Of a stretch of 55,754 bases of DNA, positions 1 to 55,754 are shown one piece after another. The DNA lies in the IMG/VR virus record IMGVR_UViG_3300033146_000323, positions 1 to 55,754 of that record. One strand, 5' to 3'. This stretch comes from a virus. Each line of letters begins with the position of its first letter. The first letter of the stretch is position 1. The notes beneath the pieces were generated by a model, which was not told the DNA's origin, did no database searches, and was given only the letters and a program-made list of their open reading frames with translations. Position numbers and translations under genes: made by a program.

Positions 1-46
1 AAATGGATAGTTAGAAGTAAGTTTAATGCAATAAAACAAAAGTAAA

Positions 47-226
47 ATGTGCAAGAGAAAACCAAAACCCACAATCAAAGTTGAGTTAACCCACGATGAG
101 TTATGGCTCATCTATATGAGTGTAGAACACAACATCACAAGACGTTGGGATTCAAACACAGACAAAAGGTTGAAGAAACTAATGGCGAAAGCCGAAGACA
201 AAGGAAAAGAATTGAGAGGTTGGTAA
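47..226 (+). CDS. Small basic hypothetical protein (59 aa)
   Basis: The reading frame starts at ATG 47 and ends with TAA at 224-226, giving 59 residues. It begins MCKRKPKPTIKVELTHDELW and is rich in Lys and Arg, with no membrane segment or recognisable domain. A Sigma-type promoter element at the right end of the window (about 55718-55748) would transcribe this gene if the molecule is circular, making it the first gene of the rightward early unit. The upstream leader is A-rich with no Shine-Dalgarno, as elsewhere in this genome. Function unknown. Confidence 0.6.
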   Translation: MCKRKPKPTIKVELTHDELWLIYMSVEHNITRRWDSNTDKRLKKLMAKAEDKGKELRGW

Positions 227-233
227 AAATAAA

Positions 234-265
234 TTTGGATATGTCGATTCTTTGTCGTATCTTTG
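234..265 (+). promoter_or_regulatory. Bacteroidota-type promoter (TTTG-N20-TATCTTTG)
   Basis: TTTG at 234-237 and TATCTTTG at 258-265 are separated by exactly 20 bases, matching the known -33/-7 consensus (TTTG, 19-20 bases, TAnnTTTG) of the Bacteroidota housekeeping sigma factor. It would drive the early unit starting with the amidotransferase-like gene; the transcript leader would contain the palindrome at 294-309. Confidence 0.7.
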
Positions 266-293
266 TCTAAATCAAATGTTAAATCAGAGTTCT

Positions 294-309
294 GTGTCTT
301 CAAAGACAC
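294..309. repeat. Dispersed palindrome copy 1 (GTGTCTTCAAAGACAC)
   Basis: Exact copy of the 16-bp inverted repeat with 7-bp arms and a CA centre. It lies between the promoter at 234-265 and the candidate start at 331, so it would be in the 5' leader. It shares its right flank with the copy at 1314-1329: both continue TGCTC. Confidence 0.9.
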
Positions 310-330
310 TGCTCATAAATCAAATCACTT

Positions 331-426
331 ATGTGTATAGGTCAGCTATCACAAATCAAAAGAGTATCAGTTGCTCAACACAGACAGACCATACATTGCA
401 CACTTCAGATATGCAACGGTTGGTAA
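331..426 (+). other. Short frame carrying a candidate amidotransferase N-terminus (MCIGQL)
   Basis: ATG 331 opens a 31-codon frame beginning MCIGQLSQIK. Class II glutamine amidotransferases start Met-Cys, with Cys as nucleophile, and the downstream frame (from 371) lacks such a start. A TAAATCAAAT initiation-like motif lies at 316-325, as before several other starts here. A +1 shift at the AAAA run near 358-361 would give MCIGQLSQIK followed by EYQLLNTDRPYIAHFRYAT. It may be a programmed shift, a true mutation, or one extra A in the assembly. Confidence 0.5.
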
Positions 427-1303
427 AATCTGCAAGGCAAACACACACCCATTTGTGTGTGGCAACAATCAAGATGAGTTGTTGATGATGAACGGTACGG
501 TCAGAGGTTACGGTAACGAGAATATGACAGACACCGAAGACTTGGCAATCAAGTTGGGTCGTACACCACGACATACTTGGAAACAATCATTGGCAAAGTT
601 CGATGCAAGATTTGTTGCAATCAATACTCGCACCCGTTCATTTCAAATCTTCAACAAGCACCTGTACACGTACAAGGATGGAGTTTGGTACTCCAAAGAC
701 AACGTGTTGCAAACCAATGTTGTTGCGGTGTATGGCACACTGAAGAAAGGATTCGGTAACTACTACTCGTACCTAACTAATTCAAAACATCTTGGTCGAG
801 GCAAGACCAAAGACAAGTACCCGTTGGTAGTCAGTGGGTTACCTTACCTTATCGAAAAGAAAGGGAAGGGTACGAATGTGGTGGTCGATGTATTCAAGGT
901 CAACAATACCACGTTCAAGAAACTTGATGCACTTGAGTCTCATCCACGTTGGTATGTACGAAAGCAAGTTCCTATCCGTTTGAACGGCAAGACAATTACG
1001 GCTTGGATTTATTTCAATCCGTCTGCGGAAAACAAATGGGATGGAAAGAATCACGTTGAGTCTTTCGAAAGGAAACCAATACTCCCGACAAGAGAGTTCA
1101 CCTTTGAGCCGCAGCAAGAAGTTGAACCTACGTGCAGCCAATTATCATTCTACGATGAGTTCCACGACAAAGAGTTTGGCGATGAGACTCCTATCTGCAT
1201 AGATTGTTTTCACGATTTAGACTACGATGATTTTGCAAACTATCACTGCAATGGATGTGATGCTTGGTTTACAGAGGAAGAAGTGCAACACTTTCAAAAG
1301 TAA
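371..1303 (+). CDS. Class II glutamine amidotransferase-like / gamma-glutamylcyclotransferase fusion with C-terminal zinc ribbon
   Basis: The open frame (free of stops from 341) encodes about 310 residues in three parts. Residues 7-115 resemble an Ntn-type class II glutamine amidotransferase: the AHFRYATVGK and NTHPF segments and the MMNGTV segment match the core strands and substrate loop. Residues 117-216 resemble gamma-glutamylcyclotransferase (GGCT/AIG2 fold), with VYGTLKKG and the acidic catalytic position in LDALESHPRWYVR (Glu189). Residues 276-296 carry two Cys pairs (CIDC and CNGC) typical of a zinc ribbon. TTG 371 is a weak start; the true N-terminus with the catalytic Cys is probably MCIG at 331 in another frame. 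Role inferred: glutamyl/peptide metabolism or modification of a small amine; substrate unknown. Confidence 0.7.
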   Translation: MLNTDRPYIAHFRYATVGKICKANTHPFVCGNNQDELLMMNGTVRGYGNENMTDTEDLAIKLGRTPRHTWKQSLAKFDARFVAINTRTRSFQIFNKHLYTYKDGVWYSKDNVLQTNVVAVYGTLKKGFGNYYSYLTNSKHLGRGKTKDKYPLVVSGLPYLIEKKGKGTNVVVDVFKVNNTTFKKLDALESHPRWYVRKQVPIRLNGKTITAWIYFNPSAENKWDGKNHVESFERKPILPTREFTFEPQQEVEPTCSQLSFYDEFHDKEFGDETPICIDCFHDLDYDDFANYHCNGCDAWFTEEEVQHFQK

Positions 1304-1310
1304 ACCACAG

Positions 1311-1332
1311 GCAGTGTCTTCAAAGACACTGC
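1311..1332. repeat. Dispersed palindrome copy 2, extended arms
   Basis: The 16-bp core is at 1314-1329 (CA centre). The symmetry extends to 10-bp arms (GCAGTGTCTT and AAGACACTGC), the longest copy in the window. It is intergenic, just after the stop at 1303. Eleven of the thirteen other copies are shorter. Confidence 0.9.
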
Positions 1333-1338
1333 TCTGTT

Positions 1339-1356
1339 CACGGATGTGTGTCCGTG
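1339..1356 (+). other. Hairpin in the 1304-1401 intergenic leader
   Basis: CACGGA and TCCGTG form a 6-bp stem around a TGTGTG loop, immediately downstream of the extended palindrome. No U-tract follows on either strand, so it is not an obvious intrinsic terminator; it may be an RNA processing or stability element. Confidence 0.45.
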
Positions 1357-1401
1357 CTGATGAAGTCAAAAGACAGAAACAGAAACTTAAAATTTAATAC
1401 G

Positions 1402-1707
1402 ATGGCAATACATTTAACTAAAGATAATTTTGTTTGGCTCGATGTGACAGACCAAATGAAATACGGAATGAAAAAGATTGAAGAGATATGGCTCGGTCAC
1501 GAGTTGTATGCAGTACACGATGATGATACAGACTCGCTTATAGAATCACACGAAGAGATAGAAGAGGCAGTCAAGTTGGGTCTGAAGATATGTATCGAAG
1601 TTGGATACCTACCAAAAAAGGACAAACCCAAATGGTGGAGTAAAGCCAACAAGAAAATTATTGATGGACATTGGTGGGTAAAAATATCTGATGTAAAATT
1701 TGGATAG
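1402..1707 (+). CDS. Hypothetical acidic protein (101 aa)
   Basis: The open frame extends further upstream, but ATG 1402 is the better start: it follows an AACTTAAAATTTAATACG leader typical of this genome and lies downstream of the palindrome and hairpin. The product (MAIHLTKDNFVWLDVTDQ...) is soluble, with an acidic stretch (HDDDTDSLIESHEEIEEAV) and a Trp-rich C-terminus (DGHWWVKI). No family recognised. Its end overlaps the -33 element of the next promoter. Confidence 0.65.
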   Translation: MAIHLTKDNFVWLDVTDQMKYGMKKIEEIWLGHELYAVHDDDTDSLIESHEEIEEAVKLGLKICIEVGYLPKKDKPKWWSKANKKIIDGHWWVKISDVKFG

Positions 1708-1730
1708 TTCCATTTAATGTACTATATTTG
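1699..1730 (+). promoter_or_regulatory. Bacteroidota-type promoter (TTTG-N20-TATATTTG)
   Basis: TTTG at 1699-1702 and TATATTTG at 1723-1730 with a 20-base spacer. It overlaps the end of the 101-aa gene and lies 30 bases before ATG 1761, so it can start an internal early transcript beginning with the 88-aa gene. Confidence 0.7.
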
Positions 1731-1760
1731 AACAAACATTAAACTTTAAATACAATCAAA

Positions 1761-2027
1761 ATGAAAGTAAAAATTCAACAACGGAGTGTCTACCACAAAT
1801 TTGCGGAGGTAGAAGTAGAAGTACCAAACAATTTAACGGAGGAGCAAGTGCTTGATTATCTATGGGAGAACGAAGATATCTACGTGGATAAGATAGATAC
1901 TGCAATGAGTGAAGCTAACTTTGAGTATGGCAGTGGAGTAGATGATTACAATGGAATGAACGAACCCGAGTCAGTATCAGAGTGGAGATTCGAGTGTGAC
2001 CATTTGAAGATTGGAGGTCACCTATGA
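1761..2027 (+). CDS. Hypothetical acidic protein (88 aa)
   Basis: First gene after the promoter at 1699-1730; leader CAATCAAA precedes the ATG. The product has an N-terminal beta-rich segment (MKVKIQQRSVYHKFAEVEVE) followed by an acidic helix (LTEEQVLDYLWENEDIYVDKID). The composition is reminiscent of small phage proteins that bind or mimic nucleic acids, but no family is recognised. Its stop overlaps the next start (ATGA, 2024-2027), so the two are probably translationally coupled. Confidence 0.65.
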   Translation: MKVKIQQRSVYHKFAEVEVEVPNNLTEEQVLDYLWENEDIYVDKIDTAMSEANFEYGSGVDDYNGMNEPESVSEWRFECDHLKIGGHL

Positions 2028-2179
2028 GAATCAAAGCATGGAATTTAGAAGTTCAATACGAGGATGGCACGACTGAAAAGTTGGGCAACCTACCTACGTA
2101 TTTAATTAGGTCTATTAATAGTTTTCTTGATGAAGTTGAAGAGGAAACAGAACAAGCAGAACAATGGCAAGACTTATAA
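2024..2179 (+). CDS. Small hypothetical protein (51 aa)
   Basis: ATG 2024 overlaps the previous stop as ATGA, and the end overlaps the next start by 16 bases, so it sits in a tightly coupled series. The product starts MRIKAWNLEVQYEDGTTEKL and ends in an acidic, Gln/Glu-rich helix (DEVEEETEQAEQWQDL). No domain recognised. Confidence 0.6.
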   Translation: MRIKAWNLEVQYEDGTTEKLGNLPTYLIRSINSFLDEVEEETEQAEQWQDL

Positions 2180-2412
2180 AAGCGGATGGAAAGACAATCG
2201 ATAACTACGAATGTGCAGGACTTGAAGCCAAGCAGAAAGCAGTCGGAGGATACATCGAACCTGTGTACACAAGTCAGTGGGTAATACTTGTGAACGAGGA
2301 AGGACACTTACAAAACTTACCCTTGAACATTGAGGTCTCTGCTCTTTGTGGTCGTGTACTTGTAGGCGATGCATTAGTAATGACACACCAAGAGTGGGCA
2401 TCAGAAAATTAA
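2164..2412 (+). CDS. DUF3846-like protein (82 aa)
   Basis: The sequence MARLIKADGKTIDNYE, then VGGYIEPVYT, then VNEEGHLQNLPLN and LVGDALVM follows the order of motifs in the DUF3846 family of phage and plasmid proteins, and the length fits. Family function is not established. The start overlaps the preceding 51-aa gene and a 6-base gap leads to the next. Confidence 0.7.
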   Translation: MARLIKADGKTIDNYECAGLEAKQKAVGGYIEPVYTSQWVILVNEEGHLQNLPLNIEVSALCGRVLVGDALVMTHQEWASEN

Positions 2413-2418
2413 ATCAAA

Positions 2419-2754
2419 ATGAAATCAGTTTATTTACTTGAGGCAACACAAGAAAAAATGCGACCCAAACCCGACACCAATTACATCCAAAGGATGCAAC
2501 AGTTGGCAGACAAGGATGAGGAGTTTACATTCAGTGTCTTCAAAGACACAGGAAGATTGATGCGTTGGTATGATTACAAAGATATCAATCCCAACGTCAG
2601 ACTACACGATGACTGCGTGGATGTAATGCTATATTTAGGCAATGCGTTCATTCAATTGTTGAAGAACGGAACGTGGTACACCCACGATAAGCAAAGTAAG
2701 AACATCAAAGATGTGGAGAAACATTTATTTGATGGAAAGTTTATTGTGAAATAA
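2419..2754 (+). CDS. Hypothetical protein (111 aa)
   Basis: Start supported by the AATTAAATCAAA leader directly before ATG 2419. A soluble protein with no recognised domain. The dispersed palindrome at 2534-2549 is embedded in frame, encoding S-V-F-K-D-T. It lies in the early unit between the DUF3846-like gene and another small unknown. Confidence 0.7.
   Translation: MKSVYLLEATQEKMRPKPDTNYIQRMQQLADKDEEFTFSVFKDTGRLMRWYDYKDINPNVRLHDDCVDVMLYLGNAFIQLLKNGTWYTHDKQSKNIKDVEKHLFDGKFIVK
2534..2549. repeat. Dispersed palindrome copy 3 (in coding sequence)
   Basis: Exact GTGTCTTCAAAGACAC within the 111-aa gene. The codons read AGT GTC TTC AAA GAC ACA (SVFKDT). Confidence 0.9.
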
Positions 2755-2772
2755 TTGCACAATAAATAAACA

Positions 2773-3003
2773 ATGAGTATATTTACTAATTCAAAATCAA
2801 ACATTATGGCAAAGTCAAAACAGATGTTCAACGCAATGCGTGAACAGGAGGAGCAAGACAACACTTTTTTAGATGACCAATATCGTTTCAATCAGTGGAT
2901 GGCTCGACTCGAGCAGGAAGAGAATCACAAATCAAGTAACGCAGTAGATGTGCTGAACAATTTATTCAAAGAGTTCGGTAAAATCTATTCACCTAAAAAT
3001 TAA
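2773..3003 (+). CDS. Hypothetical protein (76 aa)
   Basis: Soluble, Gln/Glu-rich and probably helical (for example AMREQEEQDNTFLDDQ and RLEQEENHK). A second in-frame Met at residue 12 (MAKSKQMFNAM) is an alternative start. The stop is followed after 2 bases by the next gene. No family recognised. Confidence 0.6.
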   Translation: MSIFTNSKSNIMAKSKQMFNAMREQEEQDNTFLDDQYRFNQWMARLEQEENHKSSNAVDVLNNLFKEFGKIYSPKN

Positions 3004-3005
3004 AT

Positions 3006-3293
3006 ATGAAGAAGGGAATTTTCAATGAATATGTAGACAGGGTTCTACGTACATTCGGTATAGAAAAAGAAGAGTTGTTCACCAAATCAAAACGAAGAGA
3101 CTTGGTTGATGCAAGACATCTTCTTTACTACTTGTGCTACCACAGACCAATGCAAATCAGATACATTCAAGAGTATATGAGAGAGAATGGATACGAGGTA
3201 GGACATTCAACAATCATTCACGGAATCGAACAGGTATCAGACAAGGTATCAGAAGATATGGACTATGACACAATTTGCAGAGAACTATCTTAA
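3006..3293 (+). CDS. DnaA domain IV-like DNA-binding protein (95 aa)
   Basis: Residues about 25-80 match the C-terminal DNA-binding domain of DnaA: TKSKRRDLVDARHLLYYLC corresponds to the basic loop and helix, and GHSTIIHGIEQV corresponds to the signature helix (family pattern DHSTVIHA). The AAA+ and N-terminal domains are absent. Known DnaA domain IV binds DnaA boxes through this helix-turn-helix. A stand-alone copy in a phage could act as an origin-binding protein, a regulator, or an inhibitor or mimic of host DnaA; which is not decidable here. A second such gene lies at 10397-10924. Confidence 0.75.
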   Translation: MKKGIFNEYVDRVLRTFGIEKEELFTKSKRRDLVDARHLLYYLCYHRPMQIRYIQEYMRENGYEVGHSTIIHGIEQVSDKVSEDMDYDTICRELS

Positions 3294-3300
3294 GTATTCA

Positions 3301-3699
3301 ATGGATGATATAATGCATCAAGCATTGACCGATGAGTTTTCTGTGGTCTTGGATGGCGATGGATACGAGGCGAGGTTGTTGTATGGATGCAAGATATCAA
3401 GGGACTACGAGACGAAGGAGGTAACAATCCAAAACACAACACGTGCAGGGGATTGGTACACACCTGTTAGCGATGATGACTTATATATTTTTCTACAAAA
3501 AGGTTGGAGAATTGGAGTGTATGAATTATCTTTGTCTAACTATCGTTTAAAACTTGATAAGGTCGAGGAGTCAATCAAGCGAGAAGTAAACGGGAGAAAG
3601 AATCCCAAACAAATCCAATCGTTAAAGAATGCTCGACAGAATATTATGAATCGATATAGTAAAATAAAATATAAATTAAATCAAATATCAAATGGCTAA
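3301..3699 (+). CDS. Hypothetical protein (132 aa)
   Basis: The frame is open from 3265, but ATG 3301 avoids a 29-base overlap with the DnaA-like gene and is chosen here. The N-terminal half is acidic (MDDIMHQALTDEFSVVLDGD); the C-terminal half (from about residue 80) is a basic, probably coiled-coil segment (KLDKVEESIKREVNGRKNPK). The end overlaps the next start by 8 bases. No family recognised. Confidence 0.65.
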   Translation: MDDIMHQALTDEFSVVLDGDGYEARLLYGCKISRDYETKEVTIQNTTRAGDWYTPVSDDDLYIFLQKGWRIGVYELSLSNYRLKLDKVEESIKREVNGRKNPKQIQSLKNARQNIMNRYSKIKYKLNQISNG

Positions 3700-4219
3700 A
3701 TTAAAAACCGTAAACATCAAGGGTAAAGAGTACGTTGAAGTAAACGAGAGACTCATCTATTTTAGAAAGACTTACCCAAACTATTCTTTGACATCAGAAG
3801 TGTTAGAGAAGACAGACAAATCAATACTTATTCTCGCTACCATTTCAGATGACAATGGCAGGGTTATATCTACAGGTATGGCTGAAGAAGAGAAAGGAAG
3901 TACATTCATTAACAAGACATCGTATGTAGAGAACTGCGAGACATCAGCGTGGGGTAGAGCGTTAGCAAACTTTGGTATCGGACTTGATACATCAGTTGCC
4001 TCAGCAGATGAAGTGCAGAATGCTATTGCAAATCAAGACAAAGTGTCTTCAAAGACACCAAGTAAAATCAAATTAGAAATTGGCGATGACAATTGGGAAA
4101 AGGTAATGAAGTGGGTGGTTGCAAACAAAGACAAAGGTCTTACTGCAATCGTCAAGACATTACAACAAAAGTATTCTATCCCGAATCTTGTCAAGGCAGA
4201 ACTTAAAAAGAATATCTAA
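3692..4219 (+). CDS. Rad52/DdrA-like single-strand annealing protein (175 aa)
   Basis: Residues about 10-105 follow the pattern of phage single-strand annealing proteins distantly related to Rad52 and DdrA: a GKEYVEVNERLIYFRKTYPN start, a beta core, and the diagnostic FINKTSYVENCETSAWGRAL helix followed by LANFGIGLDTSVAS. The C-terminal region (from about 130) is a small helical extension. These proteins pair complementary single strands during phage recombination. The gene directly precedes a PD-(D/E)XK exonuclease (stop and start overlap by one base), the usual synaptase-exonuclease pair. The assignment rests on remembered family patterns. Confidence 0.7.
   Translation: MAKLKTVNIKGKEYVEVNERLIYFRKTYPNYSLTSEVLEKTDKSILILATISDDNGRVISTGMAEEEKGSTFINKTSYVENCETSAWGRALANFGIGLDTSVASADEVQNAIANQDKVSSKTPSKIKLEIGDDNWEKVMKWVVANKDKGLTAIVKTLQQKYSIPNLVKAELKKNI
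4043..4058. repeat. Dispersed palindrome copy 4 (in coding sequence)
   Basis: Exact GTGTCTTCAAAGACAC inside the annealing-protein gene. Codons GTG TCT TCA AAG ACA (VSSKT), a different reading phase from copy 3; it lies in the linker between the core and the C-terminal extension. Confidence 0.9.
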
Positions 4220-4986
4220 TGGCAAAGACAATCAAACATCAAGACATCATCTCCAAGTTGCGAGATGATGAGGAATACTACAACGGTATAGGTAGACAAT
4301 ACCTTTCCAATTCAGACATCGGAACCTTGCTTAAGAATCCAAAAGACTTTGGGACCAAGCGAGAAGACTCCAAAGAGTTTGCAATGGGAAGATACTTTCA
4401 CCAATTATTTTTAGAACCAAGTAAGGCAGAGGAGTGGGACTTTATAGATGTTGCATCACGTAACACGAAGAAGTACAAGGAGTATGTTGCAGAGTTACAA
4501 GCTAACAGTAGCAGACCAAGAGACTTTGCTTTACTACAAAGAGAAAAGGATGAGGTTGAGCGATGGGTTGAAGCAGTCAAAACTAACTTTGATTTTTTTA
4601 ACTACATTTACGATGACAAAAATGCATACGAAGTACCTGCAGTAGCAGAGATTTGCGGAGAGCAATGGAAGGGTAAGGCAGATATCGTAGGCAAAGATTT
4701 TCTTTTCGACCTGAAAACGACAAGCAACATTAATGATTTTCGTTGGAATTTTCGTAAGTATAATTACGATAGTCAGGCATATATCTATTCTACTTTATTT
4801 AACAAGCCGATGATGTTCCTCGTCATAGACAAGACAAGTCTAATGATGGGTGCTTACACTGTGAGTGAGGAAAGTTTAGGCAGGGGAAAAGAGAAAGTGG
4901 AGAGAGCAGTAGAAATTTACCGAAAGTTTTTTGGGGATAATCCTACTGATGATATTAACCAATACTATTTCTATGAAGAAATTTAA
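4219..4986 (+). CDS. PD-(D/E)XK exonuclease, RecE/YqaJ/Cas4-like (255 aa)
   Basis: The catalytic core of a restriction-endonuclease-fold exonuclease is visible: GRYFHQLF (His61 of the GxxxH motif), KADIVGKDFLFDLKTT (Asp155, then the D-L-K motif at Asp164/Lys166) and YDSQAYIY (Gln186 and Tyr190 of the QxxxY motif). The known family chews back double-stranded ends and partners with an annealing protein, which is encoded immediately upstream. Its last 14 bases overlap the next small gene. Confidence 0.82.
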   Translation: MAKTIKHQDIISKLRDDEEYYNGIGRQYLSNSDIGTLLKNPKDFGTKREDSKEFAMGRYFHQLFLEPSKAEEWDFIDVASRNTKKYKEYVAELQANSSRPRDFALLQREKDEVERWVEAVKTNFDFFNYIYDDKNAYEVPAVAEICGEQWKGKADIVGKDFLFDLKTTSNINDFRWNFRKYNYDSQAYIYSTLFNKPMMFLVIDKTSLMMGAYTVSEESLGRGKEKVERAVEIYRKFFGDNPTDDINQYYFYEEI

Positions 4987-5137
4987 AAACCTAATAGTGT
5001 CTTTGAAGACACGACTATTTAAAAAGAAACGAGTACACGTAGTGGAAGTTCCAAACACTTGCGAAACTCGTGCCGAGAAAAAACAAATAATCAAGGCGAC
5101 CTTAAAATTTTTGGAACAGAACATTGTAATATTATAA
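4973..5137 (+). CDS. Small basic protein (54 aa)
   Basis: ATG 4973 overlaps the end of the exonuclease gene. The first 20 residues are strongly basic (MKKFKNLIVSLKTRLFKKKR), followed by an acidic/helical tail. The palindrome at 4997-5012 forms codons 9-13 (VSLKT). It ends 2 bases before the SSB-like gene. No family recognised; nucleic-acid binding is plausible from charge only. Confidence 0.5.
   Translation: MKKFKNLIVSLKTRLFKKKRVHVVEVPNTCETRAEKKQIIKATLKFLEQNIVIL
4997..5012. repeat. Dispersed palindrome copy 5 (TG centre)
   Basis: GTGTCTTTGAAGACAC, the same element read from the other strand (CA centre on - strand), near the start of the 54-aa gene. Flanking AATA(GT) and (AC)TATT bases add some further symmetry. 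Confidence 0.9.
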
Positions 5138-5139
5138 CT

Positions 5140-5406
5140 ATGGCACAAGAAGAAAAAGTGTTTGCAGATGGGTTCTCTTTCAAGCGAAGAGACAATGCTC
5201 CCGACTTTGTAGTCGGAAGAGTATCAGTAAAATGTGATGATGCAGTTTCATTTATGAAGAAACATCAGAAGAATGGATGGATAAATCTAAATATCAACCA
5301 AGCTAAATCAGGTAGCTACTACGTAGAACTTGACACATTTGTACCTGAGAAAAGAACTGAGAATGTAGGTACTCCGAAAACGGAGGAAGTAGACCTACCA
5401 TTCTAA
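5140..5406 (+). CDS. SSB-like protein with acidic C-terminal tail (88 aa)
   Basis: ATG 5140 is 2 bases after the preceding stop. The protein has a small beta-rich body (VFADGFSFKRRDNAPDFVVG, then GWINLNINQAKSGSYYVELD) and ends KTEEVDLPF. The acidic tail ending in a hydrophobic pair resembles the DDDIPF-type protein-interaction tip of single-stranded DNA-binding proteins. Together with the annealing protein and exonuclease upstream, an SSB role is likely but not proven. It is the last gene before an intrinsic terminator. Confidence 0.55.
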   Translation: MAQEEKVFADGFSFKRRDNAPDFVVGRVSVKCDDAVSFMKKHQKNGWINLNINQAKSGSYYVELDTFVPEKRTENVGTPKTEEVDLPF

Positions 5407-5428
5407 GTGTGTTTTAATCATTTGTAAT

Positions 5429-5456
5429 GGGGAGGGTTTCGGCTCTCCCCTTTTTT
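5429..5456 (+). terminator. Intrinsic terminator after the recombination genes
   Basis: GGGGAG (5429-5434) and CTCCCC (5445-5450) form a GC-rich 6-bp stem around a 10-base loop, followed directly by six T residues (5451-5456). It lies 23 bases after the stop of the SSB-like gene. Confidence 0.85.
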
Positions 5457-5461
5457 GACCT

Positions 5462-5536
5462 ATGAATGCTAAGTTAATTGACTACATATTGTTTTTATTT
5501 CTTATTTCTATTTTATTTTTTTTTCTTATACGATAG
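5462..5536 (+). CDS. Possible 24-aa membrane peptide
   Basis: ATG 5462 opens a 24-codon frame ending in TAG. The peptide is one hydrophobic helix (after MNAKLIDY, mostly Leu, Ile and Phe) with a terminal Arg. It may be a real single-span membrane peptide or only a chance reading of a T-rich region; no other support. Confidence 0.25.
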   Translation: MNAKLIDYILFLFLISILFFFLIR

Positions 5537-5585
5537 AAAAAAGTTAACATAATAAGCAAGTCGTTGATACTCAGCGAGAAAGACA

Positions 5586-5613
5586 ACATAAAGTCGACAT
5601 AAAGTCGACATAA
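5586..5613 (+). repeat. Direct-repeat array, unit ACATAAAGTCG
   Basis: Two full 11-base units (5586-5596 and 5597-5607) and a partial third (ACATAA), directly upstream of the primase-helicase gene. A related GTTAACATAA lies at 5543-5552. An array of the near-identical unit ACATAAAGTCA occurs at about 54890-54923 in the same orientation. Phased short repeats beside a replication gene suggest origin iterons or binding sites for a regulator. Confidence 0.65.
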
Positions 5614-5624
5614 TTAAATCAAAT

Positions 5625-8042
5625 ATGACATCAAAGATTACTATATTCAGAAACATTAAAGAGACAGATGCTCCTTTTCACAGAGAGGTAGAGCATATCT
5701 TAGAGCGTATCAAGAACGGTGCGTCAAAGGATTTGGTAAAGCGAATCCGTAAAGAGCAACGCAAGGCAGAGCGTAATGAACTAAAGAAACAACTCCCGGC
5801 AATATGTTTTAGCGGAGTCTTCACCAAGCGTAACGACAACTCTATTCAAGAACATTCAGGACTAATATGTTTAGACTTCGATGGGTATGAGAAGAGTAAG
5901 GATATGTTACAAGACAAGGAGAACATTACTAAATCTCCTTACACCTATTCAGTATTCATATCTCCATCAGGACAAGGACTAAAAGTTTTAGTCAAGATAC
6001 CACAGGATGTAGACAACCACGTGAACTACTTCAATAGTCTACAGAAACATTACAACAATAGTAAGTTTGACGTAACGTGTAAAAACGTATCACGTGTATG
6101 CTATGAATCTTATGACCCACTAATCTATGTCAACGAGAACTCATCGTTGTGGGACAAGATTGAAGAGAGGGAGTACGAAGAGAAACATCAGTATAGAGAT
6201 GCTCCTACTATACCAATCACAGACGAGAATAAAATCGTAGAGATACTTGTCAAGTGGTGGACCAAGAAGTATCCAATGGTGGAGGGACAACGTAACAACA
6301 ACTGCTACGTTCTTGCTTCAGCATTCAACGACTTTGGAATAAACAAATCGTTGGCAGGTTATGTAATGAGTAACTACAAGACTCAAGACTTTAACGATAC
6401 AGAGATACAAAGAACCATAGACTCAGCGTATTCAAACTCTGCAAACTTCGGAACTAAATACTATGAAGATGAGGAGCGTGTTCAGAATCTAAAGATTAAA
6501 CTAAAGCGTGGTGCATCAAAAAAAGAACTTCGTTCTCAACTCGAAAACGAGTCTCAGTTAGAGAGCGATGTAATAGAGGCAGTGCTTACACGTATAGATG
6601 AAGAGGCACAAGAGACTCAGTTTTGGACAAAGACAGAAAAAGGTGTGGTGCAAATCATCCACATACTATTTAAACAATTCTTAGAAGACAATGGATTCTA
6701 CAAGTATTGTCCTGAAGGAAGTAAGAACTATGTCTTTGTCAAGGTAACCAACAACCTAATAGACCACACAGATGAGAAAGAGATAAAGGATTTTATCTTG
6801 AATCATTTGATAGAGATTGATGACTTAAGTATCTACAATCATTTTGCAGACAAGGTTAGATATTTCAAAGAAGACTTTCTAACTCTGCTATCAACGATTG
6901 ATATATACTTTATTGAAGATAGTAAGGATACATCTTACCTGTACTACAGAAACTGTGCAGTCAAGATAACCAAAGATGAAATGGTAATGATTGACTACAT
7001 AGATTTAGGTGGGTATGTTTGGAAAGACCACGTGATAGATAGGAACTTTACAAAGTGTGATGCAGACACAGATTATAAAAAATTTATATCAAACATCTGC
7101 AAGAGTGAGGAAGACCGAGTGTCTTCTATGGAATCAACGATAGGTTTCCTAATGCACGGTCACAAGAACTTATCATTTTGCCCTGCCGTTATTTTAAATG
7201 ATGAGGTAATATCAGACAACCCCGAAGGTGGTACAGGTAAAGGTATCTTTATGAATGCATTGAGTCAGATGAAGAAAGTAGTTACCATTGATGGTAAGTC
7301 TTTTAATTTTGAGCGTTCATTTGCATACCAACTTGTGAGTGCAGATACACAGATACTTGTGTTCGATGATGTAAGAAAACATTTTGACTTCGAAAGATTG
7401 TTCTCCGTTGTAACCGAAGGACTTACACTTGAAAAGAAAAACAAAGATGCAATCAAGATACCATTTGAAAAGTCTCCGAAGATAGCCATCACTACGAACT
7501 ACGCAATCAAAGGGAGCGGTAATTCTTTTGCGAGACGAAAGTGGGAACTTGAATTACATCAACACTATAATAAAAACTTCACACCATTAGATGAGTTTAA
7601 CAAACTATTCTTTGGCGATTGGAATGATGATGAGTGGTGTGCGTTTGACAACTATATGATTGGATGTTTGCAAGGATACCTCAACACAGGATTGGTTGAA
7701 AGTAAATTTGTAAATTTAAAGATACGACAACTATCAGCCGAGACTTCACACGACTTCATCGAATGGTGTGGACTTATCAATGGTAGTGAATCTAATCCTA
7801 TGCTTGTGAGAGATACTAAAATTAATTTACAATCTGCTTACTTAGATTTCATCGAACAGTATCCCGACTATGCACCAAAAGCAAAGCTAACGATAAGCCG
7901 TATACGATTTAATAAATGGATGTCAGCTTACGCAGTCTTCTTATCAGGTGCTTCACCACAAGAGGGAAGAGATATGTCAGGAAGATGGATGAGAATCAAG
8001 AGACAAGATGAAACAACTACCCAAACAAAATTTAATGTCTGA
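5625..8042 (+). CDS. Replicative primase-helicase (VirE_N/BT4734-type primase, SF3 helicase; 805 aa)
   Basis: Residues about 1-175 resemble the VirE N-terminal/BT4734-type primase domain of Bacteroidetes elements (HSGLICLDFDGY, then SPSGQGLKVLVK). Residues about 205-275 resemble a primase C-terminal helical domain. Residues about 480-700 form a superfamily 3 helicase: Walker A NPEGGTGKG (Lys539), Walker B ILVFDDV (Asp581-Asp582), sensor segment KIAITTNY and the FARRKWELEL region with an arginine finger. The protein should prime and unwind DNA at the phage origin. The start follows AATTAAATCAAAT and the direct-repeat array at 5586-5613. No DNA polymerase was found, so the host enzyme is probably recruited. 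Confidence 0.85.
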   Translation: MTSKITIFRNIKETDAPFHREVEHILERIKNGASKDLVKRIRKEQRKAERNELKKQLPAICFSGVFTKRNDNSIQEHSGLICLDFDGYEKSKDMLQDKENITKSPYTYSVFISPSGQGLKVLVKIPQDVDNHVNYFNSLQKHYNNSKFDVTCKNVSRVCYESYDPLIYVNENSSLWDKIEEREYEEKHQYRDAPTIPITDENKIVEILVKWWTKKYPMVEGQRNNNCYVLASAFNDFGINKSLAGYVMSNYKTQDFNDTEIQRTIDSAYSNSANFGTKYYEDEERVQNLKIKLKRGASKKELRSQLENESQLESDVIEAVLTRIDEEAQETQFWTKTEKGVVQIIHILFKQFLEDNGFYKYCPEGSKNYVFVKVTNNLIDHTDEKEIKDFILNHLIEIDDLSIYNHFADKVRYFKEDFLTLLSTIDIYFIEDSKDTSYLYYRNCAVKITKDEMVMIDYIDLGGYVWKDHVIDRNFTKCDADTDYKKFISNICKSEEDRVSSMESTIGFLMHGHKNLSFCPAVILNDEVISDNPEGGTGKGIFMNALSQMKKVVTIDGKSFNFERSFAYQLVSADTQILVFDDVRKHFDFERLFSVVTEGLTLEKKNKDAIKIPFEKSPKIAITTNYAIKGSGNSFARRKWELELHQHYNKNFTPLDEFNKLFFGDWNDDEWCAFDNYMIGCLQGYLNTGLVESKFVNLKIRQLSAETSHDFIEWCGLINGSESNPMLVRDTKINLQSAYLDFIEQYPDYAPKAKLTISRIRFNKWMSAYAVFLSGASPQEGRDMSGRWMRIKRQDETTTQTKFNV

Positions 8043-8280
8043 GATAAATAAAGCAATGATAAACTCTTTGAATGTTTTGACAGGACACAAAACAGTAGAA
8101 GAACTAATAATAGAAGATGATGGGTTCTTCATTTTCAATCCCGAAGAACCTGTGTCTTCAAAGACACTTGATGATTTGCTTTATTACTTTACAAAGATGG
8201 AAGATTATGAGCGGTGTATTGAAGTTAAAAAACTAATAGACGATGGCAGTATTATTGGAAGAGACACGAGGATTCAATGA
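8035..8280 (+). CDS. Hypothetical protein with UVR-motif-like helix pair (81 aa)
   Basis: ATG 8035 is chosen because it gives an 8-base overlap with the primase-helicase stop; the frame is open from 8008. Residues about 45-70 (LDDLLYYFTKMEDYERCIEVKKLIDD) look like the UvrB/UvrC-type helical hairpin motif found in many small phage proteins. Copy 6 of the palindrome lies in it (VSSKT). No specific function known. Confidence 0.6.
   Translation: MSEINKAMINSLNVLTGHKTVEELIIEDDGFFIFNPEEPVSSKTLDDLLYYFTKMEDYERCIEVKKLIDDGSIIGRDTRIQ
8152..8167. repeat. Dispersed palindrome copy 6 (in coding sequence)
   Basis: Exact GTGTCTTCAAAGACAC; codons GTG TCT TCA AAG ACA (VSSKT), followed by Leu as in the copy at 17727-17742. 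Confidence 0.9.
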
Positions 8281-8488
8281 TTGTGAACACCTCAAAGAAC
8301 TACATCATCTTAGAGCAGTGATGTTCAAGACTCGTGATGTAAAAGTAGGCAGAGGAAAAAAGGCATTCACCAAAAAAGAGTTTGTCTATGACACAGATGA
8401 TGACCGTGAAGTAAGAGAAAATATAATGTATTCAATTAAAATTTTTAAAGATAGATGTTCAGATATAGAAAGTACCAATGGGAAATAA
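8243..8488 (+). CDS. Hypothetical protein (81 aa)
   Basis: Starts inside the end of the preceding gene (38-base overlap) and ends inside the helicase gene (34-base overlap). The centre is basic (KVGRGKKAFTKKEF) and is followed by an acidic turn (DTDDDREVRE). No recognised domain. Confidence 0.55.
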   Translation: MAVLLEETRGFNDCEHLKELHHLRAVMFKTRDVKVGRGKKAFTKKEFVYDTDDDREVRENIMYSIKIFKDRCSDIESTNGK

Positions 8489-9693
8489 TAGATAAGGCGG
8501 TTGAGATTTGCACGAAACATAATTTCGTGTACTTAGCAATGGAGGTCCGCACCGGCAAGACGCTTACAAGTCTTGGGATAGCACAAGCGTTGGGGTGTAG
8601 AAATGTTTTATTTGTTACAAAGAAGAAAGCCATTAGTAGTATTCAATCTGATTATGAATTACTTAACCCATCGTATGGATTTAGAGTTATCAATTACGAA
8701 TCATTACACAAGGTAGACCACCTTGATTATGAAATGATTATCGTGGATGAAGCTCATACACTTGGAGCTTTTCCTAAGCCATCCAAGAGAGCAAAAGATG
8801 TGGGAGAACTTATAAAGAAGTACAACCCATATGTTTGTTTGATGTCAGGAACCCCAACACCTGAGAGTTACAGTCAGATGTATCATCAGGTGTATGGGAT
8901 TCCAAATAATCCTTTCAAAGAACACAAATCTTTCTACAAGTTTGCTCGTGAGTATGTAAACGTGAGGCAGAGAAAAATCAATTCACTGTATGTAAACGAT
9001 TACTCGAATGGTCTGCAAACTATTCTTGACAGAATGAAACCATACACTATTTCTTTCACGCAGAAAGAGGCAGGATTTATAAATGAAATAAATGAATCTA
9101 TCCTACGGGTTACGATGAATGATATTACATATACGATGACTGCCCTGCTAAAAAAAGATAGAGTATTAGAAGGGGGAGAAGAAGTAATACTTGGCGATAC
9201 TCCTGCCAAGCTAATGCAAAAGCTACATCAACTATATTCAGGAACGTGTAAGTTTGAAAGCGGAAACAGTCAAGTGTTTGACTATACCAAAGCGGAGTTT
9301 ATTCAAGATAGATTTAGAGATAAGAAGATTGCTATCTTCTACAAATTCAAAGCCGAGTATGAAGCACTGAAAGAAGTCTTCGGTAAAAAAAATATCACAC
9401 AAGAACTTAGTGTCTTCAAAGACACAGACTGCAAAGTGATTGCTCTACAAATAGTTAGTGGTCGAGAAGGTATATCCTTACGTGAAGCTGATGCCTTAAT
9501 CTACTACAACATAGACTTCAGTGCCACAAGTTATTGGCAAAGCCGTGACCGTATGACAACAAAGGAAAGAGAGCACAGTAAAGTGTATTGGATTTTCTCT
9601 GATGGCGGTATAGAAAAGGATATCTACAAGGCAGTAATCAAGAAGAAGGATTACACTGTCAACCATTTTAAAAGGGATTTATTATCTTTGTAA
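8455..9693 (+). CDS. SF2 DNA helicase, SNF2-like (412 aa)
   Basis: All core superfamily 2 motifs are present: Walker A MEVRTGKT (Lys35), DEAH box at 98-101 (IIVDEAHTLG), motif III LMSGTPTPES, a C-terminal lobe starting near IAIFYKFKAEYEAL, motif V-like IVSGREGISLREAD and motif VI QSRDRMTTKE. It is compact compared with SNF2 proteins and resembles phage helicases that act in replication or recombination. The palindrome at 9410-9425 is in frame (SVFKDT) between the C-lobe motifs. Start overlaps the previous gene by 34 bases. Confidence 0.85.
   Translation: MFRYRKYQWEIIDKAVEICTKHNFVYLAMEVRTGKTLTSLGIAQALGCRNVLFVTKKKAISSIQSDYELLNPSYGFRVINYESLHKVDHLDYEMIIVDEAHTLGAFPKPSKRAKDVGELIKKYNPYVCLMSGTPTPESYSQMYHQVYGIPNNPFKEHKSFYKFAREYVNVRQRKINSLYVNDYSNGLQTILDRMKPYTISFTQKEAGFINEINESILRVTMNDITYTMTALLKKDRVLEGGEEVILGDTPAKLMQKLHQLYSGTCKFESGNSQVFDYTKAEFIQDRFRDKKIAIFYKFKAEYEALKEVFGKKNITQELSVFKDTDCKVIALQIVSGREGISLREADALIYYNIDFSATSYWQSRDRMTTKEREHSKVYWIFSDGGIEKDIYKAVIKKKDYTVNHFKRDLLSL
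9410..9425. repeat. Dispersed palindrome copy 7 (in coding sequence)
   Basis: Exact GTGTCTTCAAAGACAC in the helicase gene; same reading phase as copy 3 (SVFKDT). Confidence 0.9.
9683..9690 (+). promoter_or_regulatory. Possible -7 promoter element TATCTTTG
   Basis: TATCTTTG lies at the very end of the helicase gene, 4 bases before ATG 9695. No TTTG is found 19-20 bases upstream and the leader would be almost absent, so it may be chance. Confidence 0.25.
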
Positions 9694-9694
9694 T

Positions 9695-9901
9695 ATGAGG
9701 TTCGTTAAATTTCTACTTGTTTGGATTAGTCAGAATTTAGCGATTCCTTTTTGGGTGGTGGGTCATATACACTTGTCCATCCATAATCTACACGATGTTG
9801 TAGAAATCTTATCATCCATTGGTATGAATGTAATCGTAGCCATTGGATTTTTAATCGACTATAATAATGACCGAGCAACAGATACAAAAGAAAAGAATTA
9901 A
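9695..9901 (+). CDS. Small membrane protein (68 aa)
   Basis: The product has two hydrophobic segments, about residues 4-22 (VKFLLVWISQNLAIPFWVV) and 40-53 (SSIGMNVIVAIGFLI), and a charged C-terminus (DYNNDRATDTKEKN). It follows the helicase stop by 1 base and overlaps the nuclease start by 35 bases. A membrane role (superinfection exclusion, replication anchoring) is possible but not shown. Confidence 0.55.
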   Translation: MRFVKFLLVWISQNLAIPFWVVGHIHLSIHNLHDVVEILSSIGMNVIVAIGFLIDYNNDRATDTKEKN

Positions 9902-10106
9902 AGAATTGGAAGAGCAAGGTTATTACGTAATCAAATTAATTAAAACGAATAAAAATGGAATACCTGATTTGATAGCTATACCTCCGGGAAGTGAAGTTTT
10001 GTTTAGTGAAGTGAAAAAACCTGATGGTAAAGCGTCTAAGCTACAAGAGTACAGACTAAAAGAACTAACTAAATATGGCTTTAAAACTGAGATATATAGA
10101 GGATAA
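9867..10106 (+). CDS. VRR-NUC domain nuclease (79 aa)
   Basis: The whole protein is a minimal VRR-NUC domain: N-terminal helix with Glu, GIPDLIAI (catalytic Asp34), VLFSEVKKPDGKASKLQ (Glu48, Lys50, Gln60). Known phage VRR-NUC proteins are dimeric structure-specific nucleases, some cutting Holliday junctions. It overlaps both neighbours, fitting a replication/recombination operon. Confidence 0.85.
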   Translation: MTEQQIQKKRIKELEEQGYYVIKLIKTNKNGIPDLIAIPPGSEVLFSEVKKPDGKASKLQEYRLKELTKYGFKTEIYRG

Positions 10107-10440
10107 CTATTACGAGGTAGAGGATTGGTTTGTGGAAAAACTACGAGAGTACCCGAGACTTATAGGGTTTGAAATAGCAAAGCAAGTAGAGTATAGTTGG
10201 GATACATTGCCTGAAAAATATGGGTGGACCCAACGTGTTGGTGGTGTATGTACACGCACCGAAGAACCATTCTTTTTTGAGGTTGAATATTTAAACCAAC
10301 CGGATGAAGCTCCTGTGTTCCTTGACGTTGAAGCTATTGAGGTAGACGATTACCTTGACTATATAATCGAAAAAAAAATACTTAAATCAAATAACAATGA
10401 AAGCGAGATTAGAACCACAGATAGCACAGAGTCTGATTGA
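10075..10440 (+). CDS. Hypothetical acidic protein (121 aa)
   Basis: Overlaps the VRR-NUC gene by 32 bases and the following gene by 44 bases. The C-terminal part is strongly acidic (DEAPVFLDVEAIEVDDYLDY) and ends ESEIRTTDSTESD. Trp/Tyr-rich N-terminal half. No recognised domain. Confidence 0.6.
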   Translation: MALKLRYIEDNYYEVEDWFVEKLREYPRLIGFEIAKQVEYSWDTLPEKYGWTQRVGGVCTRTEEPFFFEVEYLNQPDEAPVFLDVEAIEVDDYLDYIIEKKILKSNNNESEIRTTDSTESD

Positions 10441-10924
10441 TATCATCAATGAGTACCTGTCTGTAGATATAAGAACCAAATCCCGAAAGCAGGAGATAGT
10501 AAACGGAAGAATGATATACTTTAAACTTCTGAGGGAACTCCACTATAACTATGCTGCCATCGCAAAAAGTATGGGTAAAAACCACGCAACAGTGATACAC
10601 GCAGTTAAAACTTTGAATAATTATTTAGAGTATGATGCTCAGATGATACGTGATTATGAGCTGATTCGGGACATCTTTTTTGATTCACACGGACTACATC
10701 CCCTGCATCTATCCTCACGTCAAGAGTTGATTTCTCGCTCAATTCATTTGGAAAAAGAAATAAAAAGTTTAAATTTGTTTATAACACAGTTGAAAGATAG
10801 TCTAAATAATTACAAAAAGTATGACCCTATCTTCGATTTGTTAAAGGAAAGAAGTCTCAAGTCAGAGACTCTTGGCTATGTAGAAAAGAAACTAAATCAT
10901 ATATTAAATGGCATACAACGTTAA
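10397..10924 (+). CDS. DnaA domain IV-like protein with coiled-coil C-terminus (175 aa)
   Basis: Residues about 20-75 (DIRTKSRKQEIVNGRMIYFKL..., then YAAIAKSMGKNHATVIHAVKTL) match the DnaA C-terminal DNA-binding domain, with NHATVIHA corresponding to the DHSTVIHA signature. Residues about 110-175 form a long predicted coiled coil. It lacks an AAA+ domain. It is the second DnaA-like DNA binder in this genome and differs from the 95-aa one by the added coiled coil. Start follows CTTAAATCAAATAACA. Role in origin recognition or host takeover is inference. Confidence 0.72.
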   Translation: MKARLEPQIAQSLIDIINEYLSVDIRTKSRKQEIVNGRMIYFKLLRELHYNYAAIAKSMGKNHATVIHAVKTLNNYLEYDAQMIRDYELIRDIFFDSHGLHPLHLSSRQELISRSIHLEKEIKSLNLFITQLKDSLNNYKKYDPIFDLLKERSLKSETLGYVEKKLNHILNGIQR

Positions 10925-11144
10925 TGATATAGAAAAGATTATAGACTTCTCTTCTTGGTCTAATAAGAAAAAGTTAGATGAGTTACTGAGAATTGATTGT
11001 GCACAGTACACATACTTGGGGTGCGATTCCACAAAGGCAGAGAAGGAGGCGGTGAAAAAGAACTCACGTAAGATATATAGATTAATTAAATCAAATCTGA
11101 ATCATCGAATGGGTTCAGAGTTTTTGATGGCAATGGATAAATAG
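10908..11144 (+). CDS. Hypothetical protein (78 aa)
   Basis: ATG 10908 overlaps the preceding gene by 17 bases; its final base is shared with the next GTG start. Helical, basic protein (for example KAEKEAVKKNSRKIYRLIKS). No domain recognised. Confidence 0.6.
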   Translation: MAYNVNDIEKIIDFSSWSNKKKLDELLRIDCAQYTYLGCDSTKAEKEAVKKNSRKIYRLIKSNLNHRMGSEFLMAMDK

Positions 11145-11338
11145 TGGCAAGAAACATTTCATCCGTAGACTACGAAAGAGTTAGGTACATCAACACGTTG
11201 ATGGATGATTTGTATTCTCATCTCCCAAATATTTACGAGACTCTTGTCGATAAAGATATTGACAACGCAAGGTGTGAAATAAAAGCACTAATCCAAAAGC
11301 TCAAAGGTTTGCAAGAATCAATGGAGGATGAGCTCTAA
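11144..11338 (+). CDS. Hypothetical helical protein (64 aa, GTG start)
   Basis: GTG 11144 overlaps the preceding TAG by one base, which supports the unusual start by translational coupling. The product is a probable coiled coil or helical bundle (ARCEIKALIQKLKGLQESME). The end overlaps the HNH gene by 11 bases. Confidence 0.55.
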   Translation: MARNISSVDYERVRYINTLMDDLYSHLPNIYETLVDKDIDNARCEIKALIQKLKGLQESMEDEL

Positions 11339-11717
11339 GAAATGCAGTAAGTGTGGAGTTGTAAAAGATATTTCAGAGTATTATCTGACCGGCAGGTACA
11401 CTCTTGCAGGAAAGAATATACCAAGAGCAAAGTGTAAGAGTTGTGTTGGTGATGTAAAGAATGAAAGGAGAGCCAACATACGTGCTTGGCTTAAACAGTT
11501 TAAAAGAAACTCTGCTTGTGCTAAGTGTGGATACTCAAAGGAAACGCATCCGGACTTTACTGCTAAGGCATTAGAGTTTCATCATCCGCAAGACAATAAA
11601 GAGTTTGCTATAGGTGAAGCACCGGGTAAAGGAATGGCTATTGAAAAAATCAAAAAAGAAATAGACAAATGCGTAATTTTGTGTGCACGATGTCATATGG
11701 AAATACACAATAAATGA
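11328..11717 (+). CDS. HNH endonuclease with N-terminal zinc ribbon (129 aa)
   Basis: Residues 1-40 carry CSKC and CKSC, a zinc ribbon common in phage HNH proteins. Residues about 60-127 form the HNH core: CAKCG, EFHHP (the His pair), CVILCARCHMEIH (final Cys pair and catalytic-site His). The domain cuts double-stranded DNA using one metal ion. It could be a homing enzyme or a host-DNA nuclease; position in the operon with overlapping neighbours argues for a resident gene. Confidence 0.82.
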   Translation: MSSKKCSKCGVVKDISEYYLTGRYTLAGKNIPRAKCKSCVGDVKNERRANIRAWLKQFKRNSACAKCGYSKETHPDFTAKALEFHHPQDNKEFAIGEAPGKGMAIEKIKKEIDKCVILCARCHMEIHNK

Positions 11718-12124
11718 GATTCGAATCCAATAAAGACTTACAAAGAGAAAGAAAAGCTATAGAAAAATTTGTTAGCAGGTTCAAAGGAACATATAAAAAA
11801 CTTGGCGACAACGATGTGGACTATCGTGTGTTTGATGAGAACAACAAACTCATTGCTTACGCTGAAGTAAAAGGAAGATACAGAACAATAGCTAACGCAT
11901 ATCCTCTTCCGGTAGCAGCTCGTAAAGTTGTAAAGCTCTGTGACAAAAGACTAAACCCTGTAATGATATGGGCGTGTGATGATGGAATCATCTACGGTAA
12001 ACCTACGCACTTGCAGGGAGAAGTAAAGTGGGGTGGTAGGAAACCACGTGAAGGAGCAGTCAATGATGAAGAGCTAATGATATACTACGAGAAACAAAAA
12101 GAGTTTAGATACTTTAGATATTAA
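11714..12124 (+). CDS. Probable PD-(D/E)XK nuclease-like protein (136 aa)
   Basis: The segment DVDYRVFDENNKLIAYAEVKGR has the Asp, then Glu-x-Lys spacing of a restriction-endonuclease fold active site, and is followed by a helical half (YPLPVAARKVVKLCDKRLN). No specific family recognised. It is the last + strand gene of the early unit; its TAA stop overlaps the stop of the 3,199-aa late gene by 4 bases. Confidence 0.5.
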   Translation: MRFESNKDLQRERKAIEKFVSRFKGTYKKLGDNDVDYRVFDENNKLIAYAEVKGRYRTIANAYPLPVAARKVVKLCDKRLNPVMIWACDDGIIYGKPTHLQGEVKWGGRKPREGAVNDEELMIYYEKQKEFRYFRY

Positions 12125-15100
12125 TCTATTGGATAGAGCTTACCACCAACTTCTTTGTATCCCATTTCTTCAAGCATCTTCTTACGTAACTCTCTCTGTT
12201 CTTTCATTATTCTATCAGCCTCACCATAAACTTGTTCGTACAAATCAGGGTCGTATCTTTTCAAATCTGATTTATTTTTGATACCACCAATCGGCATAAT
12301 ACCTTTTACTGAAGAACCTTTCCTTCCGTATCCCGGTCTGTATGATTTAGTGATACCTAAGAAATCATAGATGTTATCGTAGAACTCGTCTTGTGTAGTG
12401 TCTCCAAAGACACCATCTTTTATAGCGTTATGCAATCCAATGAATGGGTCTACCTGTGCACCTAAAGCTAACTCGATTGTAGGAATCGCAATTGCTTTAA
12501 ACCAATCATCAGGGTTTTCTTTATAATTTCTATACATCTTACCTAATACTGCAGATACGGGATTTACTACATCATCAACAGGTTTTCTTGTTCCTCTTAT
12601 CCAATTAACACCCTCCTCTGCTGCCGCACCTAAGTATGGGAGTTGATATAGTAGGTTAAGACCAAGCATTGCGTCTTTAAGTTTTCTCATAAACGCATCT
12701 CTGTCTTCTTTGTCTCCACGTGTGAGTAGTGCAATGTTGGACATACCAACAAACAATACGTTTGCTACTGCATAGTTTAAATAGAATGCTCTCAAATCTT
12801 TTTTGGTTGGTCGAGCTTCCATTCCTTTTTTAAACTCTCCTTTTGCAAAGTGACCTATCGCAGTGGAGAATGCTCTTCCCATATTTGTTGCACTCTGCAT
12901 TACCTTGTTAATCTGCAAGAACAAGGTGCTACCAAACATAGTAAAACCTTTTGAGAGAAAGTCTCCTTGTAATTGTAGAGGAATCTTTTCTGTATTTCTT
13001 CTTGTCTGCTGAGTAGCATTGTAATCATTGAACTCTTCTAAGGCTTGTGCCTCACTCATACCATTGGCAATGTTACGCTTATAGTTAATGTAGTATCCCA
13101 TTACACCCATAATATCTCCAATGATAGTAGGTCTTGCTGCTAATCTTTTAAAGTTTCTACGAGCCGTTGCAAATCTACCCACACCTTTACCTGCAGGTTT
13201 AAATGTTTGACTACCTGATTCAAGACCGTATACATCTCCTTCTAATCCTTGCTCCACACGTGCATCAAATGTAGCTGACATCTTACGTGCTTTGGCGATT
13301 GCACCTTCTTTGCCTACAAGGTCTTTAGCCATTTCAAACATTACCCCTGCTCCATCTACCATAAACATTGCAAAGTCAATAGGTCCTTGTAATGCCTTTG
13401 GAAACTTACTGTCTTTTGGGAAATAGTTATACTGCTCAAACGCATTGATAAATGACGTGGCTTGTTTAGCTATCTGAATAACTTTAAATGCCAAAGCAAA
13501 AGATGTAAACTTACTTTGGAATCTTTCCATTAAACCCGGTGCATTTAATTTATCTGCTTTAAATGCAGACTGTGGGTTTACAGAGACATTGACTAATGTT
13601 TTTGTAAGTTTAAGTAATCCTGATGCTCTAAGTAAAGAATCAACCGCAGGTATCTGAAAGAACGCATTCAACTCTTGGACACCCGGAGCTAACGCTTTGT
13701 ATCTCTCCATAGTTTCCATATGGTTCATCAGCGTACCTGTAAACGTGCCTCCTTTTAAATCTATTTCACTAACTGTATCTACCCTGTCTTTAAATGCAGG
13801 TGCAGTTTCTGCAGAGAAGATACCATTGAAGTCTCCCTCGCTTAATAGTTGAGCATCTACCTCACTTCGTACAGTTTTGGTTGGGAAATAGTTTTCTATA
13901 AAACCTAAGTTAACTCCATTGACTTGTTTATAAACTGCATTGACTTCATTGAAAGATTCAGTGCTTAAATAATTTACCATCCTGTCTGCAAAATCTATAA
14001 GCTCAGGACCTAATGCGGTTTTGATGTCTTCAATATTTTGGTCTGTAAATCCTTGTCTCTCTAACTTAGCACGTTGAATAGGGTTCTTGCTCAGTGCATA
14101 GATTCTAAGCAACTGATTGGCATTGAATACTGATTTTCTTGGCTTATCAGTCTTAGCGTTTCTAACAGTGAATGTCATAGTGTTAGGAACTCCAACCTTA
14201 TTAACACCTAATGCTTTGTTTACGGCTAACTCTACACCCTCAATACCACCTTCAATACCTGATGCAGCAGCAATATCATTTATCTTCTTTCTCATCACTC
14301 GCATATTCTGCAGAGCGACCTCTTCCATTCTATTTAACTTACGGTATACTTTATCTCTAAACACATTGAGACCTTTGTTACTTCTATCTAAGAAGTTAGC
14401 GATGGTTCCTAAATGAGTAATGGTATTCTTCATTCTCGTGAGAAGACCATCTTTATCTCTTCCAAATAAATCCGTAACGATTTTAAGATATACTTTTTTG
14501 AGTATACCTTTTGCGGTAAAGTCTTTTGCTAAGTTGTCTCTGTCATCGTTTATTTCATTTATGTTTTTGACAGTGCCATCTTCTTCGAATAAATCAGGAT
14601 TAGTTTCTTGAATTTGATTAGTAACCTCCTCAGTTAATGCTGCTTTATCTGCGGCTTGTTTTAATCTTCTATTGTTAAAACGAAGTATTGATTCGGATTT
14701 CTGTTGTTTCACATCTTCAAGTAACGCTTGTGCTTCTTCTAACGTAGCATTATCAAGGTTAGAGAATTGGTCATAAGCCAACTGTAACTGCAACAAAGAC
14801 TCTTCTCTCAGCGTTAAGTCTTCATCATTCAATATTTTTGCAGACGCTGCATCAATCTCAGCTCTGTTTGCATCTAACTTATCTTTAATATCTTTTAGTT
14901 TTTGTGCACGTAACTCAGGGTTGGTAACCAATACTGCATCCATTACCGTTTTGATATTGGAGAATATTACCTGACCTACTGCATCAATACCTTTTGGTCT
15001 TGGCTTACCGGATTGTTTTCTTGGTCTTGCCTTAGCTTTTACTTCTTTATAAATGTCTTTAAGAACTTGCTTCTTAATCTTGCCACGCTCTTGGTCTACA

Positions 15101-18100
15101 ACCTTCATAACTTTTTCTGCCTGTGCTCTAAAGTTATCTGCATTGGTTTCTGTAACTGCTTTGATTAGTCTGTTTATCTGAGCTTGTGTATAGGTTTTAG
15201 ACTTTGGTAGGTTGGCTCTGATAAAGTTCTTCAATACTATCTGAGCATCACGCAAGTTTTCTCTTCCTATTTTTCTTTCTCTTAATGCTTGTCTGATAGC
15301 AGCCATATCTTGCGATACAGTTCTATTGCTTCTATATCCAAGAGACCTATCCAATCCGAGCTTCAACTCCATTTGAACCTGTTCGTTTTGCTCTTGGTAA
15401 ATTGGATTAGCTTCAAGTAACTCTTGAGCTTTCTGTCTAATCTCTGCAAATGATTTTACTCTACGTCTTCCAATAATGTTTGCTCTTCCTGATGTAGCAA
15501 ACTTTTGTAGTGCTACATTAACTTCATTGAACAACTTGGCTGCACGTAGAATACCACCTTCTCCTTCGATTCTTCTAAACTCACGAGGTATCTCATTAAA
15601 TAAATCTACCTGATAAGTCATCGCTTCATTTATCTCTGCAGCTCTGACTCCTCTACCTCTTAATACTTCACGTATAGATGCATCTGAATATCCATTCTCT
15701 CTACCTATCCTTACAATCTCTGCAACAGAATCATCTACTCTAAACATAGCGTCTGCCATATTCTCTGTTAGTGTGCTCATCTGTTTGTCCGTCATCTTAA
15801 TAGGTTTACCCTGTAAGATATCAGCCAATGCGACACCCAAGAACTCATCCATTGTAAGGTCTTGGATTTCTTCTACAGTTAAATCTTTAGATAGCTTGAA
15901 TGTATCTTTTACATAAGACCATACTGCCGTAATCCAATCTTTTAATTTTTGTTTTAGACTTGCATCAACAACACTCTGACCTTTGTTACCAATAAGAGTT
16001 GCTAAAGTTTCATCAACTGCTTTGTCTACATCACCGTTAAACTTCTTCAGAAACTTTTGGTAGGTTTCTGTTTGCATAGCAAGTGCTTTACCACGTGCAT
16101 ATAGTTTCTTTCCTTTTGGTGTGAGCTTCAAGGTCTCAGTCCATATGTGTCCCATCTCGTGAATAGCCGTGTTGAACAATTCACTTTCAGAATTATGCAC
16201 ATCTGAATTGATAAATATCTTTCCGTCTTGTGTCATACCATATGCCACCTGTCCTTCTTTCAAATAAGGTGTTACAAATGGACTTGATATTACACGATTA
16301 AACGTAGCTGAATCTGTAGATATATTTACAAATGGCATACTTCGGTTTAGGAAATCCATAAACCTACCCACATTATCAATACCTACTTTACTTGCAATGA
16401 ACTCTGTGTTAGTCATTCCCATTTGAACAGGAATCTTTTCCATCAGTCTTTGCTTCGCACTTCTTTGTCGGGTTTCTCCTCTTGCTTCTTGCTCTATCGC
16501 AAGTGCTATATTATTGTATGCTGCCGGGAACAATTCAAGAACTGATTGCGGTTGCTCTACAATACCTATTACTTTTCCTTTTGGACCTACCGGATAGTTA
16601 GGATGTGTCGTTGTTTCGATTTCAGGATTCAATACATCAATACCTGTAATCATAAACGCAGACCTTGTTGGTGTTTTTTCTAACTGCGGTTCTGTAATAA
16701 GGTCTGTTATAACTCCAAGATTTAGTTTGCTTCTCTCTTCTAATGTAGGTTTTTCACCAAGCAATGCTTTTGCCACAGGAGTAGAAGGGATACCCGGTGT
16801 TACCTTCTTGGCTGCAGGACTATTTGGTTTTCCGTATGCTATGTTTTGAGTAATAATATTTACTGAAGTAATACCTTTTAAATTTTCAAGAGCTTGAGGT
16901 GTAAGAATTTGGTCAATGCTTGTAGCGTTGATAGCTTCCATCATTGAAATCACATCATCAATCTGAGCTACTTTTTGTTCTGCTTGTTTGATTGTAGATG
17001 GAGTAGCATTGTTTCCGTTTTGTAGTTTACCTGTTTCTACAATCTTTAATTGCTTCTCTCTTTGAGAAAGGATTCTTTCATTAAATGCCTCGAGAGCTGC
17101 TACTTTGTTTTCTTGAGGGAAAGATTTAAGATTGTCTGCTAACACTCTTACAACTGCCTCATTACTTAGGATAGAGCTTGACTCCATCTTAACAATAACC
17201 ATAGGGACTAATCCATTGTATTCAGGATTTTGACCCCACCAATTGTCAAAGAACTCTTTATTGTTTTGATATACTTCAGTAGCAGCAGTTTGTTGTGCTT
17301 TTACTTTGGCTTCGTTTACACTTGCCCACGCAATGTTTTGATGTCCTTCAATACCATTGAAACCTATACCACCTTTCAAGTTATCTATTGTTGTACCCGT
17401 CAATGGATTTACAATATCACCTGTTCTTAGTTGGTCAGATATATTAAAGATTACAGGAACCCCGTCAATTACTTTCCATTCAACTGTTGGAATCGGATTG
17501 TCTACTCTACTATTTAGCTCCTCTATATCTATCTTAGGAGACTCAGGCATAGTTTCTTTTACCTCGTCCAACTCAATAACTGCACCGTCAGCATTAGCAC
17601 TCATAGCTGCAGCTATCTCATCCACCTGTCCTCTACCTTCTGTACTTAATTCTTCTTTTAATCTAAAGTCTATTCTTCCTCCTTTTTTATCTAAGGTTTG
17701 CTCGAGGTCAGCCGCTTCTTCTTTGAGTGTCTTTGAAGACACTATCTCATCAATACGTGATTGGTTTTGTTCAGCCACACGTGATTGAAACTTAGTAAGT
17801 GGTTTATCTGCTATCTGTTTATCAGCGATACCTGCAAGGATACCATCGAGCCTTGTTTCTTCTATGGTCTGATTATCAAATGCAGCAACATCTTTCTTTG
17901 TAGGTCTTACTACAGACTTAGGAACTACAATAGCTTCTGTTTCGGTTTCTACAGACACCTGTTCTTTTACAGGTAACCCGGCAGCTTTACGTTGTCTGTT
18001 AGACATACGCTCATCCATCTTAGGATTCCTTACGGTTGTAATGTCTACATCTTCAGTAGTCTGTATTTCACCTGCGGCTTCTGTTAAATATTCTTCATTA

Positions 18101-21100
18101 GACAAAGTGTTGTCTTTAGAAATATTTTGAACCCTATCATTACCTATTTTTAATTTTCTACTTCCATCAAGTTGAGTGGTAATGGTAGCACCTACCACAT
18201 CACCGTCAGGCATTTCTACAGTAAACTTCTGTTGTGATACGGGGATTTGACTATCGTTTAATCTTTCTACCTCAGTCTCCTCAGTGGTCTCAGGTTCTGT
18301 GGTTTGTTCCTGTTGAACGGTCCGTACCGCTTCTTCCAACGTCTGTACACCTCCGGTTCGTTGATTCGGAGATAATCCTCCTGTTTCTTGCTCTTGAATG
18401 GCATCTGTTCCAAATTTTTCAGTTAATATATCAGTTACTTCTTGGTCATTATCTACGGTTATGTTTGCACCTTTTAGTTTGGCAAGGGACATATCGTTGA
18501 TTCTGTTCAAGAATTTTCTACGAGTCAATGATTTACCATCGATTGTATATTTTGATTGTGCCGTTTCTCTGATATCAGTATCTGATGTTTGCTCAACAAG
18601 ACCTATACCTGCAACATTAGTTTGAAAACCTTGTGCGAATGTATTACCCTGCTGAATCTGTGCTTCAGTTGCGGTTTCTGCTTTTGGTCTAACCTTTTTT
18701 GTTTCTGCTAACTCTGCAAGTTCTGCATTTATTTCTTTGATTTTACCTGCGAATACTTGCTTTCTATTTGGTGTTGACTCAAGCTCTTGCTTGGCAGACA
18801 TCAACTCCATTGTTCTGTTTAGAACATCCGTATCTACACCACCTTTACCCTCAGTTGCTTCTAATACATTTATAGCATCCTGTCTTAATCCTAAGTTAAG
18901 CTGAATACGTTGGTTCGTTTCTTTGCTAATTTGACCGAGCTTCTCCATATTGTTTGCCCAATTAGAAACTCGTGTTGGTGATGGCTTAAATATTCCTCCA
19001 CCTAATTCTTTGTTCAATCCTTGTATTGTAGTTAGGTCATTGGCAATATTAGTATTATTTGTTTGCCTTAAATCCATAGCCATATTCAATGCAGCAAACG
19101 GAGCGTTGTTACCAATACCACCTAATGCTTCAGCAAATATTTCTTTGAACTCAATATCGTCACCTACATTTACTTGTGCAGCAAATTCACCCGTTGCTTC
19201 TGCTAAGGGGTCAAAGACCAAACGCTCACCTACTTGAGTGGCGAATCTTGTGCTTCGACTTGCGGTTTTACCAACCTTAAATACACGACCTGCAAGACCT
19301 GAAGAAAGCATATCTACTATGGCAATTGGGATACCTCTTTTTCTACCTCTATCACCACCTTCTGACCACACATTTTCATCAGTTAAAGCAGCCTCCATAT
19401 CTTTTGGATTGGTGATGTCATAGCCATTGCTTTTGGCTGCATCCATAATAGCATTAGTATATTCCAATGCATACGATGTAGCTGCAAAACCTGTTCTAAG
19501 ACCCCACATACCACCTGCAAGAGCACCACCTCCTGTGGTTAATACACCACCGGGTCCTGAAACAAACCCTGTTGAACCAATAACTGCTCCTGTACCTGCA
19601 CCGGATGCGGTAGATATACCAATGATTTTAGTTCCATATGGTAACATCTGACTAATACTGTTGGCGGCAAAACTAATCGCTAATTCTGCAGGGTTATCGC
19701 TAAACGCATCCCACGCTTCTCTAAAACCTTTTGCACTATGCCAACGAGACATCGCTCTACTAACCTGACCGGTATTAGATGCCTCCATATATTCTACAAT
19801 TCTTCGAGAAATTTGAGCAACAGTTTCTTCATCTTCAGTGTCTTCTAAACCAAGAGCTAATTTTAGTATTTCATTACCTGCTTTACCTCTGTTTAAGCCT
19901 TCGGTAATTTGTTGCTGCATTCCTGCATAGTTCTCTACTATTTCACCACGCAGTTCTTCATCAAACTTTCCTGATAAATAAGTTTGTGCTACTTCAAATT
20001 TATCTGCTGCTAACTGAGCTACATCTTTTGATGCTTGATGAGATGTTAAAAGAGCTTCACGCAGCTTGACACCCTCCGCATCATCCGGTACGTAATTATA
20101 TAATGCTTCTATACCCACCCCAAACTCTGCATATGAGTTTGCTTCAAGTTCATTTTGAATTACCTTAGTAGAGTAGTTGGTTGCAACCGCTTCGTTGTTA
20201 AGTTCTTGAAACTGTTTATCTATATACACATCAAAGTCTTCTCTTACTTCTTGTAAGTCATCATCTGTATATATATCTACTAAATCATCTACAATCTTTT
20301 GCTCACGTTTTAAAATATCTGCAGCATCTTGTCGGAGTATGCCTTTTTCATTGTACAAATAACCATACTTCTGTTGTTCTTCGGGAGTAAGGTTTTTTAA
20401 TTCTTGCCCTATACCTCTATCAAGTTTATCTTCAATGAAAAAAGCAGCATCTCTTGCTCTTTCATACTCATCAAATTGGTCTCTAATTGTTAGGTAATCA
20501 TAACCTCTTTCTCTAAAGAAACTTGTTCCTTCTGCATCTACATTTCGATAATCTTTCCAAGAACCTTCAGCAAACTTATTAGCTTCCTCTTCGGTGTCAA
20601 AGATAAATACCTCATCACGCTTGACTGCTTCTTCATATGCTTCCATACCATCTAACTCTGTCCAATAGTCAGGGTTAGTAGTTTGTACGTTAGGGTTGGT
20701 TGGAAACAGTGTTGGGTATACTACGTTTTTGCCATCTATTACGGCAGATTCAAACATAACTGTAGACTCTGTACCGTCTGCGTTTAAACGTGGTGTCTTA
20801 CGTAAGTTCTGTGCTTTTAAAGATGCTTGAGATATATTAGATTCTACCTCTTCTCTTGCCTCACTCGGCTTTTTTGCGTACTTGCTTATAAACTCTTTTA
20901 GCTTAGTTGATTCTTCTGTAGCAGTAGCATCAAAGAATGGGTCTAAATCTATTGTCTCTTCAACTACTTCGCCATTTGCTAAAACAGTAGTAACTACCAT
21001 AGCATCGCCTAAACCTGTTGGTCTAAATGTAAAGCCATACTTTGCATAAGTGTCGTTGAAATAAGGAATTGCTTCGTCTTCATCTAAGTTTATTTTGTCC

Positions 21101-21720
21101 TTATCAAGCTCTTGCATTGCTACAACAAACTCTTGACTATTGATAACCTCATCTCTTGCTTCAGTCTCGTCTGCAAGATTTGTTTGTAAAGCTGCTTGTT
21201 CTTGTGCTTGTACTCGAGTAAGTTCCGGTTGTTCTGCTTCTATTTGTTGGCTTGTAAAAGTGATATCAGCAAGTCGCTGATTCATTGCTCTTTGTACCGC
21301 TTCTTGACCTCCTTCAGGGTACATACCAAGTGACCTAACGGGGTCCATATACCCGTCAAGTCGAGTGTCTCTACCTACTATTTGGTCAGGATTGTAGTTT
21401 TGTAAAAAGTCGGCATTAAACTCCTGAATCTCGACAGACTCCGATGAACCAACTCCCGAAGGTGAAACCCCACCTTGTTGGGGTGTGTCTTTTTTTTTTA
21501 CTTCTTCTACTTTAGTGATTCCGATATCTTCAAAAAATGTATTTACATCTACATTCATTTTAAATGTTTCGTCTAAACCACCTAAATAGTTGTATATCTG
21601 AGCTGCATATTGCTCATCAGACATATCAGTAGTAAAGGTATCGAAGTCAACATTGCCTTGAAAAGCTGAATCATTCTGACCTAAGTAATCATACAGTTGT
21701 TGTAGGTACTCTTTGTCCAT
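12121..21720 (-). CDS. Giant virion ejection protein with HEMGH metalloprotease motif (3199 aa)
   Basis: This is the largest gene (9.6 kb), last in the late transcription unit. The N-terminus has two copies of a short motif (YDYLGQND...F...DTF and YNYLGGLD...F...NTF, residues 10-65). Residues about 680-760 are a Gly/Ala-rich hydrophobic stretch. At 1854-1858 HEMGH (within AIHEMGHIWTE) is a zinc metalloprotease signature. A Lys/Arg-rich helical region follows (about 2050-2400), and another hydrophobic segment lies near 2985-3010. Size, order after gp14- and gp15-like genes, and membrane-active stretch resemble T7 gp16-type internal proteins and large 'polyvalent' phage proteins that enter the host with DNA. 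Exact activities are inferred; no RNA polymerase or lysozyme motif was seen. Confidence 0.75.
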   Translation of the reverse strand: MDKEYLQQLYDYLGQNDSAFQGNVDFDTFTTDMSDEQYAAQIYNYLGGLDETFKMNVDVNTFFEDIGITKVEEVKKKDTPQQGGVSPSGVGSSESVEIQEFNADFLQNYNPDQIVGRDTRLDGYMDPVRSLGMYPEGGQEAVQRAMNQRLADITFTSQQIEAEQPELTRVQAQEQAALQTNLADETEARDEVINSQEFVVAMQELDKDKINLDEDEAIPYFNDTYAKYGFTFRPTGLGDAMVVTTVLANGEVVEETIDLDPFFDATATEESTKLKEFISKYAKKPSEAREEVESNISQASLKAQNLRKTPRLNADGTESTVMFESAVIDGKNVVYPTLFPTNPNVQTTNPDYWTELDGMEAYEEAVKRDEVFIFDTEEEANKFAEGSWKDYRNVDAEGTSFFRERGYDYLTIRDQFDEYERARDAAFFIEDKLDRGIGQELKNLTPEEQQKYGYLYNEKGILRQDAADILKREQKIVDDLVDIYTDDDLQEVREDFDVYIDKQFQELNNEAVATNYSTKVIQNELEANSYAEFGVGIEALYNYVPDDAEGVKLREALLTSHQASKDVAQLAADKFEVAQTYLSGKFDEELRGEIVENYAGMQQQITEGLNRGKAGNEILKLALGLEDTEDEETVAQISRRIVEYMEASNTGQVSRAMSRWHSAKGFREAWDAFSDNPAELAISFAANSISQMLPYGTKIIGISTASGAGTGAVIGSTGFVSGPGGVLTTGGGALAGGMWGLRTGFAATSYALEYTNAIMDAAKSNGYDITNPKDMEAALTDENVWSEGGDRGRKRGIPIAIVDMLSSGLAGRVFKVGKTASRSTRFATQVGERLVFDPLAEATGEFAAQVNVGDDIEFKEIFAEALGGIGNNAPFAALNMAMDLRQTNNTNIANDLTTIQGLNKELGGGIFKPSPTRVSNWANNMEKLGQISKETNQRIQLNLGLRQDAINVLEATEGKGGVDTDVLNRTMELMSAKQELESTPNRKQVFAGKIKEINAELAELAETKKVRPKAETATEAQIQQGNTFAQGFQTNVAGIGLVEQTSDTDIRETAQSKYTIDGKSLTRRKFLNRINDMSLAKLKGANITVDNDQEVTDILTEKFGTDAIQEQETGGLSPNQRTGGVQTLEEAVRTVQQEQTTEPETTEETEVERLNDSQIPVSQQKFTVEMPDGDVVGATITTQLDGSRKLKIGNDRVQNISKDNTLSNEEYLTEAAGEIQTTEDVDITTVRNPKMDERMSNRQRKAAGLPVKEQVSVETETEAIVVPKSVVRPTKKDVAAFDNQTIEETRLDGILAGIADKQIADKPLTKFQSRVAEQNQSRIDEIVSSKTLKEEAADLEQTLDKKGGRIDFRLKEELSTEGRGQVDEIAAAMSANADGAVIELDEVKETMPESPKIDIEELNSRVDNPIPTVEWKVIDGVPVIFNISDQLRTGDIVNPLTGTTIDNLKGGIGFNGIEGHQNIAWASVNEAKVKAQQTAATEVYQNNKEFFDNWWGQNPEYNGLVPMVIVKMESSSILSNEAVVRVLADNLKSFPQENKVAALEAFNERILSQREKQLKIVETGKLQNGNNATPSTIKQAEQKVAQIDDVISMMEAINATSIDQILTPQALENLKGITSVNIITQNIAYGKPNSPAAKKVTPGIPSTPVAKALLGEKPTLEERSKLNLGVITDLITEPQLEKTPTRSAFMITGIDVLNPEIETTTHPNYPVGPKGKVIGIVEQPQSVLELFPAAYNNIALAIEQEARGETRQRSAKQRLMEKIPVQMGMTNTEFIASKVGIDNVGRFMDFLNRSMPFVNISTDSATFNRVISSPFVTPYLKEGQVAYGMTQDGKIFINSDVHNSESELFNTAIHEMGHIWTETLKLTPKGKKLYARGKALAMQTETYQKFLKKFNGDVDKAVDETLATLIGNKGQSVVDASLKQKLKDWITAVWSYVKDTFKLSKDLTVEEIQDLTMDEFLGVALADILQGKPIKMTDKQMSTLTENMADAMFRVDDSVAEIVRIGRENGYSDASIREVLRGRGVRAAEINEAMTYQVDLFNEIPREFRRIEGEGGILRAAKLFNEVNVALQKFATSGRANIIGRRRVKSFAEIRQKAQELLEANPIYQEQNEQVQMELKLGLDRSLGYRSNRTVSQDMAAIRQALRERKIGRENLRDAQIVLKNFIRANLPKSKTYTQAQINRLIKAVTETNADNFRAQAEKVMKVVDQERGKIKKQVLKDIYKEVKAKARPRKQSGKPRPKGIDAVGQVIFSNIKTVMDAVLVTNPELRAQKLKDIKDKLDANRAEIDAASAKILNDEDLTLREESLLQLQLAYDQFSNLDNATLEEAQALLEDVKQQKSESILRFNNRRLKQAADKAALTEEVTNQIQETNPDLFEEDGTVKNINEINDDRDNLAKDFTAKGILKKVYLKIVTDLFGRDKDGLLTRMKNTITHLGTIANFLDRSNKGLNVFRDKVYRKLNRMEEVALQNMRVMRKKINDIAAASGIEGGIEGVELAVNKALGVNKVGVPNTMTFTVRNAKTDKPRKSVFNANQLLRIYALSKNPIQRAKLERQGFTDQNIEDIKTALGPELIDFADRMVNYLSTESFNEVNAVYKQVNGVNLGFIENYFPTKTVRSEVDAQLLSEGDFNGIFSAETAPAFKDRVDTVSEIDLKGGTFTGTLMNHMETMERYKALAPGVQELNAFFQIPAVDSLLRASGLLKLTKTLVNVSVNPQSAFKADKLNAPGLMERFQSKFTSFALAFKVIQIAKQATSFINAFEQYNYFPKDSKFPKALQGPIDFAMFMVDGAGVMFEMAKDLVGKEGAIAKARKMSATFDARVEQGLEGDVYGLESGSQTFKPAGKGVGRFATARRNFKRLAARPTIIGDIMGVMGYYINYKRNIANGMSEAQALEEFNDYNATQQTRRNTEKIPLQLQGDFLSKGFTMFGSTLFLQINKVMQSATNMGRAFSTAIGHFAKGEFKKGMEARPTKKDLRAFYLNYAVANVLFVGMSNIALLTRGDKEDRDAFMRKLKDAMLGLNLLYQLPYLGAAAEEGVNWIRGTRKPVDDVVNPVSAVLGKMYRNYKENPDDWFKAIAIPTIELALGAQVDPFIGLHNAIKDGVFGDTTQDEFYDNIYDFLGITKSYRPGYGRKGSSVKGIMPIGGIKNKSDLKRYDPDLYEQVYGEADRIMKEQRELRKKMLEEMGYKEVGGKLYPID
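12398..12413. repeat. Dispersed palindrome copy 8 (one mismatch)
   Basis: GTGTCTCCAAAGACAC: one arm base differs (C instead of T at position 7). In the 3' end of the giant gene; encodes VFGDT on the - strand. Confidence 0.75.
17727..17742. repeat. Dispersed palindrome copy 9 (in giant gene)
   Basis: GTGTCTTTGAAGACAC on +; on the coding (-) strand GTG TCT TCA AAG ACA (VSSKT), near residue 1327 of the giant protein. Confidence 0.9.
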
Positions 21721-21730
21721 CGCTTATTTT

Positions 21731-23689
21731 TTATCCACCACCTGTGTTATTACCACCCTGATTTTTTTTATTTTTTATAGGCACAGTGTTCGCACCACCA
21801 CCGGTGTTGGTATTTACATTTGATGTGGGTTTCACTGTACCGTACTGCTCAACGTATTGTTTTTGTTTCTCACCCTTTAAATCTGTAACGGCAAATCGTT
21901 GTGCAGCTTTTGCAAGGATTGCTTTTTTAACATCTTCAAATTGGTCGGCTGAGTTTTCTGAATCTTCAAGGTCGATGTACATATCATTACCATCAATAGT
22001 TACTACTAACCCTTTACCTTGACCCATATGATAACCACGTACTTTTACATCACCCTCAACGAGACCCGGTATTTGAGCTATCATTGAATTTAAGTCTGAC
22101 TTCGCTTGGCTTTCTTGAGCAGTCGTGATAGCAGCACCTGCATTTTCAAGCACCTTGTTTCCATCAAATTTACCACCTTCATTTCTTATAAACGCTTCAT
22201 CGAATGGTAGTTGCTGCAACGTTCCACTTTCTGATGTAAAGTCAAATGTAGTAAACGGTCTTAGAACTACGTTGCCGTTATTATCATACTTAAACTTACC
22301 ACTACGTTTTACTACCTCATCAATGTCTGCAATCTTCTTACCTTCCGGCAATGCGAAGTTAGCTCCACGTTTAATGAAGTCAATCTCATTTGTATCGTCT
22401 AATCTAATAGTTTCAAAACTACCATCCTTCATAGTGAAAGTGATAGAGTTTCCATCATCCGATGGTAAGATTGATTTTATGTTAGGGTTAAATGCACGGA
22501 TGGCATCTGCTGCGGTTTTCTTGCCGTCTGCAGTATCATAGAATAATCTACTAAATTCAGTAACAATACTTTCTTCTTGTTTCTCTTTATTGCCTTGACC
22601 AATGCTTGTTGCAGTTTCACGTGTAGTAAATCCTGCAGATTTAGCGGTAGTCTTCTCATCAATCGATGCTCGTATTGCAATCTTTAATGTTTCTCTAACT
22701 ACTTTTTCTTGTTCGTCAGTAAACTTTGGTACACCTGCAGGGTTTGTTGAGCGGTCTATAAAAATAAGGTTGGGGTCATTCTTAGCTGCTTCTTCATCAA
22801 ACGTAGGTACATATTCTTCACCCGTTGCAGGGTTTGTAACTTTTCTATCTGTAAGAACAGACATAACATTAAACCCATTAACCATCATAGCAGATACTTG
22901 GTCTTCTTCCCACTCTTTATATGTGGCAGCAAATTGCTCTCCTTCTAAACCATAGTTACCTTCTTTGGCATCTATCTTAGAGATGATGGTATTTAAGTTT
23001 CCTTCTGATGCATATTTTACCACATCTTTTTGAACTACACCAAGTTGATTTGCAGCAGTTTTAGCAGCAGCATCAACGTCATACCTATCATATTGTTGCT
23101 TCAACCTGCTTCTAAGTTCTGCAACCGTAACAAAATCATTAGGGTCTTTACTAAGCTCCATTACACCACCTTTACCCTTAACTTTTTTACCAATACTGAG
23201 CACTCCATTGGTTGGGTTAATAAAGGTACCTACTGTACCTAAATTATTTAAACCTTCCGCCTGTTCCATTGACCACTGCTCATACTTAGATGACTCTGAA
23301 TTATTCCATCGGTCCATCTTTGTTTTATATTCCGCTTGGTATTCTTTGGCGAGGTCAAATACTTGCTTGGTTCCGTCTACACTATTTTGTCTGTTACGTG
23401 TATAGTCTCGTAAACTTAGGTCACCGTTTTGAAGCATACGGTCTTGCATCAATCTATATTGCTGCATATCGTTTGCATAATTAGCAGCAAAGGTATTACC
23501 TGCATCAAAGTCTCCTGTTGGAGAGTTGGATAGTTGTTCTCCATATTGCCTTGACTTATCAGCAATTTCTTTTTTCTTTTTGAACCGAGCTTCTGCCTCG
23601 TTCTTGAGCATATCGGTCATATTTTTGCCGATTTCTGCCCAATTTACTTGGTTATCTACCTCACGTTCTACATACTTAAAATAAGTCAT
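21731..23689 (-). CDS. Internal virion / ejection protein, T7 gp15-like by position (652 aa)
   Basis: A largely hydrophilic helical protein, N-terminus rich in charged helices (MLKNEAEARFKKKKEIADKS), ending in a flexible Gly/Asn tail (KNKKNQGGNNTGGG). It lies between a gp14-like gene and the giant gp16-like gene, the order typical of podovirus core/ejection proteins, and is spaced by about 10 bases on both sides. No sequence motif proves the assignment. Confidence 0.55.
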   Translation of the reverse strand: MTYFKYVEREVDNQVNWAEIGKNMTDMLKNEAEARFKKKKEIADKSRQYGEQLSNSPTGDFDAGNTFAANYANDMQQYRLMQDRMLQNGDLSLRDYTRNRQNSVDGTKQVFDLAKEYQAEYKTKMDRWNNSESSKYEQWSMEQAEGLNNLGTVGTFINPTNGVLSIGKKVKGKGGVMELSKDPNDFVTVAELRSRLKQQYDRYDVDAAAKTAANQLGVVQKDVVKYASEGNLNTIISKIDAKEGNYGLEGEQFAATYKEWEEDQVSAMMVNGFNVMSVLTDRKVTNPATGEEYVPTFDEEAAKNDPNLIFIDRSTNPAGVPKFTDEQEKVVRETLKIAIRASIDEKTTAKSAGFTTRETATSIGQGNKEKQEESIVTEFSRLFYDTADGKKTAADAIRAFNPNIKSILPSDDGNSITFTMKDGSFETIRLDDTNEIDFIKRGANFALPEGKKIADIDEVVKRSGKFKYDNNGNVVLRPFTTFDFTSESGTLQQLPFDEAFIRNEGGKFDGNKVLENAGAAITTAQESQAKSDLNSMIAQIPGLVEGDVKVRGYHMGQGKGLVVTIDGNDMYIDLEDSENSADQFEDVKKAILAKAAQRFAVTDLKGEKQKQYVEQYGTVKPTSNVNTNTGGGANTVPIKNKKNQGGNNTGGG

Positions 23690-23699
23690 ATATTATTTT

Positions 23700-24554
23700 T
23701 TATTCTTCGCCTAATGACGCAGCTCCGTATTGCATACCAAAAACATTCTCAAATCCTTTAGGCTTGTATCTACCAAAAGCGTCTTGATATTGCTGACTTC
23801 CAAACAACATATTGTATTGGTCAGTATTTAATGCATCTTTAAAAGCTCTAAAGTCTTTATTACTCATTTGACTAATCTGCTCAAAATCAACATTTGTAAA
23901 ACCTTCACCTGCTTCTCCTAAACCTTTAACATTTCCAAACTGCTCAAATTGTTCAGGGGTAAACTGCATATCTCCTACCGCTTGTTTTTGAGCACCCACA
24001 TTTTGTGCGAACAAAGGAACTAATGCTAAACCTTGTTGAACTGTTTGACCTAAACTTGTAAATCCTTGTTGCATCGCTGCAGAACGAGCAGCCTGTGCGT
24101 CTGATGCAGCTTGTTGAGCACCTTGAATTTCTCCCATATCTAATTGAAGATTAAGGTCTCTAAGTCGTGCATCTTCTTTAGCCGAAAGTTCAGCCAATCT
24201 ATTTACTTCTGCTTCTTGTGATGCCCTAACCTGCCTTTGACCTGCTTGAGTACCCATTGTTACTCGACCTGCAGTTGCAGCAGCACCCCTTGCATCTCCT
24301 TCCATACCGGCTTGAGTAGCGGCAGCAGTAGCTTGTAATACGTTATCTCTTTCTATATTATACTGTTCCTTGTTTATATCAAGGTCATCCATATAGTTTA
24401 CTTCTAATCTCTGACGAGCTTTCGCCATTTGTTCTGCGGCTTTTTTGTTAGCTCTGTCCATTAATTTTTTCTGTGAACCTGCTTGACCAAAAGACAATGC
24501 AGTTGTTCCAACACCTATGGCGAGACTTGCGATACCTAATCCTAATCCTGACAT
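23700..24554 (-). CDS. Internal virion protein, T7 gp14-like (284 aa)
   Basis: Begins with a short hydrophobic Gly/Ala helix (MSGLGLGIASLAIGVGTTAL), followed by a long Ala/Gln/Arg-rich coiled coil to about residue 165, a second hydrophobic stretch near 175-185, and a globular tail. This architecture is typical of gp14-type proteins that form a pore in the outer membrane during DNA ejection. Its start overlaps the cupin gene by 13 bases. Confidence 0.65.
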   Translation of the reverse strand: MSGLGLGIASLAIGVGTTALSFGQAGSQKKLMDRANKKAAEQMAKARQRLEVNYMDDLDINKEQYNIERDNVLQATAAATQAGMEGDARGAAATAGRVTMGTQAGQRQVRASQEAEVNRLAELSAKEDARLRDLNLQLDMGEIQGAQQAASDAQAARSAAMQQGFTSLGQTVQQGLALVPLFAQNVGAQKQAVGDMQFTPEQFEQFGNVKGLGEAGEGFTNVDFEQISQMSNKDFRAFKDALNTDQYNMLFGSQQYQDAFGRYKPKGFENVFGMQYGAASLGEE

Positions 24555-25075
24555 AATAATTTTTCTTTTTTAATTACACTCGCAGGGAGTGTTCTATAGT
24601 TTTCTGTATAAACATCAGCCTCTGCTTCTGTAAAAGTCTTTGCATCCGTTTTATAAACACAACACCATTTGGTGTCTTCGTGCATATACAAAACTCTTTG
24701 AGTCCCTATTTGGGTAAATATGATATGTGGAGCTTCTATAGTTACAAGTTCACCACTATCAGTGAGATAAGAAACTTTTCCTTCAAGCAAAAAAGATGGA
24801 TGTTGTTGCTTGTGAATCATAGATATAATGATGTGTCCTTTTGGGATAAACATCTGTCTTGTGTATAACCCACCCTCTAAATGTTCTTTTATAGGATAAG
24901 TTTGTTTACACTCTTCACTTTGCTCTTCACCACACTTATGCGTTATTGCTCCGTCAAAACCTGCAAGGGTTTGTTTAAAAGTTTCTATCCTTTCCCAAAG
25001 CATTCCTCTATTTTGGTTGACATAGTTTAATACCTCTTCAGGATTATCCTCTTGAACCACAACAGACTTTTGCAT
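24542..25075 (-). CDS. Cupin-fold protein (177 aa)
   Basis: Residues about 70-150 have a cupin-like pattern: GLYTRQMFIPKGHIIISMIH, then HPSFLLEGKVSYLTDSGELV (central loop), then APHIIFTQIGTQRVLYMHED. His and Glu residues in the strands could bind a metal. It stands at the start of the ejection-protein block behind a promoter-like element. Role unknown: structural cupin or small-molecule enzyme. Confidence 0.65.
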   Translation of the reverse strand: MQKSVVVQEDNPEEVLNYVNQNRGMLWERIETFKQTLAGFDGAITHKCGEEQSEECKQTYPIKEHLEGGLYTRQMFIPKGHIIISMIHKQQHPSFLLEGKVSYLTDSGELVTIEAPHIIFTQIGTQRVLYMHEDTKWCCVYKTDAKTFTEAEADVYTENYRTLPASVIKKEKLLCQD

Positions 25076-25093
25076 ATAATTAAATTTTCATTA

Positions 25094-25101
25094 CAAAGAT
25101 A
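25094..25101 (-). promoter_or_regulatory. Promoter -7 element (TATCTTTG on -)
   Basis: CAAAGATA on + is TATCTTTG on -, in the 33-base gap before the cupin gene, giving a leader of about 12 bases. A TTTG at the -33 position is not seen. It would begin a transcript of the cupin and three ejection genes. Confidence 0.5.
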
Positions 25102-25108
25102 ATAAAAT

Positions 25109-25927
25109 TTAAGGGAAAGATTTCATCACTTCAGATTCCACCGCAAATAGCTCAGAAGGATTAATCGACTCTTGAACGGGTAATGTGAGAGTAAATTCAC
25201 AATAATGACCTAAAACACCGTGAGATTCTGCAATTGGGTTCTTGATATACAAGAAATAAGCGTCATTAATTGGTATAGGATTGGTAGCTCCCGGCACTGA
25301 AGTAGAGTCTATAACAATAGAGTTAATACCATTGGCTTTATCTACATCTATATTAGTTATTTCTCCTGCAAATATCGGGGTATCATAAGGTGGAAGTGCA
25401 TAGTATAAATAGTCTCCTACACTTACAATACTTCCGATGTTAACTGACAAATCAAATGCAACCACATATGCGTTTGCCGCACCACCTACACTTGTACTAC
25501 GAGCAATACCATTTAAAGAACGAAGCTCGAACTCGGCTTCAGTAACTGAAGCACCTGTTCCACCATCATTACGTATGAATGCAAACCACGCTTCTTCTTT
25601 CTTTTCATACCACGTGTAATCAATAAATCCTGTGTTTTGAATATCCGTAACAAACCTGCCTTGCCACGCATCATCACTTTCAAGGTTAATTGTTTTAAAT
25701 AACTTGTTTTGTAATGGCATATCATTAAACACACTTGACATAGTTGACGGGAATGTGGTACCATAAAACGTGTTGTAATCATTATTGGTATTGTGACGAA
25801 ATAAATTACCTCCTTTAAACGTATAAAAGAACTGATTCATTCCTATCATATAATCAGGAAAGAAAGAATAAAAAGAAGGGAACCCCTTTGAGGTTTCACT
25901 GTATGTTAAAGTATAATTCTGACTCAT
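25109..25927 (-). CDS. Conserved tail/structural protein (272 aa)
   Basis: The segment KGFPSFYSFFPDYMIGMNQFFYTFKGG, then HNTNNDYNTFYGTTFPSTMSSVFND and KLFKTINLE, is a pattern I recognise from a conserved structural protein of Bacteroidetes (including crAss-like) and other marine phages. The rest is beta-rich. It lies after the 307-aa tail protein with an 11-base gap. A precise virion position is not known from sequence. Confidence 0.6.
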   Translation of the reverse strand: MSQNYTLTYSETSKGFPSFYSFFPDYMIGMNQFFYTFKGGNLFRHNTNNDYNTFYGTTFPSTMSSVFNDMPLQNKLFKTINLESDDAWQGRFVTDIQNTGFIDYTWYEKKEEAWFAFIRNDGGTGASVTEAEFELRSLNGIARSTSVGGAANAYVVAFDLSVNIGSIVSVGDYLYYALPPYDTPIFAGEITNIDVDKANGINSIVIDSTSVPGATNPIPINDAYFLYIKNPIAESHGVLGHYCEFTLTLPVQESINPSELFAVESEVMKSFP

Positions 25928-25937
25928 ATCTTATTTT

Positions 25938-26861
25938 TTACGGACAATTAATCATTGAAATAATAACTCCATTTGCGTCTACATCTATTTGTTTTTGTCC
26001 TGATGGGGGGTCGATGGTATAACTACCCTGAGCTGCTCTGTTGTTACCATATGCATCTGTAACAAAGAACTCACGTACCGCAGGTTCCCCTGCAGTTCCA
26101 CCACGATTAGGTACATTGTAATATGTATTTGGTTTTTCGTCATCGCATTGTCCATTCAACTGACTTGTTGGTACACCTGTAAGTAATACAGGGCAGTTTA
26201 TTTCTACCTGCCAAGCCGTTCCACAAACACCTGTTATCTGTACAGTAAAGTCTTCAGGAGTAGCAACATTTTTTGGTATATATAAAGTAGAATATCCCGG
26301 AGCTGCTGCAGTTAATACCACGTCTCCACTTGTTCCTGTAACTGTTCCTGAAGTTCCAACCAAATCAAAGTTCGAACCATTCCATTGTCTTTCATCTAAT
26401 CCTGAATATCCACCTGCATCTAAAGTTTGTCCTATAGGTGGGTTACAATCATTTGCTGTTGCTCCAATAAAAGTATAATTGTTTGCGTTATTAGAAGCGA
26501 GATATCCATAGTTAGGACTTGTAAGTTCATTAAATGTATTATTGTCATACAGAACTCTAATACCATCAGGAACCGATTGAGGATTAAAATAAACAATAGT
26601 ACAACCTACACTATTACCTGTGCCGAAGGTTAATTCAAAAACACCTGAGCCTCCACCTGCATTAATCGCTTGACCACAAGGGAATGTGCAACTTGGACAA
26701 ACGGTTTGAAAAGTTAAAAAACCTCCTACCTGCTCACGCACAATAGCTCCGTCTGAATAAAATCCATCGGGTGCTTTAGTCGTAAGAGCAGCAGTATCAA
26801 AAACTGCTGATGCATTTGATAACGAAGTTCCGTCTATAAAGTAATTTCCTAATGTTGGCAT
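25938..26861 (-). CDS. Beta-rich structural protein (307 aa)
   Basis: Gly/Asn/Thr-rich, with repeated short beta elements and two CPSC/C..C pairs in the N-terminal third; the sequence looks like Ig-like or adhesin-type domains. It lies between the giant tail protein and the conserved tail protein and probably belongs to the tail or fibre. No family recognised. Confidence 0.5.
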   Translation of the reverse strand: MPTLGNYFIDGTSLSNASAVFDTAALTTKAPDGFYSDGAIVREQVGGFLTFQTVCPSCTFPCGQAINAGGGSGVFELTFGTGNSVGCTIVYFNPQSVPDGIRVLYDNNTFNELTSPNYGYLASNNANNYTFIGATANDCNPPIGQTLDAGGYSGLDERQWNGSNFDLVGTSGTVTGTSGDVVLTAAAPGYSTLYIPKNVATPEDFTVQITGVCGTAWQVEINCPVLLTGVPTSQLNGQCDDEKPNTYYNVPNRGGTAGEPAVREFFVTDAYGNNRAAQGSYTIDPPSGQKQIDVDANGVIISMINCP

Positions 26862-26873
26862 ATCATTTAATTT

Positions 26874-29800
26874 TTAAGGTGCACATCCGCATCTAAGTTC
26901 ATTTACTGTTATACCTGCTACGGGTGTGTATTGTTTGTCACATTCAGTTACTGTTTGTCCTGCAACGATTAATCTTAAAATCGGTGTATCATCACAATCA
27001 ATCGTTTGAATTGTTATATTATTCTGAGTTGTATTTGTGTACTCATAAGTTTTACAACTACCCTCACAACAACATTGTTGTAGTACCGCATTATACGTTG
27101 CAGTAGTTGCCGGTGGATTAAATGTTTTAATACATCTTGTCCCCGAGAAACCTGCAAGTTGGCTTTCAGTTACAGTGTTTCCAAAACAGTTTACGTAAGA
27201 AACCTGTCCATCAGATATCCAAAAAACTTGATACTCTTGACATATATCATCACAAGTTATGCCTGTAACAAGAGAACCAATTGTTGCGGTAGCAGGTCCA
27301 TCAGTAATTGCTTGTATTGTGTAATGACATCCATCAATAGTTACTAAGTCGCCCTGACTTGCACCTAACGTATTTTCAACTATGTGGTTCTGAGTTAAAG
27401 AAGGGTCTACACTTGTTCCGTTTTCACATAATGAAGCCTGTCTAAACTCTGTGCATTCACAACCAATCAGTTTCATTTCGTATTGTGCAGTAATTCCCGG
27501 AGGATATACTTCTTTAATACATCTTGTAATTACCTGACTTTCAACTGCCGTGAATCCTAAAATAGTACCATCACACTGCACATATCCAAAATTACCGCCT
27601 GTTAAGAAAGTAACCTCATAATTATGACAAACGTTTTGACACGTAATCTCAATAGGGAATACTTGTGTAGGCACTGCAGTAGCAGGACCTGCTACAATTG
27701 CATCGGCTCTATAAGAACATCCATTGATTTCAACAATTTGTCCAATAACTATAGCACCTCCTACAGATTCTACAACGTGAGTTGTAACTACTGATGGGTC
27801 AGGTGGTACGTTTCCTGCGTCACATATTCTAACTTCTAAAAATTCAGTAGGAACTACATCACACGTACAACTAATTAATCCTACTTCAATACCTACAGGT
27901 TGAACCGGAGGAATCTCTGTTGCACAAACTTCTTCAAACCCTCCTGCCTCTATTAGAGGTATCTCTTGTGGGTCTCCATTACAATCAGTGTATGGTACAT
28001 TAACAATTGGTCCACCTGATGTGTTGTTAAATCTATACGTTTGACACACATCAGTACAGTCTGTAATATCATTTCTAACTGCAGATATGGTGTCAGTTGA
28101 ATTGTCTTGAACTATGCTTGTTATTTCAAACACACAATCAGGATACCCTGTAAGCTCTACAAAGTCACCAATCGTTTCATTGACAAGTTGTGTAACTACT
28201 TCAGTTACTACTTGACCGTCTTGACGACACTGTTGAACTAACATTTGGTCAGGGTCTAATGTACACTGACAATTTGCTAAGTTTAAACTAATTCCTTGTG
28301 GGATTGTAGTAAGCTCAGTCATACAGACTTTTGCCGTACCTCCCGGTGGAAGAGCCTCAGAAACATTTGCTCCCTCACAATCTACATAGTCTACAGTTAG
28401 GGTTGCTTGTGGGTCAGTGTTTGACATATTGTACTCTTGACATACATCAGTACAATCAGTGATGTCATTTCTAACCGCATTAACTGAAGCGTTTACTGAC
28501 TCCTGCGTGGTCTGAGATACTTGGAAAATACAATTAGGATAACCTACAAGCTCTACAAAATCACCTATTGATAACCCAAGATTGTCATCTATAACGAATT
28601 GTTGAATTGTTCCGTCTTCTCTACATTGTCTCACTAACAATCTATCTACTGATTCACCACACTCACAACAAGCAGCAAATGCCGTGTTAGCATCGTAACA
28701 AAGTTCTACTGCAGTTCCATTTCTATAATCGTAAATAATATATAGATATTGGTCGTTAGTATTTGGCATAGTAAACTGTGCTTCATACGTATTAGGTCCA
28801 CCTGTTATTGGTGTAGCATTATTTGAAGCAGCAAGTAAAGCCGTAATATCTCCGGGTGTATTAGCGTAGAACGTGTTAGTTCTTAAATATCTTAATTTAT
28901 CAACCAATGGGTCAAACACAAAATCATCAATCGGAAGGATTCTGTTACTTATAATACTAACATCAGCATTGTCAGCCGGAATAAATCCTCCACCTTGAGC
29001 TCCAACTATTTGAGTAAACTGTGAAACCAAAGGTGTATTGGTTCCTGTGACTAATTCTACTTGTTCACTCTGTAATGGAGAAGTAAATACTCCATCCACC
29101 CATCTATATTCATTATGAATAAATTGTCCTCCATCACCATTAACAGAAAGACAAACCTGAATAATAGTTATCTCTTGAGCATCAGGACAGTTTACTGTTA
29201 CTTCAAGTAATGTGCTACCTGTAGAAGTAACTAAAAGCTCAATGCTTTCTTCTGTTACATTGTTCTTTGGTACAGTTAAAGAACCTGAAACACCTGTAAC
29301 CCCTGTGGTAAATGTTTGTCCATCATAAGTTGCATTCAACACAAAGTCGTCTTGACCTGCTCCAATCACGTTATACTCAATTAACACTTCACCTACAAGC
29401 GTCCCTACATCAACGCAGAAATCACTTGATGATTCAAGTGTCACATTTAAAGTTCTTGTAATACCACATTCAATGCATTCTACAATCTGAGGTAATAATT
29501 CATTGTTTGAACTTAACACGTATTCATTGTGATACGGGTCCCAACCTCCTAACTTTTGCGTATTAAATGATTCAAGAAACAAATCTCTAAACCATCCACG
29601 CATCCCTGCTTCAGAGATAACATTTAATGCTTCATTTTGTCCTGCAGTTCCTCTAAGCTGAATGACTGCTCCTCTTTTTGCATCAGTAAAGAATTTGTTA
29701 GGTCCCCACTTAGCATAGCTTTCAGGATGAAAACTTATACCGTATTCTTCTATACGTGCTACTTGTGTCCCTAATACTTCAGGAATAGACGCAACTGTAC

Positions 29801-30761
29801 TTCCTCCTGTAGAGTCTGTAAGCAAGTTTTTACCTGCTAAAACAAAAGATATCTTGTCTTCTTGTAGTGTAAGTATGTCGGTTTCTCTGCCGTCTAACTT
29901 CATTACGGGTCCAAACTCTTCTTCTAATGGCTTAAAGTTTAACAACCCTAAGTTGAACTCATTTAATTTATTTACGTTGCTCTCATCGTTAAATACACCA
30001 CTATACGTTAAATCAGCAAACCTTCGAACTTCTTGATAATCCTGTGCGGATGTACTCGTTACTTGGTTTCCAATAGCTAACTCTTGCTGACCAATACCAT
30101 CCCTAATCTGATAGCTTTCTACTCCATTACCAAAAGAATAGCAGTTAAAGAATGCAGTATCTATAATAGCAGGTTGTGTAGGAGTTTGATTTTGAATATT
30201 CCCTGCGTGTGCACCGTGTGGTAAAGATATACTTGTAATTACTGTAGTAGGTTGTGATGGTGGGGTAGATGGACTTATAACTGCACTATTACACTCTCCC
30301 AATACAACCTTGCTACCTCCCGGATTAATTGTTACATTTCGAGAGATACCATAAATATCATCATAATCAAACTGAATTGGACTTACCTCTGCAGCCGATA
30401 CAAAGAATGAAAATTGACAAGTGTTTGGTTGAGCGATTGGATAACTCACAGGACTTATGTACCATACATCAGGAACGGCATCCTGTGGTTGAGTTTCAAA
30501 AGCAATAAAAGAGGAGCTTCTAACAACGTCAATAAGAACCTTTAGTTTTGTTTCTTTATTCTTTCCGTTATATCCCTTTGAACTTCTAACTGAAAAAGTG
30601 TCTGCAGCGTTTGGTCCATTGTCTTTAAAGAAACAAGATATTTGACTTGTCTCACAAGATAAAAATCCTGCGTTTATAACAGGGTTGTAGTTTGGACCAC
30701 TAACTCCTGTTCCGTCAGTTGTGGCTTGTGCCTCTAATGCAGGAGCAATATTGTCTCCGTC
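26874..30761 (-). CDS. Downstream half of a frameshifted tail protein, with Cys-rich repeats (about 1295 aa in this frame)
   Basis: The frame is open from the slip site at 30762-30767 to the stop at 26874. The first 104 codons (30761 down to 30450) contain no ATG, GTG or TTG, so the first conventional start is GTG at 30449. The zero-frame upstream gene ends shortly after the slip site. This makes one continuous product with the 30734-33211 gene the simplest reading. The C-terminal 500 residues hold at least four tandem Cys-rich repeats of about 120 residues (elements VQQCRQDGQ, then DFVELTGYPDCVF, then AVRNDITDCTDVCQ, then YVDCEG). These repeats would be a tail surface module, perhaps receptor-binding. 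Confidence 0.7.
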   Translation of the reverse strand, partial: DGDNIAPALEAQATTDGTGVSGPNYNPVINAGFLSCETSQISCFFKDNGPNAADTFSVRSSKGYNGKNKETKLKVLIDVVRSSSFIAFETQPQDAVPDVWYISPVSYPIAQPNTCQFSFFVSAAEVSPIQFDYDDIYGISRNVTINPGGSKVVLGECNSAVISPSTPPSQPTTVITSISLPHGAHAGNIQNQTPTQPAIIDTAFFNCYSFGNGVESYQIRDGIGQQELAIGNQVTSTSAQDYQEVRRFADLTYSGVFNDESNVNKLNEFNLGLLNFKPLEEEFGPVMKLDGRETDILTLQEDKISFVLAGKNLLTDSTGGSTVASIPEVLGTQVARIEEYGISFHPESYAKWGPNKFFTDAKRGAVIQLRGTAGQNEALNVISEAGMRGWFRDLFLESFNTQKLGGWDPYHNEYVLSSNNELLPQIVECIECGITRTLNVTLESSSDFCVDVGTLVGEVLIEYNVIGAGQDDFVLNATYDGQTFTTGVTGVSGSLTVPKNNVTEESIELLVTSTGSTLLEVTVNCPDAQEITIIQVCLSVNGDGGQFIHNEYRWVDGVFTSPLQSEQVELVTGTNTPLVSQFTQIVGAQGGGFIPADNADVSIISNRILPIDDFVFDPLVDKLRYLRTNTFYANTPGDITALLAASNNATPITGGPNTYEAQFTMPNTNDQYLYIIYDYRNGTAVELCYDANTAFAACCECGESVDRLLVRQCREDGTIQQFVIDDNLGLSIGDFVELVGYPNCIFQVSQTTQESVNASVNAVRNDITDCTDVCQEYNMSNTDPQATLTVDYVDCEGANVSEALPPGGTAKVCMTELTTIPQGISLNLANCQCTLDPDQMLVQQCRQDGQVVTEVVTQLVNETIGDFVELTGYPDCVFEITSIVQDNSTDTISAVRNDITDCTDVCQTYRFNNTSGGPIVNVPYTDCNGDPQEIPLIEAGGFEEVCATEIPPVQPVGIEVGLISCTCDVVPTEFLEVRICDAGNVPPDPSVVTTHVVESVGGAIVIGQIVEINGCSYRADAIVAGPATAVPTQVFPIEITCQNVCHNYEVTFLTGGNFGYVQCDGTILGFTAVESQVITRCIKEVYPPGITAQYEMKLIGCECTEFRQASLCENGTSVDPSLTQNHIVENTLGASQGDLVTIDGCHYTIQAITDGPATATIGSLVTGITCDDICQEYQVFWISDGQVSYVNCFGNTVTESQLAGFSGTRCIKTFNPPATTATYNAVLQQCCCEGSCKTYEYTNTTQNNITIQTIDCDDTPILRLIVAGQTVTECDKQYTPVAGITVNELRCGCAP

Positions 30762-33211
30762 AAAAAAGTCTTTACATTACCAAATGGTTTATCTGTATTA
30801 CCACGTCTAAAGTTGTCAATCAAGATTCTAATTCTACTACCTGCCGGTATAGTGTAGTCAATATACACACCCGGATTAAGAGGGTCAGGGTCTTCAATTT
30901 GAACCGGATAATCTATTACAGGACAGTTGTTATCCTTCTTACTTTTTTCTCCAAAAGTAATTACCGGATTATCACCAAGAGTTGTAGAAAAGGTATTAGC
31001 TCTTCTAATCTTCATATATGTGCCGGGTGGCACTACAAGTTCATTATCATTTGCATCTACCGGTTTAGGGTCAAGGAAGTCACGTGTTTGTGATTTCTTT
31101 TCTAATACTGTAGCAAAAGCACATCTACTAAGTGCTCCATTTGTATCAGTTTTTACTTTTAATAAATCTCCTTCTTCAACTTTTCTTGTGTTCTGACCTT
31201 CAATAAGGAAGTAGTCCGCAGAAGTTGTAGGGTCTCTAAAGAAGAAAGAACTATATACATTAAAATAATTTTCTTTGTCTTGTTTGATACAGAACTTATA
31301 TCTCGTTGCCCAAGCCGGAGCAATTTGTTGAATCGGAATAGTAGCTCTGATTTTATTTTGTTGGTCTGAATCTGCACAAGGAATATTAACTGTATTATTT
31401 AAACTAACCAAAGCCGTTGATGCACGGTTAAAGTCGTCCATATAAACAATACCTATCTCATAGTTTCTATCACTATGTAAACTTTTTGGATTACCTGTTT
31501 CTTGGAAAGATGCTCCTGCAAAACTTACTTGATAGTATTCAAAAACCTCTTGAGTAATAGCAACTCCTGTTGGGTCGTCAACAAACCTCATTGCCACTAA
31601 CTGCAATCCTATGTTAGGTGAACCCGGAGAAGAGAAAATTAAAATACCTTGACCTGCTTGGTTTACACCACTTTCAAATTTTGTCAACCCATCTAAAGTC
31701 TGTGGTATAATACAGTTTTGTTCATCTGTTAATGTGACTCCATCACAAGCATTTGCTACAGTTTCAATGTTGGCTGCAGTTCCTATCTTGTCTACAAAAT
31801 CTACACTTGTTGCCAACTCATTTGCTGATGCAAAATCTTGCGGTAAAATGTATTGAAAGTTTATTTCAACCTCCGAAGTAGTATTAGCAGGAAATGGTGC
31901 TTGACCCGTAAATTGTGAGTGTTCAAATTTGATTTGTATATCAATAGCAGAACCTGCTTGTAAGTTAAGACTATCAACATCCAATAAATCAACTCGAGAG
32001 TTTAATATATTTTGTGGACCTACACTTGAATCAATAGTGTATGACCCTGTGGTTTCTGAGGTTTCTATTTCTGTTAGACCAATGTCTACATTAACTTTTT
32101 CTACAGTATATTCTAAAAGCACAGGTTGTCCTGCAGGTGTAACTAAATCATATTGCTCTAAGTAGTTTCCATAAATTAGTCTATTACCCATAAGCGTTTG
32201 AGCTTGAGCTAATCTTGGAACATTATCGTATAACCTAAGTATTTCACTGTCAGGTAAAACTGTAAATATTTTACTATCACTAAAAGTGTAGGTATATTCT
32301 GTATTGTCTACTAATCCTAAAACAGATTTATCTAATTTTTCAATAACTCTAATTAGACCATTGGTCATATCCTTCCACAACAAATCTATACCTACTACTA
32401 AAGAACTTCCTGAATCGTAAGTGATTGTGGCTTGATTGATGAAGTTTAACATCCCTTCATTTAGACCTGTTGCAAAATCATATCTAAATGAGTTTGGAAC
32501 AAATGCAGGTTCAGTAAATTGAGAAACCGCACTGTATTCTCCGTCAGCAAATCTATATCTATAGCCAAACGAAACAAATCTATCTTCTAAAAAATTATTC
32601 TGAGCTGATGTAGATTGTAGTGTAAGACCCGGAGAATTGATAGGTGGTTTTTTGATTACAAGCAACTGCTCTGCAGTTATTTGGTCAATATTAGCTACAG
32701 GGTTTGGGTAATTTCTACCTATGTTTATAAATCTTGGAGGGTTGAGATTGTCCGTAAAAAACAAAAGCTCTGCATCAATAAGATTCGCACCTGTGATTAA
32801 ATAAGTGTCGTTAAAATTTAAAGTAGTATTTACACCACCTCCATCGTCTATACTTATTACGTGATACGTTAAAACATTTTGTTGTACATCTAAAGAGACA
32901 ATCAAGTCCAACTTACCTGTGGTGGGACTACCTTGAAATGCAGGGTCGTGAACAAACCAATAGATTGTTTCGTTAGCACCGTCTTCTACTGCACCAATAC
33001 ATTTGGCTTCAGGGGACAAAGATTGCCCAAGAAATTCTAAGGATGTTAATTGGTCATTACCTTTAGTGTTTTCTACTGACCCTATTTCTGAATCTTCAGT
33101 AGCACCTAAGCGTACATTCAATGCGTCAACATATTGACCATTAGGAATGAGTCTTTCATCAAGACTCTTGTTCATTACTCCTTTTATAAAATTCCTTTGA
33201 ATATTTGCCAT
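30734..33211 (-). CDS. Tail stabilisation/tubular protein, N-terminal half of frameshifted gene (825 aa)
   Basis: The N-terminus (ANIQRNFIKGVMNKSLDERL, then PNGQYVDALNVRLGATEDSE and GSVENTKGN) is the hallmark of phage stabilisation-type tail proteins, as in crAss-like and P22 gp10-type families. The body is beta-rich, as in tail-tube plugs. The last nine residues before the stop (LTETILLLH) look out of frame; the natural continuation (DGDNIAPALEAQATTDGTG) is in the -1 frame. The full product would be about 2,110 residues. Confidence 0.75.
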   Translation of the reverse strand: MANIQRNFIKGVMNKSLDERLIPNGQYVDALNVRLGATEDSEIGSVENTKGNDQLTSLEFLGQSLSPEAKCIGAVEDGANETIYWFVHDPAFQGSPTTGKLDLIVSLDVQQNVLTYHVISIDDGGGVNTTLNFNDTYLITGANLIDAELLFFTDNLNPPRFINIGRNYPNPVANIDQITAEQLLVIKKPPINSPGLTLQSTSAQNNFLEDRFVSFGYRYRFADGEYSAVSQFTEPAFVPNSFRYDFATGLNEGMLNFINQATITYDSGSSLVVGIDLLWKDMTNGLIRVIEKLDKSVLGLVDNTEYTYTFSDSKIFTVLPDSEILRLYDNVPRLAQAQTLMGNRLIYGNYLEQYDLVTPAGQPVLLEYTVEKVNVDIGLTEIETSETTGSYTIDSSVGPQNILNSRVDLLDVDSLNLQAGSAIDIQIKFEHSQFTGQAPFPANTTSEVEINFQYILPQDFASANELATSVDFVDKIGTAANIETVANACDGVTLTDEQNCIIPQTLDGLTKFESGVNQAGQGILIFSSPGSPNIGLQLVAMRFVDDPTGVAITQEVFEYYQVSFAGASFQETGNPKSLHSDRNYEIGIVYMDDFNRASTALVSLNNTVNIPCADSDQQNKIRATIPIQQIAPAWATRYKFCIKQDKENYFNVYSSFFFRDPTTSADYFLIEGQNTRKVEEGDLLKVKTDTNGALSRCAFATVLEKKSQTRDFLDPKPVDANDNELVVPPGTYMKIRRANTFSTTLGDNPVITFGEKSKKDNNCPVIDYPVQIEDPDPLNPGVYIDYTIPAGSRIRILIDNFRRGNTDKPFGNVKTFLTETILLLH
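30761..30768 (-). other. Candidate -1 slippery site (T TTT TTG)
   Basis: On the - strand, the codons ACT TTT TTG ACG contain a run of six T (30762-30767). A -1 slip gives ACT TTT then TTT GAC GGA, after which the frame is open without stops into the downstream tail reading frame. It is consistent with a programmed -1 shift on U UUU UUG, or one missing T in the assembly. Confidence 0.65.
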
Positions 33212-33212
33212 A

Positions 33213-34136
33213 TTACTTTAGCCATTTATCCCTGCCTCTCAAGTTCATTAAGAGTCTTCCCGGATGTATGTTACTGATTCTAATTTTTGCGTTTCTTAAA
33301 AGAGCTGCACTTCTTTTACGTGCTCTTGCAATAACGTATTCTTGCACACCGAGTTTTGAGTTGAGAATAGCATATTCGATATAGGCATATATGTAACTTT
33401 CAAATAATTTATTTACCGTAACTTCTGTGTCGTTACCGTTTTCCATTCCATCAGAAACGTATTCTAAAACCACCGATTGGTTTGCCATATCTGAACTGAA
33501 ATTAATAACTCCTGATTTTTTGTCAATGCTAAATGTTGGATTTGCATTTGCCGTTTCTGTATTCAAACCGAATCGTGCTCCAATCTCATAATCAAAATAC
33601 CAATATCCATCACAACAATATCCTTCATAGCCGTGAAACGGATTACCTGCATTTAAGTAAATAGACTTTTCGCTGCCTGTAATTCTTTCATAGTCTAATT
33701 CAGAAAACTGAGGACTCAATGCATTCCCATCTTGGTCAAACAAAATCCTACAATTATTATCCTGTAAGTATGCACTACTCCAATTAGTTTGAATGTTTTC
33801 TGTAAGAGGATATAACAATCCATTTTTATGTACAGATATTCTAACCCAATTCACGTAGTCTGATGGCAATACATATCTTAATGTATTACACACAGTTAGT
33901 TGCAATATTTTAATTTCTTTAAACGCATCGTAGTTTAATTCTTGTATACCACGTTTTGCGTGAAACAAAACCTTATATCGCTCTTCATTATTTACAAGGC
34001 TGTGATTACCTGCATACATCAACATAAAGTTGTTTACTATGTCATATAAAGACACGTATTGGTATGACCCCCAATTTGCATTTTCGGGTTGGCTTCCACC
34101 GTTTTCGTAATACTGATATTGTGATATATAAGGCAT
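33213..34136 (-). CDS. Head-tail connector / tail tube protein (307 aa)
   Basis: Helical N-terminal half (VSLYDIVNNFMLMYAG, then AKRGIQELNYDAFKEIKI) and a beta domain (YVLPSDYVNWVRISVHKNG), with a C-terminal basic helix. The pattern and location between the connector gene and the tail stabilisation gene fit a tail-tube/adaptor protein of crAss-like and other Bacteroidetes podoviruses. The assignment rests on synteny more than on motifs. Confidence 0.6.
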   Translation of the reverse strand: MPYISQYQYYENGGSQPENANWGSYQYVSLYDIVNNFMLMYAGNHSLVNNEERYKVLFHAKRGIQELNYDAFKEIKILQLTVCNTLRYVLPSDYVNWVRISVHKNGLLYPLTENIQTNWSSAYLQDNNCRILFDQDGNALSPQFSELDYERITGSEKSIYLNAGNPFHGYEGYCCDGYWYFDYEIGARFGLNTETANANPTFSIDKKSGVINFSSDMANQSVVLEYVSDGMENGNDTEVTVNKLFESYIYAYIEYAILNSKLGVQEYVIARARKRSAALLRNAKIRISNIHPGRLLMNLRGRDKWLK

Positions 34137-34142
34137 AGTTTA

Positions 34143-35105
34143 TTATTTTTCGTCTTGGTCTTCTTTTCCTTCTAATCCTTGACCAAATTGTACTGCAGCT
34201 ACCTCTCTAATAGACATACCTGCGTACTGCAATATCTTCAACACCAATGTAGGTTCATCTGATATAGACAGTTCAAAATCTTGAAAGTCCGGTTGCGATT
34301 GGTCAAACGAGGGTTCTCCTCCAATCAAGTTTACGTATGTCCACTTAGGGTCTCTTGGATATCTGATGTATTGACATTGTACTGCTCCTATAGTATTGAT
34401 ACTTGCAGGGAACAATGACAACGTAGGTTCTTGCTGAGTGTAAGCAGGAAACAGAGTTGATGGTGCAGTAAGTAAAGAGTTGTTAAGCATAGTGATTTTA
34501 CTTTGCGTAACTTTTTCTGCCTCGTTTACTATAGCATCATCATAGATTACGTAGCCTTCAGGAAAGTTCTGAAATATATCAGCAGGATTTCCGTCAGCGT
34601 CTATTAATCTTAAAGTATTTATATTAATTATCTCTCCAACAAAAGCACTTGCATTGGTAGTGGTGTTACCCACAATATCTCCAACCTGCACTCCTGATGC
34701 CACAAAATCAGTGGTGGTATCTACCAAATCCTGAACCAATACTTGGTCATTAACTCCTGATATCAAAAGTCTGCTATATACCAAAACTTTGTTTAGCAGA
34801 TAGTAATTATCGTTTGTGGTAGTTAGACTCGGTGTAAAGAACTTATTATTAAACTGCGGAATAAGAAACTTGGTTTCAGAGAATATATTAATTACCTCTT
34901 CATAACCTTTGGTAATATCTGCATAACCCGTGCCTGATTGACGAGCATTCTCTTTATTTATCTGATAGTTATACTGATAAAAATAATCCTCAAAAATATC
35001 TAACTGAGCTTGTTTTGCAAATAAGTTAAAATCAGATGGTGATATGTATCCGTAATTATTTTTATTTAGTATAGATAATACTGTGTTTCTAACCGAGTTT
35101 ATCAT
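34143..35105 (-). CDS. Head-tail connector ring protein candidate (320 aa)
   Basis: ATG at 35105 is chosen because the -7 element at 35123-35130 lies within the longer open frame, so residues upstream cannot be translated from that transcript. The N-terminus (MINSVRNTVLSILNKNNYGY, then SDFNLFAKQAQLDIFEDYFY) is helical, with a beta domain later. By position after the capsid gene and before the tail tube it should be a connector ring. Confidence 0.55.
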   Translation of the reverse strand: MINSVRNTVLSILNKNNYGYISPSDFNLFAKQAQLDIFEDYFYQYNYQINKENARQSGTGYADITKGYEEVINIFSETKFLIPQFNNKFFTPSLTTTNDNYYLLNKVLVYSRLLISGVNDQVLVQDLVDTTTDFVASGVQVGDIVGNTTTNASAFVGEIININTLRLIDADGNPADIFQNFPEGYVIYDDAIVNEAEKVTQSKITMLNNSLLTAPSTLFPAYTQQEPTLSLFPASINTIGAVQCQYIRYPRDPKWTYVNLIGGEPSFDQSQPDFQDFELSISDEPTLVLKILQYAGMSIREVAAVQFGQGLEGKEDQDEK

Positions 35106-35122
35106 CTTAAAATACTTTGATA

Positions 35123-35130
35123 CAAAGATA
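35123..35130 (-). promoter_or_regulatory. Promoter -7 element (TATCTTTG on -)
   Basis: CAAAGATA on + lies 18 bases upstream of ATG 35105 and directly after the terminator at 35134-35163, which separates the capsid genes from the tail genes. No -33 TTTG is seen. Confidence 0.5.
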
Positions 35131-35133
35131 AAC

Positions 35134-35163
35134 AAAAAAAAAGAGAGGGGTATTAAACCCCTC
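35134..35163 (-). terminator. Intrinsic terminator after the capsid genes
   Basis: On the - strand: stem GAGGGG / CCCCTC around a 7-base loop, followed by TC and nine T residues. It lies about 60 bases after the stop of the 245-aa gene. A second hairpin (ATCCTG/CAGGAT, about 35187-35212) precedes it without a U-tract. Confidence 0.85.
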
Positions 35164-35222
35164 CCTCTTACATATGGTTAATCACATCCTGCTGCGAATC
35201 AGGATATGTCAAATATAATACA

Positions 35223-35960
35223 TCACATTTGTTTTTCCAAAAACTGTAATACATCTACACCTTCATCCGTTTTAAACCAATCGGATAAATACTCTATTGG
35301 GTCAACTCCAAAAGGAATGGTTGTCATTCTTTTTCTGTTGCCTTCAAGGTTATAGTGTACATCTCTTTTCTTGTTTCTGAAAGACAATACCTTAGTATCA
35401 AACATTTGTTGTACGGTAGACTGAAGTTTCAATGAAGGGTCAGAAAGTGCTCTTAGAAATACACTTGGATTCTTTTTAGCAAATACCAATATATCTCTTT
35501 TCAATTCTGCCGTTGACATCATCGTTACATCTTTACTAAATAAAACTCTACCAACTTGTTCACATTGTTCAAGTGATAAAGATTTAGCTTCAATCAATGC
35601 ATCCACTTCTACATTAAGTCTTTCGATTTGTTCAGAAGCATCTTTACTGTAATCTACTTCTATAAACTTTTTACCATTCATTGGATGGTAATGTAAAAAC
35701 TCCTGTAGGATAGGATTGGTCTTTGGTACTTGCAACATACCATCTTCAAACACAATTGGTTCTACAATAGCAGTACCATCTTGTTCGTCTTCAAAACAAC
35801 TCTTTTGATTTCTTGCGTAGCGTAATGCCCTGTTGTATCCTTTATCTTGGTCAAAATAAAGTAACGGGTTTCTTCTACTATTTCTTGAGGGAATAATGCA
35901 CGACAATGGTGCTCTGTCTCGTGTGAGTTTATAAACTCTATCTTTTGATTCTAATTTCAT
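35223..35960 (-). CDS. Conserved phage protein downstream of the capsid gene (245 aa)
   Basis: The N-terminus (YKLTRDRAPLSCIIPSRN, then LLYFDQDKGYNRALRYARNQ and CFEDEQDG) and FLHYHPMNGKKF are a pattern I recall from phage genes next to the major capsid gene. A Glu/Leu-rich helical middle follows. The start is 71 bases after the MCP stop, beyond a palindromic terminator. Function not known; head completion is a guess from location. Confidence 0.5.
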   Translation of the reverse strand: MKLESKDRVYKLTRDRAPLSCIIPSRNSRRNPLLYFDQDKGYNRALRYARNQKSCFEDEQDGTAIVEPIVFEDGMLQVPKTNPILQEFLHYHPMNGKKFIEVDYSKDASEQIERLNVEVDALIEAKSLSLEQCEQVGRVLFSKDVTMMSTAELKRDILVFAKKNPSVFLRALSDPSLKLQSTVQQMFDTKVLSFRNKKRDVHYNLEGNRKRMTTIPFGVDPIEYLSDWFKTDEGVDVLQFLEKQM

Positions 35961-35994
35961 TTCAATTTAATTTAAAAGTTAAAAAATAAAGGAA

Positions 35995-36016
35995 GGAGTG
36001 TCTTTAAAGACACTCC
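35995..36016 (-). terminator. Palindrome copy 10, serving as a probable terminator after MCP
   Basis: Core GTGTCTTTAAAGACAC at 35998-36013, extended to 11-bp arms by GGA/TCC (GGAGTGTCTTT and AAAGACACTCC). On the - strand, CC TTTATTTTTT follows the hairpin, giving an intrinsic-terminator-like structure 16 bases after the MCP stop. It may lower transcription of the genes below MCP. Confidence 0.7.
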
Positions 36017-36031
36017 CCCTTTAATTACATA

Positions 36032-37510
36032 TTAGTCTTCGAACAGTACGAAGTTGTTTGCACCCATTGTACAAACACATCTTTCTGATAGGAAGTGTAC
36101 TTCCATAGCATCTAAGCTACTTGTAGCTGCACCACCTGCAGAACCTGTAATCCAAGTCTTATATCTTCTATCTTCAGTTTCTGAAGCTCTATATCTTACG
36201 TGTAGATAAGGTCTCTTGGCATTCTTACCAAGAATTTGGTCATACACAGATGTAGAACCTGCAGGAACTAAAAGACCATTGATGTGACCTGAATTAGCAC
36301 CACCCGGGTTAGAACCACGCATAGTTGGGTCATTCAAGTATTTCCAATCAGTCTTATAGAAGTCATATCCTCTTCTGAATCCTGAGAATCCTAAGTTAAG
36401 TGCCATCTCTTCGTCATTGTCAAACAATCCGTAAGAAGTACCACCTGCACCATAAGAGTTTTGCTCTGCCAACATATCGTCAATAGCAAATCCGAACTGT
36501 CTGTCAAGGAATAGTACGTTTTCCTCGATAGCTCCTTGAGCATCTAATCTACCAATAATGGTATCAAAGTCTGCAAGAGCATCCGGCACACCACCTGTCC
36601 AAAGGTTACCTCTATCTCCTACTACGTAGAAAATACCTTCTGAACCTTTGTTACCATAGTTAGGGTTAGCAGCAGGGTCAACGACACCTGAACCTGCTTC
36701 TGCAGGAACTGCTTCAACCATAGCGGTTTCAAGATAGTCATCGAATCTCAAACGAGTTTCGTGCTCAGACTTCATATACCATAGGTATCCTGTAGCACCA
36801 TTCTCAGTTGTTACTTCTACCCAACCGATTTGAGCCATATCAGAACCTGATACTGCATATTTGTCTTTGATAATAATTGGTGAGTTCTCAAAGATGTAGT
36901 CGTCAGACTCAAGAGAGCCTTCCATTCCTACAGTTCCTTTTTTAAACTCAGAACCATAAATAAAGATAGTAACGTCAGAGTTACCAACACCTGTACCTGC
37001 AGTTACAAGACCACCTGCTTCATAGAAAGCGATAGTAGCTTGAATAGGAGAAACAGTTAGGTCTACGTCAGTAACGATACCTTTGTTTTCTCCTGAACCG
37101 TTATTCTGAATTACAACTACAGTTTGTCCTTCTCTAAGTGCGATACCGCCTTGTGCTGAGAATGGAACCTGTCCTGTAGATACAACTCCTGCCGGAGCAG
37201 CCGGGTCATTGATTTGGAAAGTTACTGCATCGTCACCTTGTGCACCTGCTGAACCAACCTGAGTATACTTCACGTGAAGTCTACCTTGCTCTGCCCATTT
37301 TACTAAATCTGAATTAGAAGGAAGCTCTGCTCCTACTAATCTTAAGAACGAACTAATCGTTCTGTTTCCATATCTTTCAAATTCTTTTTCGTAAGTATCA
37401 GGAAGATACTGATTCAAGAAGTCGAAATTTTGGATGTAGTTTGTTGCCAACGGCACCTGTTGTGCGGATGGCTGAAGGTCAAAACCGGGACCTGAAAAAT
37501 TACCTGCCAT
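36032..37510 (-). CDS. Major capsid protein, crAss-like HK97 fold (492 aa)
   Basis: The protein starts MAGNFSGPGFDLQPSAQQVP and ends VHFLSERCVCTMGANNFVLF. The length, the C-terminal FLSER...GANNFVLF pattern, and the position after portal and scaffold support a major capsid protein of the crAss-like/Bacteroidetes phage type. The middle is Gly/Val-rich beta sheet, fitting an HK97 A-domain with an inserted loop. It is followed by a palindromic hairpin. Confidence 0.82.
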   Translation of the reverse strand: MAGNFSGPGFDLQPSAQQVPLATNYIQNFDFLNQYLPDTYEKEFERYGNRTISSFLRLVGAELPSNSDLVKWAEQGRLHVKYTQVGSAGAQGDDAVTFQINDPAAPAGVVSTGQVPFSAQGGIALREGQTVVVIQNNGSGENKGIVTDVDLTVSPIQATIAFYEAGGLVTAGTGVGNSDVTIFIYGSEFKKGTVGMEGSLESDDYIFENSPIIIKDKYAVSGSDMAQIGWVEVTTENGATGYLWYMKSEHETRLRFDDYLETAMVEAVPAEAGSGVVDPAANPNYGNKGSEGIFYVVGDRGNLWTGGVPDALADFDTIIGRLDAQGAIEENVLFLDRQFGFAIDDMLAEQNSYGAGGTSYGLFDNDEEMALNLGFSGFRRGYDFYKTDWKYLNDPTMRGSNPGGANSGHINGLLVPAGSTSVYDQILGKNAKRPYLHVRYRASETEDRRYKTWITGSAGGAATSSLDAMEVHFLSERCVCTMGANNFVLFED

Positions 37511-37529
37511 AATTTCTAATTTTTAAGTT

Positions 37530-38627
37530 TTACTTTTTTTTACTTTTAATCGTTAAGCCTCTACTGCTTGGTTGCGATATAGACCTAATTTGCAATCCAT
37601 CCTTCCTACTTGCAACCTGCGGTGTTTTACGTTCCGACATATCAACATTTTTCATCTTACGTGTTACATCTTCAGTTGCATCCGCTTTGCCTTGCTCATA
37701 AAAAAACGAGGCAAACTTGTCAGGATTCATTGCGATGGCTAATGCCCTGTGATATCCACTAAAATCACTAATAGAACCGGTACTCTCGTCAACATATTTA
37801 TTCATTAGATTGTTGACATCAAGATTGTTCTTCTTAATGCTTTCAGTATCACCCGGATTAAAAGTCAAAGTAGTATCACCTATCTTGAAATCAAAACCTT
37901 TGAAATCCGTGAATACTTCGTTGGTCTTTTTTAAAAACCAATCCCTTTTCCTTTTTAGCTCCTCTTGGTTACTTTTAGCCGAAGCTAAGTATTGCCTATA
38001 CTCATCAAGTTCTTCTTGTTGCTGAGGAGAAATAGCAGTACCGCTTGACTCAACCGGTTGCTTATACATTTCTTTCTGCTCCGTAAAAAACTTCTTTGCT
38101 TTAGCAATAGCTTTTTTCTTTGCCAACTTTATTTTCTTAATATCTTTCTCTTCGTCAAGCTCTTCGTCATATCTGTAGTCATCCATAAGGACATCTACAT
38201 CTTCTGCGTCTGTAGCTTCACCTGAAGATATAAGATACTCAGATAGTAGTTGGTCATCCTCCATAGTAGAAAAATCTCGATTAAGTTTTACATAATCATC
38301 CATTCCCCTACCGGTAGTTTTTTTATACTCGAAATACGCTTTCACATCTTCAGGTAAATCCTCGTTACTATCTTTAGTATCAAAGATTTGGTCTACCGAT
38401 GTGAAATCTTTCTCATATCTATTTTTAATAAATGAAAGAACGTCTTCCTCTTTTAACTCTGAGGATTGAGTTTCTTCTTCTTTAACTTCAGTTTCTGCAG
38501 GAGCTTCCGCTTGTGCAGTCTCTTCAGTTTGGTTATTCTTTTCTTCTGCTTTATCAAGCAGTTCTTGTTCAATTTGTTGTGAGGATTTCTCTTCGACACC
38601 CTCAACGGCTCTTACTTTAATTTCCAT
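37530..38627 (-). CDS. Scaffolding protein (365 aa)
   Basis: Highly acidic, Glu-rich N-terminal half (AEEKNNQTEETAQAEAPA, then EVKEEETQSSELKEED), a Lys-rich coiled coil around residues 165-235 (KKIKLAKKKAIAKAKKFF, then EELKRKRDWFLKK) and a basic C-terminus ending KSKKK. This is the usual composition of a capsid scaffold, and it sits between portal and MCP. A -7 element lies just upstream. No protease domain is visible. Confidence 0.7.
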   Translation of the reverse strand: MEIKVRAVEGVEEKSSQQIEQELLDKAEEKNNQTEETAQAEAPAETEVKEEETQSSELKEEDVLSFIKNRYEKDFTSVDQIFDTKDSNEDLPEDVKAYFEYKKTTGRGMDDYVKLNRDFSTMEDDQLLSEYLISSGEATDAEDVDVLMDDYRYDEELDEEKDIKKIKLAKKKAIAKAKKFFTEQKEMYKQPVESSGTAISPQQQEELDEYRQYLASAKSNQEELKRKRDWFLKKTNEVFTDFKGFDFKIGDTTLTFNPGDTESIKKNNLDVNNLMNKYVDESTGSISDFSGYHRALAIAMNPDKFASFFYEQGKADATEDVTRKMKNVDMSERKTPQVASRKDGLQIRSISQPSSRGLTIKSKKK

Positions 38628-38643
38628 TTGATTTAATTTTGTA

Positions 38644-38651
38644 CAAAGTTA
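38644..38651 (-). promoter_or_regulatory. Promoter -7 element (TAACTTTG on -)
   Basis: CAAAGTTA on + is TAACTTTG on -, 17 bases upstream of the scaffold start in the 52-base gap after portal. It fits TAnnTTTG. A separate scaffold/MCP transcript would be expected for highly expressed capsid genes. Confidence 0.5.
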
Positions 38652-38679
38652 ATAATAAATTTTCGTTCATTTTATTCAG

Positions 38680-41115
38680 TTATCTTGGGGAAAACTCGGC
38701 TAAATCAAAGCCATCTAAACTGTCCTCGTTTGATTCAAATATCTGCGGTGGTAAATTGTTTTTACGCTGATTAATCAATTTGGACTGTTGAGTATTTTGC
38801 TTATCTATTCTTTTAGATTTAGCTTCTTCTCTCTGAGTTTCTCTACTTTGTAGTGCTCTCTCAGAAATATCCCTAAGTTGCTGATTATAGTTAAACTCTT
38901 CAGCCATAAGCTGAGACTTGAGTTTAGCTTCATTATTCATCTTTTCGATTTCAAATGCTATCTCTGCTTGTTTCAACTGCATCTTACCTTGCATCTCTTG
39001 TTGGTGTTTTTGCATTGCAAGTTGTGCTGCCATTTGTTGAGACTTCAGTTGTTGTTGTGCAGTCATTGCCTGTTGCTGCATTTTCATTTCTTCTTCTCTG
39101 TCTTGCTTTTGCTTACGTTTCATTTTAAGCAATTGATTTGCAAGTTTTAAATTTTTAAGTTCTCTAATATCAATAGCGTCTTCAAGATTAATATCTTGTT
39201 TAGATAAAGCCATTTGAATATTCTGTTCGAGTTTAGCTTTTTCTTCTTCATCCGGTGCTACTTCAATAAAAATACCAAAGTCGTAAATGTATAAGTCAGA
39301 TATTTCATTAAGAATACTTACGTTATACTTTCCAATCTTATTAGCAAAATCATCTTTGAAGTCTGCATATTCTAATATGTCTGCGATTCTATAGGTAAGA
39401 GCTTCAGAAATAGTTCTAAACAAATACAAACTACCATCAAGGATGTGACGTGTAGCTACATTAGAGTTTAGAGCAGCAAGTTTTTGTAGACCAACTAATG
39501 AATCAGGGTCAGGTAAAGAAGCATCTCTTGCTTCATTTAATCCTGTTACCTGTCTAATCATATTCAAATAATGATTGTAGTTCTGAATTAACATCTGTGT
39601 TTTAGATGCACCTGATGATGACTGTAGTTCTTTGATTGGTACTTTACCCTGATTGTAATCTCCTTCTTGAGTATAAGACCTACCAATAACAGAACCTGTT
39701 TGGAAGTATAACCTCAATGCATCTTCAGGATTGTAAGCATTACCTGTTCCTAAGTCTACTTCATTTAATCCATCAGCATCAATATATACACCATCAGGAA
39801 CTACTCTTGAAATAACTTGTTGTAGTTTCAAGTGAGTCATTTGAATCAAGTCTGCAAAAGGAATCATTCTTCTTACAAGTGATTCTAATACTCCTTTGTA
39901 CATTCTTGGTGCACAAGCTACATAATTAGGAAGTGCGTGTTGACTTGTTGATTTTGGTCTTACCATATTCTTTGCAAGTTCCCACTTCAATAGAATATTA
40001 GTACCCATAACCATTACTCCATCATACCATACGTCAATAGTCTTTTCAAACTTTTCAAAGTTACCTTCCTCCATAATTTCTACAGGTGGATTAAATTGGT
40101 CATCTTTTTCGATTACCTTATTACCACCCGTAGCCGTTACTTTTTTCTTATAGACCATCTTCTTAGTGGTCTTATAATTAAAATACATTAACGTACACGT
40201 GTCTCTATAGAACACATCATTCTGATAAAACTGTGCTACATTGTAATAGTCATACCAAGATTGGCTATATTTAGATATCTCTTCTAAGTCAGAATTTGTA
40301 AGTGAAGGGTCTATCTTTTTGAGTTCGATGATTGGTACTGTCTTTACTTCTCCCCAATAAAAACAATCCTTGAAATATGGGTCTTCAGTATAGCTATAAA
40401 CCACGTTAGCAGGGTCCACATAGGACACCTCAACACCTGAGCCTTTTAAGAACTCGTGTTTAGCAACAGAGATTCCTAATGTAGTCAAGTCATAATCACA
40501 TCTCTTTCTTAAATCTAAATAGTGGTTTTCATCAAGTATAGTATTGATTGCTTCTTCTTCAGCAATCTCGATTGCAGGTTTGTAGTTAATCTGCATATAT
40601 AGTGAAAGCTCTTCGTCATTTGCAGGGAGTTCATCTGACGGCATAACAAATGGGTCATATCCACTTTTTTGTTGAACTATTTCTAAGATATCTTTAGAAA
40701 CCATTTGTCCTTCTATCATATCTTGATACTTAGAACGCTTGGCTTGAGACATTGCATCTTGTGCGTAGGCTTTGACTTTGAACATTCTGTCCGCCATTCC
40801 GTTTACTACAATATCTACAAACTTAGGAATGATAGGCACGGGTGTCCAATCTAAATTCAGATACGACAAATCACCGTCAATTGCTAATTCATCTTTATAT
40901 TTTCTGATTGATTGTTCTCCTCTTGCGTACAATCTCAACCTGTGAAATTCTCGCCATTGGTCATAAAATCTACAACCGTTTCCATCTTTACGAAACCATT
41001 CATATTGAATGGCTTGACCTATCATCAATCCATATTCATCCGTAGCCTTTTCAGCATCGGAAACGAACTGACTTGGAAACCCTGCAGATGAAATATTTAT
41101 TTTTACGTCTTTCAT
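38680..41115 (-). CDS. Portal protein (811 aa)
   Basis: Directly follows TerL (4-base overlap). The N-terminal two-thirds contains a clamp/wing-like core (WREFHRLRLYARGEQSIRKY, then PKFVDIVVNGMADRMFK and GMEQ-type helices). The C-terminal quarter (from about residue 690) is a Gln/Met/Lys-rich coiled coil (KMQQQAMTAQQQLKSQQMAA) like the barrel or extended helices of large portals. The length matches crAss-like portals. It forms the DNA gateway at one capsid vertex. Confidence 0.8.
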   Translation of the reverse strand: MKDVKINISSAGFPSQFVSDAEKATDEYGLMIGQAIQYEWFRKDGNGCRFYDQWREFHRLRLYARGEQSIRKYKDELAIDGDLSYLNLDWTPVPIIPKFVDIVVNGMADRMFKVKAYAQDAMSQAKRSKYQDMIEGQMVSKDILEIVQQKSGYDPFVMPSDELPANDEELSLYMQINYKPAIEIAEEEAINTILDENHYLDLRKRCDYDLTTLGISVAKHEFLKGSGVEVSYVDPANVVYSYTEDPYFKDCFYWGEVKTVPIIELKKIDPSLTNSDLEEISKYSQSWYDYYNVAQFYQNDVFYRDTCTLMYFNYKTTKKMVYKKKVTATGGNKVIEKDDQFNPPVEIMEEGNFEKFEKTIDVWYDGVMVMGTNILLKWELAKNMVRPKSTSQHALPNYVACAPRMYKGVLESLVRRMIPFADLIQMTHLKLQQVISRVVPDGVYIDADGLNEVDLGTGNAYNPEDALRLYFQTGSVIGRSYTQEGDYNQGKVPIKELQSSSGASKTQMLIQNYNHYLNMIRQVTGLNEARDASLPDPDSLVGLQKLAALNSNVATRHILDGSLYLFRTISEALTYRIADILEYADFKDDFANKIGKYNVSILNEISDLYIYDFGIFIEVAPDEEEKAKLEQNIQMALSKQDINLEDAIDIRELKNLKLANQLLKMKRKQKQDREEEMKMQQQAMTAQQQLKSQQMAAQLAMQKHQQEMQGKMQLKQAEIAFEIEKMNNEAKLKSQLMAEEFNYNQQLRDISERALQSRETQREEAKSKRIDKQNTQQSKLINQRKNNLPPQIFESNEDSLDGFDLAEFSPR

Positions 41116-43346
41116 CTAATTATCTGACTTAATTTGCCGTCATTACTATACCTTGCAAAGTTAATCATAATTCTTGACTCTTTTCTTTCAGGCTGATATA
41201 GATGCTTTTGACAAGCCATTACTGCTAATCCTGAGCTAATAGATGCATCAAACTTAGTTCTGTTAGAAATATCGAACCTTGCCCAATCTTCTAAAGTTCT
41301 GTTGAAAGGCATATTGTTCATATCTCCTTCTTCAGTCATTAATCCTACGTGTTTTTCAATATAGGATTCTATAGCTGCTGCGTGAGCTTGTTTTACATCT
41401 TCACTTGAGTTTGGTATTCCTCCTAATTCTCTTTCTGTTTTTGAGAGTTTGGTGAATACTTTATCAGGTCTATTCATACAAAAACCTCTATATCCTCTAT
41501 TCTTAAAATGGTATAATAATCTTGGTTTGTTATTCTCTATTAGTATTGGCATACCATAAAACACACAAGCCATAAGAACATCTTCAAAGAATATCTCTGC
41601 AGTTTGTGGTCTTGCAATATATTCTAAGAAGAACTCATTACTTGGAGCTTCTTCCATACTAAACTTTGTTAATCCGTGTAAAGACCCGTTGGACCCTTTA
41701 CCGCCTACAGTACCGCTAATATCGTAGGAGTCACATCCGAATGCACCAATGTGTTCATTGCCCGGATATTTGATTCCTCCTTTTGTTCGCATATTGTTTT
41801 GAATGTTTGAATTTGGAACCCAAGTAATTAAAAACCTTCCTCGTTTGTCAGGACTAAAAACTACTTTGGTATCCTTTACTCCATCCTTCCAACTAAATGA
41901 ACCACGTGTTACATATTGTTCTGTAATCATTGAATCATTATAATCTATTTGTTGGTATATCTTAGTTAGATTAAATAATGATTGTCTGCTTTCATCTCTA
42001 AAAGCGTGAGATTCAGTTCTTGGAAACTGTCTATAATATTCATTCAATGCATCAGGGTCGTGTTTTAACGAGTCAACTTCGTTTTCCCAATACTCAAGAG
42101 CTCCTTGATATATCATTTCATTGTCAATCCCTAACACCTCTGTTGGTGGAGTTTTTAAAACAGGCATTCCGTATCTATCAATGAAGCCTTCCATATTATG
42201 CTCCATAGGAATAAACAATGAATACAAACCGCTTTTAGTTTGACCATTGGCATTTCTATTAGTTACATCAGAGTCATAAAACATTTTCTTAAAATTATCT
42301 CCTCCTTTTGATAATGCATTTGATGTTGAACCCATCATACATTTTCCGATAATCTTACTACCCAAACGCAAACACGTTTTTGTAACTCGCCAATTGTTTA
42401 GAATATTATTTGGCTTCAACCACTTACCGCTTTCATCGTGTACTAAAAGCAAAAGTTTTTCCCCATCATAACTATTGTCATCAGTATTCTTCCAATCAAT
42501 AGTTGTATCTAACCCTTCGATTTCCTCTTCATCTATATCATACATATTCTTTTTTGTAATCTTAGATGCAGGTACTCGATAAGCTAATTCTGTTTTTGGT
42601 TTATCCATTCCATCCATAATCGGTTTGAAAAAGAATGGAAGTCTACTGTTAATAGGAACGACTTTATCTGTAAACATTTTCTTTGCATCAGAACCTGTCT
42701 TTGATAAAATGCCTACCCTTGCGTCTTTAGCAAGTGTTCCTGTATTGACACATTCAGATGAGGACATAAATGAAAAACCGGAACGTCTTATCTTTAGATA
42801 AATCATTCCGAAACTTCTTTTATCTGCTTTACACGCTTCCCAAAAAATAAACAAGATTCTATTAGCTTCTCTATAATCAGGATATCCTACATCAATACTT
42901 GTCCATTGCAGGTACATATAGTGAGCTCCTGTTATATATGTTGGCTTTCCATTATTCATAAACCAACACCCTTCCTCTCTATAATCAAACTCTTGTTCAA
43001 TATAATCTACCCATCTGCTTTTAAAATCAGTAGGCATTTCATTCCACTGAAAGATAGATTGAATCTTAGACAGTGGTTTTGGAAGTTCAGTTCTTTCCCA
43101 ATACTGTTGCTTTTTGTCTGAGTGTCTTTGAAGACACTCTTTTGGTGTCTTCGGAAGTGCAATCTTTAATCCTGATACTTCAATAATATCACCTATCTGT
43201 CCGGTTTTAGAAATAACAACTATATCGTATTTATCGTTATAACCATAAAGCCAAGACTTATTACGGTTTTTATTTGATACTACGTTAGTTGGTACAACAT
43301 CTTGTACCACTTTATATAGTTCTCTATTTAGACCTTCTTTCTGCAA
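41112..43346 (-). CDS. Terminase large subunit, crAss-like (744 aa)
   Basis: Residues about 180-205 carry the ATPase entry loop MIYLKIRRSGFSFMSSSE (degenerate Walker A). LLLLVHDESGKW at 299-309 is Walker B with the catalytic Glu. GAFGCDSYDISGT (Asp539) begins the RNase H-like nuclease. The ring motor packages DNA through the portal encoded next. The palindrome at 43120-43139 lies near the N-terminus (CLQRHS). Start at 43346 overlaps the TerS-like gene by 23 bases. Confidence 0.85.
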   Translation of the reverse strand: MQKEGLNRELYKVVQDVVPTNVVSNKNRNKSWLYGYNDKYDIVVISKTGQIGDIIEVSGLKIALPKTPKECLQRHSDKKQQYWERTELPKPLSKIQSIFQWNEMPTDFKSRWVDYIEQEFDYREEGCWFMNNGKPTYITGAHYMYLQWTSIDVGYPDYREANRILFIFWEACKADKRSFGMIYLKIRRSGFSFMSSSECVNTGTLAKDARVGILSKTGSDAKKMFTDKVVPINSRLPFFFKPIMDGMDKPKTELAYRVPASKITKKNMYDIDEEEIEGLDTTIDWKNTDDNSYDGEKLLLLVHDESGKWLKPNNILNNWRVTKTCLRLGSKIIGKCMMGSTSNALSKGGDNFKKMFYDSDVTNRNANGQTKSGLYSLFIPMEHNMEGFIDRYGMPVLKTPPTEVLGIDNEMIYQGALEYWENEVDSLKHDPDALNEYYRQFPRTESHAFRDESRQSLFNLTKIYQQIDYNDSMITEQYVTRGSFSWKDGVKDTKVVFSPDKRGRFLITWVPNSNIQNNMRTKGGIKYPGNEHIGAFGCDSYDISGTVGGKGSNGSLHGLTKFSMEEAPSNEFFLEYIARPQTAEIFFEDVLMACVFYGMPILIENNKPRLLYHFKNRGYRGFCMNRPDKVFTKLSKTERELGGIPNSSEDVKQAHAAAIESYIEKHVGLMTEEGDMNNMPFNRTLEDWARFDISNRTKFDASISSGLAVMACQKHLYQPERKESRIMINFARYSNDGKLSQIIR
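43120..43139. repeat. Dispersed palindrome copy 11 (in terL)
   Basis: Core 43122-43137 (TG centre) with GA/TC extending the arms to 9 bp. It encodes E-C-L-Q-R-H-S on the - strand, the third reading phase. A degenerate half copy (GTGTCTTCGGAAG) follows at 43145-43157. Confidence 0.9.
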
Positions 43347-43602
43347 ATCCTTGTTTTGTATCTATTTTAGTATTAGTCGTTCCTTCTTCAAGAGACTCTC
43401 TTTCTTCTTCAACTCTTTTTAATATTTCAAAAGCATCAAAGATGGCAAGTTTCTTGGTAGCTGCTGCGTTCTTTAATCTATCTGCAGCTAAATCATCTTC
43501 AGGGTCAGGCTTAATAATTTTTTCTTTAGCAACTTTTATTAGTTGCTCTACCGCCTGATGACCTGCTTCAATAATTTTTAATTTGATTTCTTTTGTACTC
43601 AT
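43324..43602 (-). CDS. Terminase small subunit-like protein (92 aa)
   Basis: Short, helical protein (KLKIIEAGHQAVEQLIKVAK, then DRLKNAAATKKLAIFDAFEI) immediately upstream of TerL with overlapping ends. I recall this pattern in front of TerL in Bacteroidetes phages. A DNA-binding role in packaging initiation is assumed; the usual helix-turn-helix is not evident. Confidence 0.55.
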   Translation of the reverse strand: MSTKEIKLKIIEAGHQAVEQLIKVAKEKIIKPDPEDDLAADRLKNAAATKKLAIFDAFEILKRVEEERESLEEGTTNTKIDTKQGFAERRSK

Positions 43603-44162
43603 ACTACTAAAGTTATTGAATGGTCATACATTCTATATAGTATTTCATCGTCTACTCTAAACTCATATTCTTGTAAAGGTTTGTAACACACAGTGTCACC
43701 TTTTTTAACACCTTTACTTTTTAAATAATCGTTTACAATAACCATCTCACCCATCAAAGGTTCTTTGGTAAAAGGCTTGAATATATAGCTATCTGTTGGT
43801 GGTATGGATTTGACAAAACAATACCTATCATACCCGTGCCATTCGTCATTCTTTTTGTAAGCAAAGAATTGGTCCGGGTCTAAAAAGAAAATGTTTTCTT
43901 TGAGAAAACTTTTGCCACTTCTACGTCTACCTTTCATATCATTATAAAACTTAAAAACATTGTGATGCACTAATAAAGTGTCTCCCTTTTCTATAGGTCC
44001 ACAATAATTTAAGGGTGTCTCGATAACGGTGGCTTGACGATTGGATGTAGATACATCCTCTTCAGAGGTGCTTGTTATAAAATCAAGACCTCCTATGTTT
44101 TTTATATTGTCGTATCTCCTATTGTTTTTAGGTTCTACAATAAACTGATATAATGATTTCAT
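43599..44162 (-). CDS. GroES-like (Cpn10-fold) phage protein (187 aa)
   Basis: ATG at 44162 is chosen since it overlaps the preceding stop as TAATG and gives MKSLYQFIVEPKNNRRYDNI. The N-terminus (FIVEPKNNRRYD), KGDTLLVHHNVFKFY, and the C-terminal GDTVCYKPLQEYEFRVDDEI... RMYDHSITLVV match the Cpn10/gp31-type beta barrel, with an extra central insertion of about 80 residues. It may be a specialised co-chaperonin for capsid folding, as T4 gp31. It is distinct from the small GroES at 52607-52867. Confidence 0.6.
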   Translation of the reverse strand: MKSLYQFIVEPKNNRRYDNIKNIGGLDFITSTSEEDVSTSNRQATVIETPLNYCGPIEKGDTLLVHHNVFKFYNDMKGRRRSGKSFLKENIFFLDPDQFFAYKKNDEWHGYDRYCFVKSIPPTDSYIFKPFTKEPLMGEMVIVNDYLKSKGVKKGDTVCYKPLQEYEFRVDDEILYRMYDHSITLVV

Positions 44163-44389
44163 TAAAAATTTATATTGTATTCGATTGAGACAGGCATAGC
44201 AGAAGTAAACTCCTTCCACAACATAACTTCCATCTCATCGCTTTCAATCCATATTTTTATAGAATCAGTTTCTTCGTAATATTTTATAAGGTGAATCTTG
44301 TAGTGTCCGTTTAAGACATCTTGACCGACAATGTAGTGCATTGCTCCCGACTTATAATCAGGACCAATGGAGATTTTTCTAATATCCAT
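44162..44389 (-). CDS. Conserved small phage protein (75 aa)
   Basis: Starts MDIRKISIGPDYKSGAMHYI and ends MPVSIEYNINF, a pattern I recall as common in Bacteroidetes and marine phages, with unknown function. Its stop overlaps the next ATG (TAATG), so it is probably co-translated with the GroES-like gene. Confidence 0.65.
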   Translation of the reverse strand: MDIRKISIGPDYKSGAMHYIVGQDVLNGHYKIHLIKYYEETDSIKIWIESDEMEVMLWKEFTSAMPVSIEYNINF

Positions 44390-44400
44390 TTCATTAAATT

Positions 44401-46338
44401 TTATTTTTTCAAAGCGTCAAGCTCTGCTTTCAACTCTTGAATAGCTTTTACCAATACAGGAATCAACGCTGCATTACCCATTTGCCAAGCATCAGGGTTA
44501 TCTCTGTTTACCAATGAAGGTAGGATATCTTCTGCACTGTGTGCTTGAAGAGCGTTGTCTGTAAACTGTGCAATGAAACCTGAATCTTTTTTACCCTTCA
44601 TAGTTCCATCTCGTCTTTCCCAATCCCAACTAACAGGTTTTAAATCAGCTATGAAATCTAATCCTAAACGTAAGTCTTCTACGTTGTTCTTGTCTCTTAA
44701 ATCAGAAAGACCTGAGATAATTTGTGTATTACATCTAAGTGTAGTTACATTATTATCACCTAATACTACTTCGTTAGATGCCTGTGGTTGAGAGTTGTGA
44801 CCTAATGCAGTTGTATTATCGAACCCTACTTGTACAGAACCTGCAGATTTACCGATTGCAGTATTATTAGTTCCTGTGCCTAAATTAAATAGTGCATCGT
44901 TTCCAATCGCTACGTTGAAGTCTCCACCTTGTTGTTGATTCAATGCATTTGTTCCTACTGCAACATTAAAGAACCCAAGCAGTGGTTGACCACCGTGAGC
45001 ATTGTTACCAATGGAGATATTATTTTCTCCATTTAGTTGGGAAGCGGCATTTGAACCAATAGCGATAGAGTTAGAATAGTTCCCACCTCCTACACCTGCT
45101 TGAGATGCAGCTAAGTATCCAATGGCAATCGGATAGTCAATAGTCTGTCCTAAACCTTGTGTAGCACTACCAAAAGCACCAAACCCTAAAGCGGTAGCAT
45201 TGTTTACATCAGTAGCACCGGGTCCTGCAAAAGTTCCTGCACCTACTAAAGTATGTCCACCACCATCTAAATTTATACCGGAAGAGTTTCCAATATAAAC
45301 ATCTTGTAAAAGGTCATTTACTGCGGCACCCTCTGCAACACTTGCACCAATAAGAACACTATTTGATGCAGTTGCATAAGCAGGTCTTGTGCTTTGTGAT
45401 TGAGGTGTTAAAATTACACTTGATTGTACCTCTTCAGCCTCATAAGCAGCTTGGCTACCTGCAATAATATTTCGTTCACCACCCATCTGTCTACCTGCAG
45501 TTGAGCCGATAATAACATTGTCAAATAAGTTAAGAACACCTCCTGCTGAACCTGCCTGTGAAGCAGCACTATATCCTAAGATTACGTTGTCTTCTAATTC
45601 TTCAGATGTGTGAGCAAATGCTATCCTACTTCCAACAAAAGTGTTACGTGCAGTCGCACAGTTTGGACCATAATTATTTTGGTCTCCTAAAACCCAAAAG
45701 CCTACAAACACATCATCATCTGCTGACTGAATTGATTTTAGCGACCTACCTCCAATAGCTACGGTGGCTGACATTTCATTACCGCCTACTGCAGTTTGAG
45801 TAGTAAGCATATCGTCACCTATAAGGGTACTGTAAAGAATGTAATCATTATTATTGCTTACAAAGTCTGTAGCTATTCGTGTACCAATCAGTTGTGAATC
45901 CCTTATACCACTGCCTGAACCCGTCATATCTCCGGGAGCTACATCAATACCAATTGCAAGAACATTCGGGAATTGTCCCGGTCTCAAAGCTAATGGTGTT
46001 GTGCCTTTTCCTAATACTAAAGATGTATCGGTTTCTGCATCCGTTGCATCCATTGATATGCTACCTTTAATCTGTGTAGTGTCGGTAGCTGCTGCACCCA
46101 ATCCACCTACGTGGTATGTTAGCGTGTTTGTATCTACACCCACATTATTAGCATCTCCATAAAGTAGCCTTGTAGATGTAATTGTTGGAGGTACCTGAGG
46201 GGGTGGGGGTGGTACTAAACTAATAATATCACCTATGGTATAGTTCTTAGTTATGTTATTATCATTAACATCCGTACCTATAACTTTATCATTAAGTTGA
46301 GGTGTGGAGTCTATTGCATAGGTAGATATTTTTCCCAT
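44401..46338 (-). CDS. Tailspike/fibre with trimeric head repeats and S74 auto-cleaving chaperone domain (645 aa)
   Basis: Residues about 150-520 contain many repeats of the form xxAIGxxA (NNTAIGKSAG, NVAIGNDALF, NSIAIGSNAA), typical of YadA-like trimeric beta helices. The C-terminal 101 residues are a Peptidase_S74 intramolecular chaperone: SDLRDKNNV with Ser545 as predicted nucleophile, then PVSWDWE and GFIAQ. In known members the domain assembles the trimer and cuts itself off. A receptor-binding or host-surface role is likely. Confidence 0.82.
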   Translation of the reverse strand: MGKISTYAIDSTPQLNDKVIGTDVNDNNITKNYTIGDIISLVPPPPPQVPPTITSTRLLYGDANNVGVDTNTLTYHVGGLGAAATDTTQIKGSISMDATDAETDTSLVLGKGTTPLALRPGQFPNVLAIGIDVAPGDMTGSGSGIRDSQLIGTRIATDFVSNNNDYILYSTLIGDDMLTTQTAVGGNEMSATVAIGGRSLKSIQSADDDVFVGFWVLGDQNNYGPNCATARNTFVGSRIAFAHTSEELEDNVILGYSAASQAGSAGGVLNLFDNVIIGSTAGRQMGGERNIIAGSQAAYEAEEVQSSVILTPQSQSTRPAYATASNSVLIGASVAEGAAVNDLLQDVYIGNSSGINLDGGGHTLVGAGTFAGPGATDVNNATALGFGAFGSATQGLGQTIDYPIAIGYLAASQAGVGGGNYSNSIAIGSNAASQLNGENNISIGNNAHGGQPLLGFFNVAVGTNALNQQQGGDFNVAIGNDALFNLGTGTNNTAIGKSAGSVQVGFDNTTALGHNSQPQASNEVVLGDNNVTTLRCNTQIISGLSDLRDKNNVEDLRLGLDFIADLKPVSWDWERRDGTMKGKKDSGFIAQFTDNALQAHSAEDILPSLVNRDNPDAWQMGNAALIPVLVKAIQELKAELDALKK

Positions 46339-46344
46339 CAGTTT

Positions 46345-46566
46345 TTATTTTTGTTGGACTTCTCCTGTCTGTAAATTAATGACAGAATCTTTTCCATATT
46401 TCTCAATCAGTTTCTTTTCGTTCTGAGCAAATTGTAATTTAATTTGGTTTATCTCAGAAATAATAAAACTCTTTTGAACTTCAATCTCTCCAATCTGCAT
46501 TTTCTTTTTTGAAAACTCAGTGTTGAGGTCTTGTAATTCCTTTAGTTCTTCTTTACTTAGTTTCAT
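46345..46566 (-). CDS. Coiled-coil hypothetical protein (73 aa)
   Basis: Almost entirely a predicted coiled coil (KEELKELQDLNTEFSKKKMQ, then EIEVQKSFIISEINQIKLQF), ending in LQTGEVQQK. It precedes the tailspike by 6 bases and has a TAACTTTG element 24 bases upstream. I recall similar small proteins near lysis genes in Bacteroidetes phages; function unknown. Confidence 0.6.
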   Translation of the reverse strand: MKLSKEELKELQDLNTEFSKKKMQIGEIEVQKSFIISEINQIKLQFAQNEKKLIEKYGKDSVINLQTGEVQQK

Positions 46567-46589
46567 TTTATTTAGATTTTTAATTTAGA

Positions 46590-46597
46590 CAAAGTTA
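46590..46597 (-). promoter_or_regulatory. Promoter -7 element (TAACTTTG on -)
   Basis: CAAAGTTA on + in the gap between holin-like and coiled-coil genes. A TTTG occurs on the - strand 24 bases upstream, off the usual spacing. Confidence 0.45.
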
Positions 46598-46601
46598 CGA
46601 A

Positions 46602-46994
46602 TTATTTTTTTTTAATCTTTTCAAACGACCTGCCACCAAAATATGCTGAAATCACTGTTATCAAAACAATCTGAAGTAGGTCAACCCAATTTTCTTGGAC
46701 ATTAAATTTAATAGCACCTGCATCTATAAATATCATTACGATAGTTGATACAATAAGAAACAACAAAACCAATGGTCTTACATTCTTTGAGAGCCACGAA
46801 TCAGAACCCATATCAGACTTCCAACGCTCCGTTACGTTTTGTTGCATATCTTTTTCAGCTTCAATAAATATTTGAGTAAGTTCTTTTTCAAACTGAGCTT
46901 TCTCGTCTTTTGATTGAACGAATCTATCAACAAGGTCTCCGACCTTAGATGCAACATTATCGATGCCGAATATTTTTTTAAGAATCTCCTTCAT
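46602..46994 (-). CDS. Holin-like membrane protein (130 aa)
   Basis: A charged N-terminal helical half is followed by two hydrophobic helices at about residues 73-90 (LVLLFLIVSTIVMIFIDA) and 104-120 (LLQIVLITVISAYFGG) and a basic tail (RSFEKIKKK). This matches GTA/3TM-type holins. It overlaps the end of the amidase gene, forming a lysis pair. Start is 46994 (MKEILKK) or 4 codons upstream. Confidence 0.65.
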   Translation of the reverse strand: MKEILKKIFGIDNVASKVGDLVDRFVQSKDEKAQFEKELTQIFIEAEKDMQQNVTERWKSDMGSDSWLSKNVRPLVLLFLIVSTIVMIFIDAGAIKFNVQENWVDLLQIVLITVISAYFGGRSFEKIKKK

Positions 46995-47425
46995 AGCTTT
47001 TTCCAATTTTCATCCTTGTACTCTTCAGTAGCATCGAAACTTGGACAGGCTTTGTTTGCAAAATCCCTATGTCCGTGTATCTTAGCTTCAGGTGCAAGTA
47101 GTTTCAAGAAATATAACAAGTAAGCTAAAGAGTCTTTTTGTTTTTCAGTACGAGTATCTTTTGGAGTCTTACCATCTTTCTCTACTCCTCCGATATAACA
47201 TATTCCCCAAGATTCACTATTCAACCCCTTCGTATGAGCTCCACGCACATTTATCTTTCTTCCGGTTTCTATAGTGCCATCCATTAAAATAACGAAATGA
47301 TATCCGCAACCATTCCACCCTCTTGCCTTATGCCATTTGTCTATTACTTCAGCATTTACTGAATCATCACCTTCTCGGGTAGCTGAACAATGAATTATAA
47401 TTTTTTTTATTTCTGATGGTATCAT
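46991..47425 (-). CDS. N-acetylmuramoyl-L-alanine amidase endolysin, T7 lysozyme-like (144 aa)
   Basis: Amidase_2 fold with the T7 lysozyme active site: IIHCSATR (zinc ligand His12), CGYHFVI (Tyr42), HGHRDFANKACPSFD (His119 ligand, Lys125, Cys127 ligand). It cleaves the amide between MurNAc and L-Ala in peptidoglycan. No signal peptide, so it needs the holin downstream. Its start overlaps the 41-aa gene (ATGA). Confidence 0.88.
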   Translation of the reverse strand: MIPSEIKKIIIHCSATREGDDSVNAEVIDKWHKARGWNGCGYHFVILMDGTIETGRKINVRGAHTKGLNSESWGICYIGGVEKDGKTPKDTRTEKQKDSLAYLLYFLKLLAPEAKIHGHRDFANKACPSFDATEEYKDENWKKL

Positions 47426-47547
47426 CTGCCTTGTCCTCTATATTTTTGTTTGTAACCTGATTGACCCTTTGATGCATTCTTAGAATGTACACCGGGTCTT
47501 TTTTTATTAGTCTTAAAAATATAAGTAGGTGTGTGAAGTTTAGCCAT
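47422..47547 (-). CDS. Small basic conserved phage protein (41 aa)
   Basis: ATG 47547 overlaps the preceding stop (TAATG) and its stop overlaps the amidase start. The product contains KTNKKRPGVHSKNASKG and ends KYRGQGR, a pattern I recall from small basic proteins of Bacteroidetes phages. Function unknown. Confidence 0.65.
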   Translation of the reverse strand: MAKLHTPTYIFKTNKKRPGVHSKNASKGQSGYKQKYRGQGR

Positions 47548-47885
47548 TAGTGATTATTTACGTGTGCTTGAAGTTCTTGAAGAGTTACAGTAGGTTCGAA
47601 CATTATGTTGCCTTCCCAAAAAGCAATTGGTTCGTTTCCTTTTTTAATAACTATGAAGGGAATCTTTTGGAATTTATCTTGAACGTCTTTGTTTTGTTCT
47701 TCAAGATATGCCCACTCGATATTACAGTTTTTTAATCTATTAATATCAAGTGCATTGTTTTCATTCCACTTTGCATTGATTTGTAAGACTGTGAGCTCAT
47801 AACTTTCAGTGCGTTCATTAATAGGCATTGGCGACACAAATAGTGCTGCGAATATTAATGTTACTAAAAGGATTATAGTTCTCAT
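47547..47885 (-). CDS. Secreted thioredoxin-fold-like protein without CXXC (112 aa)
   Basis: Residues 1-20 (MRTIILLVTLIFAALFVSPM) are a signal peptide or anchor. The rest follows a thioredoxin-like plan: a beta strand LTVLQINAKWNEN where the CXXC motif would be replaced by WNEN, and KIPFIVIKKGNEPIAFWEG with the conserved cis-Pro loop. It lies in the lysis cluster. Redox activity is unlikely because the cysteines are missing. Confidence 0.5.
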   Translation of the reverse strand: MRTIILLVTLIFAALFVSPMPINERTESYELTVLQINAKWNENNALDINRLKNCNIEWAYLEEQNKDVQDKFQKIPFIVIKKGNEPIAFWEGNIMFEPTVTLQELQAHVNNH

Positions 47886-48178
47886 CTTCTTTTTTCATAC
47901 AGTCGTGCCTCGAGTGTCTTTAATGTTTCTTTGATTTCTTTGACATCTTCTTTCATTGCGTCAACATCTTGTTGTGTCAACATAATGGTTTTTCTGACAA
48001 TCTCGTCTTTGTAATGATATTCTTGCTCTGAGATAACCGGCTCGGGTTTTTCCATAGCCAAAGCTATATCTGCTTTTAATGTAAAGTAAACGCTTAATAC
48101 GCTTACCAAAACAAATCCCAATCCTGCTGCGTCTTTAATACTTAACTTGAATGTTGTATCCTTGTCTATCTGAGTCAT
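47882..48178 (-). CDS. Single-span membrane protein with coiled coil (98 aa)
   Basis: One hydrophobic segment at about residues 16-34 (AAGLGFVLVSVLSVYFTLK) followed by a long coiled coil (QQDVDAMKEDVKEIKETLKT) and a basic end. The topology resembles an i-spanin or a lysis regulator, and the gene is next to the lysis genes. Assignment to spanin is only structural. Confidence 0.5.
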   Translation of the reverse strand: MTQIDKDTTFKLSIKDAAGLGFVLVSVLSVYFTLKADIALAMEKPEPVISEQEYHYKDEIVRKTIMLTQQDVDAMKEDVKEIKETLKTLEARLYEKRR

Positions 48179-48245
48179 CTTTTACAATTTCATAGATTAC
48201 TTTTATATTTTCTATATCTAAAGTTGTATTAAAGTCGTATTGCAT
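48135..48245 (-). CDS. Possible 36-aa protein overlapping two genes
   Basis: ATG 48245 overlaps the preceding stop as TAATG, the coupling used throughout this unit, and the frame runs 36 codons (MQYDFNTTLDIENIKVIYEI) overlapping the membrane gene start by 44 bases. No homology known. Confidence 0.4.
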   Translation of the reverse strand: MQYDFNTTLDIENIKVIYEIVKDDSDRQGYNIQVKY

Positions 48246-48967
48246 TAGTCAATTTTTTCTATACATATTGAACAAGCAATCCCACCTGTAGTCGCAGGGA
48301 ATGGGTCATTACCATTACCACCGATAAATTCAAGTTTGATTTCTACTTCATCTCCTGACGCTGCAGTAAATGTGTTTTGTCCAAAGTAGTTCATATCATT
48401 TTTATTGTGATTACCTGCAACAGTATTCACAATCCCCTTGATAAGGTTAGTTGTATTACGGGTATATATACCTGCAAAAACAGACATCCCTGAGTTAGCA
48501 GAGCTTTGGTCAAAAAAGTTTAAGTTAATACCTATCTTATACTGACCTTCAGTTTCAATTGAAAAATATGTATTACCATTGTTTCCGGGTATCCCGTTAT
48601 AGTTCATTGTAATCCCACCTGCTGCTGAATTAGTGTTGGCATTACTTTGCTCATCGTTATAAGGTATGTTAGTAAGTGAGCTTTTTGGAATATTAAAATA
48701 AGAGTTACCGCCTGTGTTTAGCCATTCAGCATACAACGAAATTCTCACAGGTACATTCGGATGTTGTGATGGATTAATGAAATCAACTGCTCCACCATTA
48801 ATGTAAAGCATATCATTTGCCGTTTGGTTAGCAGCATTTGCAATTGTATTTAAAAGGTTACTACCTGTAAACACCCTACAGTTTGCTCCATTGTCTAATC
48901 CTACCAATTCGGTTTGATTGTATGAAGGTGTTAATACCTGATTAAACTGTGAAAACTTTGTTGCCAT
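48245..48967 (-). CDS. C1q/TNF-like fibre protein (240 aa)
   Basis: A Asn/Gly-rich N-terminal part is followed by a C-terminal beta domain (about residues 105-240: GNTYFSIETEGQYKIGINLN, then FFDQSSANSGMSVFAG, GDEVEIKLEFIGG) with the pattern of C1q/TNF-like trimeric domains common in phage fibres and head decorations. No signal peptide. It probably forms part of a fibre. Confidence 0.5.
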   Translation of the reverse strand: MATKFSQFNQVLTPSYNQTELVGLDNGANCRVFTGSNLLNTIANAANQTANDMLYINGGAVDFINPSQHPNVPVRISLYAEWLNTGGNSYFNIPKSSLTNIPYNDEQSNANTNSAAGGITMNYNGIPGNNGNTYFSIETEGQYKIGINLNFFDQSSANSGMSVFAGIYTRNTTNLIKGIVNTVAGNHNKNDMNYFGQNTFTAASGDEVEIKLEFIGGNGNDPFPATTGGIACSICIEKID

Positions 48968-48978
48968 ATCTTATTTTT

Positions 48979-49137
48979 TTATTCTGCTATCATATCAACT
49001 CCTGTCTCTGTGACTATTTGGTCATCAGGTGCAGGTAAAAATCCGGTTTCTGTTATAAGAAAGTTTGGTGTAGGTGAAGAACCTCCCGGTTTAATGGTAA
49101 ATAAGATTCCATTACCTATGCCAATTATACTTCCCAT
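48979..49137 (-). CDS. Small structural-region protein (52 aa)
   Basis: ATG 49137 lies one base after the preceding stop codon (TAA AATG spacing). The product is hydrophobic/Gly-rich at the start (MGSIIGIGNGILFTIKPG) and ends in an acidic segment. No domain recognised; supported by tight packing between neighbours. Confidence 0.5.
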   Translation of the reverse strand: MGSIIGIGNGILFTIKPGGSSPTPNFLITETGFLPAPDDQIVTETGVDMIAE

Positions 49138-49138
49138 T

Positions 49139-49609
49139 TTACCAAAGTGCTATAATGTCCGAACAGGTTGTTCCTGTATCCTGAACAGAACTTATCATTA
49201 TTGGAATGAATGAAGCATTTGCTAAATTCGTTAACTGAACTAAATCACCACCTACTGTTTTAATTGCAAGTGTACCACCCGTTCCTACGAATAGTACAGG
49301 ACCTTCACTATTGTTGGTATTGTATACCGCATAGCCGTTAGGGTCTGCAAGAAAAATATCTTCAGATAAAGTCAACACTGTTTCTTGAACCTGTAAAACT
49401 GTTGCAGTTAAATTGGTTGTAGTGTTATAAACTGTAGCACCGGGAATAACTTTGCCTCTAAAATCTCCACTGTTTGAGTCTTCTAAAAGACCTGCAGCTA
49501 CCGCATCGTTTGTACCCGAAGCAACCAAATCTGAAGGAGATGGCACAATAACGTCATCGTTTGGGAAAACGTTAATAGCTCTTCTACCTTGTAATTTTTG
49601 ATATGCCAT
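49139..49609 (-). CDS. Putative virion protein (156 aa)
   Basis: Thr/Val/Gly-rich protein with beta-strand pattern (GATVYNTTTNLTATVLQVQE, then GPVLFVGTGGTLAIKTVGGD), as in small head or tail structural proteins of Bacteroidetes phages. A start ATG after an ATTAT leader at 49609. No named family recognised. Confidence 0.5.
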   Translation of the reverse strand: MAYQKLQGRRAINVFPNDDVIVPSPSDLVASGTNDAVAAGLLEDSNSGDFRGKVIPGATVYNTTTNLTATVLQVQETVLTLSEDIFLADPNGYAVYNTNNSEGPVLFVGTGGTLAIKTVGGDLVQLTNLANASFIPIMISSVQDTGTTCSDIIALW

Positions 49610-49611
49610 AA

Positions 49612-49779
49612 TTAATCTCTGTAAGGAATTAATCTATTTAAGGAATCACGTCTCTTATCGCAGCCACAGTCTTTCCCTACTTTTTTTGAGACTGTATCTA
49701 CTACTGACTTGATACCTGTCAATCGTGTTACTTTAGCAACAGTGTCACCAAAGCCTCGTGATTTTTCATTTAACTTCAT
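49612..49779 (-). CDS. Conserved small phage protein with CGC motif (55 aa)
   Basis: ATG 49779 overlaps the preceding stop (ATGA). The sequence GFGDTVAKVTRLTGIKSVVD, then KKVGKDCGCDKRRDSLNRL follows a small protein family I recall in many Bacteroidetes and marine phages. The CGC motif could bind metal. It fills part of the apparent 300-base gap. Confidence 0.65.
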   Translation of the reverse strand: MKLNEKSRGFGDTVAKVTRLTGIKSVVDTVSKKVGKDCGCDKRRDSLNRLIPYRD

Positions 49780-49913
49780 TTGCAAGTACACATTTTATTT
49801 GGACAAGATGCCACGTTAAATAATAACTTGCTTATTAGCCAATTCCATTTGCATTGGAACTTACACCAAATGCCTTGCATCCATAGTCCGACTTTAACTA
49901 ATAACTTTCCCAT
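49776..49913 (-). CDS. Small Cys/Trp-rich protein (45 aa)
   Basis: ATG 49913 overlaps the stop of the upstream gene (TAATG) and the TGA overlaps the next start. The product is rich in Cys and Trp (LWMQGIWCKFQCKWNWLISK) and ends MCTCK. Possibly membrane-associated or metal-binding. No family recognised. Confidence 0.5.
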   Translation of the reverse strand: MGKLLVKVGLWMQGIWCKFQCKWNWLISKLLFNVASCPNKMCTCK

Positions 49914-50119
49914 TACTTCTTAATGAGTTTGCCTAAATGACCGTGTACATCACTTGGGTAGTGCTTATCCATATGATGGTCTCCACTGTAAGCGTGACCT
50001 GTCATAGCTTTTGCCATTCCCTTTGACTCGTCTCTTCTACTCTTCATAGATTGAGATTTAGCACCTCTGTGCTTCATTCCAATAGACTCATCAAGTCTGT
50101 CGTTGTAACCTTGTTTCAT
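49913..50119 (-). CDS. Basic Met/His-rich protein (68 aa)
   Basis: The start at 50119 (MKQGYNDRLDESIGMKHRGA) leaves a 4-base gap to the preceding stop; the longer frame to 50155 would overlap it. Rich in Met, His, Arg and Lys (GAKSQSMKSRRDESKGMAKA). Belongs to the set of small basic late proteins. Confidence 0.55.
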   Translation of the reverse strand: MKQGYNDRLDESIGMKHRGAKSQSMKSRRDESKGMAKAMTGHAYSGDHHMDKHYPSDVHGHLGKLIKK

Positions 50120-50123
50120 AACA

Positions 50124-50315
50124 TTAGTTTTTACTGCAGCCAAAGTTCTTAGCAAAATTTGCCATCTTGACTACATTGGGTTTATACTTATTTTTACGTC
50201 TCATTACTGCTGACGCTGCAGCACAAACTGATTTACCCGGCATATTCTTTTTTGCCCAATCAGTAAATTTTCCTTCGTTGGCTTTTTTAATTTCTATATC
50301 CGCTTTCTTTGCCAT
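50124..50315 (-). CDS. Small basic protein (63 aa)
   Basis: ATG 50315 begins MAKKADIEIKKANEGKFTDW and the rest is basic (AVMRRKNKYKPNVVKMANFA) with a Cys near the end. A longer open frame exists but overlaps the neighbour. The gene lies 4 bases below the 180-aa gene. Confidence 0.55.
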   Translation of the reverse strand: MAKKADIEIKKANEGKFTDWAKKNMPGKSVCAAASAVMRRKNKYKPNVVKMANFAKNFGCSKN

Positions 50316-50319
50316 AACC

Positions 50320-50862
50320 TTAGATTGTAATTCTGTTAAAAATGAAATACACATCATATCCTTGGTCAAAATCATAAATGTCTTGAGGTGTAGATGCAAC
50401 TGATTGGTCAAGGTCAATTCCCGTAAGAATAATCTGATTAGTACCACCAAACGATAATACAGTGGCTCCAAATAATTCTACACCATTAGAAAGTGTAGCT
50501 CCAACTCCTTCTTGACTTGTTTGACACCAACTATAAATTCCATTAGCCTCATCTCTCAATGCTCCTCCTGTAACTGTAGCAATAGCTTGGTTATTACCAT
50601 TACCTGCTGATGCCCAAGAAAAACTTAGACCTGTGTCATTGTGAAGTTCATCAACATCTGTTAACGTATCACCTGACATTTGCAGCTTAACGATATATTG
50701 CTTGTAAGCCAAACCTCCACCTGAAGAAGCTCCAACCGTGTCGATAATGTCTTGCATTGTGAAAGACTTTCTACGAGAGTTGGCTTGTGCCGAGCCTTTG
50801 TTTGAGGTATCTACACTTCCTGCTTGAGTATGAAACTGTTGACTATTTGGAATTATTGCCAT
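50320..50862 (-). CDS. Putative virion protein (180 aa)
   Basis: N-terminal Gln/Ser-rich tail (IPNSQQFHTQAGSVDTSNKG) and a C-terminal beta domain (YKQYIVKLQMSGDTL, then FGATVLSFGGTNQIILTGID). The composition is typical of a small head or fibre protein. A -7 element lies 22 bases upstream of the start. Confidence 0.5.
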   Translation of the reverse strand: MAIIPNSQQFHTQAGSVDTSNKGSAQANSRRKSFTMQDIIDTVGASSGGGLAYKQYIVKLQMSGDTLTDVDELHNDTGLSFSWASAGNGNNQAIATVTGGALRDEANGIYSWCQTSQEGVGATLSNGVELFGATVLSFGGTNQIILTGIDLDQSVASTPQDIYDFDQGYDVYFIFNRITI

Positions 50863-50883
50863 AATTTACTTTTTTATATTTTA

Positions 50884-50891
50884 CAAAGATA
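50884..50891 (-). promoter_or_regulatory. Promoter -7 element (TATCTTTG on -)
   Basis: CAAAGATA on + just upstream of the 180-aa gene, touching the end of the preceding 96-aa gene. No matching -33 element. Confidence 0.45.
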
Positions 50892-51182
50892 CTAATATTT
50901 TCCTTTTCTATTTTTCGGACTTGACTTCTTAGAACCGCCCTTTCCTGCCCATAGATTCTTACAAGCCCAATACCTTGCAGTTAGTTTTGATTTAGCAGTT
51001 CCACATTTGTGTCGAGCTCTAAAAGATTTACGTGCTGCTGCAGAGTAGTTGTGACCGTAACCCTTTGCACCAAAGTGAATTAGTTTTTCTTTACCACCTT
51101 CACAGGCTTTTACCATTCTCTTTTTGCCGGGTCTGTCGCTTGGTCTAACGACATTACATTTCATCTTACTCTTATCAGCCAT
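50892..51182 (-). CDS. Basic protein resembling giant-virus DUF5754-like family (96 aa)
   Basis: The motifs KLIHFGAKGYGHN, KSFRARHKCGTAKSK and ARYWACKNLWAGK resemble a family I recall from large eukaryotic DNA viruses and marine phages (DUF5754-like). Basic, ending in KNRKGKY. Start overlaps the stop of the 84-aa gene as TAATG. Function unknown; virion or DNA association is speculation. Confidence 0.55.
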   Translation of the reverse strand: MADKSKMKCNVVRPSDRPGKKRMVKACEGGKEKLIHFGAKGYGHNYSAAARKSFRARHKCGTAKSKLTARYWACKNLWAGKGGSKKSSPKNRKGKY

Positions 51183-51436
51183 TACCTTTTTGTAAATCGT
51201 TTTGTTACTCTACCTGCTTTTGTGTTGGCTACAACTGTTTTACCTTTTGCACCTGCACGTTTCTTTTTACGAGCAGTTCTTGCTCGTTCAGCTTTAGTCA
51301 TTGACTTAGCTTTAGCTAAAGGCAAACAACGGTCCGGGTTCTTTTTATTCTTGCTTGTTCCACAAGCACCCTTAATAGAACCATCAAGTCCTATACGGAC
51401 CCACTTCTCCTCTCGCCACTTTTTTAACTCACCCAT
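51182..51436 (-). CDS. Basic protein resembling DUF5872-like family (84 aa)
   Basis: KWREEKWVRIGLDGSIKGAC, then GTSKNKKNPDRCLPLAKAKS and SMTKAERARTARKKKRAGAK match a family I recall (DUF5872-like) from giant viruses and marine phages. Two or three conserved Cys and a strongly basic tail. Overlaps neighbours by TAATG junctions on both sides. Confidence 0.55.
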   Translation of the reverse strand: MGELKKWREEKWVRIGLDGSIKGACGTSKNKKNPDRCLPLAKAKSMTKAERARTARKKKRAGAKGKTVVANTKAGRVTKRFTKR

Positions 51437-51591
51437 TAATATCCGCTTGAATATCTATTCGGATTGTTTTTGATTGAACCTCCCATTGTTTTGGCAAACT
51501 CAACTGCTTGAGCTTTACCTACTGCGTTGTAAGGGAAAGTTCTTTTTTTCATTTTTCCTGTGTCTCCACACTTGTAACTAACTGTTGGCAT
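51436..51591 (-). CDS. Small hypothetical protein (51 aa)
   Basis: Starts MPTVSYKCGDTGKMKKRTFP; the segment NAVGKAQAVEFAKTMGGSIK follows and it ends NRYSSGY. One of a run of small genes packed by overlapping stops and starts; no domain recognised. Confidence 0.55.
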   Translation of the reverse strand: MPTVSYKCGDTGKMKKRTFPYNAVGKAQAVEFAKTMGGSIKNNPNRYSSGY

Positions 51592-51593
51592 AA

Positions 51594-51707
51594 TTATTTA
51601 TTTTTCTTTTTACGTTTCTTTAATACATCAAAGTCTGCCTTTGTGATTTTATCAAAAGGCATAGCGGCTCTTGCAATCTTGCGTTGCTTTTTACTTAGCT
51701 TACTCAT
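51594..51707 (-). CDS. Tiny basic protein (37 aa)
   Basis: ATGA overlap with the preceding gene. MSKLSKKQRKIARAAMPFDK and a Lys/Arg-rich end (KKRKKKNK). Net charge strongly positive. Confidence 0.5.
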   Translation of the reverse strand: MSKLSKKQRKIARAAMPFDKITKADFDVLKKRKKKNK

Positions 51708-51886
51708 TTCTTTTTCTTTTTATCACGTTCCTCTCTCATCTTCCTAAGTCTATCTACTTCTTTCTTATACTCCTCTTCATTTAGACCATCGAATCTACCG
51801 CCTTGTATAGGAAACTCTGTTTCCTCGTATACAGGTTTCTGAACGTATTTAAATTTTCTTTTTTGCCCTTTGCCTAATTTGCTCAT
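51704..51886 (-). CDS. Small basic protein (60 aa)
   Basis: MSKLGKGQKRKFKYVQKPVY, then an acidic/Pro segment, then a basic helical tail (EVDRLRKMREERDKKKKK). Start overlaps the preceding stop (ATGA). Confidence 0.55.
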   Translation of the reverse strand: MSKLGKGQKRKFKYVQKPVYEETEFPIQGGRFDGLNEEEYKKEVDRLRKMREERDKKKKK

Positions 51887-51999
51887 TTCTTTTTCTTCAT
51901 TGATTTGATGAGACGGTCAATCTTACCTGCCTGAGCTTTGTGCATAGCAGATGCTTTTTTTAGTTGACTTGAAATCTCTCTTAATTTTTTTGCGTCCAT
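51883..51999 (-). CDS. Tiny basic helical protein (38 aa)
   Basis: MDAKKLREISSQLKKASAMH ending KSMKKKK. ATG at 51999 shares bases with the upstream TAA (TAATG); ends in ATGA overlap. Confidence 0.5.
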   Translation of the reverse strand: MDAKKLREISSQLKKASAMHKAQAGKIDRLIKSMKKKK

Positions 52000-52160
52000 T
52001 ACTTTTTTCCTTTAGCACCCTTTGCGTAGTTAGGGTCTTTACAATATTTACTTGCAGCCATATTTGCATAGGCTGATGGATAGGTGTCGAAAGTTCTTTT
52101 TGCCCAAGCAATCCCTGCCGGACAAATCTTGTTCCCTTTCTTTTTTCTCTTCCTTGCCAT
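51999..52160 (-). CDS. Small conserved basic protein, first of late cluster (53 aa)
   Basis: MARKRKKKGNKICPAGIAWA, then KRTFDTYPSAYANMAASKYC and ending GAKGKK, a pattern I recall from small phage proteins. It is the first - strand gene after the divergent promoter at 52178-52185 and opens a run of seven small, mostly basic genes. Confidence 0.6.
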   Translation of the reverse strand: MARKRKKKGNKICPAGIAWAKRTFDTYPSAYANMAASKYCKDPNYAKGAKGKK

Positions 52161-52167
52161 AAATTTT

Positions 52168-52185
52168 TATCTTTGTACAAAGTTA
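52168..52185. promoter_or_regulatory. Divergent overlapping promoter elements
   Basis: TATCTTTG (52168-52175, + strand) and TAACTTTG (52178-52185 on - as CAAAGTTA) are separated by 2 bases and point in opposite directions. They would drive the regulator gene (+) and the small-protein late cluster (-) from one 46-base gap, probably exclusively of each other. Confidence 0.6.
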
Positions 52186-52206
52186 AGAATTTTAATCTAT
52201 TATATT

Positions 52207-52641
52207 TTGAGCTCTGACTATCTCAAATATTGGCGAGTAATACGTCAATACATCAAAGTAAAGTACGGACTTACACAGTCCGACCTTGACATACTTTTGT
52301 TTCTAAATACAGAAGGGTACTTTGATAAAGACAAATTCTTAGAGTTTGATAGAATCCTGTCTTGGGATGAGCAGAGGTTTGACAATCTGCTACGGGATGG
52401 TTGGATAGAGGTTTTCAGAAAACGAAAAGGAAAAACAAAAGGACTATATATGTTATCATACAAATCCAAAAGAGTTATAACCTCTATATATAAAAAACTC
52501 AATGGGGAAGAAATACCTACTTCGCCATCTCAGAATCGAATGTTTCTAAAGAATGTTTCTTATACCGACAAAAGATATCGGGAAGCTATAGAAAATATGA
52601 ATAGCTTTATAAGACAACAACGACATCTCTCTCCTGAATAA
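52207..52641 (+). CDS. Winged-helix transcriptional regulator, MarR/PadR-like (about 144 aa)
   Basis: The only + strand protein gene right of 12 kb. The frame is open upstream, but the promoter at 52168 lies inside it, so the start is probably TTG 52207. The segment LTQSDLDILLFLNTEGYFDK, then DRILSWDEQRFDNLLRDGWI, RKGKTKGLYMLS (wing) and KSKRVITSIYKKLN follows the MarR-type winged-helix plan. Known members bind 16-20-bp palindromes as dimers, which would fit the dispersed palindrome (inference). Its 3' end overlaps GroES by 35 bases, convergent. Confidence 0.6.
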   Translation: MSSDYLKYWRVIRQYIKVKYGLTQSDLDILLFLNTEGYFDKDKFLEFDRILSWDEQRFDNLLRDGWIEVFRKRKGKTKGLYMLSYKSKRVITSIYKKLNGEEIPTSPSQNRMFLKNVSYTDKRYREAIENMNSFIRQQRHLSPE

Positions 52642-52867
52642 TCGTACAGGATTCGCCATTGATTACAAGAGTATAACATTGTCTTGTGTCATAATAAACG
52701 ATATCATCTTTTTTTAGGTAATCAGATACATCAGAACCTGATAAAACTATTTTACCTTTTTGATATCTAAAGTCTTTCACATCATCATTAGATAGTAGTA
52801 GTCCACTTTCAGTGGTAATCTCTTCATCAATCTTTTCGATGATTATGTTTTTCCCTATTGCTCTCAT
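52607..52867 (-). CDS. groES: GroES co-chaperonin (86 aa)
   Basis: Follows the Cpn10 pattern through most of its length: NIIIEKIDEEITTESGLLLS (mobile loop with hydrophobic LLL tip), KGKIVLSGSDVSDYLKKDDI and the C-terminal VINGESCTIIQERDVVVVL strand. Shorter than bacterial GroES (about 97). It caps a GroEL ring during folding. The GroEL gene is two genes upstream in the same unit. Confidence 0.82.
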   Translation of the reverse strand: MRAIGKNIIIEKIDEEITTESGLLLSNDDVKDFRYQKGKIVLSGSDVSDYLKKDDIVYYDTRQCYTLVINGESCTIIQERDVVVVL

Positions 52868-52964
52868 TTACAATTTTTCTTACTTCCCCACCAAGCTCTT
52901 GGTCGTTTGGGAATATTCTACTTAAATGTTTTATTAGTCCCGATGTTAGTTTTCTCTTTCTCAT
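52827..52964 (-). CDS. Small basic protein overlapping groES (45 aa)
   Basis: MRKRKLTSGLIKHLSRIFPN, then DQELGGEVRKIV and a His/Arg/Lys end. The end overlaps the groES start by 41 bases; it lies between the 57-aa gene and groES. No domain known. Confidence 0.45.
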   Translation of the reverse strand: MRKRKLTSGLIKHLSRIFPNDQELGGEVRKIVNESNREKHNHRKD

Positions 52965-53091
52965 CTTTTTTGTATTCTCCTTGTTTGTAGACAACATAGT
53001 CATTCTCTCTCAACAAAGATATTGCTTCTTTGATTTTCTTTTCTTTTTGTCTGAACGCATCAAATACAGGACTTTCTATTGGATAATCCAT
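52918..53091 (-). CDS. Small helical protein after groEL (57 aa)
   Basis: MDYPIESPVFDAFRQKEKKI followed by KEAISLLRENDYVVYKQGEY. The ATG lies directly after the groEL stop; an in-frame ATG inside groEL (53106) is the alternative. A helix-turn-helix-like layout is possible but not certain. Confidence 0.5.
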   Translation of the reverse strand: MDYPIESPVFDAFRQKEKKIKEAISLLRENDYVVYKQGEYKKDEKEKTNIGTNKTFK

Positions 53092-53092
53092 A

Positions 53093-54700
53093 TTATTGGG
53101 TTTCATAGCTACGTGCCATAGTCACGATAGCATTGGTTGATAATATAGTAACGGCTACTGATACTGCATTTTGCAGAGCTTGTCTTGTAACTTTCACAGG
53201 GTCTATGACTCCGAGTGTCATCAAGTATCCGTACTTCTCGTTTTTTACATCGTATCCATACAATGCACCCTTACAATCTTTATAGATTTCATCAGCATCC
53301 TTTCCTGCATTCTCTAAGATTTGGTATAGCGGTGCCTTAAGAGTTTCTGCCAAAACTGCGTAAGCAGTTTTTTTTGCGGAATTTTTTTCACCTGCTGCCT
53401 TAACGGTATAGCTTTTGTGAAGGTTGTACAAGGTGAGTCCACCTCCGGGAAGTATACCTTCCTCAAGTGCAGAACGCACTGCACAGACCGCATCATCTAC
53501 TCTATCGTACAGTTCTTTTTGTTCGAGGTCTGTGTTTCCTCCAACATATACAACTCCGATTCCACCTGACAATGAAGCTATCCTTTGATTGATAAACTCC
53601 TTGTCTTCTTTCTTCTTAGTATTTTTATGAGCATCTTGTAATTGAGCTACTCGCTCCATCACTTCCTCAGTATTTTCTTTTTCATCTTTAACGATGACCG
53701 TTGAGTCACGGCTAACTATCACCTTAGCACAGTGACCCAAATCTTCGAACTTAATCAAACTCAAGTCATCGCCTGTCTTTTCGCTAAAGTATGTAGCACC
53801 AACACTAACCGCAATATCCTGCATCAACTCGTGTTGTCTGTAACCAAAGTCCGGTGGGTTGATTGTACAAATCTTCAAACCGTTCTTCATTACATTGGCT
53901 GCTAAGGTATTTGTTACGTTTTGAGAACAGGGAGCAATCATTAGTAGTTTCTTGCCTTCTGATATAATTGGTTTCAGAATATTCTCAATCTGTAGTATGT
54001 TGTTTATCTCGGTGTCACATACAAGTACATAAGTGTCTTCGAAGACACACTCGTCTCTTTTTTGGTCATTGATAAATAGGGTAGAAGCATATCCTCTTTT
54101 TACTTTGATACCCTTTGTGGTTTCGTAATATGTAGATGAGGTTTTACTTTTCTCAACTGTTACTACACCATCTTTACCAACGCTTTCGTATACATCTGCT
54201 ATGATACCTCCGACCTGTGGGTCGTTATTCGCAGATATAATGGCAACGTCACGAAGTCTCTTTTCGTCTAACTTCTTGCCTTTAATTTTTAATTGCTTTC
54301 CAATTGATTTCGTCTCACTAACTAAATGTCGCAAGACTTCTGTTCTATTGGTATCCTCTGTGATGAGGTCTGTTCCTGCATCAACCATTGCTTCAGCCAA
54401 CACGATTGCAGTAGTAGTTCCGTCACCTGCGGAGGATGCCGTTCTATCTGCTGCTTCTTTCATCATACGGACCGCAAGGTTTTCTACAGGGTCTAATAAT
54501 GAAATAGATTTAGCTACTGTTACACCATCTTTAGTTACGGTTATACCGTGAAGGTGTTCGGGTGATTCAATAAGTACAGTGTTACCTCGTGGTCCTAATG
54601 TAGATTTAACTGCTTGAGCAATTGTTTTTATACCACTAATTAGTTTGTTACGACCTTCATCCGAGAAATGAAGTTCTTTTGGAGTGAATCCTTGTTGCAT
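53093..54700 (-). CDS. groEL: GroEL chaperonin (535 aa)
   Basis: Group I chaperonin along its whole length: GPRGNTVLIE, KDGVTVAKSI, AGDGTTTAIVLAEAM (ATP site), the apical domain (GYASTLFINDQKRDECVFED), and RVDDAVCAVRSALEEGILPG (Asp equivalent to Asp398 of E. coli). The usual Gly-Met repeat tail is missing. Start at 54700 (MQQGFTPKELHF) lies after a promoter element; 20 further open codons upstream look out of pattern. It likely folds phage capsid or tail proteins with the GroES genes. Confidence 0.9.
   Translation of the reverse strand: MQQGFTPKELHFSDEGRNKLISGIKTIAQAVKSTLGPRGNTVLIESPEHLHGITVTKDGVTVAKSISLLDPVENLAVRMMKEAADRTASSAGDGTTTAIVLAEAMVDAGTDLITEDTNRTEVLRHLVSETKSIGKQLKIKGKKLDEKRLRDVAIISANNDPQVGGIIADVYESVGKDGVVTVEKSKTSSTYYETTKGIKVKRGYASTLFINDQKRDECVFEDTYVLVCDTEINNILQIENILKPIISEGKKLLMIAPCSQNVTNTLAANVMKNGLKICTINPPDFGYRQHELMQDIAVSVGATYFSEKTGDDLSLIKFEDLGHCAKVIVSRDSTVIVKDEKENTEEVMERVAQLQDAHKNTKKKEDKEFINQRIASLSGGIGVVYVGGNTDLEQKELYDRVDDAVCAVRSALEEGILPGGGLTLYNLHKSYTVKAAGEKNSAKKTAYAVLAETLKAPLYQILENAGKDADEIYKDCKGALYGYDVKNEKYGYLMTLGVIDPVKVTRQALQNAVSVAVTILSTNAIVTMARSYETQ
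54033..54048. repeat. Dispersed palindrome copy 12 (in groEL)
   Basis: GTGTCTTCGAAGACAC, perfectly symmetric (CG centre). It encodes CVFEDTY, at the position where bacterial GroELs have AVLEDPYIL, so it fits the protein alignment without a length change. Confidence 0.92.
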
Positions 54701-54725
54701 AATGTATTCAATTTGATTATATATG

Positions 54726-54733
54726 CAAAGATA
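54726..54733 (-). promoter_or_regulatory. Promoter -7 element upstream of groEL (TATCTTTG on -)
   Basis: CAAAGATA on +, 26 bases upstream of the groEL start. Spacing to a clear -33 element not found. Confidence 0.5.
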
Positions 54734-54941
54734 AAAAATAAATCTAAATAAATATGACAAGAAATCTATTCCCTATACTACTACTACTCTCCTCCTATTA
54801 TATATCTTTACTTCATATGGGAGGCTTCAAACTTAACATTTCAACATATTTTTTTCTAACTGATTGATAATCAATAAGTTAATCTAATAAAAGTCAACAT
54901 AAAGTCAACATAAACTTAACATATATAAAAAAAACTTAACA
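54734..54941. other. Noncoding AT-rich region with repeats (possible origin)
   Basis: About 210 bases with no gene, between the groEL promoter and the tRNA. It contains an inverted repeat ATTGATAATCAAT (54863-54875), the direct-repeat array at about 54890-54923, and long A and T runs. The sequence around 54785-54830 has alternating pyrimidine/AT tracts. It could be a replication origin or a regulatory hub. Confidence 0.4.
54890..54923 (+). repeat. Direct-repeat array, unit ACATAAAGTCA
   Basis: One partial unit AAAGTCA, then ACATAAAGTCA (54897-54907), then the diverged ACATAAACTTA (54908-54918), then ACATA. The unit matches the array at 5586-5613 except for G to A at the last base. A further ACTTAACA occurs at 54934-54941. 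Confidence 0.65.
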
Positions 54942-55013
54942 CCTCTATAGCTCAATTGGATAGAGCAATAGCCTTCTAAGCTATCGGTTTCAGGTTCGAG
55001 TCCTGATAGGGGT
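54942..55013 (+). tRNA. tRNA-Arg(UCU)
   Basis: Cloverleaf: acceptor CCTCTAT pairs with ATAGGGG (one U-G pair), D arm AGCTC...GAGC, anticodon stem ATAGC/GCTAT with loop CTTCTAA (anticodon TCT), T arm TCAGG-TTCGAGT-CCTGA, discriminator T. CCA is not encoded. It would decode AGA/AGG, codons frequent in this AT-rich phage. Confidence 0.9.
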
Positions 55014-55015
55014 AC

Positions 55016-55042
55016 AAAAAAAAGAGGGACTTAGGTCCCTCT
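55016..55042 (-). terminator. Intrinsic terminator between tRNA and small gene
   Basis: AGAGGGAC and GTCCCTCT form an 8-bp stem around TTAG. On the - strand it is followed by eight T residues, so it terminates the small gene at 55081-55284. On + it is followed by TCTTCATC and may also end the tRNA transcript weakly. Confidence 0.85.
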
Positions 55043-55080
55043 TCTTCATCAAACATCAAACACTATAATCGTAGACACAC

Positions 55081-55284
55081 TTATAGTTTCTTAAAAAGGT
55101 CAATGTTAGCATTTGCAAGTTCATTACCTTCAGCTATCATTCTAACCTTTTTGGCTCTCTTGAGATTCCTTCTCATCTCAGCCAATTTTGTGATTCCCAT
55201 TTCAGGAGATGGAGCCATATTGATTAGCCTACCATCTTTGATTGTATATCCTTGTTCAGCAGGACTTCCTTTATAATACTCCAT
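55081..55284 (-). CDS. Small hypothetical protein (67 aa)
   Basis: Monocistronic - strand gene with its own promoter element upstream (55315-55322) and the terminator at 55016-55042 downstream. The product starts MEYYKGSPAEQGYTIKDGRL and ends in a Lys/Arg-rich helix (LAEMRRNLKRAKKVRMIAEG). No family recognised; independent control suggests an early or constant function. Confidence 0.6.
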   Translation of the reverse strand: MEYYKGSPAEQGYTIKDGRLINMAPSPEMGITKLAEMRRNLKRAKKVRMIAEGNELANANIDLFKKL

Positions 55285-55314
55285 AGCAATTCTTTTTTTA
55301 GTTGTTACCTGTTA

Positions 55315-55322
55315 CAAAGGTA
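55315..55322 (-). promoter_or_regulatory. Promoter -7 element (TACCTTTG on -)
   Basis: CAAAGGTA on +, 31 bases upstream of the 67-aa gene; fits TAnnTTTG. Confidence 0.45.
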
Positions 55323-55488
55323 ATAAATTTTTTTAGATAGCTATATTATTTAGGCTCCCCCCCACCCCACGTGCACGACCCCCAAACCGAAAGCCGTTTT
55401 TTTTTGCAGGGGGGGGTTGTCGTTTTGTATCTGCGGTTCTGATTTTTTTGGCTTTTTTTCTGCTACCTGTTGGTTCCCTGTAGCGGTT

Positions 55489-55512
55489 CCCTCTTCCCCT
55501 CTTCCCCTCTTC
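55489..55512 (+). repeat. Three tandem CCCTCTTC units
   Basis: Three exact copies of an 8-base unit in a pyrimidine-rich tract. Confidence 0.85.
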
Positions 55513-55560
55513 CGTTCTACGATTTTGTTACCCCTGTTAACCTTCCCCTTACCCTGTAAC

Positions 55561-55576
55561 GTGTCTTTAAAGACAC
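55561..55576. repeat. Dispersed palindrome copy 13
   Basis: GTGTCTTTAAAGACAC, perfectly symmetric (TA centre), in the noncoding end region. The same centre as the copy after MCP. Confidence 0.92.
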
Positions 55577-55717
55577 AGACAAAGAGAAATACTCTTTAAC
55601 CCCTCGACCACATTTTTAAGACCATACAAACCACAGGGAACAGATTCTGCGTAACTGCTTGTAACAGAAGAGAAAGACAGAAATTAGACATTGAATGAAA
55701 AAAAATAAAAGAAAACG

Positions 55718-55748
55718 TTTGTGGGAATGCAGAAAAAGACTATATTTA
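55718..55748 (+). promoter_or_regulatory. Promoter-like element at the right edge
   Basis: TTTG at 55718-55721, 19 bases, then TATATTTA at 55741-55748 (one mismatch to TAnnTTTG). Transcription would start within a few bases of the window edge and, if circular, enter the gene at 47-226. Confidence 0.5.
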
Positions 55749-55754
55749 CAAAAG

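What the first reader, a model, noticed from the sequence alone, without database searches (positions are those of the whole stretch)
26874..33211. Probable -1 frameshift joins two tail reading frames into one protein of about 2,110 residues
The 825-aa frame ends with an out-of-pattern LTETILLLH and stop. At codons ACT TTT TTG, a -1 slip on six T residues leads to a frame open for 104 codons with no start codon before the downstream 1,191-aa frame. Known programmed -1 shifts use U UUU UUG-type sites; an assembly error in a homopolymer gives the same picture.
Basis: partly seen in the sequence, partly recalled or inferred. Interest (0 to 1): 0.75.

Follow-up and report, generated by a model that had tools for sequence, protein, structure and literature searches.

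The report
Tail-tip gene split by small deletion
Two adjacent reading frames that seemed to be joined by a ribosomal frameshift are one ordinary phage tail-tip gene from which 61 bases are missing in this contig; a near-identical contig and every well-read relative carry the gene in one frame at that place, so the frameshift is not real.

Summary
The two reading frames are there as described: 825 and 1,191 codons on the minus strand, with a frame open for about 104 codons between them and ACT TTT TTG in the overlap. They do belong to one protein, but not through a -1 slip and not through a miscounted T run. Contig L004, 99.9% identical over the adjoining 3.5 kb, has the same six Ts, read in one frame (GAC TTT TTT GAC). 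It also has 61 bases that the window lacks just upstream, at 30773/30772. These encode about 20 residues that relatives keep. Because 61 = 3x20+1, their loss alone moves the frame. Relatives that span the joint read through it in one frame, and none inspected has the heptamer in slip phase. The gene is a crassvirus-type muzzle (tail-tip) protein. A homologue, Cellulophaga phage phi18:3 gp114 (1,612 aa), is annotated from mass spectrometry as one virion protein. The window has a second such deletion (103 bp near 338). Contigs from the accession series that holds its sister carry frame-breaking deletions in 4 of 5 cases, against 1 of 21 elsewhere. A sequencing, amplification or assembly artefact is most likely; a real defective variant cannot be excluded.

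The parts
30734..33211 (-). N-terminal part of a crassvirus-type muzzle (tail-tip) protein; about the last 12 codons (KTFLTETILLLH) are out of frame
   Evidence: PF25731 crAss_MUZ E 8.4e-10 over residues 5-189; phrog_14478 E 1.7e-137
30772..30773 (-). Joint at which 61 bp present in the sister contig L004 (about 3881-3941) are missing; 2 bp (TA) shared at the ends; shifts the frame because 61 = 3x20+1
   Evidence: Alignments
30762..30767 (-). Run of six T proposed as slip site; also six T in L004, where it reads in frame as TTT TTT (FF); most relatives have TGG TTT (WF)
26874..30761 (-). Remainder of the same muzzle gene (the 1,191-aa ORF from GTG 30449 plus about 104 codons upstream without a start); C-terminal part has diverging Cys-containing repeats
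   Evidence: Continuous ORF across this place in relatives; phrog_14478 positions 886-1363

Best explanation
There is no programmed frameshift. Window 26874-33211 (minus strand) is one gene for a crassvirus/Pachyviridae-like tail muzzle protein, about 2,130 residues in the intact virus, interrupted in this contig by loss of 61 bp at 30773/30772. The loss (shown by comparison) was most likely introduced during library preparation, amplification or assembly of the metagenome (inferred). A genuine deletion in the sampled molecule is the minor alternative. In the intact gene the protein is presumably the assembly at the tail end that gates ejection of DNA and cargo, as in phi-crAss001 (inferred from homology).
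For: L004 has 3 mismatches in 3,468 bp downstream of the joint and 7 in the 3.9 kb upstream; it holds 61 extra bases at the joint, keeps the T6 run, and reads through the joint in a single frame. The missing residues (WFVDxxFTxxxDYxNF) are conserved in L002, L003, L005-L012, L015, L019. Five contigs and phage MW202828 align to the window with the same frame change and a 19-25-residue gap at 30770-30800. 6338 + 61 = 6399 = 3 x 2133. The isolate homologue phi18:3 gp114 is one CDS of 1,612 aa annotated from MS/MS; MW202828 has one CDS of 1,551 aa and elemoA one of 1,470 aa. No other IMG/VR contig has the deleted joint. The window carries a second frame-breaking deletion of 103 bp near 338. L004 has private 19-, 11- and 3-bp deletions, L022 lacks 112 bp, and L008 and L015 have one break each; 4 of 5 contigs of series 33003314x-15x are broken against 1 of 21 others.
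Against: The window's own sample series is not known; a link to 33003314x-15x is inferred only from its near-identical sisters L004 and L022. No reads are available. The deletions have no long direct repeats that would explain a k-mer collapse and no unusual hairpins, so the exact artefact mechanism is not identified. A real deletion in a subpopulation would look the same.
Confidence: 0.95

Rival explanations
1. A programmed -1 ribosomal frameshift at T TTT TTG (30767-30761 region, minus strand) makes a fusion of about 2,112 residues and a shorter 825-residue protein.
For: A canonical heptamer sits in the correct phase; the -1 frame is open; the downstream 91 nt fold somewhat better than shuffles (z -2.2, 5 of 200 shuffles as good).
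Against: A near-identical sister and the relatives encode the protein without any shift. The heptamer exists in slip phase only because of the deletion. About 20 conserved residues are missing in the window.
Confidence: 0.02
2. Homopolymer sequencing error in the T run (6 instead of 7 T).
For: Would give the same change of frame.
Against: L004 has the same six Ts in frame, and the frame change is fully accounted for by the 61-bp gap.
Confidence: 0.01
3. A real 61-bp deletion in the sampled phage genome: a defective or recently mutated variant in the population.
For: Clean joint with 2 bp of shared sequence; cannot be told from an artefact without reads.
Against: Two frame-breaking deletions in one contig, in otherwise conserved genes; private deletions in sister contigs of one accession series, out of proportion to the few substitutions; the muzzle is a hallmark virion protein, so such a genome should not persist.
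Confidence: 0.15
4. Two separate proteins (gene fission) with an independent start for the second.
For: GTG at 30449 exists.
Against: About 104 codons upstream of the GTG align with the relatives' continuous protein, and the isolate phages have one CDS.
Confidence: 0.02

Closest known systems
Virion structural proteins phi18:3 gp114 (Cellulophaga phage, Pachyviridae), Flavobacterium phage elemoA QMP86679.1 and Podoviridae sp. ctfjg026 (MW202828) UOF82506.1; PHROG 14478
   Same: Same position after two conserved structural genes; 30-47% identity; same family over both halves
   Different: Each is one continuous CDS (1,470-1,612 aa); the window's is longer in the C-terminal repeats and broken by 61 bp
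Crassvirus muzzle protein (PF25731; phi-crAss001 gp44, PMC10172136)
   Same: N-terminal part matches the Pfam model above its curated cut-off (37.8 against 27 bits)
   Different: The match covers only residues 5-189 of a 1,224-position model; no match to solved chains by sequence
Programmed -1 frameshifts at X XXY YYZ sites (as in phage tail assembly genes)
   Same: A T TTT TTG heptamer is present at the joint in the window
   Different: Not present in phase in the intact sister or the relatives inspected; frame change explained by a deletion

Membership tests
Programmed -1 ribosomal frameshift | Slippery heptamer in the zero frame | tested here: met
   ACT TTT TTG in the window, but in L004 the same run is GAC TTT TTT GAC, out of slip phase
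Programmed -1 ribosomal frameshift | Two overlapping frames conserved across relatives | tested here: not met
   Relatives and the near-identical sister have a single frame here
Programmed -1 ribosomal frameshift | Downstream stimulatory structure | tested here: inconclusive
   z -2.2 for 91 nt, no pseudoknot tested
Programmed -1 ribosomal frameshift | Trans-frame product observed | not testable with these tools
   No proteomics for this virus
Crassvirus/Pachyviridae muzzle protein | Sequence match to PF25731 / PHROG 14478 | tested here: met
   PF25731 37.8 bits (cut-off 27); phrog_14478 E 1.7e-137 and 1.7e-83 for the two halves
Crassvirus/Pachyviridae muzzle protein | Position in the structural gene order of Pachyviridae-like phages | tested here: met
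   Follows two structural genes, downstream of portal and terminase, as in MW202828 and elemoA; same two structural neighbours in phi18:3
Crassvirus/Pachyviridae muzzle protein | Ring-joining, propeller, Ig and crass-fold domains | not tested
   No structure was predicted; profile search of solved chains gave no hit

The most novel reading that the evidence does not exclude
The deletion is real in the virus population and a -1 slip at the newly phased T TTT TTG heptamer rescues synthesis of a muzzle protein 20 residues shorter: a frameshift born by deletion.
Probability: 0.01. Interest if true: 0.55.

Novelty: not a real feature. Interest (0 to 1): 0.1.

Why it matters
It removes a false programmed frameshift from the record. 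It also warns that some metagenome-derived virus contigs carry private, frame-breaking deletions of tens of bases that can mimic frameshifts or split genes. A near-identical contig and aligned relatives are enough to detect them.

Tried and rejected
Homopolymer miscount: rejected, since the T run has the same length in the sister that is unbroken at this place. Intron, intein or bypass element: rejected, because the extra 61 bp in the sister encode residues conserved in close relatives. Hairpin-mediated deletion: the missing segment has a 7-bp inverted repeat, but its folding energy is no better than shuffles (z -0.6), nor is that of the segments missing in sister contigs. Search for other contigs with the deleted joint: none. 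Search for a paper on sample 3300033148: none held. Literature search on assembly indels: none held with these terms. L030, found by an exact 26-mer, is only a distant relative (about 68%), contains Ns and several breaks, and was not used as a witness for an intact gene.

Full report
Observation. A -1 shift at ACT TTT TTG does give one open frame of about 2,112 residues. The record is an uncultivated virus contig of 55,754 bases.

One gene. A single family, PHROG 14478, covers both ORFs in succession (profile positions 2-693 and 886-1363). The start of the first matches Pfam crAss_MUZ above its cut-off. Isolate phages and one circular genome have the gene as one CDS: phi18:3 gp114, 1,612 aa, annotated from MS/MS; MW202828, 1,551 aa; elemoA, 1,470 aa. 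In phi-crAss001 the muzzle is a hexamer of gp44 at the tail end that probably gates ejection (PMC10172136). That function is inferred for the window from homology.

Cause of the break. L004 (IMGVR_UViG_3300033148_000787) matches the window with 7 mismatches in the 3.9 kb upstream of the joint and 3 in the 3.5 kb downstream. At the joint it has 61 further bases, which encode the stretch AQKKWFVDADFTASQDYANFK, and one frame runs through. These residues are conserved in the close relatives spanning the place. Searches with relatives' ORFs show the same change of frame and a gap of 19-25 residues in the window for G001, G002, G003, G005, L012 and MW202828. The T6 run is the same length in L004 and is read TTT TTT; most relatives have TGG TTT there. 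The heptamer is thus in slip phase only because of the deletion, and such heptamers are common in these ORFs anyway (55 in 15 ORFs). The downstream RNA folds slightly better than shuffles (z -2.2), which does not alter this.

Artefact or mutation. The window has a second deletion: relative to G001, 103 bases are missing just after the ATG at 331, so that gene (class-II amidotransferase-like N-terminus plus GGACT domain) has lost part of its first 40 or so codons and its frame. L004 has private deletions of 19, 11 and 3 bp, and L022 (99.4-99.8% identical to the window) lacks 112 bp. Of five contigs from accessions 3300033141-3300033155, four have a frame break; of 21 other records one does, and that one contains Ns (Fisher p 0.0016). 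Contigs are not a random sample and the grouping was made after seeing the data, so the p value is only a guide. The pattern of private, frame-breaking deletions without insertions, in conserved genes and against very few substitutions, points to library or assembly artefacts. Reads would be needed to show it.

Verdict. The halves do belong to one protein; the frameshift is not real. The gene is an ordinary member of a known tail-protein family.

Noticed in passing
window 331-1303 (+): Second private deletion: about 103 bp missing near 338 relative to G001, removing the start of a gene with class-II amidotransferase-like N-terminus and a GGACT domain.
   Followed up: yes
L004, L008, L015, L022 (IMG/VR 3300033141-3300033155): Frame-breaking deletions (3 to 112 bp) are frequent in contigs of this accession series and rare in other relatives; looks like a series-specific artefact.
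   Followed up: partly
window 294, 1314, 2534, 4043, 8152, 9410, 35998, 55561: Recurring 16-bp near-palindrome GTGTCTT(C/T)AAAGACAC, eight copies in the window and six in relative G001, some between genes and some inside ORFs; one lies in a stretch near 232-338 that is about 90% identical in G001. Function unknown.
   Followed up: partly
window 26874-28900 (-); L002 and L019 after 11000: The C-terminal part of the muzzle gene consists of diverging Cys-containing repeats whose extent varies strongly among relatives (total length 1,441 to more than 2,800 aa).
   Followed up: no
L030 2229-5434 (IMGVR_UViG_3300002231_000399): Distant relative whose muzzle gene is interrupted after residue 174 by about 0.6 kb and again near the NFKDFFDG motif; the contig contains Ns, so probably poor assembly.
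   Followed up: partly
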